A DNA stretch of 31,966 nucleotides from a virus. Under the pieces are notes generated by a model. It saw only the letters and a program-made list of their open reading frames with translations, made no database searches and had not been told where the DNA came from. A program made the position numbers and the translations under genes. How positions within the stretch are numbered: the stretch's first letter is position 1; each line of letters begins with the position of its first letter. Of this stretch, positions 1 through 31,966 are shown piece after piece. The stretch spans positions 1-31,966 of the IMG/VR virus record IMGVR_UViG_3300006802_000314. One strand, given 5' to 3'.

Positions 1-340
1 CTACAAAGGCAATAGCAGCATTGGCAGCGGTCGTATCATAGATAATACCCCAATAAGCATCATTTCCATTGCCACCATCCTGCTCCCATGTAGGGTTAGT
101 AGTAGCGTCAAAGGTTACAGTACCTAATGCCTCCTGTAGATCAATTGTTAAAGTCGTTGCTCCTTCTAACGTAGTAACTGCATTAGCACTGAAGTCACTC
201 CAGTTAGGAGTAGCCAATCCCGCAGTAGGTGGTAAAGTATTGTTTACTAGATTGATTACAATGACATTGGTATCCAAATCATGTTTACCATTTAGTAAAG
301 CTAGTTTAGCCTCATCAAAAACTGTAACGGCTCCGGCCAT
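1..340 (-). CDS. Partial virion-associated protein, runs off left edge
   Basis: The reading frame starts at the ATG complementary to 338-340, preceded by a good ribosome binding site (AGGAGAT), and stays open to the window edge, so the C-terminus is missing. The product begins MAGAVTVFDEAKLALL and is rich in Asn, Thr and Ala with few charged residues, as is common in phage tail or fibre proteins. It is the next gene after the SGNH esterase in the same direction, with only 15 bases between them, so it belongs to the virion operon. I do not recognise the family. A role in the tail or adsorption apparatus is inferred only from position and composition. Confidence 0.75.
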   Translation of the reverse strand, partial: MAGAVTVFDEAKLALLNGKHDLDTNVIVINLVNNTLPPTAGLATPNWSDFSANAVTTLEGATTLTIDLQEALGTVTFDATTNPTWEQDGGNGNDAYWGIIYDTTAANAAIAFV

Positions 341-355
341 TTGTATATCTCCTAT

Positions 356-1669
356 TTAAGTTCTATCGAACCATGCCTCTTCTTCGAGGCGTTGTAAAAA
401 GAAAGGATAGACCATATCGACATATCCTTGCGTAGTTAGATGAAGGCCATCGTTAAAGTTACCTTCGGTATCTTCGTATGTTAGCGGATCATCATTCGTC
501 ATTGTGAAGTTGTATCCTAGATGAGCATTAATATCAATTAATTTACCAGCAGTCTTCTCACTGGCTCTTATGAGATTGTTCAGATCTACAATCTCTTGGT
601 ATCCTACTCCATCAGGCGGATACATAGAGTCTTGATAACCAGCAGTTCTAAACATCACTGTTGCTACTAAGTAGTTATAATTACCTCTAGCTATAAGGAT
701 ATCTATAGCATCTTCTATATTTCCCCAAGCTTGTGCAGCAGTCTCAAAAGATGGTATATCGTTAGTTCCTATCCAAAAGATTACATGCCTGTCCAGAGCT
801 TCTTCGGGAATAGTGCCATGTGTGCCAGCATCAATTAGTTGGAATTCAGAGAGGACACCATTTGTCTTTCTACCACCAGCAGCCACTTCTCCATGTTCAT
901 CCCAAGTAGTCTCAAAGTGCTGTGCCAACATTCTAGGAAGTGGAAATAGGCCGTCACCTGTCTGCTCACCTTGACAGCATCCATATGTAATAGAGTCTCC
1001 ACCCCATAACATCTCTGGAAGAAGTGCTGATACGCTAGTATAATCCCCGTTAGCTTCTTGAGCAGATACAGTATGTAACTCATGTAAACCTGTCCAAGGA
1101 GATGAATAGTTCTCGATCATTAGTGAGTCTTCATATACATATAGAGTAGATGTACCATTGGCAGATCTACCTATACTAATCTCACATGTAGTAGAACTAT
1201 TATAAGTTCCCTCTATGTCTACACTAATTCTCTGCCATATACCGGGCGGTACTGTTAAAAAATTAGTAGCTGAATCAGTAGGTGTATCCGTTAGTGCTGT
1301 AAAGTCGTAGCTATTGAATATAGTACCCGGATTATAAACCCATACAGATACTCGTAATGCTGACATGTTGGCATCTAGTGGAGCTTCTCCCCCAGCCACC
1401 GTATTGCCCCATACGTCTAAATTAGTAAAGTTTATAGGAGTTACAGTTACGTTATCAGTACCATTCGGGCCTACAACAGATATAGAAGTGCCTTCTGTAG
1501 TAGATCCTGTAGGGGCTAAATCTGCCAAAAGAGCAGAAGTAGCATAGTTATGTAGAATACTTATAACTGGTCTAGGATAGAATGGATGAGCTACGGTAGC
1601 CCCACCAGCAGCACTCTTAAAGGTTCTGGTAGTAGGATGCCACCGATTGGCTGCTTCTGGTCTGGCCAT
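356..1669 (-). CDS. SGNH/GDSL-type esterase, tail-associated
   Basis: A 437-residue protein with the SGNH hydrolase signature in its C-terminal half: GGDSITYG at 223-230 (nucleophile Ser226), a Gly-rich block II near 265, GTND at 301-304 (block III Asn303), and DGLH at 407-410 giving the Asp-His pair. The first ~190 residues look like a beta-rich module, possibly a virion anchor or carbohydrate-binding domain. Phage SGNH proteins commonly remove acetyl groups from surface polysaccharide, and the adjacent beta-helix protein suggests joint attack on a host capsule or O-antigen. Its start overlaps the upstream stop by one base (TAATG), implying translational coupling. The fold and active site are well supported; the substrate is inferred. 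Confidence 0.85.
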   Translation of the reverse strand: MARPEAANRWHPTTRTFKSAAGGATVAHPFYPRPVISILHNYATSALLADLAPTGSTTEGTSISVVGPNGTDNVTVTPINFTNLDVWGNTVAGGEAPLDANMSALRVSVWVYNPGTIFNSYDFTALTDTPTDSATNFLTVPPGIWQRISVDIEGTYNSSTTCEISIGRSANGTSTLYVYEDSLMIENYSSPWTGLHELHTVSAQEANGDYTSVSALLPEMLWGGDSITYGCCQGEQTGDGLFPLPRMLAQHFETTWDEHGEVAAGGRKTNGVLSEFQLIDAGTHGTIPEEALDRHVIFWIGTNDIPSFETAAQAWGNIEDAIDILIARGNYNYLVATVMFRTAGYQDSMYPPDGVGYQEIVDLNNLIRASEKTAGKLIDINAHLGYNFTMTNDDPLTYEDTEGNFNDGLHLTTQGYVDMVYPFFLQRLEEEAWFDRT

Positions 1670-3111
1670 TAATAAGTCCCTATGTCCTCTGATCCAGTTA
1701 TATAACAGCCCATATTTGCACCGCTCTTACCTGTTCCCAAACATGGGCTACCGCCCTGCAAGTGGTAATCACGGGATGCCGCATTAACAAACGAAGGATC
1801 AGATTGTATCGAATTCGTATCATATCCAGCGCCTTGCCATGCTGCCAACGTGCTATAAACAGTCTGGCTTCCACCATATAGATCCGTCACAAATGAATTA
1901 TTACCAAAGAAGTCATTGTAATCTGTTTCAGTTATCGTCGTTGTTCCTTCGTAAGCCTCAGAATAACTTAGTGTGCTGTTAAAGATAATATTCGAGTGTT
2001 CCGTTGTTGATGCCGTCTGTCTTGCCCATATGCCAACGCCAGAAATATTATCAAATACATTATTTGTGACTGTTATTGATGCGTTGTCATTTGTGCCGTT
2101 TGCATTCTGATAAAAACCATTAGTCGCATCATAGACAATATTTTGTGAGAACACATGCGCACCATGACCCGGAGAACCGCCGCCAGATATGCTTGCATAA
2201 AAACCATTAGTCACATCATGTATAACGCATTTTGATACGGTATACCCCGGCTGAATATTATCAAGCGAACGCTTATGGAATATCCCGCTGTGGGCGTTGT
2301 ATAAATCACAATTTTCAACGGTTATGCTATATTGTCCATAGCCATGCAAACATGACGCATTCCCATTATCAACCCCACCAACTGTAATATCGTGAATATC
2401 ACAATTACGGACGATGACATCATTTGACCAATCAGTTCTAACGCCGCCTGTATTACCGCCTGCTTGTCCATCGCAGTGATGGATGTGGCAATTCTCAATT
2501 AAAATGTTTGAGCTATCTCTAACGAATATGCCACCTATTTTATCAGCGGAAATTGTCCAATAGGTATTTTTGATCTCAAATCCCTTGATCGTGATGTAAT
2601 CTTTGTTATGGATAGTCCAGCCATTTGTTGTACTAAGCTGATCAATAATAACCAAGTCACCGGGATATGCTTCGTATATTGTGTGGTTGCCTGAAGTCCC
2701 AGAAATCCCGGCATGTAATCCGGTTGATTCATTTTGCAACCTGCTCTCAGTATACGTTCCGGCTTTGACGTATAGATGCTCACCTGACGTTAGTGTGTCA
2801 AGTCCTTTTTGTATTGTAAGCCACGGGCTGCCTACCGAGCCATCTCCAGTGGTGTCGTTACCTGTCTTGGCTACATAGTATGCACTGGGATCTATAGTAT
2901 TAAAGCTTGCAGAGTACGTCGTAGTAGATAAATTAACTGCTATAGCATTAACAATAGTAGATGTTGGGGGAACTTGTACTGTTGCTACATAATTGGTTAT
3001 TCCCAGAGAGGTACTGTTAGCAGCAACAGTCCTGTCTCCGATACTCAAACCAGCTTTAAAATTTCTAGATACTGCTGGAGATCTGACACCACTAACTGTT
3101 ACTCTAGCCAC
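1669..3111 (-). CDS. Right-handed beta-helix tailspike-like protein
   Basis: A 480-residue protein with a GTG start. Residues 1-75 form a Ser/Thr-rich beta module. From about 78 the sequence has the entry motif YYVAKTGNDTTGDGS followed by SPWLTIQKGL, typical of DUF1565/pectate-lyase-like parallel beta-helices. Repeated helix coils follow with Asn-rich turns (IENCHIHHCDG, VRNCDIHD, VENCDLYN), and the C-terminal motif DYHLQGGSPCLGTG closes such domains. Phage proteins of this shape are tailspikes or depolymerases that bind or cleave surface glycans. I cannot name catalytic residues. The gene lacks the tetranucleotide CTAG over almost all its length, unlike its neighbours, which suggests a recently acquired receptor-binding domain. 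It lies directly upstream of the SGNH esterase. Confidence 0.8.
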   Translation of the reverse strand: MARVTVSGVRSPAVSRNFKAGLSIGDRTVAANSTSLGITNYVATVQVPPTSTIVNAIAVNLSTTTYSASFNTIDPSAYYVAKTGNDTTGDGSVGSPWLTIQKGLDTLTSGEHLYVKAGTYTESRLQNESTGLHAGISGTSGNHTIYEAYPGDLVIIDQLSTTNGWTIHNKDYITIKGFEIKNTYWTISADKIGGIFVRDSSNILIENCHIHHCDGQAGGNTGGVRTDWSNDVIVRNCDIHDITVGGVDNGNASCLHGYGQYSITVENCDLYNAHSGIFHKRSLDNIQPGYTVSKCVIHDVTNGFYASISGGGSPGHGAHVFSQNIVYDATNGFYQNANGTNDNASITVTNNVFDNISGVGIWARQTASTTEHSNIIFNSTLSYSEAYEGTTTITETDYNDFFGNNSFVTDLYGGSQTVYSTLAAWQGAGYDTNSIQSDPSFVNAASRDYHLQGGSPCLGTGKSGANMGCYITGSEDIGTY

Positions 3112-3147
3112 TAAGTATGTCCACCATCATTCGGGCTGGAAATACCA

Positions 3148-3591
3148 TTAGGTAAACCGTCCAATTGCAGTAGCGCCTCCACCTGTACAGGTAAGACTCC
3201 ATACTCCAGCACTCGATACAACATTCAGAGTCAATTCATTAGGCTCTGTTCCGGCAGTGATTGTCCATGTATATACCGTAGTAGTATCGTCTTTAATCAC
3301 AATGGAAGTAGTAGCATTGTCTGCTAGAATCTTATGTAGAAAATCTCCAACAGCGCCGGTAGCACCTAGAGTAGTTTGGGTAGTTACTGGAACTACCTCA
3401 TACCCATACTGACCTTCTTCAACTACCATTACGTTATTGGTTTCATCTTCACCAGAACGTAGTGTAGCATCATAACACCAAATAGCATTGTTTGTAGATT
3501 TGATTGGTTGTGGAGATGACTTAGTCCCTCCATCACTTGTTACTATATTCTCGGTCGAATTCTGACCGTGTAATAATGAATTCTCTGCCAT
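3148..3591 (-). CDS. Hypothetical virion protein, 147 aa
   Basis: An excellent ribosome binding site (AGGAGG) lies 5 bases before the ATG. The product begins MAENSLLHGQNSTENIV and is dominated by Thr, Val, Ala and Gly with alternating beta-type patterns (DDTTTVYTWTI, NELTLNVVSSAG), like small phage decoration, fibre or baseplate proteins. There is no signal peptide, membrane segment or cysteine motif. It sits between a tiny hydrophobic ORF and the beta-helix protein in the virion operon. I do not recognise the family. A structural role is inferred from neighbours and composition. Confidence 0.75.
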   Translation of the reverse strand: MAENSLLHGQNSTENIVTSDGGTKSSPQPIKSTNNAIWCYDATLRSGEDETNNVMVVEEGQYGYEVVPVTTQTTLGATGAVGDFLHKILADNATTSIVIKDDTTTVYTWTITAGTEPNELTLNVVSSAGVWSLTCTGGGATAIGRFT

Positions 3592-3603
3592 ATTTCCTCC
3601 TAA

Positions 3604-3690
3604 TTAAATGAGCAGCAACGCTGCCATAGATGGAATTAAAATCAACATATCAGTTGCTAGTAATAACCAAGCAGCGTTCCTAGTCATCAT
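3604..3690 (-). CDS. 28-residue hydrophobic mini-protein
   Basis: A short frame between two virion genes encodes a single predicted membrane-type helix: MMTRNAAWLLLATDM followed by LILIPSMAALLLI. Two ribosome binding site options precede it (AGGAG 10 bases and AAGGA 3 bases before the ATG). Its stop is followed at once by the next gene's ribosome binding site. Without this ORF the gap would be an unusually long 119 bases for so compact a region. It could be a tiny membrane protein or a virion peptide, or a translated leader. No family is recognised and expression is unproven. Confidence 0.5.
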   Translation of the reverse strand: MMTRNAAWLLLATDMLILIPSMAALLLI

Positions 3691-3710
3691 TTGTCCTTTA
3701 CTCCTAGCTA

Positions 3711-4247
3711 TTAGGATACAGCAGCACTAAGAGGAGTAACAACAGTACCCGTTCCTCGTTGATGTCCGGTAAGAGCAAAGACACCCGTAGCTACATCAGT
3801 AATGGTATATACATCACCCGCTAATCCACCAGTAGTAGAACCATTCATAGTAATGGTATCGTAACCATCAGAATCTACAGCAGGATAAGCTACTAAAGCA
3901 TCACCAGTATCAGTGTCTACTTGGTAGACGATACCAGCAAATTCATCAGTAGCGTTAGCAACTTGAATAATGTGGGAGTTGGACGTAACAGTAGTAGCTA
4001 CCATAATGGTATAGACATTACCTGTGCCAGTAGCGGCAGGAAGAGTGACTGTATCACCGTTGGCAGAGCCTAGAGTTACAGTCTTATTTGCGTGAGTAGC
4101 AGCAGTTAGCGTAGCATCAGCAGTCAGAGCGACTACACCAGAAGCTAGATTAACCCCACCAACTTCAAGACCACCACCACCAGTGGCAGTACCAATCTTG
4201 ACGTTTGAGAAATGTGTGTATAGTGTACTTTCGTTTAAGGCTGTCAT
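3711..4247 (-). CDS. Hypothetical virion protein downstream of capsid, 178 aa
   Basis: The ATG follows a clear ribosome binding site (GGAAGGA). The product is a low-charge Ala/Thr/Gly/Val-rich beta protein with repeated patterns such as ALTADATLTAATHANKTVTL and DTVTLPAATGTGNVYTI, resembling the N-terminal or head domains of phage fibre and decoration proteins. No catalytic motif or cysteine is visible. It is the first gene after the capsid gene, separated from it by a strong hairpin, so its expression may depend on read-through. I infer a decoration, head-tail or fibre role. I do not recognise the family. Confidence 0.75.
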   Translation of the reverse strand: MTALNESTLYTHFSNVKIGTATGGGGLEVGGVNLASGVVALTADATLTAATHANKTVTLGSANGDTVTLPAATGTGNVYTIMVATTVTSNSHIIQVANATDEFAGIVYQVDTDTGDALVAYPAVDSDGYDTITMNGSTTGGLAGDVYTITDVATGVFALTGHQRGTGTVVTPLSAAVS

Positions 4248-4319
4248 ATTATATTCCTTCCATGTCTGGAGTCAACTCTATCTAAGTAGCCCACAAAGAT
4301 AGATATATAATTTAAGATG

Positions 4320-4337
4320 CTCCCCCCGAAGGGGGAG
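4320..4337 (-). terminator. GC hairpin with UUCG loop after the capsid gene
   Basis: Read on the minus strand, CTCCCCC pairs with GGGGGAG in a perfect 7-bp stem closed by a TTCG tetraloop, an exceptionally stable RNA hairpin. It lies 12 bases after the capsid stop codon. The downstream tail (CATCTTAAATTAT) is not a pure U tract, so termination may be partial, or the hairpin may protect the 3' end of the capsid message. T7 has a terminator just after its capsid gene, which makes the position suggestive. Confidence 0.6.
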
Positions 4338-4349
4338 TTAATCAGTTTC

Positions 4350-5252
4350 TTAAGCTGGGTTAGAGCCGAAGAAAGAACGAGGATCAGACCAACCAAACGC
4401 ATAGCGACCTTGAGCCTTGAACTTGGCATTGCCAGTTTCAAAGTCAGAGTCAATAGCAAAGGTATCGGACTTACGCTCGAAGTGCTTCATACCATTGTCA
4501 CAAGAAGTTCGGATGAACCATGCGTTAGCATCTGTGAAGTAATGGTTAACGTGAATACCACCTGGGAACTTACCGATCATTGTATTTAGATCGTTATCAG
4601 CAGTACCTGGTCGTGAAGTACTATGGAATAGACGATCAGCATCGAAAGATAGATCTACAGGAATGTGCAAGCTCTTAGGCATGATTGCGGCCAATAGACC
4701 ACGATCATCTTCTAGCCTAGAGATGTCAATGCAAGCCTGCTCGACAGCAGCTTCTGACAAATCAGTAGCAGTTGCCAATTCATTTGCATAAGTACCACCA
4801 GCCCGGTTAGGGTGTAAAGAACTCATAAGTTCTACACCGTCACCACCAGTATAGGAGCTGTTATCAGCACGATTATAGATGTTAGCAGCTACAGTCTCTT
4901 TAGTCTGTCGCATTGATTTAGCTAGGGCAGAAGCCTTTTGCTTACCAATTACATCGTACAAATCGTCTTCAACCATCTCTTCAGTGATGATGAAGCCTAG
5001 TGCGTACACGATTGGAGTGTACCGAGTCAAGAAACCCTGTTGTGCAGTATCGTATGCGATAGCTCCACCTTCAGGCTTAACTGCGGCCAGACCGAATCCT
5101 GATACACTTACATCTTCTTCATATGCACGTCTAGAGCTGAAGGTATCAAACAGCTTAGTGTACTCTACAGCGTACTCATCGTACGATTGGCCATACCATT
5201 TGTTGACACCAGGGTATAGAGCTTTAGCAAAGTTATTACTTGTAATAGCCAT
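4350..5252 (-). CDS. Major capsid protein
   Basis: A 300-residue protein beginning MAITSNNFAKALYPG, with a strong ribosome binding site (AAGGAGAT). It has features common to phage major capsid proteins of the HK97 fold: a helical N-terminal arm, the segment FLTRYTPIVYALGFIITEEM, a long helix with Lys/Gln-rich sequence (AKSMRQTKETVAANIYNRA), and a C-terminal beta region ending in FGWSDPRSFFGSNPA. The product forms the icosahedral shell. The gene order portal, chaperonin, scaffold, accessory protein, capsid, then hairpin is classic. The fold is assigned by pattern and context, not by an alignment. Confidence 0.88.
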   Translation of the reverse strand: MAITSNNFAKALYPGVNKWYGQSYDEYAVEYTKLFDTFSSRRAYEEDVSVSGFGLAAVKPEGGAIAYDTAQQGFLTRYTPIVYALGFIITEEMVEDDLYDVIGKQKASALAKSMRQTKETVAANIYNRADNSSYTGGDGVELMSSLHPNRAGGTYANELATATDLSEAAVEQACIDISRLEDDRGLLAAIMPKSLHIPVDLSFDADRLFHSTSRPGTADNDLNTMIGKFPGGIHVNHYFTDANAWFIRTSCDNGMKHFERKSDTFAIDSDFETGNAKFKAQGRYAFGWSDPRSFFGSNPA

Positions 5253-5269
5253 TAGTTATATCTCCTTAA

Positions 5270-5836
5270 TTAGGCGTGAAATGCTTGTTCAGCTCTGGTG
5301 AACATCACATGATATCGTCCGTAAGCTAGAGTCCTATCATTACCAACAATGTAAGGAAGCTCTACTACAGTCAAATCAGAGTGAGTAGTTACACCAGCAT
5401 TGATTTCCATATCAGACAGACCAGTAGTGGCATCACCAGCAGTTGTCTGGAAGTCAATAGTTTCACCTACAACTAGGCTATCTGCTGCGTCTGTTTGGAT
5501 CTCAAAGATCGCATCTTCCGCAGGGATATAATATACAACCCAATCAGTATGTGTATTAGCACTATCGGCATAATAAGTTACCATAAGATTATCAGGATTG
5601 TACGCACCAAGGGCTACACCATCTGCATTAACCTTACCAAAACCAACAGCAACACCAAGAATGTCTGCATTGCTAGTTGCGCCTCTGGCTGCTCGGCCAG
5701 CGACTAGGTTAAGGGCATCGCCTATAAAAAGGTCAGCACCATCTGCTACACCAATATGTCGAATCAAGCTAGACACAGGCGCACCAGACAGAGATTTAAC
5801 GAATCGAAATCCGTTTGGTCGATCAACATTTGCCAT
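5270..5836 (-). CDS. Head-associated structural protein preceding the capsid
   Basis: A 188-residue protein beginning MANVDRPNGFRFVKSLSG, an N-terminus I recognise from structural proteins encoded beside capsid genes in marine phages. The body is beta-rich (DWVVYYIPAEDAIFEIQT) with turns such as GVAVGFGKVNADG, consistent with a small barrel or decoration protein. It lies 17 bases upstream of the capsid gene. Its ribosome binding site (CGGAG, 7 bases before the ATG) is buried in a 10-bp stem, which suggests translational control. A role in capsid decoration or stabilisation is inferred. Confidence 0.75.
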   Translation of the reverse strand: MANVDRPNGFRFVKSLSGAPVSSLIRHIGVADGADLFIGDALNLVAGRAARGATSNADILGVAVGFGKVNADGVALGAYNPDNLMVTYYADSANTHTDWVVYYIPAEDAIFEIQTDAADSLVVGETIDFQTTAGDATTGLSDMEINAGVTTHSDLTVVELPYIVGNDRTLAYGRYHVMFTRAEQAFHA

Positions 5837-5843
5837 GTTATTT

Positions 5844-5879
5844 CTCCGTTATTAAATATAAGTTTCCTCAATAACGGAG
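5844..5879 (-). promoter_or_regulatory. Inverted repeat sequestering a ribosome binding site
   Basis: On the minus-strand RNA, CTCCGTTATT (5879-5870) pairs perfectly with AATAACGGAG (5853-5844) across a 16-base loop. The CGGAG at the end of the 3' arm is the ribosome binding site of the 188-residue head protein, so folding would hide it. It lies wholly between two genes. Possible roles are translational control, an RNase III processing site or a protein-binding operator. None is proven. Confidence 0.55.
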
Positions 5880-5891
5880 TCATGGAAGAGA

Positions 5892-6308
5892 TTATTTTTC
5901 TGTATCAAACTTACCATAATCAGCTTCAGACTTGTTATTGAGATTACGTCTCATTTGCTTCTCACTTTCATCAATCGCGTCATGGCGTGCTTTCTTGTCT
6001 TCTTCGTACCAATCTTTTCGGATACGCATCAAGATACCATCTGTACCTCCTCCTACTGGAGTGGTAGCTACAGAACCTCCTTTACCGGAAGCACTGTCAA
6101 CGTGACGATGACCAAAAGTAATGTCTTCCCCTACAACAACCTCATACCCTGCTAATTGGGCTTCTTGTACACGGCCAGGTGTATCGTTTACGATTCGATA
6201 TACGTAACCATCCTTCTTACCACGTACAGCTAGTTTGTCTCGGGTCCCACTCATAGGGATTCTGTCAGTCTTATTAACCTTACGGCTTGTTTCTGTAAGA
6301 GTACTCAT
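5892..6308 (-). CDS. Hypothetical head-operon protein, 138 aa
   Basis: I chose the ATG at 6308 (MSTLTETSRKV) because AAGGA lies 7 bases upstream; an earlier in-frame start would overlap the preceding gene and add 13 unlikely residues. The protein has a compact N-terminal half with the pattern DGYVYRIVNDTPGRVQEAQ followed by LAGYEVV, then a glycine-rich linker (GGGTDG) and a highly charged helical C-terminus (DWYEEDKKARHDAIDESEKQ). It sits between the scaffold candidate and the head-associated protein. A minor head or assembly role is inferred, and I do not recognise a named family. Confidence 0.7.
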   Translation of the reverse strand: MSTLTETSRKVNKTDRIPMSGTRDKLAVRGKKDGYVYRIVNDTPGRVQEAQLAGYEVVVGEDITFGHRHVDSASGKGGSVATTPVGGGTDGILMRIRKDWYEEDKKARHDAIDESEKQMRRNLNNKSEADYGKFDTEK

Positions 6309-6319
6309 ATCTCTTTCCT

Positions 6320-7090
6320 TTATACTGTGAAGTATTGCTCTAACCATTCCTGTTCGGTCATAACGTTCTGTCTGACCAGAGTTTCCATGATCTTACGATC
6401 TTGTTCTGGAATATCTTTCTTGGAATACTTAGATTTACTAGGCGTTGATGACCTAGATGATCCCTCTACAGGGCTTACCTTTCTTCTAGCTTTAGGCTCA
6501 AAGTATTCTTTGAACTCTTGCTTCATTTGCTTTTGTACTTCTACAAATAGCTGAGGATCGTTCTCGCCTACTTTACCAGAACTTAGAAGCTCGTTAGCAA
6601 TACCATCCGCTACGAAGGTCATGTTACGATTAGATCCGTACCAGTCATTAGAGTCTACGAAATCTTCGTATGCCTCATTCATTACAGTCTGTCTACCTAC
6701 CGCAGTCTCTGATTCAGCAGCTTCTCTGCTAGTATCGATAATTTGCTTATCTAGCTCAATGACCTTATCATGGTCTTGATCTTCTAAAGCTATTCGCTTC
6801 TCTTTAGTTAGTTGATCTAGAGCTTGCTTGTAGGCAGTCTGTTGTATCTGCTTAAAGCCCTCTTTTAAATGCTCAATGTCTTTATTACGGTTCTTCAAGG
6901 CTTTCTTAAGGCCCTTCATCTCCTTAATAATCGGTGCTCGTGCTATGTATTCCTCTGCACCTACAAAATCTTTTCCTTCTATACCTTCTGGACTCCAGCC
7001 CATTTCGATAGCACGTTGTTCAGTTTCTGAGAACTCAGGTTCTACTACTACTTCTTCTTCTTGTTCTAGATCTAAAGCTTCCTCGCTCAT
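6320..7090 (-). CDS. Probable capsid scaffolding protein
   Basis: A 256-residue, highly charged, largely helical protein. It has an acidic N-terminus (DLEQEEEVVVEPEFSETE), a long coiled-coil-like middle (KKALKNRNKDIEHLKEGFKQ and following Lys/Glu/Gln heptads to about 125), and a basic C-terminal segment (KSKYSKKDIPEQDRKIM). Acidic-helical-basic organisation and a position between portal and capsid are typical of phage scaffolding proteins, which guide procapsid assembly and leave before maturation. The start overlaps the end of the chaperonin gene by 4 bases. There is no sequence signature as specific as for an enzyme, so the call rests on composition and gene order. Confidence 0.72.
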   Translation of the reverse strand: MSEEALDLEQEEEVVVEPEFSETEQRAIEMGWSPEGIEGKDFVGAEEYIARAPIIKEMKGLKKALKNRNKDIEHLKEGFKQIQQTAYKQALDQLTKEKRIALEDQDHDKVIELDKQIIDTSREAAESETAVGRQTVMNEAYEDFVDSNDWYGSNRNMTFVADGIANELLSSGKVGENDPQLFVEVQKQMKQEFKEYFEPKARRKVSPVEGSSRSSTPSKSKYSKKDIPEQDRKIMETLVRQNVMTEQEWLEQYFTV

Positions 7091-7416
7091 TTAACTTTCC
7101 TCATATGAATGTCTTCATCATTCACTAAATGTAAGGTTTCATCTAAGTCTTCATCGTAGATCAGAGATCCTGAGTGTTTAGCATATCGTACTGTATCACC
7201 AACTTCACACCATCTGATTCCATAAAATGAAGGATCTAGATATGCTCCTTCTCCTACCGCTAGTACTGTACCCACTTGAGAGGCATGTTGCTTTCGTTTG
7301 TAAGTATCACTAGATTCTAGTTCTATTACAATACCGCCCTCTGAGACAGTCTCTACGCTCTCTGGTCGAATAAGGACTCTGTGCCCACTTGCTTCATACT
7401 CTTCTGCTATTTTCAT
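7087..7416 (-). CDS. GroES-like co-chaperonin
   Basis: A 109-residue protein that follows the chaperonin-10 pattern. HRVLIRPESVE matches the first strand; VSEGGIVIELESS carries the mobile-loop GGIV motif that contacts GroEL; QVGTVLAVGEGAY and CEVGDTVRYAKHSG match the core barrel; LVNDEDIHMRK matches the C-terminal strand. Phage co-chaperonins such as T4 gp31 replace host GroES so that the host GroEL chamber can fold the capsid protein. Position between portal and scaffold fits a dedicated capsid-folding helper. The start has a clean AGGAG ribosome binding site. It is about 12 residues longer than a bacterial GroES. Confidence 0.85.
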   Translation of the reverse strand: MKIAEEYEASGHRVLIRPESVETVSEGGIVIELESSDTYKRKQHASQVGTVLAVGEGAYLDPSFYGIRWCEVGDTVRYAKHSGSLIYDEDLDETLHLVNDEDIHMRKVK

Positions 7417-7419
7417 CTA

Positions 7420-7653
7420 CTACTCCTCACCACTTGCGTAGTCTATGAAATCTGGCTGCCAGTGTACAACTCCTTGTAGTGCTTGGATTGTACCAACTGT
7501 CTTAGCCGTGTCTTGTACGGGATCACCTCCTAACGTACCACCAGAAGATATCATTTCTTTATAGCTATCTAAGGTGATGTTCGTATCAGAAAAGAACTCC
7601 TTGGTGCAAGGATGTTCTACCCAATCAAGATACTCCTCTTTCATTATTGACAT
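7420..7653 (-). CDS. Small hypothetical protein overlapping portal end, 77 aa
   Basis: The frame begins inside the last codons of the portal gene and ends 3 bases before the chaperonin start, which fits translational coupling. An alternative start 3 codons downstream (MKEEYLDWVEHP) is equally possible. The product is acidic, with a helical N-terminus (EEYLDWVEHPCTKEFFSDTN), a glycine turn (SSGGTLGGDPVQD) and the tail VVHWQPDFIDYASGEE. I do not recognise it. Small proteins at this place in podoviruses are often head accessory factors, but nothing here proves that. Confidence 0.65.
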   Translation of the reverse strand: MSIMKEEYLDWVEHPCTKEFFSDTNITLDSYKEMISSGGTLGGDPVQDTAKTVGTIQALQGVVHWQPDFIDYASGEE

Positions 7654-9520
7654 TTAATAGCTTCTCCTCAGCTTCTATATCTAATCGATCGTCTTCACGA
7701 TCACTATCTAACATTCGCTGTTCTTGATCGAACAACATCGTATCGGCATCTAGGCCCAATTTGGCTTTCTCTATCGCAATCCTCTCCCATTCCTGTTCAA
7801 GTTTCTCTTGTTCAATCAGGATCTGTGGATCAGGTTGTGGAGGTGGTAGTTGCATAAGTACCTCAATTCCTGGCTGTTCCCCAGCCTCTAGTACTCTACG
7901 AGTCGCTTCTTGCATATTAACTGTGCCCATCTGTGCAAGCTCTAGGGTTTGCTGGGCTTTGATTAACTTCTGTGCTTGAGAGCTGACAGAAGGATCAGAA
8001 TAAGGTGTTACGTCAGTTACGTCTAGGTTGTAGTCAGATTGACCAATAGCCATAGCTTGTTCTTCGCCCATATCTAGTACGTTAAAGTACACTTCATCAG
8101 GGAGATATAAACGATTTAAGCGGTGTAGTTTCTTGAACTCACGCTTCATAGAACGGTGCTGGCGCATGTGAATAGAGTTAAATACCTTAGTACTTTGCTC
8201 TAGGACGGCCATAGTTGTAGTAGCAGGTTGGTTTTGGCCTGGATTCTCTCCCATCATCATATCAGATACAGATGCTATCTTCTGACCACCATCGATTAGC
8301 ATGGTAAGTAGGTTTAGCATAACTGCTGAAGGTTCGCGAATAGGAAGAGGGACGATACCTTTACGTAGGTCGTCTCCAGTAGACATAACTTGCTTCCATT
8401 CTCCGGGTCTGAAGGGTTTGTTTCCACCTTTGATGCGGATTCCCTTAGACATCATCCCTGCCCCTAGAGTAGACATAGATGCAGAGTCTAAAAGCTGGTT
8501 AATTGCGGTATTTGCTGACTTATTAATAGGTCCGAGTAGGTGTCCTAGGCCGATTCCGTAGAATCCACCGTCAGGATTAGGTACAAATTCGTATTTAGTG
8601 TAAAATTCGATAGGATCTATGCGTAAAACCTTACCTTGTCCGTCCAACTCTATTAATTCTTCGTCATATCGTGGTGCTACACGTGTAATTTGCTCTGTTA
8701 CACGATGAATTGTGACTACGTAAGGCTCTTGGTAGCCATCTTCGTCCAGATCACGGAATACGTGCATCTCTAGAAACTGACTTGGGGTAGTAGTATCATC
8801 TCTTGAAGGCTTAGATTGACCAGTGTCTTCCTCAATAGAGATACCATCTTCAGAAGCTCTGGTATGAGTGTCTTCTAAATCTATATCTAGAAATACTCCA
8901 CGAGCTACTCTCTCGTATATATCGTTACTAGATAGCTCGATGATCTCTGTTATACGAGGAGATGTCTCTAAATCCTTAGTCCAGTAATTCACTATTAGGT
9001 TTTTAGCGTTAACTAGCTCTGATACGTTAGTTTGTCTGACATCAGAGAAGTAAGTCTTCTTGAAAGCACATCCTACTATAGGTAACTGAGAGATAAGACG
9101 GTCCATATCTTCTACCCAACCATCCATTTCTTCTAGGAGTTGGTAGCTCATGTGCTTACCTACACGTATAGCAGCGTCACGTTTTTCACCGGACGCATCG
9201 AACCCGTTGACTTTACCACGTACTACGTCAGTACCCGGTATAAGGGCAGATAACGCTCTAGAAGAGAACTGAGTAGAGGCAATAGTCAGTAGTGGGTACT
9301 TAACATTAGCAGCATTCTCCCAGGGATAACTCTTCTCCTCTTCAATCTGGAGAGCAAGTTTCATAGATTCCTTATAGGAGTCTTCCCAATCCTTACGAGA
9401 ATCCATATCTAGTTCAAAGCCCTCTAGTAATTCAGAGGCCCATTCTTCTAGATACTTCTCATCCAAATCATTAGCGATATTTGGATTGAGTGCCATCGTA
9501 CGAACATCTAGTTTCGCCAT
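7625..9520 (-). CDS. Portal protein
   Basis: A 631-residue protein just after the large terminase, a size and position typical of podovirus portals, the dodecameric ring through which DNA enters and leaves the head. The N-terminal third includes YPWENAANVKYPLLTIASTQ and the adjacent SRALSALIPG, recognisable in T7/P22-size portals. The middle contains the wing and stem region (GFYGIGLGHLLGPINKSANT, then INQLLDSASM). The C-terminus is a long Gln/Glu-rich helix (EQEKLEQEWERIAIEKAKLG), like the portal barrel. It starts 3 bases after the terminase stop. Assignment is by pattern, size and context. Confidence 0.88.
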   Translation of the reverse strand: MAKLDVRTMALNPNIANDLDEKYLEEWASELLEGFELDMDSRKDWEDSYKESMKLALQIEEEKSYPWENAANVKYPLLTIASTQFSSRALSALIPGTDVVRGKVNGFDASGEKRDAAIRVGKHMSYQLLEEMDGWVEDMDRLISQLPIVGCAFKKTYFSDVRQTNVSELVNAKNLIVNYWTKDLETSPRITEIIELSSNDIYERVARGVFLDIDLEDTHTRASEDGISIEEDTGQSKPSRDDTTTPSQFLEMHVFRDLDEDGYQEPYVVTIHRVTEQITRVAPRYDEELIELDGQGKVLRIDPIEFYTKYEFVPNPDGGFYGIGLGHLLGPINKSANTAINQLLDSASMSTLGAGMMSKGIRIKGGNKPFRPGEWKQVMSTGDDLRKGIVPLPIREPSAVMLNLLTMLIDGGQKIASVSDMMMGENPGQNQPATTTMAVLEQSTKVFNSIHMRQHRSMKREFKKLHRLNRLYLPDEVYFNVLDMGEEQAMAIGQSDYNLDVTDVTPYSDPSVSSQAQKLIKAQQTLELAQMGTVNMQEATRRVLEAGEQPGIEVLMQLPPPQPDPQILIEQEKLEQEWERIAIEKAKLGLDADTMLFDQEQRMLDSDREDDRLDIEAEEKLLNVNNERGVS

Positions 9521-9523
9521 ATA

Positions 9524-10966
9524 TTAATATCCACCTACAGAGCACTTACCGTATAAGAACTCTTCGTCGTCTTCAAATTCTTCAGCCCACTCTTCTTCTG
9601 CTTGTTCTTTCCACGTCAGCCCTGGAATATACTTATCCAGAGTAAGACCTATCCAAGCAAAAGCGTCCACTTGATCGTCGTGAACATCTCGTGGGAATCT
9701 AATTAATTCTTGTTCAAACCCAGGATACCAGTCAGCCTCTTTATCAAAGTAGATACCACCAGCTCTCATACGTGCCTGAATACTACGTGCTCGTACTTGC
9801 TTATCATTGATCGGTGTCTCTGTGTTGATGTTGATAAAGACGCCTTTCTTAAACATCTCGTCCCGTAGGAAAGGTCCTATACTCTTACGTATCATACCCT
9901 CTTCTGCGGTAAATATCTCAGGTGAGTACTTGATCTGAACTTCCATCATTTCGTCGATAATTTGCTTAGCATCCCATCGTCCTCGACGAACATCTACCAC
10001 GTACATATTATTGTCGTAATCGACACCTACAACACAAATGACTGTGAAATCTGCGTGCTCTTTCTGAGATATCGCAAAATCCACGGCAGCGTAGTAGTTG
10101 AGATTTCTATTGTCCAATTCGGACTCATGGTAGTACTTGAAGTCCTTCCGGTTAAAATACGCATTATCCTCATCGATTGGATAGTTGAGGTACTCTTGCG
10201 AATAACCATCTGGCATACCTTGTGAGACGTATGATCTTCGTATGCCCTCAAGCCTCTCCCTGGAAAAGCGTTCCGGCCACAGGATCTCAGAGAAATCCTC
10301 GTTGTGTGCCCTGAATCGTTTAGAGGTCCACTCAGGATCTCCTAAGAGTCTTTCTAAGAGACTATCTAAGTGAAGGATAGTCCCTACTATTCTTATCTGT
10401 CCGTTGTCGCTTAGAGTCGGAACCAGAGCGTTGAAGAACCAGTAACGAAACTTCTCTCTTCGTTCTTGATTCATTACGATCTCGTCGTTCTCTAGATCGT
10501 CCCCGATGATTAAATCGGGTCTTTTGTGATTCCATTTAGTACCACGTAGCTTTTGCTCAGAACCCTTAGCCATGATCCTGAACTTGTGACCATCATTGAA
10601 CTGAACGATGATGTCCTTCTCGTTATCCTTGATAAACTTAGGATTGATACCAAATAGATCTATGATGTCCTGGTTGTCCTGGAGTTCCATCTTGATATCA
10701 CCTAGGAACTGAGTAGCTTGAGTCTCAGTATCTGATACGATGATAACAAAGGATTTCTCTTTGAAAAGGACCGAAGTCAAGACAAAAGAAAGTGTAACTG
10801 ACGTACTCTTAGCATGTCCACGCGGGGCGGCTATAGCTACTAGCTTATCCTCTTCAGAGCACAGCTCCCATAACTCCCTGTGGAACGATGGGATAGGTGC
10901 CGGATTATCTAACTTTGGAAGAAGAAAAGTTCCTACAAAGTTTTCTACCAGCGTAGGATTAAGCAC
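9524..10966 (-). CDS. Terminase large subunit
   Basis: ATP-driven packaging motor and nuclease. Counting from the GTG at 10966, the ATPase has Walker A APRGHAKST (47-55), Walker B DLIIGDDLE (151-159) and a coupling motif IVGTIL (193-198). The RNase H-like nuclease has Asp296 in AAVDFA, VVDVRRG with Asp325, and the C-terminal DDQVDA (430-435). Length is normal for the family. I prefer GTG 10966 because AGGA lies 10 bases upstream; a TTG at 10984 adds six residues but lacks a ribosome binding site. The start overlaps the preceding gene by 8 bases. It acts with the small subunit encoded at 12923-13483. Confidence 0.95.
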   Translation of the reverse strand: MLNPTLVENFVGTFLLPKLDNPAPIPSFHRELWELCSEEDKLVAIAAPRGHAKSTSVTLSFVLTSVLFKEKSFVIIVSDTETQATQFLGDIKMELQDNQDIIDLFGINPKFIKDNEKDIIVQFNDGHKFRIMAKGSEQKLRGTKWNHKRPDLIIGDDLENDEIVMNQERREKFRYWFFNALVPTLSDNGQIRIVGTILHLDSLLERLLGDPEWTSKRFRAHNEDFSEILWPERFSRERLEGIRRSYVSQGMPDGYSQEYLNYPIDEDNAYFNRKDFKYYHESELDNRNLNYYAAVDFAISQKEHADFTVICVVGVDYDNNMYVVDVRRGRWDAKQIIDEMMEVQIKYSPEIFTAEEGMIRKSIGPFLRDEMFKKGVFININTETPINDKQVRARSIQARMRAGGIYFDKEADWYPGFEQELIRFPRDVHDDQVDAFAWIGLTLDKYIPGLTWKEQAEEEWAEEFEDDEEFLYGKCSVGGY

Positions 10967-11381
10967 TGATATAGTATCCTGCAAGGACTACTGTAGCTTC
11001 TGTGTCGCTTGCTACCGCTACTAGGCTCTTAGTCTCACCTGTTTTAATGTTTAGACCTGTAGCTACCAGTCTGTCGTTCTTAAGCATGTCTATATTCAAG
11101 AGATAGCCATCATTTACAGTCCAGTCATGGCTAGGAGCTTGGTATATCTGTATATTCTCTGGAGTAGTAGCAGATCCAAAGTTTCTATCTGATGTTACTA
11201 AGATGTCTGTTAATACGAATGCCTGTCCTGCTTTTCCCGGCACAATCTCATAGATTGTCGAAGTTACTGCCAAGGATACAGAGTAAGTGGTGGAATAATC
11301 AAACTTCCGTATAATAAGCTCTCCCTCGTCTGAAACGAGAGCGTGAGCACTATTACCACCTCTTATCTGTATTGGATACAT
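10959..11381 (-). CDS. Hypothetical virion-type protein, 140 aa
   Basis: The product begins MYPIQIRGGNSAHALVSDEG and is a beta-rich small protein without cysteine motifs or membrane segments. Its N-terminus resembles that of the next upstream gene (both have a Gly/Asn turn, then V-S-x-D-E-G), suggesting that the two belong to one structural family or share an attachment domain. The ATG begins just after the preceding stop and no strong ribosome binding site is seen, so translation is probably coupled. It lies just before the terminase gene. A head-fibre, decoration or adaptor role is possible; the family is not recognised. Confidence 0.7.
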   Translation of the reverse strand: MYPIQIRGGNSAHALVSDEGELIIRKFDYSTTYSVSLAVTSTIYEIVPGKAGQAFVLTDILVTSDRNFGSATTPENIQIYQAPSHDWTVNDGYLLNIDMLKNDRLVATGLNIKTGETKSLVAVASDTEATVVLAGYYISA

Positions 11382-11382
11382 A

Positions 11383-11955
11383 TTAGTTTACAGGTACTTC
11401 TACGAAAGAACCTGTCATAGTCACACCGGGGGCAGCGTTAGCTGTGATTACTTTAATAGCTATAGCTGTGCCGGGTGGTATAATAATATTAGAAGAGGTT
11501 CTAAGATGTGATGATTTGTTGTCTAGGCTCCCGGCGTAGAACAAGACACCTTCAGAAGTTAATCCTGTAAGACCCGTAGCAGCAGTGGCATATTCCATAG
11601 TACCTATTGGATCTGTACTAGATCCGAGGTTACGAGATGTTATCTCTGCTGGTAGTAGAGATGTTCCTCCCCCTACTGTACCTGATACAAACTCTACTGT
11701 GTACATAGAAGCTGCAAACTGCATGTGCGCTCTAATGTCAGTTAGGTGATAATTAGCAGTACCTGTATTCTTGAAGTAGGCTATGTATTGTCCAGCATCA
11801 ATAGCTACACCATTAATAACAGCAGACCATACTTTACCATTTTTTTGGTTAATATGCCTGTCTTCGTTCTCAGATACAGCGAAGGTAAATAAACGGCCTT
11901 CATCATCTACAGATACTCGGTGAATCTTAGCTCCGTCATTACCCTCTATAAACAT
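11383..11955 (-). CDS. Hypothetical virion-type protein, 190 aa
   Basis: The product begins MFIEGNDGAKIHRVSVDDEG, matching in layout the N-terminus of the 140-residue neighbour downstream. The rest is a beta-sandwich-like sequence with long Ala/Thr/Gly stretches (YATAATGLTGLTSEGVLFY) and a final strand-rich segment (TAIAIKVITANAAPGVTMTG). A ribosome binding site (AGAGGAAA) precedes the ATG, and the start overlaps the previous gene by 17 bases. Low charge and beta patterning suggest an exposed virion component. I do not recognise a named family. Confidence 0.7.
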   Translation of the reverse strand: MFIEGNDGAKIHRVSVDDEGRLFTFAVSENEDRHINQKNGKVWSAVINGVAIDAGQYIAYFKNTGTANYHLTDIRAHMQFAASMYTVEFVSGTVGGGTSLLPAEITSRNLGSSTDPIGTMEYATAATGLTGLTSEGVLFYAGSLDNKSSHLRTSSNIIIPPGTAIAIKVITANAAPGVTMTGSFVEVPVN

Positions 11956-12121
11956 TTTCTTCGTTTCCTCTTAAGTCTTCACCTAGTAATACTGCGTGGT
12001 ATGCGTTTAGTAATTGTAATTCTTGTAGTACCTGCTTAAGCAGTTCGTGAGAATCTACATCTTCTACATAGAAGTTCTCATCTATCTTGGGTTGTAGATT
12101 ACCTCTCTTTAGATCTGGCAT
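11939..12121 (-). CDS. Small hypothetical protein, 60 aa
   Basis: A good ribosome binding site (GGGGAG, 8 bases upstream) and tight packing between neighbours support this frame. The product (starts MPDLKRGNLQPKIDENFYV) has a mostly helical middle (HELLKQVLQELQLLNAYHAV) that could form an oligomerising helix, and a charged end. It starts directly after the stop of the 90-residue gene and overlaps the next gene by 17 bases. Function is unknown. Confidence 0.65.
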   Translation of the reverse strand: MPDLKRGNLQPKIDENFYVEDVDSHELLKQVLQELQLLNAYHAVLLGEDLRGNEENVYRG

Positions 12122-12394
12122 CTAGCCTACTCCCCATATCCTGTAGTTGACCATAGTAACTGCCGAGAGATGTAGGCGCTTACACATAAGTCTTTCAAAT
12201 CGTACAGTCTCTCCGGCCTTTAGTGTTGCCCAGTTATCTTCTGCTGAAGCATCAAACCTAAACTTAAGATCTCCAGAGTCTTCATCATTGATTATGACTA
12301 ACTCTTTAGCTCTCCAAGGGAAGTCAAGCTCTACATGAGAACCAATAAGCTGTCCTTCAAATGACTTTAAGTTTGCGTAGGTTTCGTTTGACAA
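12122..12394 (-). CDS. Small hypothetical beta protein, 90 aa, TTG start
   Basis: The frame has no usable ATG in its first two thirds, so the TTG at 12394 is the likely start; only a weak ribosome binding site (GAGAAGAG) precedes it. The product contains ELVIINDEDSGDLKFRFDAS and TLKAGETVRFERLMCKRLHL. This strand-turn-strand pattern resembles small phage proteins that form a beta-sandwich head or tail accessory domain. It abuts the next gene with no spacer. Function is inferred only as probably virion-related. Confidence 0.65.
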   Translation of the reverse strand: MSNETYANLKSFEGQLIGSHVELDFPWRAKELVIINDEDSGDLKFRFDASAEDNWATLKAGETVRFERLMCKRLHLSAVTMVNYRIWGVG

Positions 12395-12411
12395 AGTTAA
12401 TTACTCTTCTC

Positions 12412-12657
12412 TTAAAGCTTAATCTTTTGGCCTTGAAAATAATCCCACTTTCGTTCGTAGGCTCGGAGTATATCGATCTCTTGATCATAGTCTTCTCGTT
12501 CTGTAGTACTGTCGTAGCCGTGTTTATATATCCGACAGTCCTTGTGGACCTCTACGATGGTCTTATGGCCCTTGTCACAAGTATATTGCTTTCGTATGGA
12601 ATCTACCTTACGGTGCCACACAGGGGCTTTCATAGGACTACCACATTTACACTTCAC
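12412..12657 (-). CDS. Small zinc-ribbon-like protein, 81 aa
   Basis: The GTG start abuts the previous stop codon. The N-terminus MKCKCGSPMK carries Cys3 and Cys5, and YTCDKGHKT carries Cys27 and His31, followed by HKDCRIYKHG. This could bind one zinc ion in a half-ribbon. The C-terminus is charged and helical (EREDYDQEIDILRAYERKWD). Small Cys-rich phage proteins of this kind often bind nucleic acid or host transcription machinery, but I cannot assign a role here. It lies between the basic HNH-like gene and the structural genes. Confidence 0.65.
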   Translation of the reverse strand: MKCKCGSPMKAPVWHRKVDSIRKQYTCDKGHKTIVEVHKDCRIYKHGYDSTTEREDYDQEIDILRAYERKWDYFQGQKIKL

Positions 12658-12915
12658 TTATGCTTTCTTACGTCTAGCCGTCTTCGTACGCTTAAATGAT
12701 CTATTCTTAGAAGGGGATTGCTTCTCTAGATTAGATTTAGAATTATTAGAAGTATTGTTATCTTTATGAGCAACGTCCTGCCCATCCCCGTTACCGTACG
12801 TACCCATCTTCCGATTAGCTTTATTGTTAGCACTGCGCTTCTTCCGGGCTGCTGGTGTAGAGTGGTAGTTGGCGTACTCCTTCTTGTAGTTACGCTTTGC
12901 TTTTGCTTTTGGCAT
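12658..12915 (-). CDS. Small basic HNH-like protein
   Basis: I recognise the layout MPKAKAKRNYKKEYANYHST, a Lys/Arg-rich helix, then a D-x-x-H-K core (DVAHKDNNTSNNSKSNLE) and KNRSFKR near the end. This matches a family of short basic phage proteins with a minimal HNH-type core, usually written DVDHK...NRSF. Here the usual second Asp before the His is Ala, which may weaken metal binding. A GTG at 12936 with a good ribosome binding site could add seven residues. HNH nucleases beside terminase genes help DNA packaging in several phages; that role is possible here but not shown. Confidence 0.65.
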   Translation of the reverse strand: MPKAKAKRNYKKEYANYHSTPAARKKRSANNKANRKMGTYGNGDGQDVAHKDNNTSNNSKSNLEKQSPSKNRSFKRTKTARRKKA

Positions 12916-12922
12916 TCCTTCG

Positions 12923-13483
12923 TTACTCCCCGTCACCTGGTTCCTTGACGGAACTATTATCTACACTTCCGTTAACGGCTAACTTAACTACTTCACCACC
13001 GCTAAGGTTCATGTTCTCTAGTCTAGCTCTCAAGTCTTTCAGATGCTGATCAGTATCAGTTTTCTCTGAGATAACCGTAGGTTCATTTCGTATGAGTGCT
13101 CTCTTGTCATAAGCTATCGCTAGGATAAGAGCTGTCTGGTAAGCCGTAAGGGGCTTACGTTGTTCAGTACCATCCTTGTACTTGATCAGATCTCCATTCT
13201 CCAATCTGTCGAGAATGAGATCGTTACCTTTCCCTATGACGGAAGTAAGCTTCCGGTCCAGAGAGTTGTTCACTTTCTGTTTAGCAAGCTCACAAGCTTG
13301 AGGAAACCACTTAGTAAGTTTCCAGTACTTCACGGTGTCTTCTGGAAGACCCGTTAATCTAGCACTCTCCCTCAGGGAGTGACCTTCAACGTAGAAGCAG
13401 ACAGCCTTGGCTGCGAGTTCAGGATCAGTCTTTCCTCTCATGCCTGTGGCTTTACGGATTAAGTTAACTAATTCAAGATACAT
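12923..13483 (-). CDS. Probable terminase small subunit
   Basis: A 186-residue protein, first gene of the late operon. An N-terminal helix-turn-helix region (ELAAKAVCFYVEGHSLRESA followed by RLTGLPEDTVKYWK) resembles DNA-recognition domains of small terminases. A central helical segment (DRKLTSVIGKGNDLILDRLE) fits the oligomerisation core, and the acidic C-terminus fits contact with the large subunit. It would bind the packaging site and regulate the motor encoded at 9524-10966. The ribosome binding site GGAG lies 5 bases before the ATG and directly follows a small hairpin. The call rests on domain layout and position. Confidence 0.75.
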   Translation of the reverse strand: MYLELVNLIRKATGMRGKTDPELAAKAVCFYVEGHSLRESARLTGLPEDTVKYWKLTKWFPQACELAKQKVNNSLDRKLTSVIGKGNDLILDRLENGDLIKYKDGTEQRKPLTAYQTALILAIAYDKRALIRNEPTVISEKTDTDQHLKDLRARLENMNLSGGEVVKLAVNGSVDNSSVKEPGDGE

Positions 13484-13492
13484 TACTTCTCC

Positions 13493-13510
13493 ACATGTCG
13501 AAGGACATGT
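13493..13510 (-). promoter_or_regulatory. Hairpin abutting the small-terminase ribosome binding site
   Basis: ACATGTC and GACATGT form a perfect 7-bp stem with a 4-base loop. On the minus-strand RNA it ends immediately before the GGAG of the small-terminase gene. It could modulate ribosome access or mark an RNA-processing point. Confidence 0.45.
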
Positions 13511-13536
13511 TCTTATTAATTCAGGATATTCCTTAT

Positions 13537-13553
13537 GTCCCTCCCAAAGGGAC
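13537..13553 (-). repeat. Hairpin in late-operon leader
   Basis: GTCCCT (13537-13542) pairs with AGGGAC (13548-13553) across a 5-base loop. It lies between the small-terminase start and a longer hairpin at 13579. It lacks a clean U tract on either strand, so a terminator call is weak. Confidence 0.4.
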
Positions 13554-13578
13554 TAGTACTTAGTTTTCTTAGTTTCTT

Positions 13579-13599
13579 ACCATATACTTCGTATATGGT
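13579..13599 (+). terminator. Terminator-like hairpin, tail on plus strand
   Basis: ACCATATAC and GTATATGGT form a perfect 9-bp stem around TTC, followed on the plus strand by TTTACTTTATT. It could stop rightward transcription leaving the late block. On the minus strand it would be one of three tandem leader hairpins and lacks a U tract there. Confidence 0.35.
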
Positions 13600-13606
13600 T
13601 TTACTT

Positions 13607-13800
13607 TATTCTAAGTAATTGATTTTATTATTCTTTTTTATTTCTTTTTAGAATAAAAAAAAATAATATTCCATTATAAAAATTATAATTGAATATTAAT
13701 ATAATATTATATATTATTCTAGGCTCCTTGGGGGAGCCTTATAATTATAAATATATTACTAGTAATTAATATAACAATTATTATTAGACAACAATAATAG
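13607..13800. other. Extremely A/T-rich tract
   Basis: This stretch is almost entirely A and T, with long T then A runs, a TTATTCT/AGAATAA inverted repeat and repeated TAATAT words, interrupted only by the GGCTCC/GGAGCC hairpin. It codes for nothing. Such tracts melt easily and could serve as an origin unwinding element, or as upstream DNA for the divergent promoters. Confidence 0.5.
13721..13739. repeat. GC hairpin inside the A/T-rich tract
   Basis: AGGCTCC (13721-13727) pairs with GGAGCCT (13733-13739) around TTGGG. It is the only GC-rich island in about 200 bases of A/T. Flanks are AT-rich on both sides, so it might act as a weak bidirectional terminator. No pure U tract is present. Confidence 0.4.
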
Positions 13801-13812
13801 CAAAAAGTTCAA
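13783..13812 (-). promoter_or_regulatory. Candidate sigma70-type promoter for the late block
   Basis: On the minus strand TTGAAC (13812-13807) and TCTAAT (13788-13783) are separated by 18 bases and point toward the small-terminase gene. In such AT-rich DNA this could arise by chance. Confidence 0.22.
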
Positions 13813-14340
13813 TTTATTTTGCACTAAAGTTTTCTATGGGGGATAAGATTTCCTTATGAGTTAGTCCTTTTAGAAAATTATTAAAATTGTACATGGTGCT
13901 ATAAATAGAAATATCATGCCCCTAAATTTGCCCCCCACCCCCCTTATCAGAATATACTAATATTCAACATCAGCATATAATAATATTCATACATTAGTAC
14001 ATATGGATATACTTGATGGCATGATACTTGCATCCCCTTTATTGAATCTAAATGCGAATTGTTCTCATTGGCATTAGCGTTCTTTTGTTTATTCTCATAA
14101 GGATTTGTATTTTAGTACATATTAATACTCTAATACTCCCCCCTCAGTACTATATAAGTATATGATTATATTATGATTATCTTATATTCTAATACCCTGA
14201 TTCTCTAATTCACCCACAACCCTCAGTTCATTAGTATATTCTAATACTCTTATGGTACACTTCTTGCATGGTAGTTATGCAAGATATAGGCCAACTATTC
14301 CATCCTCCAGATCACCCCTCAATATCCTAATATTCTAATA
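13801..14340. other. Noncoding region with dyads, C-tracts and octamer repeats
   Basis: No ORF of note on either strand. Contents: two C-runs (13931-13943, C6-A-C6) preceded by CCCC at 13919; a near-perfect dyad AATGCGAAT/ATTGGCATT (14051-14059 and 14067-14075); a perfect dyad TCTTGCAT/ATGCAAGA (14262-14269 and 14277-14284); and copies of TATTCTAA at 14185, 14237 and 14331. These look like regulatory or replication sites rather than decayed genes. Confidence 0.5.
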
Positions 14341-14349
14341 TTCTAATGC

Positions 14350-14378
14350 TTGATTGCTCCCCTTATATATAGTGTAAT
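14350..14378 (+). promoter_or_regulatory. Candidate sigma70 promoter for rightward transcription
   Basis: TTGATT (14350-14355), a 17-base spacer and TGTAAT (14373-14378) fit a sigma70 promoter, with 4 of 6 and 5 of 6 consensus matches. A start near 14386 would transcribe the structured region and then the early genes from 15081. Confidence 0.4.
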
Positions 14379-14385
14379 CCCCGGT

Positions 14386-14872
14386 ATCAAAAATATACGC
14401 TTGTAAGTCGTTGAAAACATTGAAATACTGCAATTAGTTAAATTATTTCACTGCAAGGGGTTGCAAAGGGAAATTGAGAGGTATATACTCTCTTCCATGG
14501 TCAAGATTTACTTGATCAGCCTGAAAGGGCTAGCGGCACCCGGCGAAACGTGGGTACAAGGTAAACCGACCTAGCGGAGCCTTGCGAACTGAATGATTAA
14601 TTCCAATGCTAGGAACGAGTTTTTGCGAAACTCTGGGCATATCAGCCTATTTGAATATTCTAATATTCTAATGTTGGTAGATATGTTTCACGTGGAACAC
14701 GTGTTAATCGGGGGAGTAGGTGCGTAGCTCGAATAAAACATTGGTGCGCAACCGAGTGACTGCCCGGTCGTAACCCCATAAATCGATAGTGTCAGCCTAG
14801 GGGTCAAGCCAACAACGGGATAAAACCCTTGATTGGTACTAATAGGCAAGCTATTGAAACGGAAACTGTTTT
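14386..14872 (+). ncRNA. Candidate structured RNA in the divergent intergenic region
   Basis: A stretch clearly GC-richer than its surroundings, without ORFs, packed with short stems: GAGAG/CTCTC (14476-14492), GGTCAAG/CTTGATC (14499-14517), AGCC/GGCT (14518-14531), ACCC/GGGT (14537-14555), CCTAGC/GCTAGG (14570-14613), GAGTTT/AAACTC (14617-14633), GCTCG/CGAGT (14727-14757), ACCCC/GGGGT (14773-14804), AATAG/CTATT (14841-14855) and AAACGG/CTGTTT (14857-14871). GAAA-type loops and repeated CAGCCT words (14517, 14642, 14792) are also seen. I cannot match it to a known class. It may be one long leader or two separate RNAs divided by the TATTCTAA repeats. Boundaries and strand are inferred. Confidence 0.4.
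14684..14699. promoter_or_regulatory. parS-like centromere site
   Basis: TGTTTCACGTGGAACA matches the bacterial chromosomal parS pattern TGTTtCACGTGaAACA recognised by ParB, with the G variant at position 11 also found in natural sites. A second, overlapping CACGTG lies at 14698-14703 within AACACGTGTT. It sits between the two structured modules, outside any gene. No parA or parB gene is visible in this window, so a host ParB would be the likely reader. Confidence 0.6.
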
Positions 14873-14958
14873 ATATTCTAATATTCTGATTTACTCCAAA
14901 GGTATCATTGTAATTATATATTACTACTTTCTAAACTAGATAGTGTCGAGTGCATATT

Positions 14959-15007
14959 CCAGCCTACTCAGTTAAGTTAGCAAACAGACAAAATACTGAA
15001 TGGCTGG
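14959..15007 (+). promoter_or_regulatory. Leader hairpin 1 upstream of first early gene
   Basis: CCAGCC (14959-14964) pairs with GGCTGG (15002-15007), and after a small internal loop CAGT (14969-14972) pairs with ACTG (14995-14998). It shares bases 15005-15007 with the next stem, so the two hairpins could stack or compete. Confidence 0.45.
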
Positions 15008-15051
15008 GTTATGCAATGTATCCCTGTTCCGGGGGTATATTGTGTAACCTA
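15005..15051 (+). promoter_or_regulatory. Leader hairpin 2, long stem with G-U pairs
   Basis: GGTTATGCAATGTATCCC (15007-15024) pairs along its whole length with GGGGTATATTGTGTAACC (15032-15049). Four of the 18 pairs are G-U wobbles and the loop is 7 bases. One more G-U and one T-A extend it to 15005-15051. Wobble pairs fit RNA rather than DNA function. It ends 30 bases before the ATG at 15081. No U tract follows, so it may be a processing or translational element rather than a terminator. Confidence 0.6.
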
Positions 15052-15080
15052 CTTAAATTTATTTAACTGGAGCAAATAAT

Positions 15081-15587
15081 ATGCCTGTATTCAAAACTTT
15101 AATCACCAAAACACAATTCCATACCCTGCAAAAATCTGTATTATCAAGGGGTCAAACCTTGCGTGACGATATTCAATCCATGATTGATTTTGGATTGGAT
15201 CAATACGTTACGGGGCAGGGAAATACCAATTACCTCACGCAAACACTAAGAACCACTATGCAAATCAAAGCCTTGCCTACTCAAGCGATCAAAGAGTATA
15301 TCAAGGCTCACTGCAACGTAAAAGCTGAAAAGCTCAAGGATGGGGAGTTGGGATTTAAGCGTGACAAATCAATCACTGGCTTTGTAGTTGAGCTGCCTGA
15401 AGTGACATGGTACGACTTTGAAGCCACCAAAAAGGCACAAGCTACCCCCTGCCTGAAGTCTATAATCCAATCAAAAGCTATGGTCACACGCTTTCGCAAG
15501 GCAATCAAGGAAGGCCATTGCGACGATGTAGAGTACGCTAACAAGGTAATAGCCGCAATTGAAGCCATTCAAGTTAACGTAGCATAG
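15081..15587 (+). CDS. First early gene, hypothetical, 168 aa
   Basis: A ribosome binding site (GGAG, 9 bases upstream) precedes the ATG, and the leader carries two hairpins. The product begins MPVFKTLITKTQFHTLQKSV and is mainly helical and rather basic, with no cysteine cluster or membrane segment. The segment KDGELGFKRDKSITGFVVEL is the only strand-rich part; the C-terminus is helical (ANKVIAAIEAIQVNV). As the first rightward gene it is expected to be made early and might act on host or phage nucleic acid. Its codons differ from the neighbours: no CTAG word occurs in 507 bases, although CTAG is frequent elsewhere. Function unknown. Confidence 0.75.
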   Translation: MPVFKTLITKTQFHTLQKSVLSRGQTLRDDIQSMIDFGLDQYVTGQGNTNYLTQTLRTTMQIKALPTQAIKEYIKAHCNVKAEKLKDGELGFKRDKSITGFVVELPEVTWYDFEATKKAQATPCLKSIIQSKAMVTRFRKAIKEGHCDDVEYANKVIAAIEAIQVNVA

Positions 15588-15597
15588 CAGTACCACC

Positions 15598-15691
15598 TTA
15601 GAGACTGGTGGAGCAACTACACGATAACCTAGCAGTTGATGTATAAATAGTGGCTTCGCAACTACTGTTGATATGCTCCATTAGTCTCTAA
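15598..15691 (+). ncRNA. Candidate small structured RNA or processing hairpin
   Basis: TTAGAGACTGGTGGAGCA (15598-15615) pairs in full with TGCTCCATTAGTCTCTAA (15674-15691): 18 pairs, two of them G-U. The enclosed 58 bases can form further stems, including TAGT/ACTA around GGCTTCGCA (15648-15664) and AACT/AGTT (15615-15637), giving a branched shape. It starts 10 bases after a stop codon and ends 43 bases before the next start. It could be a stand-alone RNA or an RNase III-type cut site between early messages. Confidence 0.5.
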
Positions 15692-15734
15692 CCCTATTCT
15701 TTCCCTGAAGCGGCTTTTACGGAGTAAAAACGTA

Positions 15735-15902
15735 ATGATACAGAATATTCAATTCACTACATTTTCTGATATGGTCAAATGGCTTGAAGAGAATCCACAG
15801 GTACGGCCATTTGCTTGTACGCCCACTACGATGCGAGACTTGCGTGATACGGAGAAGGTAACTCATGTATGGCTATTGTCACTGAATCACAACGGAGGGT
15901 AG
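15735..15902 (+). CDS. Small hypothetical early protein, 55 aa
   Basis: The ATG has GGAG 10 bases upstream and the frame fills the gap before the next gene. The product begins MIQNIQFTTFSDMVKWLEEN, contains PFACTPTTMRDLRDTEKVTH, and ends VWLLSLNHNGG. It looks like a compact alpha/beta mini-domain. No family is recognised. Small early phage proteins often inhibit or redirect host enzymes, but that is only a general expectation. Confidence 0.6.
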   Translation: MIQNIQFTTFSDMVKWLEENPQVRPFACTPTTMRDLRDTEKVTHVWLLSLNHNGG

Positions 15903-15905
15903 GAT

Positions 15906-16094
15906 ATGAATAGTATGTGCGGTATGGTATTGGATGTAAAGGGAAATCCCTTGCCTCGTAGTGTAGTCTTGACTAATGGCTCTGAATATAGAGTAGCATT
16001 TACATACTTTCAGTACGATAAACTGAAGGCCGAGGGATTTAAGGAACAAGTGTCTGATACGGGATTGCGCCCGAAGGGAGTACATGGACTATGA
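15906..16094 (+). CDS. Small hypothetical protein, 62 aa
   Basis: A strong ribosome binding site region (GGAGGGTAGGAT) precedes the ATG. The product begins MNSMCGMVLDVKGNPLPRSV, then has LTNGSEYRVAFTYFQYDKLK and a basic tail. Strand-turn-strand patterning suggests a small beta-rich fold. The stop overlaps the next start as ATGA, showing an operon of coupled small genes. Function unknown. Confidence 0.6.
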   Translation: MNSMCGMVLDVKGNPLPRSVVLTNGSEYRVAFTYFQYDKLKAEGFKEQVSDTGLRPKGVHGL

Positions 16095-16258
16095 TTGATA
16101 TAGATGAGTCTCTTGCGCTTATCGTGCTAATGTGTGCTATCGTAGCTATACTTGTGTACGGTGGGTTTGAGGTGTATGATGTGGGATACACCAGTGGTTA
16201 CAATACTGGTTACAATGATATATTAGACCTTTTGAAAGAGGACAGGGTAAGACTATGA
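16091..16258 (+). CDS. Small single-pass membrane protein, 55 aa
   Basis: The start overlaps the previous stop and the end overlaps the next start, both as ATGA. Residues 8-25 (LALIVLMCAIVAILVYGG) form a clear transmembrane helix after a short acidic N-terminus (MIDIDES). The following part has two near-repeats, GYTSGYN and NTGYN, and a charged helix DILDLLKEDRVRL. It probably sits in the inner membrane. It could be a spanin- or exclusion-type helper, but there is no motif to decide. Confidence 0.65.
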   Translation: MIDIDESLALIVLMCAIVAILVYGGFEVYDVGYTSGYNTGYNDILDLLKEDRVRL

Positions 16259-16440
16259 ATTCTGTTAAATACTATGTAAGGAATAAACTAGGTGAACGAG
16301 TGGGACGGGCGTACGTCAACTTGGATACAGCCGTGAAGAATGCACGCAAACTTGGCTTATTAGCAGAGGTTCATAAAATGGGTACTTGTACAAGTCCTGT
16401 ATTTATTAATCATCCTGCATGGGAGCAATTACATGGTTAG
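16255..16440 (+). CDS. Small hypothetical protein, 61 aa
   Basis: Coupled to its neighbours by an ATGA overlap upstream and an 8-base overlap downstream. The basic N-terminal part (MNSVKYYVRNKLGERVGRAY) is followed by a helix with Lys/Arg (TAVKNARKLGLLAEVHKMG) and a short tail ending WEQLHG. The order strand-strand-helix suggests a small alpha/beta fold. Function not recognised. Confidence 0.6.
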   Translation: MNSVKYYVRNKLGERVGRAYVNLDTAVKNARKLGLLAEVHKMGTCTSPVFINHPAWEQLHG

Positions 16441-16708
16441 TCTAACTACGTACCACGCTGTGGATAGGCGAGTGTATAATGGAGCCTTCTCCTCAGACAT
16501 GACTAAAGAAGCACAGCACACCTCTGCTTTGACTGCAAGGATGTGCAAGACCGAGCCTACTGCTCGTTGTGTGTACTTCCCTATGGAGGGAAAGTTCATG
16601 GTTTTCATTAACTCACCTCCTAAAGAAGTAACATCGAACTTCCATGAAAATAAGCAGGCTTGCATCATCGAAGCCATTAAAGTGTTAGAGGCGAGGGTAT
16701 TACTATGA
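16433..16708 (+). CDS. Small hypothetical protein upstream of ligase cluster, 91 aa
   Basis: Begins MVSLTTYHAVDRRVYNGAFS, contains Cys residues at about 38, 46 and 76 without a metal-binding spacing, and has a strand-rich centre (ARCVYFPMEGKFMVFINSPP). Its end overlaps the start of the COOH-NH2 ligase type 2 gene by 4 bases, so the two are probably translated together. It could be an accessory or even a substrate of the ligase system, but no direct evidence exists. Confidence 0.6.
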   Translation: MVSLTTYHAVDRRVYNGAFSSDMTKEAQHTSALTARMCKTEPTARCVYFPMEGKFMVFINSPPKEVTSNFHENKQACIIEAIKVLEARVLL

Positions 16709-17478
16709 TAAGCGTAGTCGAGACAATTGGACACGATGCCGAGGTATTCTTAGTAGATCAGACGGGCAAGTATATCTCAGCAGAGGGGTTGATTGGTGGT
16801 ACTAAAGACCACCCTCTTATGTTAGATCATCGTAATGGTGCCCTGCAAGAAGACAACGTAATGATGGAGCTGAACATTCGTCCAGCCCGTACACCTGATG
16901 AGTTCGTTGACTTCACGCAACAGACGTTACGCTCTGCGTATAGAGAGTTTATTGAACCTAATGGATTGAACATTCGCTTCGATGCTTCGGGTGACTTCGA
17001 TGACGACCAGCTAGGTACGGCACAATCGACGGCAAGTGGATGCGCTTCCGACTTTAGATTAGGATCTTACGACGCTAACGAACGAATAGATTTATCTAAT
17101 ACTAATACACGGTACTGTGGTGGACACCTACACTTTGGCTTAACCTTACCTAAGGTATACAGACGTGAGGTACTAGCCCGCGCTGCTGATATATTCAATG
17201 GCATCATTGATATGTATGATACTGATGAGGTACGTAAGCGTGTATATGGTGCTATCGCCACTAGACACAGGCCTAAGCCTTACGGTGTCGAGTACCGTAC
17301 TATGTCTAACTGGTGGATGAAGTCACCTACACTTGCTAGATTCGTGGCAACGATCGGCTTTGCTATAGGCAATGATTTAGTGCTGCATCATACACGTAGG
17401 GCTGGAACAGAGGTCTTTCTTGCCCGTTATGGTATCACAGCACCAGACATTAACAAACTAGAGGAGTGGAATCTATGA
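16705..17478 (+). CDS. COOH-NH2 ligase type 2 (phiEco32-like amidoligase)
   Basis: A 257-residue member of the glutamine-synthetase-fold carboxylate-amine ligases described in phiEco32-like phages. Visible motifs are GHDAEVFL (9-16), SAEGLIGGTK (25-34), QEDNVMMELNI (48-58) with acidic metal ligands, and GGHLHFGL (139-146) with His141 and His143. Late conserved residues include GVEYRTMSNWW. Such enzymes are predicted to join a carboxyl to an amine using ATP. It opens a run of ligase genes up to 22269, each coupled by short overlaps. The family call is firm; the substrate is unknown. Confidence 0.82.
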   Translation: MISVVETIGHDAEVFLVDQTGKYISAEGLIGGTKDHPLMLDHRNGALQEDNVMMELNIRPARTPDEFVDFTQQTLRSAYREFIEPNGLNIRFDASGDFDDDQLGTAQSTASGCASDFRLGSYDANERIDLSNTNTRYCGGHLHFGLTLPKVYRREVLARAADIFNGIIDMYDTDEVRKRVYGAIATRHRPKPYGVEYRTMSNWWMKSPTLARFVATIGFAIGNDLVLHHTRRAGTEVFLARYGITAPDINKLEEWNL

Positions 17479-18170
17479 CACAACTAGCAAAGATATCGTC
17501 CGACGATGCTGCTCGTTATTACAATGGTAGTATCCTAGTCAACAAGGATGGAGAGCCTGTCTACATAGTAGAGGTATACAGAGAGGTCGATGCTGATGAT
17601 GATGATGATGAGCATGAGAATACCTTTGTATGTAGATATAAGGAGTTGAACAAGGCAGGTACTGAGTGGGAACCAGAGAGGGAGGGACACCTGCCTGTTG
17701 ATATATTCGTTGAGTACATGCCTGAGGTAGGATGCGTAGACCTAGGTATATACAGTACATTCTACACCAGAGTACCACGTAGACAGTGGACTAAAGCGTA
17801 CACCTCTAGCAATATCACTAGCTTTAATCCATTTAGCACTGAGCTAGCTCTCTGTCAAATGCGTGAGTTCAATAAGATGAGCGCAGCAGTAGTTAGGCAG
17901 ATATATAACCCTTCATTCCCATCACCTAAACAAATCATTAAGGAGATCATGCTAGGTGTTCGTATTTCTGGTGCTGTCAACAGTGATATAATGATTGGAG
18001 CACATCAATTCAATGAGAAGTATCTAAGTGTGTACTACAAAGACATGTATGTTGGTCGCATTCATCCTAATAAGAGGGTGTTTAGACCTGAGAAAGAAGC
18101 TGACTTTCTATTAGACAACATCGTTCCTTATCTAGATGTAGAGGGGGTATCTAACTATGCAACTCGTTGA
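17475..18170 (+). CDS. Unknown protein inside the amidoligase cluster, 231 aa
   Basis: I use the ATG at 17475, which overlaps the ligase stop as ATGA and has GAGGAG 8 bases upstream. The product has an acidic run near residue 40 (DADDDDDEHE), a strand-rich N-terminal half (VYIVEVYREV, NTFVCRYKEL), and a C-terminal half with KQIIKEIMLGVRISGAVNSD and YLSVYYKDMYVGRIHPNKRV. It overlaps the next amidoligase start by 14 bases. Its place between two ligases argues for a direct role in the pathway, perhaps as a partner or scaffold. I do not recognise a family. Confidence 0.75.
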   Translation: MTQLAKISSDDAARYYNGSILVNKDGEPVYIVEVYREVDADDDDDEHENTFVCRYKELNKAGTEWEPEREGHLPVDIFVEYMPEVGCVDLGIYSTFYTRVPRRQWTKAYTSSNITSFNPFSTELALCQMREFNKMSAAVVRQIYNPSFPSPKQIIKEIMLGVRISGAVNSDIMIGAHQFNEKYLSVYYKDMYVGRIHPNKRVFRPEKEADFLLDNIVPYLDVEGVSNYATR

Positions 18171-19485
18171 TGTAACTAGAAGACCACCAGACACACGTAA
18201 GTATTCGGTTCACTCTAGCGAGGCTAATGAACTGCCATTACCTAGGTGTCACATGGGTATTGAGATAGAGGCAGAGGGATTCTATAATGGGTATCCTGAA
18301 CCCCTTGGCTGGACGTGTAAGGAGGATGGCAGTCTACGTAACTATGGCAAGGAGTTCGTTACTGAGCCTGTGTTCGGTGATGATCTAATAGATAGCCTTA
18401 CGAGTATAGAGGAGGCACTCAATGATCCTACATACAGGCCAGAGTACAACTCTCGTACTGGACTACACGTACACATAGATATGCGTGATGTGCCCTCCAC
18501 TGACATACTACATAAGTTCTTACTTACGTATGTAATACTAGAGGACTTGTTGTTTGCGTACTGTGGTAACAACAGAGATAATAATATATATTGCTTGCCC
18601 ATGCGTAAGGCTTTGTGTCCTCTGTTTGAGATCATCAGTGCCTACCATGTTAATAAGCCTATGTCTTACGAAGAGCTTATAAATAGATACAACAAGTACA
18701 CGCCTATGAATATCAATACCATGAGTACCTTTGGTACTGCTGAGTTTAGGCTACACTATGGCACGCACGATAAGGATACTATTATTAAATGGATCAAGAT
18801 AGTACAGTCTATTAAGAAGTTTGCAATGGAAACTAGCCTAACGGCACGTACTATTGTAAATAAGTACGTGCGTAGTAGACAGGCATTTGTACGTGAGGTA
18901 CTGCCCCTTGATTTTGTTGAGCCATATATCAATAGTGATACGTGTAACAATGGTACAGTAGTACGTGCCCTTATGTTATCTAATCATAACAAGACTACTA
19001 AACTAAGGGATAAGGCTATAGAACGCAAGAATAAGTATGCTAATTACTCTAGTAAGATGTTCAATAACATAGTTACCAAAATATGTGATAGTTGTAACAC
19101 ATCGAGGGAGACTGAGAGTACTTCCGATACTATAGATGCTAACTCAGTGGCTACGGACGTTAGTAATATAATGTCCTGTCCTGCCTTTGGTGCAATTATG
19201 GATAATCTACTAGATATTAGATTAAATAATGACAGACCTATTACGTCACACAGTCTTATGAGCTATATTGAGAGAAACTACAGTTACCCACCTAACGTAA
19301 CTCATGGACTCGCCCTTATATGTGCCTCTATGACTGATTGGCAGCCTGGCCAGAACATGGACGCCACCAGAATTGTTGACTGGGGTCTTCTACCTAGATT
19401 AAGAAATAAAGTGTCTTTACTGCTGCTGATGGATCCTAGTTGGATATCTTACATCGGCTATGATTTTATTAACATACCAACCTGA
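18157..19485 (+). CDS. Amidoligase type 1 (COOH-NH2 ligase)
   Basis: A 442-residue protein whose first 240 residues carry the amidoligase (PF12224-like) pattern: MGIEIEAEG (33-41; Glu36 and Glu38 as likely metal ligands), EDGSLRNYGKEFVTEP (56-71), GLHVHIDM (102-109; His104 and His106) and FRLHYGTHD (about 197). Residues after 240 have no recognisable domain; they contain two cysteines in CDSCNTS and a helical tail. It is predicted to form amide or isopeptide bonds with ATP. The pairing with a type 2 ligase, a glutamine amidotransferase, an ATP-grasp enzyme and a cyclotransferase-like protein marks a peptide-modification cluster. The target is unknown. Confidence 0.8.
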   Translation: MQLVDVTRRPPDTRKYSVHSSEANELPLPRCHMGIEIEAEGFYNGYPEPLGWTCKEDGSLRNYGKEFVTEPVFGDDLIDSLTSIEEALNDPTYRPEYNSRTGLHVHIDMRDVPSTDILHKFLLTYVILEDLLFAYCGNNRDNNIYCLPMRKALCPLFEIISAYHVNKPMSYEELINRYNKYTPMNINTMSTFGTAEFRLHYGTHDKDTIIKWIKIVQSIKKFAMETSLTARTIVNKYVRSRQAFVREVLPLDFVEPYINSDTCNNGTVVRALMLSNHNKTTKLRDKAIERKNKYANYSSKMFNNIVTKICDSCNTSRETESTSDTIDANSVATDVSNIMSCPAFGAIMDNLLDIRLNNDRPITSHSLMSYIERNYSYPPNVTHGLALICASMTDWQPGQNMDATRIVDWGLLPRLRNKVSLLLLMDPSWISYIGYDFINIPT

Positions 19486-19499
19486 AGAGGAATCTTAAT

Positions 19500-20879
19500 A
19501 TGTGTGGAATTATAGGCTTAATCAATGGGGATAAATCTCCTTACAAGGCAGCAGATATCTTCCAAGAGCTGTTATATGTAGATGCTCTACGAGGCGAAGA
19601 TTCTACTGGTGTATTTAGAGTATCGAGAACTGGCAGATCAGTAGATATTCGTAAACGTGCCGTCAATGCTGCCGAGTTCCTCGATAGCAAGAAGAGCTTT
19701 AACTTTGTCAATAACTTGGGAGGGTATAAGTTTGTTATCGGACATAATCGTAAAGCTACTATGGGTTCTGTTAATAATAGTACCGCTCATCCTTTTAAGT
19801 ATAAACATATTACTATGGTTCACAATGGGACTATTACTAACAAAGACGAACTCGCTAATGGGTGTGATGTTGACTCGCTTGCGATCTGTAAGTCATTAGC
19901 GGATCGTGGTACTGATGTCACTCTAAAGGAGATTGACGGAGCGTACGCACTTATCTGGTACGATGCACAATTAGACTCTTTGTTTGTAACACGCAACGAC
20001 CAACGCCCTCTACATATGGCTAAGTTAAAGAACTCTGACTCTATTATGATAGCGTCAGAGGCAGCGATGTTAGATCTCGTAGCCAACCGTAACCATGTAC
20101 AGATCCATGAACCACAGATGATCAAGGTGGAGACTTTGTACGAGTTTAACTCTACTAAAACTAAACCTCACGTAAGTACATACTTTAACGAGGGTACACC
20201 TTATTGGAAGAAACCCTCATATAGCCCTGCTAGTAATCATGGTTGGCATGGATACAATGCTGGAGGGTCACAGTCACCTAGTTACACTAGCGGTTTTCAG
20301 TATGTATCTATCCAAGCTGTTGTGTGGGAACCACACCCCAATAATGAACACATGGGAGATATGTACTGCAGTTCTACGTGGAAGAACTATGAGGACGCAG
20401 ACATTGTAGTTAAAGGCGTACCTAAAAATCTCATGCTACCATCGAAGGAATACCGTGGTCGTATCGTAACCTTGAGTAATATAGGAGGTCAGTGTAAGTT
20501 AGAGTTATTATGGACTGATGTTAGTTGCACTAACAGAACTATTCCTGTCAATGAACAGTTCTCACGTGATGAAGTGTACGAGAGTATACCCTCACTTAAA
20601 GAGGAGCCAAAGGAAGAGCCAGATAATATAGAAGAGGAGGAAGCGAACGCACAGTACACACAGTTCACTGAAGCAGACACACTACCTATGTACCAAGGGC
20701 CGGGACTTAATCTCATCACAAGAGATGCATTCGACACCTTCACTAAGCATGGGTGTAGCAACTGCGGTTGTTCTCTTCCTCATAACGAGTCTACTAATGT
20801 GAGGTGGGATGATTATAACAATCCATTCTGTTCTGACTGTGCTGAACTAAGCCATGTTAAGATACGTAACCTTCACTAA
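19500..20879 (+). CDS. Class II glutamine amidotransferase with C-terminal zinc ribbon
   Basis: The N-terminal ~220 residues are an Ntn-hydrolase glutaminase: MCGIIGLI with nucleophile Cys2, RGEDSTG (31-37), GHNRKAT (81-87), HNG (108-110) and CDVDS (122-126). It would release ammonia from glutamine for a ligase partner. No asparagine synthetase or GlmS sugar domain follows. A region of about 170 residues is acidic and low-complexity in part (KEEPKEEPDNIEEEEANA), and the end has a zinc ribbon (Cys419, Cys422, Cys444, Cys447). The ribbon might recruit a partner or nucleic acid. Strong ribosome binding site (GAGGA) before the ATG. Confidence 0.88.
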   Translation: MCGIIGLINGDKSPYKAADIFQELLYVDALRGEDSTGVFRVSRTGRSVDIRKRAVNAAEFLDSKKSFNFVNNLGGYKFVIGHNRKATMGSVNNSTAHPFKYKHITMVHNGTITNKDELANGCDVDSLAICKSLADRGTDVTLKEIDGAYALIWYDAQLDSLFVTRNDQRPLHMAKLKNSDSIMIASEAAMLDLVANRNHVQIHEPQMIKVETLYEFNSTKTKPHVSTYFNEGTPYWKKPSYSPASNHGWHGYNAGGSQSPSYTSGFQYVSIQAVVWEPHPNNEHMGDMYCSSTWKNYEDADIVVKGVPKNLMLPSKEYRGRIVTLSNIGGQCKLELLWTDVSCTNRTIPVNEQFSRDEVYESIPSLKEEPKEEPDNIEEEEANAQYTQFTEADTLPMYQGPGLNLITRDAFDTFTKHGCSNCGCSLPHNESTNVRWDDYNNPFCSDCAELSHVKIRNLH

Positions 20880-20890
20880 AGGAGCTTAAT

Positions 20891-21658
20891 ATGCGACCGA
20901 TTATATACCCATACAAGATGGGGTCAGGTAGTGCTAGGGCATTAGCAGATAGTCTTAGCCAACTCCGTTCTAAGCGTGTCTATCCTGACCGTAAGTATAA
21001 GCCCTTCAGTAATCATTTAATCATTAACTGGGGCAACACAGAGCTTCCTAGCTGGTACGTGAGTGGGATGCAGTGGATAAATCATCCAGAGCCTGTAAGT
21101 AGAGCAAGTAATAAACTAACCACTCTTGATTATCTACAAGGACACGAGGTAGATATCCCTGAGTTTACTACTAGACCTGATGAAGCTGAGAGCTGGCTGA
21201 GAGGTGGTGAGTTGGTAGTAGCACGTACCTTACTACGAGCTAATTCAGGGCGTGGTATCGTACTGATGGGGACAGATGATCAGCTAGTACGGGCACCGTT
21301 ATATACTAAATACTTTAAGAAAATGTACGAGTACAGGATACACGTATTAGGGGGGCAAGTCATTGATATACAACATAAAAGGAGATCATACTCAACAGCA
21401 GATGCAGACGTTAATTACCAGATCCGCAACCGTGATAACGGTTGGATATTTGCAAGAAACAATATGGCTGATCCAGATCAGTCTGTCCTTACTAATGCGG
21501 TATCCGCAGTAGAGGGCTTGGGTCTAGACTTTGGTGCTGTAGATGTGGCATACAATGATCACTACAAAAAGGCTTGTGTCTTTGAGGTGAATACAGCGCC
21601 GGGTCTTGAGGGAACTACTCTTGAGAAATATTGTCAAAGCCTTACTAACCTACTATAG
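20891..21658 (+). CDS. ATP-grasp ligase
   Basis: A 255-residue protein with ATP-grasp features: a nucleotide-binding segment LVVARTLLRANSGRGIVLMG (the glycine-rich loop), YEYRIHVLGGQVIDIQHKRR (a central strand with basic residues), DFGAVDVAYN, and the metal-binding FEVNTAPGLEGTT with Glu232 and Asn234. Such enzymes activate a carboxylate as acyl phosphate and couple it to an amine or thiol. Short ATP-grasp proteins of this type occur beside amidoligases and class II amidotransferases in phiEco32-like phages. It has a good ribosome binding site (AGGAG) 11 bases after the upstream gene. The substrate is not predictable. Confidence 0.85.
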   Translation: MRPIIYPYKMGSGSARALADSLSQLRSKRVYPDRKYKPFSNHLIINWGNTELPSWYVSGMQWINHPEPVSRASNKLTTLDYLQGHEVDIPEFTTRPDEAESWLRGGELVVARTLLRANSGRGIVLMGTDDQLVRAPLYTKYFKKMYEYRIHVLGGQVIDIQHKRRSYSTADADVNYQIRNRDNGWIFARNNMADPDQSVLTNAVSAVEGLGLDFGAVDVAYNDHYKKACVFEVNTAPGLEGTTLEKYCQSLTNLL

Positions 21659-21669
21659 GAGATATACAT

Positions 21670-21900
21670 ATGTCATTTCATAAACCACTTGAATTAAAAG
21701 AAAACGTAAAGTACATATTAATGTATGATATAGGCAAGGGTGTCCTTCATACCATGTCAGAGTATGAGTTCAATACCTATGAAGAGGCAGTGGATCAGGC
21801 GCAGAGGTACTGTAAAGATCATACTACTAACTGGTATATATTTAAGGCAATGGCTCGTATCTCTAGAGAACTTCCACCAGTAAAAGTGAGGATGTTATAA
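21670..21900 (+). CDS. Small hypothetical protein between ATP-grasp and GGCT genes, 76 aa
   Basis: A strong ribosome binding site (AGGAGATATACAT) precedes the ATG. The product (starts MSFHKPLELKENVKYILMYD) has a strand, then EYEFNTYEEAVDQAQRYCKD as a helix, then TNWYIFKAMARISRELPPVK. A ferredoxin-like or small alpha/beta domain is plausible. The next gene starts immediately after its stop. Its position within the ligase cluster suggests it belongs to that pathway. No family recognised. Confidence 0.65.
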   Translation: MSFHKPLELKENVKYILMYDIGKGVLHTMSEYEFNTYEEAVDQAQRYCKDHTTNWYIFKAMARISRELPPVKVRML

Positions 21901-22269
21901 ATGGAAAAGGTATTTGTATATGGTAGCCTTAAGCAAGGCTATGGAAACCACACGTTGTTGGAAACATCTGAGCTAGTAAGTGAGGGTAAGACAGTAGATG
22001 ATGACTACACTATGTTATCTTTAGGCGGGTTCCCAGGTGTATTATTACAAGGTACTACTCGTATCTTAGGTGAGGTGTATGAGGTGACTGATGAGGTGTT
22101 CCAACGTCTAGATAGACTAGAGGGATTCCCTTCATTCTACAATCGAAAAGAGATAGAAGTTGAGCAAGAGCACGGTGATGTGGTATCGGCATGGATGTAC
22201 TTTTTAAACGAAGATGAGGACACATACCACCAAGATCTCTACACATTAGTAGAAGATGGTAACTGGTAA
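21901..22269 (+). CDS. Gamma-glutamylcyclotransferase-like (AIG2/GGACT fold) protein
   Basis: A 122-residue protein with the fold's signature VFVYGSLKQGYGNH (4-17), where YGSL binds the substrate carboxylate, then GGFPGVLLQG, GEVYEV and LDRLEGFPSFYNR (70-82) with Glu74 as the probable catalytic acid. Enzymes of this fold cyclise gamma-glutamyl or epsilon-glutamyl-lysine amides to release 5-oxoproline and a free amine. In an amidoligase cluster it would edit or reverse glutamyl amide bonds. Length is normal for the family. It abuts the previous stop codon. Confidence 0.85.
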   Translation: MEKVFVYGSLKQGYGNHTLLETSELVSEGKTVDDDYTMLSLGGFPGVLLQGTTRILGEVYEVTDEVFQRLDRLEGFPSFYNRKEIEVEQEHGDVVSAWMYFLNEDEDTYHQDLYTLVEDGNW

Positions 22270-22302
22270 TTTTTAATCTAACTTTATACATGGAGAAATA
22301 TT

Positions 22303-22878
22303 ATGCACACAGCAGAAGTAGAATTTAACGTAAATGATATCCCTTTCACATGTTCTTTTAACCATAGTCAGTTCCCCTCTTGTTGTGGTATGGGGACGTT
22401 ATCACATCTATCTTTAACATACGATTCGTGGTCGTACAATTCTGATGATGTTAGAGAACTCATGGACACTGATGAGTTTGAAGAGAAGTTCGCTACTAGC
22501 GTGCAGAAAGAGATTGAAAGGATTATGGAATCTCAAGGATGGGCAAAGGTTATAGTGACTGAGGCTATCAATCTGCACCACTCCGCCCAACGTAACTGGT
22601 TAACTATTTGCGAGAAAATATTTGGAGATAAGTGGTTGAAAGGTATAGCAATTCGTAACCCTAATGAAAAATACGAGACAGTAATTAATACCTATGAGCT
22701 TAATCATTATTACGGATTCAATCTCATAGATGGTGAGAAGCCTTGGAGTCCTACCGAGAAAGCTATCTATGATGCTACTCTGTACAGATATACAGGAGAA
22801 GGTTACTCAGAGTATCGTGAGGCTAACATGGAGGAGGAGGAGGAGGAGGAGGATGAGTATGAGGATGAGGATTATTAA
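22303..22878 (+). CDS. Hypothetical protein with poly-acidic C-terminus, 191 aa
   Basis: The body (1-172) has no recognised motif; it contains FTCSFNHSQFPSCCGMGTLS and a helix FATSVQKEIERIMESQGWAK. The last 18 residues are almost all Glu, Asp and Tyr (NMEEEEEEEDEYEDEDY), encoded by a GAG repeat. Acidic tails ending in an aromatic residue occur in single-strand DNA-binding proteins such as T7 gp2.5, and acidic tails are also typical targets of glutamylation. Its place directly after the amidoligase cluster makes the second idea attractive, but neither is shown. A long AT repeat starts at its stop codon. Confidence 0.75.
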   Translation: MHTAEVEFNVNDIPFTCSFNHSQFPSCCGMGTLSHLSLTYDSWSYNSDDVRELMDTDEFEEKFATSVQKEIERIMESQGWAKVIVTEAINLHHSAQRNWLTICEKIFGDKWLKGIAIRNPNEKYETVINTYELNHYYGFNLIDGEKPWSPTEKAIYDATLYRYTGEGYSEYREANMEEEEEEEDEYEDEDY

Positions 22879-22932
22879 TATATAATATATAATATATAAT
22901 ATATAATATATAATATATAATATATAATATAT
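22877..22932. repeat. Tandem 7-bp AATATAT repeat, origin-like
   Basis: Eight head-to-tail copies of AATATAT with exact 7-bp spacing begin in the stop codon of the acidic-tail gene. A/T sequence continues almost without interruption to 23001, just before the primase gene. An easily melted repeat next to primase and helicase genes fits a replication origin unwinding element. Each unit also contains part of a TATAAT box. Confidence 0.6.
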
Positions 22933-22940
22933 ATATATAA

Positions 22941-22960
22941 TATAACCCCTAAGGGTTATA
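22941..22960 (+). terminator. Hairpin in the AT repeat before the primase
   Basis: TATAACCC (22941-22948) pairs with GGGTTATA (22953-22960) around CTAA. The only G and C bases in about 120 bases of A/T form this stem. The tail is AT-rich but not a U tract, so it might be a weak terminator or an origin element. Confidence 0.4.
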
Positions 22961-23001
22961 TATAATATAATATAAATATAATATTATTTAATATAAATAT
23001 T

Positions 23002-23808
23002 ATGAATAATAAAATAAATAAAATTAAGTTAGACTCTATGAGTCTTGAGATAGGAGAAACTACGAGGGAAATAGAATGCCCCTCGTGTGGTGCTAAGGAT
23101 GGTGGCTTCGTAGTAACCAGACTTGAGGAGGGGCTGGTCTACGTATGTCATCACGCCTCTTGTGGGTACAAGGGCTTTACTCCGAGTCTTGGCTTTAGTT
23201 ACCAGAAAAAGCGTGATAGTTTGTTCAAGTCAAGAGAGTACCCGAATCCTTTAGGTAGAATACCTGCTAATATGAGTAGAGTGTTGGTGCAGAGATATAG
23301 CCTAGAACCTTCTGTAGTCTCTTCTGAGCGATTTAAGTGGGATAGCCATAGAAAGAGATTAGTTATGCCTATCTTCGACTTAGAGGGACGTGAGTGTGGT
23401 CTAGTGGCTAAGGATATGTCAGGAGGTGAGTCTACTTTACCTAAATCCATAACGTATTGGTACAACGATGTAATTAAATTACACTTTCCTTTAGCTAATG
23501 GGGAACTTTTCGATAAAACGACTGTCTATGTAGTAGAGGACATATTATCAGCGGTAAGAATCGCAAAAGAAGGAGTACCCAGCGTAGCTATGTTAGGATC
23601 ACACTTGAGAGAAGACCAGATAGCTCTGCTAGCTAAGAACTTCTACAGCGCAGTATTTGCGTTCGACCCCGATGCTACACATAAGGCTATAGGGTACGCT
23701 AATAAGTTTCACCTAGCATTCAAGGGAGGTATCAGTACCGTACACTTACCAGACGACCCTAAAGATATGGGAGAAGACGAATTGAAAGGATGGTTAAATG
23801 AGGTATAA
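23002..23808 (+). CDS. DNA primase, T7-like, stand-alone
   Basis: It makes RNA primers for lagging-strand synthesis. The N-terminal zinc-binding domain has CPSC (26-29) and CHHASC (49-54). The TOPRIM domain has VVEDILSA (Glu179) and FDPD (Asp222, Asp224). At 268 residues it matches only the primase half of T7 gp4; the helicase is a separate gene 21 bases downstream. No ribosome binding site is visible before this ATG, nor before Met13 at 23038, because the leader is A/T only. Initiation may depend on ribosomal protein S1 or on an unstructured leader. Confidence 0.88.
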   Translation: MNNKINKIKLDSMSLEIGETTREIECPSCGAKDGGFVVTRLEEGLVYVCHHASCGYKGFTPSLGFSYQKKRDSLFKSREYPNPLGRIPANMSRVLVQRYSLEPSVVSSERFKWDSHRKRLVMPIFDLEGRECGLVAKDMSGGESTLPKSITYWYNDVIKLHFPLANGELFDKTTVYVVEDILSAVRIAKEGVPSVAMLGSHLREDQIALLAKNFYSAVFAFDPDATHKAIGYANKFHLAFKGGISTVHLPDDPKDMGEDELKGWLNEV

Positions 23809-23829
23809 GATACCAGGGGGATAGGGTTA

Positions 23830-25026
23830 GTGGAACGTAACATTTTATCAGCAATTATAACTAATAGAGGTGCCTTCGAGTATATCCGTAAGGTACTTCG
23901 TATGGAGGAATTCTCTACCCAAGGCGCAATCATATTTGAGAAAGTAAAAGACTTCTACGATGCAGATGATGATGCACAGACGGTAGACACAACAGTACTA
24001 GCCAGCGTATTTGACCGTGAGTACCCAAAGCACGCCGATACGTTCAAGGGTATAGTGGATACCCTAGAGGAAGTTCCCTCACCAGCTAACATAGCCCAAG
24101 AAGTCCTAAAAATTAAACGACATCGTATTAGGCAAGAGCTGGCAGGGGCACTCCTAGAGAATAAAGATAGTGTTATTACTAGCCTCATGGATCAGCTCAC
24201 TGAGCTAGATGCAGCCGAGGCTTACGAGGAGGATGAAAATGAAGATAGGGAAACCTTTTCTGGATTAGAGATTGACAATCTCTTAGAGACGTTCAAGAAA
24301 GAGAATCTTATCCAGCTTTATCCTAAATCACTTAACGAAAAGGTAGAGGGAGGTGTAATCAGACAGACACACATCTGTGTCTTTGCTAGACCAGAAGTAG
24401 GTAAGTCTCTATTCTGCATTAACTTAGCGTGTGGCTTTGCTATCCAAGGGCTTAAGGTACTATACCTTTGTAACGAAGATCCCGTCAGGAGCATAGCACT
24501 GCGCTCTGTATCTCGTTTAAGTGGTAAGACTAGACGAGAGATAGAGGCTGACCCACGAGCTGCCGAACAAGCGGCTACTGAGAAGGGATATAAGAACATT
24601 GTATTCTCATCGGAGTTCAGTACTGCTGATGATGTGAGAAGACTCACCGCTAAATACGCACCAGACTGCGTTATCGTAGATCAGATACGAAACCTAAAAG
24701 GTGGGGGCGATGGGCTTACACATTCACTGGAGACGAACTCTATTAGGATGAGAGAGATAGCTAAGAGACAGAATGTTCTAGTAGTATCTGTTACTCAGGC
24801 TGGAGACAGCGCAAGTAACAAGCTAGTTCTAGATCAGTCTGATATTGATTCATCTAAAACAGGTCTACCTGCAACGGTAGATCTACTCATAGGGATAGGA
24901 TGTAATGATGCGTTCGAGTCTAACGGCCAACGTATGGCCTCAATCTGTAAGAACAAGGTGACTGGTAACCATGATTACTTTCCCTTCTCTATTAACCCAA
25001 GTCTAAGTAAGGCAAGTTCTATATGA
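23830..25026 (+). CDS. Replicative DNA helicase, DnaB/T7 gp4 type
   Basis: A 398-residue SF4 helicase with a GTG start. Residues 1-130 resemble a helical DnaB-type N-terminal domain (RNILSAIITNRGAFEYIRKV). The RecA-like domain has Walker A ARPEVGKS (186-193), the catalytic Glu in YLCNED (216), Walker B CVIVDQIRN (Asp284) and VLVVSVTQAG near 318. It would form a hexamer on the lagging strand with the primase encoded just upstream. The stop overlaps the polymerase start as ATGA. An intact ATPase core is visible. Confidence 0.9.
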   Translation: MERNILSAIITNRGAFEYIRKVLRMEEFSTQGAIIFEKVKDFYDADDDAQTVDTTVLASVFDREYPKHADTFKGIVDTLEEVPSPANIAQEVLKIKRHRIRQELAGALLENKDSVITSLMDQLTELDAAEAYEEDENEDRETFSGLEIDNLLETFKKENLIQLYPKSLNEKVEGGVIRQTHICVFARPEVGKSLFCINLACGFAIQGLKVLYLCNEDPVRSIALRSVSRLSGKTRREIEADPRAAEQAATEKGYKNIVFSSEFSTADDVRRLTAKYAPDCVIVDQIRNLKGGGDGLTHSLETNSIRMREIAKRQNVLVVSVTQAGDSASNKLVLDQSDIDSSKTGLPATVDLLIGIGCNDAFESNGQRMASICKNKVTGNHDYFPFSINPSLSKASSI

Positions 25027-26885
25027 AAGGGTTTGGCGTGAATCTACCGGAGCACATAGCGAACCCCAATCCTGAGATATACTTCGATGATAACTACGTA
25101 ACATACGATATTGAAACAACTAACCTAGATAAGGGAGATCCACGGAATGAAGATAACGATGTACTGCTCCATTGTTGGAGAGAACGGCGTAGTGAAGTCG
25201 TTAGAAGTCTCTGGGCAAACGAATACGAGTGTGGACGAGTTGTTAGAGGAATTGAAGATGGATCTTTCCTGGTTGCTCACAACGCAAAGTTCGAGCTTGG
25301 ATGGCTTAAAAGAGCCGGAGTTGACCTTAGTAGAATCGTAGTATGGGATACCATGATAGCCGAGTACGTTCTACTCGGTAACACTAAGAAACCATTAGGA
25401 CTAGATGCTATAGCCAAGAGGTACGGTATAGGCCAGAAGGAAAATCTAGTCTCTAAGTTGATTAAGGGAGGTGTGTGTCCTAGTGAAATACCTAGCCATT
25501 GGTTAGAGAGCTATTGTAAACAAGATGTGAACTTGACAGAGGAAGTATTCAAGATACAGCTAGAGCTGTTAGCAGAGAGAGGACTACTACCTGTCATGTA
25601 TACTAGGTGCATTATGACACCCGTTCTAACAGACATTGAATTTAGAGGCATGTGTATAGATGCCGAAAGAGTAGAGGATGAGTATAGACGATACAGTACC
25701 GATCACAAAAAGATCGTCGGACAGATGGATGAATTCACTGGAGGCATCAATCTGCGGTCTTCTAAACAAGTCGCAGAATTCATTTACGACGAACTTGGTT
25801 TTAGTGAACTTAAAAACAAGCAGGGTATACCCATTAGATCAGCAGGAGGTGGACGTAGCACAAGCAAGGAAACTCTTGGAAAGCTTAAGGCAAGTAATAA
25901 ACGCCAAAGAGAGTTCCTTAGTCTCAGAGAGTCTGAGGGACTGCTAGCAGCAGCACTTAGTAAATCACTGGACTTCTTCCACGGTGTAGCTAACGAGATA
26001 GAGGAAGGTATCTTCCTAGCTAACTTCAATCAGTGTGTCACGGCTACTCACAGATTAAGTTCCAGTGGTAAACCTATTCAATTTGAGATGTACAAGAAGC
26101 CTAAGTCAGTACAGTTCCAGAATTTTAACCGTACCTTTAAACGGCTGTTCAAGGCACGTAACGATGGATGGTTAATAGGAGAGACAGATGCCTCACAATT
26201 GGAATACCGAGTTGCAGTCTTCCTTGGACAAGATGAGGCTGGACTTCGAGACATTACAGACGGAGTTGATAGCCATGCATTCACAGCTTCGATCATATAT
26301 GAAGACAACTGGGATGAGGGAGCATACCTCGGAGGAGATAAGGAGCAAAAGGGGATCAGGACAGCCTCAAAGGCACACACTTTTAAACCTCTGTATGGAG
26401 GTGAGAGCGGTACAGAGAGCGAACAACGATATTATCGTGCGTTTAAGGACAAGCATAAGGACATTGCAGCAACACAAGAACGATGGAAGCGAGAAGTACT
26501 AGGTACTAAGAAGTTAAAGACTGTTACTGGACTGGAATTTAGTTGGCCTGATACGTATATGACTAGATCAGGGTACATAACTAATTCTACATCTATATGT
26601 AATTACCCAGTTCAGTCTTTTGCAACAGCAGATATTATGCCAATAGCTATTACTTACCTGTGGCACAGGATAAAGGCCGAGGGATTACGTAGCTTTTTGG
26701 TAAATACTGTACACGATTCAGGCATAGCAGAGATACATCCCGAAGAAGTTGAAAAATATTCTGATATTGCGGAACTTTCTTTCACTTCTGATGTCTATAC
26801 TTACCTGGACACGATTTATAACATAGATTTCAATGTACCTCTAGAGGCAGAAGTTGAGATCTATACACATTGGAGTGATAACTAA
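25023..26885 (+). CDS. Family A DNA polymerase with 3'-5' exonuclease
   Basis: A 620-residue T7-like replicative polymerase. Proofreading motifs: YDIETT (28-33; Asp29, Glu31), AHNAKFELGWL around 85-95 where Glu91 stands in place of the usual Asp, and YCKQDVNLTEE (Exo III). Polymerase motifs: A, ETDASQLEYR with Asp389; B, RTASKAHTFKPLYGG (446-460) with Arg446, Lys450, Phe454 and Tyr458; C, TVHDSG with His564 and Asp565, followed by Ser566 instead of the more usual Glu. All catalytic aspartates of the polymerase site are present. Gene order primase, helicase, polymerase is that of a T7-like replication module. Confidence 0.95.
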   Translation: MKGFGVNLPEHIANPNPEIYFDDNYVTYDIETTNLDKGDPRNEDNDVLLHCWRERRSEVVRSLWANEYECGRVVRGIEDGSFLVAHNAKFELGWLKRAGVDLSRIVVWDTMIAEYVLLGNTKKPLGLDAIAKRYGIGQKENLVSKLIKGGVCPSEIPSHWLESYCKQDVNLTEEVFKIQLELLAERGLLPVMYTRCIMTPVLTDIEFRGMCIDAERVEDEYRRYSTDHKKIVGQMDEFTGGINLRSSKQVAEFIYDELGFSELKNKQGIPIRSAGGGRSTSKETLGKLKASNKRQREFLSLRESEGLLAAALSKSLDFFHGVANEIEEGIFLANFNQCVTATHRLSSSGKPIQFEMYKKPKSVQFQNFNRTFKRLFKARNDGWLIGETDASQLEYRVAVFLGQDEAGLRDITDGVDSHAFTASIIYEDNWDEGAYLGGDKEQKGIRTASKAHTFKPLYGGESGTESEQRYYRAFKDKHKDIAATQERWKREVLGTKKLKTVTGLEFSWPDTYMTRSGYITNSTSICNYPVQSFATADIMPIAITYLWHRIKAEGLRSFLVNTVHDSGIAEIHPEEVEKYSDIAELSFTSDVYTYLDTIYNIDFNVPLEAEVEIYTHWSDN

Positions 26886-27394
26886 TGAGCGAAATTGCAC
26901 AAGGCAATGTAGAAGTAATAACAAAGAACAAGGCAGGCTTTTGGAATGTCAAGCTAGACGACGAGCAATGGTACGGAATCGGTAAGAGCAGTCAAGGTAT
27001 TGAGAAGGGTCAGGTAATTAAGTTTCCCTGGAAAGCAAATGGTAACTTCAAAAACTCTACAGCAGATGTAGAGGTAGTAAGTGCTGGTGCAAGCCCTTCG
27101 TATAGTGGTGGTACATCAACTGGAGGTGATAATCGACAGAACAGTATCATATACCAATCATCCCGTAAGGATGCTATTGAGTTTGTAAAGCTAGCAATTG
27201 ATACTGGTGCTATTACTCTACCTGCAAAGAAAGCCGCTAAGATGGAGGCACTAGAACAGTTTATACTTAATACTACTGAATTGTTTGCAGTACTAGCAGC
27301 TAACCCTACCTTTCAAGATCGTGTTCAAGAGATCCTGAACAGCGTAGAAGGTGACGAGTTCGACGATGGTGGTGATGACTTAGGAGATGCTTAA
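26885..27394 (+). CDS. Probable single-stranded DNA-binding protein
   Basis: A 169-residue protein starting one base into the polymerase stop (TAATG). The N-terminal ~65 residues look like an OB-fold (NVEVITKNKAGFWNVKLDDE, WYGIGKSSQGI). A Gly/Ser linker follows, then RQNSIIYQSSRKDAIEFVKL, a motif I associate with phage OB-fold proteins, and the end is strongly acidic (EGDEFDDGGDDLGDA). An acidic tail is typical for SSBs that recruit replication partners. Position right after the polymerase supports this. The fold is inferred, not aligned. Confidence 0.6.
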   Translation: MSEIAQGNVEVITKNKAGFWNVKLDDEQWYGIGKSSQGIEKGQVIKFPWKANGNFKNSTADVEVVSAGASPSYSGGTSTGGDNRQNSIIYQSSRKDAIEFVKLAIDTGAITLPAKKAAKMEALEQFILNTTELFAVLAANPTFQDRVQEILNSVEGDEFDDGGDDLGDA

Positions 27395-27395
27395 C

Positions 27396-27647
27396 ATGTC
27401 ACTAGAAGATAACGTAGTGTACGAGAACGCAAGCTATAAGGTAGTGCTCAGTCCGAATGTCCACATTCAGGACGAGCCTCAAGCACGCATGGGGTATTCC
27501 ATGATCAGCAAGCAGCATTCTGTTATTGAGTACGAGGATTATCTTCTACCCGTGGTTATTGAAATGGCTGATACTATGGACAGATCACTCAGAGATAAGC
27601 TGCGTGGTGAACCCAAAGATAAGGCCACTGTAGTTAAGTTAAACTAA
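27396..27647 (+). CDS. Small hypothetical replication-region protein, 83 aa
   Basis: I chose the ATG at 27396 because AGGAG lies 9 bases upstream; an ATG 9 bases earlier would have no spacer from that site. The product (starts MSLEDNVVYENASYKVVLSP) has a strand-rich N-terminal half and a helix LLPVVIEMADTMDRSLRDKL, ending with a basic KDKATVVKLN. It lies between the SSB candidate and the exonuclease. No family recognised. Confidence 0.65.
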   Translation: MSLEDNVVYENASYKVVLSPNVHIQDEPQARMGYSMISKQHSVIEYEDYLLPVVIEMADTMDRSLRDKLRGEPKDKATVVKLN

Positions 27648-27648
27648 C

Positions 27649-28491
27649 ATGAACGATCTATTAATAGATGGAGATATCTTGTGTTATAGGGCGGCTGCGG
27701 CTGCCCAGCACAAGGTATACCAAGTGTTTAGTAACGGAGAGATCCTGTCCACTCATCGGTACTTGAAAGAGGCTCGTAAGTGGGTAGGTAATCAATCCGA
27801 TATGGAGATTAAATCTTTTACTGAGTACGAGCATATTGCTAATGCTCTGAGCAATGCACGTACTATCCTTAATAAGGTGCTCGATAAGTTTGATGCACAT
27901 CAGCACTACAAGCTCTATTTAACAGGAACCACAAATTATCGTGATAGTATGGCAGTTACACACGAGTACAAGGGCAATAGGAAGGATACTCCTAAACCCT
28001 ACTACCTTAAAGATGTACGCAAATACTACCTTGATAACTTTAATACGTACCTAATCGAAGGTACAGAAGCAGACGATCAATTAGGTATAGAACATTACTC
28101 TATGTTTGAAATGTTCGGAGGAGAGGATGATTGTCCGTCTATACTGGTATCCATTGATAAAGATCTTAAGATGATACCTGGATGGAATTATGATTTCGTA
28201 AAGGAAGAGCTAACTTGGATCGATGAATTCGAGGGTATCAAGTGGTTCTATACACAATTACTTACAGGTGATACTACTGATAACATCAAGGGTATTCATA
28301 AGTTAGGGATTAAGACAGCCCAGAAGCTGCTCAAGGACTGTACTACTGAGAAGGATATGTTCAGAGTGTGCGGATTAGCTTACGCTTGCGCTCCTGATAT
28401 GGAGCCAGATCCAGAGTCTAGACTTATAGAGAATGCTCACCTGTTATGGATTCAACGAGAAAAGGATAAGCTATGGACGATACCGATCTAG
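27649..28491 (+). CDS. 5'-3' exonuclease, T7 gp6/FEN-like
   Basis: A 280-residue FEN-type nuclease that would remove RNA primers and process DNA ends. Motifs: LLIDGDILCYRAA at the N-terminus (Asp7, Asp9), GTEADDQLG near 138-146 (clustered acidic metal ligands), VSIDKDLKMIPG near 168 and LLTGDTTDNIKGIHKLGIKT near 203, including the helix-hairpin-helix-like segment that contacts duplex DNA. It begins one base after the preceding stop without a clear ribosome binding site, so it is probably coupled to that gene. It overlaps the next gene by 19 bases. Confidence 0.88.
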   Translation: MNDLLIDGDILCYRAAAAAQHKVYQVFSNGEILSTHRYLKEARKWVGNQSDMEIKSFTEYEHIANALSNARTILNKVLDKFDAHQHYKLYLTGTTNYRDSMAVTHEYKGNRKDTPKPYYLKDVRKYYLDNFNTYLIEGTEADDQLGIEHYSMFEMFGGEDDCPSILVSIDKDLKMIPGWNYDFVKEELTWIDEFEGIKWFYTQLLTGDTTDNIKGIHKLGIKTAQKLLKDCTTEKDMFRVCGLAYACAPDMEPDPESRLIENAHLLWIQREKDKLWTIPI

Positions 28492-28718
28492 ATGATGAGT
28501 ACGACTTTGTAGAGGAGACAGAGGATTATATAGTTGAAGGTGATTGGAATTTACCAGAAATGTGCCCACACTGCGGTGGTTCTGGCACAGTATTAGGTTT
28601 ACTAGGTTATGCTTACAACGATAACGATGATGGAGAGTATCCCGATGATAACGTGTACGAGGACTATGGTCTAGTTACTTGCGACAGATGTGACGGACAA
28701 GGACAGATATATGAATGA
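28473..28718 (+). CDS. Small DnaJ-type zinc-finger protein, 81 aa
   Basis: A very acidic protein with two CxxCxGxG motifs, CPHCGGSG (31-38) and CDRCDGQG (70-77), as in the DnaJ central zinc domain. A single zinc ion could be bound between them. It lacks a J domain. Such small zinc proteins are common between phage replication genes; the role is unknown but may involve protein or nucleic acid binding. The start lies 19 bases inside the exonuclease gene. Confidence 0.7.
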   Translation: MDDTDLDDEYDFVEETEDYIVEGDWNLPEMCPHCGGSGTVLGLLGYAYNDNDDGEYPDDNVYEDYGLVTCDRCDGQGQIYE

Positions 28719-28753
28719 GACTACAAGTATAGAAATAATGGAAGAGGTAATCT

Positions 28754-29158
28754 GTGACTAGGGCTAATTTTAGATCTCAGTTCGAGTACTCGGTGGCCCA
28801 ACAAATACTTAACAAAGGTACTACCTTTGAGTACGAGACATATGAGTATCAGTACTGGATAAAGACTAGAGGTGAGTGTGCTTGTTGTGGATCTAGAGAT
28901 ATCTGGGAAGAGCACTGGTATAACCCTGACTTCCTCCTACCTAACGGTATATGGCTAGAAGCCAAAGGCAAATGGACACCAAAGGACAGAGAGAAGCACA
29001 AGGCTATGCAACGTGATCATCCCGATGTAGATGTACGCTTTGTATTTATGAGAAACAATAAGATTCACAAGAACTCAAACACTAGGTATTCAGACTATTG
29101 TGATAAGCACGGAATGAAATGGTGTGTTGGTTCTATTCCTAGGGAGTGGTTACAATGA
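28754..29158 (+). CDS. Endonuclease I, Holliday junction resolvase (T7 gp3-like)
   Basis: A 134-residue enzyme that cleaves branched DNA. The catalytic layout matches T7 endonuclease I: FRSQFE with Glu11, WYNPDFLLPNGIWLEAKGKW with Asp59, Glu69 and Lys71. The Asp-Glu and Glu-Lys spacings of 10 and 2 equal those of T7 (55-65-67). An additional CACCGS segment (42-47) adds cysteines just before the active site, possibly a metal-binding insert. The GTG start follows GGAAGAGG. The stop overlaps the next start as ATGA. Confidence 0.9.
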   Translation: MTRANFRSQFEYSVAQQILNKGTTFEYETYEYQYWIKTRGECACCGSRDIWEEHWYNPDFLLPNGIWLEAKGKWTPKDREKHKAMQRDHPDVDVRFVFMRNNKIHKNSNTRYSDYCDKHGMKWCVGSIPREWLQ

Positions 29159-29358
29159 CTACATTAGGTAAGTTACAAGCACACTTACATCACATTGCTA
29201 CTGAATATTGTCTGCAAGATGATGATGTATCTTTCGATATCTTCGCTAATGGACAATGGCAGATAGTATTATATCAGCATCATCTAATAGAGCCACGTAC
29301 CATTGTAGCATACGGAGATGACTATGAATCTCTATCTGAGTACTTAGCCAATGTTTGA
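29155..29358 (+). CDS. Small hypothetical protein, 67 aa
   Basis: I use the ATG at 29155, overlapping the upstream stop, with AGGGAG 9 bases before it. A GTG three codons earlier is less likely. The product (starts MTTLGKLQAHLHHIATEYCL) has a helix, then two or three strands (VSFDIFANGQWQIVLYQHHL) and ends YESLSEYLANV. It overlaps the next gene by 8 bases. Function not recognised. Confidence 0.6.
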   Translation: MTTLGKLQAHLHHIATEYCLQDDDVSFDIFANGQWQIVLYQHHLIEPRTIVAYGDDYESLSEYLANV

Positions 29359-29542
29359 AGAGATCGAAGAGGAGATCTATGGTTGCTGGAACTGTGGTAA
29401 ACAGAACGGTGATTATGAGTACAATGAGTATGGTGAAGCTGTTTGCTCTGAGTGCAACAGACCCGCCATTATAGGGCTAGAAGAAGCCCTTGATATACTG
29501 AAAGATTTAAACCTCAAAGGAGTGTACAAGAATGGGAAGTAG
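29351..29542 (+). CDS. Small zinc-ribbon protein, 63 aa
   Basis: Two CxxC knuckles, CWNC (12-15) and CSEC (32-35), flank strands (DYEYNEYGEA) in a classic treble-strand zinc ribbon; a helix (GLEEALDILKDLN) follows. Acidic at the N-terminus. Such phage proteins may bind nucleic acids or host polymerase. It overlaps the phosphoesterase gene by 11 bases. Confidence 0.65.
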   Translation: MFEEIEEEIYGCWNCGKQNGDYEYNEYGEAVCSECNRPAIIGLEEALDILKDLNLKGVYKNGK

Positions 29543-30329
29543 CAAGGGAGTAAGTATGCTAGTGGTGCCCGATTGTCATGCCCATGCAGACTACGACAAC
29601 GAGAGATTCTCTGCTCTAGGAGAGTTCATAAACAATCGTAGACCTGATACGGTAGTGCAAGGAGGGGACTTTGCAGACATGCCCTCTCTGTCACAGTATG
29701 ACAAAGGAACTAGAGGATTTGAGGGCAGGCGATACTGGCGAGATGTCGAAGCTACTCTGGATGCCCAGAATAAACTCTGGGCTGCAGTGAGGTCTTATAA
29801 CATAAATCGTAGAAAGAATAAGAGAAGAATGTATCTTCCTGAGACACATCTTCTACTCGGTAATCACGAAGATCGTATTAACCGAGCAACGAATACGCAC
29901 TCTGAGTTACACGGTACTATATCTATTGATGATCTACAGTACCATAACTATTGGGATAATGTACATCCCTTTAAAGAGTTAGTTAATATCCACGGATGGT
30001 CAATGAGTCACTTCTTCCCAGCAGGGTTGATGGGCAGGCCGATAGGTGGAGAGCACGTAGGTGCAGCTCTAGTTAAGAAGCAGTTTAAATCTTGTATAGC
30101 TTTCCATAACCACATATTCGACTTGGCCGAGAGGACTAATGCAGACGGAGAGAAACTGGTTGGTATCTCTGCAGGTTGTTATGTGCATCCTGACTATTCA
30201 GAAGGGTGGTGTGCTAATACTGTGGACATGTGGTGGAGAGGAGTGATCTATCTCACTGGTGTTCGAGATGGATACTACGATACCATAGAAATTATAACTC
30301 AAAGAGAGTTAATGAAAGGACTTAAATGA
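29532..30329 (+). CDS. Calcineurin-like metallophosphoesterase
   Basis: A 265-residue enzyme with the metal-binding motif series: PDCHAH (13-18; Asp14, His16), GGDFAD (44-49; Asp46), GNHEDR (110-115; Asn111, His112), a later His in WSMSHFF (His160) and FHNHIFD (His192, His194). These bind two metals for hydrolysis of phosphomono- or phosphodiesters. Phage members of this family may act on nucleotides, RNA ends or cyclic signals; the substrate is not predictable. AGGAG lies 10 bases upstream of the ATG. Confidence 0.85.
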   Translation: MGSSKGVSMLVVPDCHAHADYDNERFSALGEFINNRRPDTVVQGGDFADMPSLSQYDKGTRGFEGRRYWRDVEATLDAQNKLWAAVRSYNINRRKNKRRMYLPETHLLLGNHEDRINRATNTHSELHGTISIDDLQYHNYWDNVHPFKELVNIHGWSMSHFFPAGLMGRPIGGEHVGAALVKKQFKSCIAFHNHIFDLAERTNADGEKLVGISAGCYVHPDYSEGWCANTVDMWWRGVIYLTGVRDGYYDTIEIITQRELMKGLK

Positions 30330-30673
30330 GTAACGGAGAGAATGAAGCGTTTATCACTCAGTTCAATCTAGTAGCCGAGGATATCTTCCATACGGCAATA
30401 GAGAAGGGCTGGTGGGATCAACCGAGGAACGAAGGGGAGTGTATTGCTTTGATGCACTCGGAGCTATCTGAGGCTCTAGAAGCCCTTAGACAGAACAATC
30501 CACCTGATGATAAAGTACCAGACTACTCAGGTGTAGAGACAGAACTAGCTGACGTGATTATTCGTATCATGGATTATGCCAAGGGCTTTAACTATAGTGT
30601 AGCCGAGGCGTTGGTAGCTAAGATTGAATTTAATAAAGAACGAGAAAAGATGCACGGAGGTAAACGATTCTAA
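30326..30673 (+). CDS. MazG-like nucleotide pyrophosphohydrolase
   Basis: A 115-residue all-alpha protein with the MazG metal-binding layout: HSELSEALEA (Glu46, Glu49) and ETELADVIIRIMD (Glu73, Asp76). Such enzymes hydrolyse (d)NTPs or ppGpp-like nucleotides to monophosphates and pyrophosphate, and in phages may adjust nucleotide pools or host alarmone levels. The start overlaps the phosphoesterase stop as ATGA, so the two nucleotide-related enzymes are co-translated. Length is typical of the phage dimeric form. Confidence 0.8.
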   Translation: MSNGENEAFITQFNLVAEDIFHTAIEKGWWDQPRNEGECIALMHSELSEALEALRQNNPPDDKVPDYSGVETELADVIIRIMDYAKGFNYSVAEALVAKIEFNKEREKMHGGKRF

Positions 30674-30837
30674 TGGGTACTTTTATTGTAGGTATGGTAT
30701 TTGGTGCTTTAGCACTATCAGGTATTATGACATTGATTGAATTCTATGTGAGGGTGAAGGGAGAGGAATTTGATCAAGTGGCCAACGCTGAAGCTTCCTC
30801 CAATAAATTTGGTGACGGCACCGATCATGGGTGTTGA
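30673..30837 (+). CDS. Small single-pass membrane protein, 54 aa
   Basis: The ATG overlaps the preceding stop (TAATG). Residues 3-24 (TFIVGMVFGALALSGIMTLI) are a transmembrane helix with a very short N-terminus, followed by a charged tail (EFYVRVKGEEFDQVANAEAS). It probably inserts in the inner membrane with the tail inside. It overlaps the DUF3310 gene. No known lysis motif is visible. Confidence 0.6.
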   Translation: MGTFIVGMVFGALALSGIMTLIEFYVRVKGEEFDQVANAEASSNKFGDGTDHGC

Positions 30838-31099
30838 AGCAGATGGACAGGCTATTATAAATCCTGGATATGTACAAATGACTGAAAAGTTCGATCCAGT
30901 AAATAAACCAAAACATTATTGTATGTCGCCATCTGGTATAGAGTGCATTCAAATTACTGAGCACATGAGTTTCACTCTAGGTAATGTAATCAAGTACACT
31001 TGGAGAGCTGACGAGAAGCACGACTCTCCTCTTGAGGATCTTAAGAAAGCTAGATGGTACTTAGATAGGGAGATAGCAAAGTATGACAGCGAGAAATGA
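30827..31099 (+). CDS. DUF3310 family protein
   Basis: Recognised from DPVNKPKHYCMSPSGIECIQ, then FTLGNVIKYTWRADEKHDSP and LEDLKKARWYLDREI, the full DUF3310 signature found in many phages and sometimes annotated as a nucleotide kinase-like protein. Its biochemical role is not established. I chose the ATG at 30827, which overlaps the upstream gene by 11 bases; a TTG at 30770 with AAGGGAG upstream would add 19 residues, and an ATG at 30878 would remove 17. All keep the conserved domain. Confidence 0.8.
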   Translation: MGVEADGQAIINPGYVQMTEKFDPVNKPKHYCMSPSGIECIQITEHMSFTLGNVIKYTWRADEKHDSPLEDLKKARWYLDREIAKYDSEK

Positions 31100-31253
31100 C
31101 ATAACTGGGGATAAGATTCAGACCAGTGTTCCATCTAAAGAGTACAAGGATAACTGGGATAGGATCTTTGGTAAGACAAAAGAAGAGAACGAAAAAAAGT
31201 ACTTAGAAGATAAAGAAGTTCCTTTAAGCGAGGTTAAAGACGATGGGGAATAG
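31083..31253 (+). CDS. Small charged hypothetical protein, 56 aa
   Basis: The frame begins inside the last codons of the DUF3310 gene and overlaps the next gene by 11 bases. The product begins MTARNDITGDKIQTSVPSKE and continues YKDNWDRIFGKTKEENEKKY. The segment SKEYKDNWDRIFGKK is one I associate with small phage proteins encoded beside DUF3310 genes. Strongly charged and probably helical. Function unknown. Confidence 0.6.
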   Translation: MTARNDITGDKIQTSVPSKEYKDNWDRIFGKTKEENEKKYLEDKEVPLSEVKDDGE

Positions 31254-31470
31254 TGACGATTGGATGCACTATACTGAGGAACGGCCACCTCAAGACATGT
31301 CTAGGATAGATAATATAGGTCAGAATGGAAACGACGGTCTTCATTATGAAGACGAAATAATAACAAGATTGTATTGCACTCTTCAGTGCGTGGTAGATGG
31401 AAAGACTATTGACTATGCGAGGGCACGATTACTAATTGAAGAGGCTAAACTACATATAAAAGGAACATAA
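31243..31470 (+). CDS. Small hypothetical protein, 75 aa
   Basis: Coupled to the previous gene by overlap. The product begins MGNSDDWMHYTEERPPQDMS, has no cysteine motif, and ends with a helix (DYARARLLIEEAKLHIKGT). It lies one base before the ribonucleotide reductase start, with its last codons supplying that gene's ribosome binding site (AAAGGA). Function not recognised. Confidence 0.6.
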   Translation: MGNSDDWMHYTEERPPQDMSRIDNIGQNGNDGLHYEDEIITRLYCTLQCVVDGKTIDYARARLLIEEAKLHIKGT

Positions 31471-31471
31471 A

Positions 31472-31966
31472 TTGGACCAATACCAACAGATGATACACAA
31501 GAGTAGGTATGCTAGGTGGCTACCAGATGAAGGACGTAGAGAGACTTGGGACGAGACTGTAGATAGGTATATTAATTTCTTTGTTAAGAAGATAGATGAA
31601 AAGGTATTGCCTAAGATGGCGGCAGGCATGAAACATGCTACCCTTGATGATGGCTCCTCCTTACGAAAAACTTTACGAGAATCCATTCTCAACTTAGAAG
31701 TAATGCCCTCCATGCGTTGCCTCATGACCGCAGGTGAGGCATTAGACAGGGATAACGTAGCTGGATACAATTGCTCCTATGTAGCAGTAGATAACCTACG
31801 AGTCTTTGATGAGATCATGTACGTCCTTATGTGTGGTACTGGTGTAGGCTTCTCTGTAGAGAGACAGTTTATAGCTAACCTACCAGAGATTGCAGAGGAT
31901 TTCCATGAGACAGAAACAGTCATCACTGTACCAGATTCTAAGATCGGTTGGGCTAAATCCTTTAGA
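31472..31966 (+). CDS. nrdJ: B12-dependent (class II) ribonucleotide reductase, partial
   Basis: It reduces ribonucleotides to deoxyribonucleotides for phage DNA synthesis. I read a TTG start at 31472 with AGGA 7 bases upstream, and the frame stays open to the window edge, giving 165 N-terminal residues. Recognised segments are RYARWLPDEGRRETWDETVD, MPSMRCLMTAGEALDRDNVA, GYNCSYVAVDNLRVFDEIMY and VLMCGTGVGFSVERQF; the Cys in YNCS is the first active-site redox cysteine. This pattern fits adenosylcobalamin-dependent monomeric or dimeric reductases rather than class I NrdA. The C-terminal cysteines lie outside the window, so the class is likely but not proven. Confidence 0.82.
   Translation, partial: MDQYQQMIHKSRYARWLPDEGRRETWDETVDRYINFFVKKIDEKVLPKMAAGMKHATLDDGSSLRKTLRESILNLEVMPSMRCLMTAGEALDRDNVAGYNCSYVAVDNLRVFDEIMYVLMCGTGVGFSVERQFIANLPEIAEDFHETETVITVPDSKIGWAKSFR

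Follow-up and report, generated by a model that had tools for sequence, protein, structure and literature searches.

A chromosomal-type parS site in the control region of a podovirus-like phage, putatively read by host ParB

The window described here is a viral record of 31,966 bases, a linear IMG/VR fragment of a podovirus-like phage, which carries a single parS-like site in the control region between its operons. The site is best read as an orphan chromosomal-type parS on a phage in which neither an integrase nor parAB genes were detected. It is likely that host ParB binds this site and that selection keeps it, as far as comparison of sequences can tell; this claim does not extend to any one payoff for the phage.

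The parS-like site and its surroundings

The genes of the window include an SU10-type portal, a phrog_38 terminase, an amidoligase/ATP-grasp cassette, a DnaB-like helicase and a family A DNA polymerase. They are arranged in two divergent operons: the late operon (terS/terL/portal) on the minus strand, extending up to 13483, and the early (replication) operon on the plus strand, starting from 15081. The parS-like site is located in the noncoding region between them (Table 1).

Table 1. Features of the window discussed in the text
Feature	Position	Strand	Remarks
parS-like site TGTTTCACGTGGAACA, near-palindrome	14684..14699	+	sequence scan; identical 16-mer in relatives and host chromosomes
second CACGTG	14698..14703	.	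shares two bases with the parS-like site
noncoding divergent control region, late/early operons	13484..15080	.	free of ORFs of at least 60 aa; 1.6 kb
GC-rich island	14400..14900	+	GC-rich at about 14450-14850; AT-rich flanks; folds better than shuffles
first early gene, function unassigned	15081..15587	+	phrog_14737; begins 381 bp past the parS-like site
small terminase subunit-like gene, first of the late operon	12923..13483	-	phrog_4102, E=3.5e-4
large terminase, query for relatives	9524..10984	-	phrog_38, E=1e-93

The preliminary description had reported a perfect 16-bp parS match, deviating from the commonest form in a natural way, placed in noncoding DNA of the control region and overlapped by a second CACGTG. 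The match is confirmed, since TGTTTCACGTGGAACA is one mismatch away from the consensus parS TGTTTCACGTGAAACA and agrees with the 16-bp consensus TGTTYCACGTGRAACA of chromosomal-type sites. The deviation is of the natural type as claimed, the asymmetric TGTTTCACGTGGAACA being a common parS of host chromosomes; the word perfect was slightly too strong, because this form is not a perfect palindrome. The noncoding location and the two-base overlap with the second CACGTG were both found as described. Within the 32-kb window, TGTTTCACGTGGAACA is the sole site at up to three mismatches, and shuffled sequences average 0.12 such matches.

The second CACGTG is probably incidental. The extended 20-mer that includes it, TGTTYCACGTGGAACACGTG, is rare in viral contigs (2 matches, against 80 stretches in bacterial genome contigs of many phyla), and the arrangement is flipped in the Alcaligenes phage vB_Af_QDWS535, where the parS-like site is also adjoined by CACGTG but on the opposite side relative to the operons. 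The 20-mer was rejected as a functional unit on account of this flip, and its match in Castellaniella is a chromosomal parS.

Identity with the parS of bacterial chromosomes

The exact 16-mer TGTTTCACGTGGAACA was found in Castellaniella, Schauerella and a Burkholderiaceae MAG. In Castellaniella defragrans (L338), presumably a member of the Alcaligenaceae, the extended form is located where mnmG begins, within an mnmG-rsmG-parA-parB cluster, the gene names having been assigned by reading the translations. When 61 genomes of the Castellaniella family were scanned, 54 carried the parS pattern, with 1-6 copies in each, and none matched the reversed control. Judged by its letters, the window site is a genuine host-type parS. 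It shares with the chromosomal sites of ParABS systems the 16-bp near-palindromic form and the CACGTG core, and its identical form has a copy near parAB in Castellaniella. It differs from them in its location, since it sits in a phage control region, away from oriC and parAB; any ParB acting on it would have to be that of the host.

Recurrence among terminase relatives

Of the named relatives for which a host is known, QDWS535, a phage of Alcaligenes faecalis, is the closest; its terminase is about 50% identical to that of the window, and the gene order is the same. It carries TGTTCCACGTGGAACA at 47934-47949 in the syntenic control region between divergent operons, and the distance to the first early gene is 335 bp there compared to 381 bp in the window; the site is overlapped by a lone annotated ORF, hypothetical and 55 aa long. 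Among 50 other records found with the terminase, the 16-mer identical to TGTTTCACGTGGAACA is present in L035, L033 and L038, the last two being near-identical around their site. In L035 it occupies one of the gaps that separate the first early genes, on the upstream side of the terminase genes, and in L033/L038 it is flanked by genes for an SSB-like protein and an exonuclease; a second CACGTG is missing from all three. When the window, QDWS535, L035 and L033/L038 are aligned, the motif alone aligns and the flanks do not. At the DNA level, the control regions of relatives lacking the site could not be aligned with that of the window, a DNA search of named phages with the window or the island gave no match, and viral contigs contained no relatives when the first early gene, either that of the window or its QDWS535 counterpart, was used as a query.

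The presence of the site across the terminase relatives is patchy. No site at up to two mismatches was found in 44 of the 50 other relatives, including the closest one, L002, with 70% terminase identity, and the site is therefore either dispensable or host-dependent. One further site, TGTTTCACATGAAACA in L075, was discounted as it lies inside a long ORF. The recurrence nevertheless goes beyond that of permuted words: over 1.24 Mb the parS word gives 4 matches, while out of 3359 permutations of the half-site letters 3354 give none, four give one and one gives three. The preliminary interpretation, which made a host-segregation hijack conditional on conservation in relatives, is supported in part: the syntenic copy in QDWS535, the identical sites in L035, L033 and L038 and the permutation result speak for it, and the majority of relatives without the site speaks against strict conservation.

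Two side observations may be added. The related phage L007 contains six copies of the perfect palindrome TAGTCTAGACTA at 1214-2827, several of them just 5′ of small early genes; this array, likely of operators, was seen in L007 alone among the fetched loci. Loci L002-L081 strongly avoid palindromic 6-mers, with CACGTG observed 34 times versus 193 expected from base composition.

Orphan sites in unrelated phages and viral contigs

A second clade, found with the terminase of L177 and probably of freshwater origin as inferred from the sources of its contigs, is unrelated to the window: the terminase identity is 19%, over part of the protein only. In this clade parS occurs in 43 of 80 loci. At up to two mismatches, 112 sites were counted, of which 99 are perfect, 13 have one mismatch and none has two, and the reversed control gave 0. 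In L177 and its relatives L427-L503, perfect TGTTTCACGTGAAACA sites are grouped in arrays of 2-5 close to the terminase genes; in L436, the small terminase gene is on one side of the sites and the large one on the other. Across 10 pairs from the clade, the sites are 98% identical where the flanks are about 69% identical.

A similar excess is observed in viral contigs in general. The exact parS occurs in at least 120 stretches, compared with 10 (a complete count) for the near-miss TTGTYCACGTGRACAA, in which the core is kept and the arms are scrambled. Among the matches listed, 54 of 147 parS sites are noncoding versus 3 of 120 for CAGCTG control words (Fisher p=3e-13), as called by one crude gene caller for both sets, and several sites within one locus were found in 17 cases for parS and in none for the controls. 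The CAGCTG control was used for these two comparisons, of coding fraction and multiplicity, only. Several of the multi-site loci contain terminase, portal or phage polymerase genes.

Individual loci show particular arrangements. In L110, a viral contig of 77 kb, two parS copies stand in direct tandem with no spacer at 6863-6894, with a third 226 bp upstream. L328 has two copies at 64-129, inside the initial 130 bp of the contig, and its large genes resemble, by eye, a phi29-type DNA polymerase and a packaging ATPase.

Absence of phage ParABS genes and integrase

The earlier remark that no parA or parB gene is seen agrees with the searches, as the window record, a 32-kb fragment, yielded no ParA gene and no ParB by its N-terminal (ParB_N) or HTH (HTH_ParB) domain; absence from an entire phage genome is seen in relatives only. 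QDWS535 has no ParB_N match, and none of ParB_N, HTH_ParB or AAA_31 was matched in QDWS535 and the relatives, which sets them apart from phages of the P1/RedRock type with a ParABS of their own. HTH_ParB and ParA searches were negative in 20 records from the window group and the freshwater clade, as was the ParB_N search in 20 records of that clade. Among 50 viral records chosen for noncoding or multi-site parS, 49 had no ParB_N and one was positive; the PF02195 profile (ParB_N) may miss divergent ParB. A ParABS system of the phage's own was rejected as an explanation on these negative searches, with the reservation that most records are fragments, so that failure to find ParB does not prove that the phage lacks it.

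Searches of the window, QDWS535, L035, L033 and L038 revealed no integrase, so that inheritance as a prophage is not the obvious reason for carrying parS. The 13 freshwater-clade records examined had none either.

Putative recruitment of host ParB

ParB is a CTP-binding protein that loads at parS, closes into a clamp and then spreads (PMC12704722). Upon entry of the phage DNA, the CTP-dependent clamp of host ParB would load at the phage parS and slide outward over the control region. The host ParA gradient, and perhaps also SMC, could then act on the ParB-coated genome as a cargo, in the manner of plasmids given parS. The likeliest payoff would be the positioning or segregation of the phage genome, either while it replicates or while it is carried. 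Competition with the chromosome for ParB would be a built-in side effect once the phage genomes increase in number, and the binding may also serve local gene control. In our ranking of the possible payoffs, positioning or segregation is the first choice, followed by gene control and then titration.

That a phage with a host parS should recruit host ParB is inferred from three precedents. First, in Caulobacter a plasmid-borne parS lowers viability according to its affinity for ParB, which was attributed to the plasmid being segregated instead of the chromosome (PMC5815017). Second, when phage lambda is engineered to carry parS, CFP-ParB coats its DNA in infected cells while replication and lysis persist (PMC13190303). 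Here too ParB assembles on parS-bearing phage DNA, but the case is one of engineered imaging with an introduced parS and CFP-ParB, whereas the window site is natural, with chromosomal ParB as the putative reader. The third precedent is SGI1, which carries mimics of the IncC parS and exploits the ParABS of the IncC plasmid (PMC10954446). Like the window phage, in so far as its fragment tells, SGI1 is a parasitic element without cognate parAB that bears the parS of another replicon; it differs in that a plasmid parS is mimicked and that ParB binding and self-stabilisation were demonstrated, while the chromosomal parS of the window phage is known from its sequence. P1 and the mycobacteriophage RedRock (PMC7157519) also have parS on phage DNA, but in these phages ParA, ParB and the cognate parS sites all belong to the phage itself. 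As to the number of sites, in Pseudomonas aeruginosa any one of the four oriC-proximal parS sites is enough for chromosome partitioning (PMC4368675).

The occurrence of orphan parS in unrelated phages means that phages may commonly borrow the host machinery of chromosome segregation. It is rather probable, though somewhat less so than binding at the window site, that such sites are widespread and selectively kept in phages in which neither ParABS nor integrase genes are found, from the single sites of the podovirus clade to the arrays of 2-5 between the terminase genes of the freshwater clade, and that they plug into host segregation. A literature search covering few subscription journals and no preprints yielded no account of phages with an orphan parS of the chromosomal type.

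For the most part, ParABS is viewed as serving the housekeeping of chromosomes and plasmids. Should phages lacking parAB keep a host-type parS under selection, host ParB would be a phage host factor. Phage genomes would then be expected to be coated by ParB, parB or its CTP state to affect infection, and a conflict over segregation to arise, all of which could be tested with the isolated phage QDWS535 and its known host. The parS variant carried by a phage could also help to predict its host.

Alternative explanations

Gene control as the purpose of binding, with host ParB spreading over the divergent promoters to delay or time early or late transcription, is the alternative that survives best, although we consider it unlikely. 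It would suit the window and QDWS535, whose sites precede the first early gene by 335-381 bp within a divergent control region, but the sites of L033/L038 and of the freshwater clade lie in other gaps. A bias of parS towards divergent promoters was rejected, as divergent gaps hold 13% of the sites across viral loci and 21% of the intergenic bases.

Still less likely is interference, in which parS, amplified with the phage, would draw ParB away from the chromosome and so block segregation or division of the host. The viability cost of plasmid-borne parS in Caulobacter, which tracks ParB affinity and reaches about 1000-fold at most (PMC5815017), is in line with it, and phage copies would exceed the 1-6 copies of the pattern per host genome. 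A lytic phage kills its host regardless, which makes the gain doubtful, and at the start of infection a single site would take up little ParB.

A phage-encoded DNA-binding protein unrelated to ParB, reading the site as an operator, is improbable. Many early genes have no assigned function and could supply such a protein, but repeated convergence would be needed across the unrelated gene content of the window clade, the L177 clade and the phi29-like L328, and the domain searches gave no candidate related to ParB or ParA. The next alternative, that the likeness to parS is an accident of structured RNA, is no better placed. The CACGTG-GAA-CACGTG segment can form a hairpin in a noncoding transcript, and this hairpin is present in the predicted fold of the island at 14400-14900 (z=-3.8 on the plus strand, -2.4 on the minus strand). 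The explanation was rejected because, however well the island folds, the 16-mer alone is common to the phages, L035 and L033/L038 having no second CACGTG; moreover, no Rfam family matches the island, and the exact host parS would have to be a coincidence. Chance or captured host DNA, which a lone 16-mer in one fragment and missing from most relatives might suggest, is very improbable and largely excluded for the phage group by the syntenic QDWS535 copy, the unalignable flanks, the permutation null and the noncoding enrichment.

Other features of the window

The island at 14400-14900 is itself a candidate large noncoding RNA. Seven copies of ATATTCTAAT are present at 14184-14882, all on the plus strand and some paired 8 bp apart, which are possibly phage promoter or operator repeats. 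A terminator scan indicated a 20-pair stem-loop at 15005-15051, just 5′ of the first early gene. Further downstream, the cassette at 16705-21658 consists of a COOH-NH2 ligase, an amidoligase, a glutamine amidotransferase and an ATP-grasp gene, and is found in QDWS535 as well.
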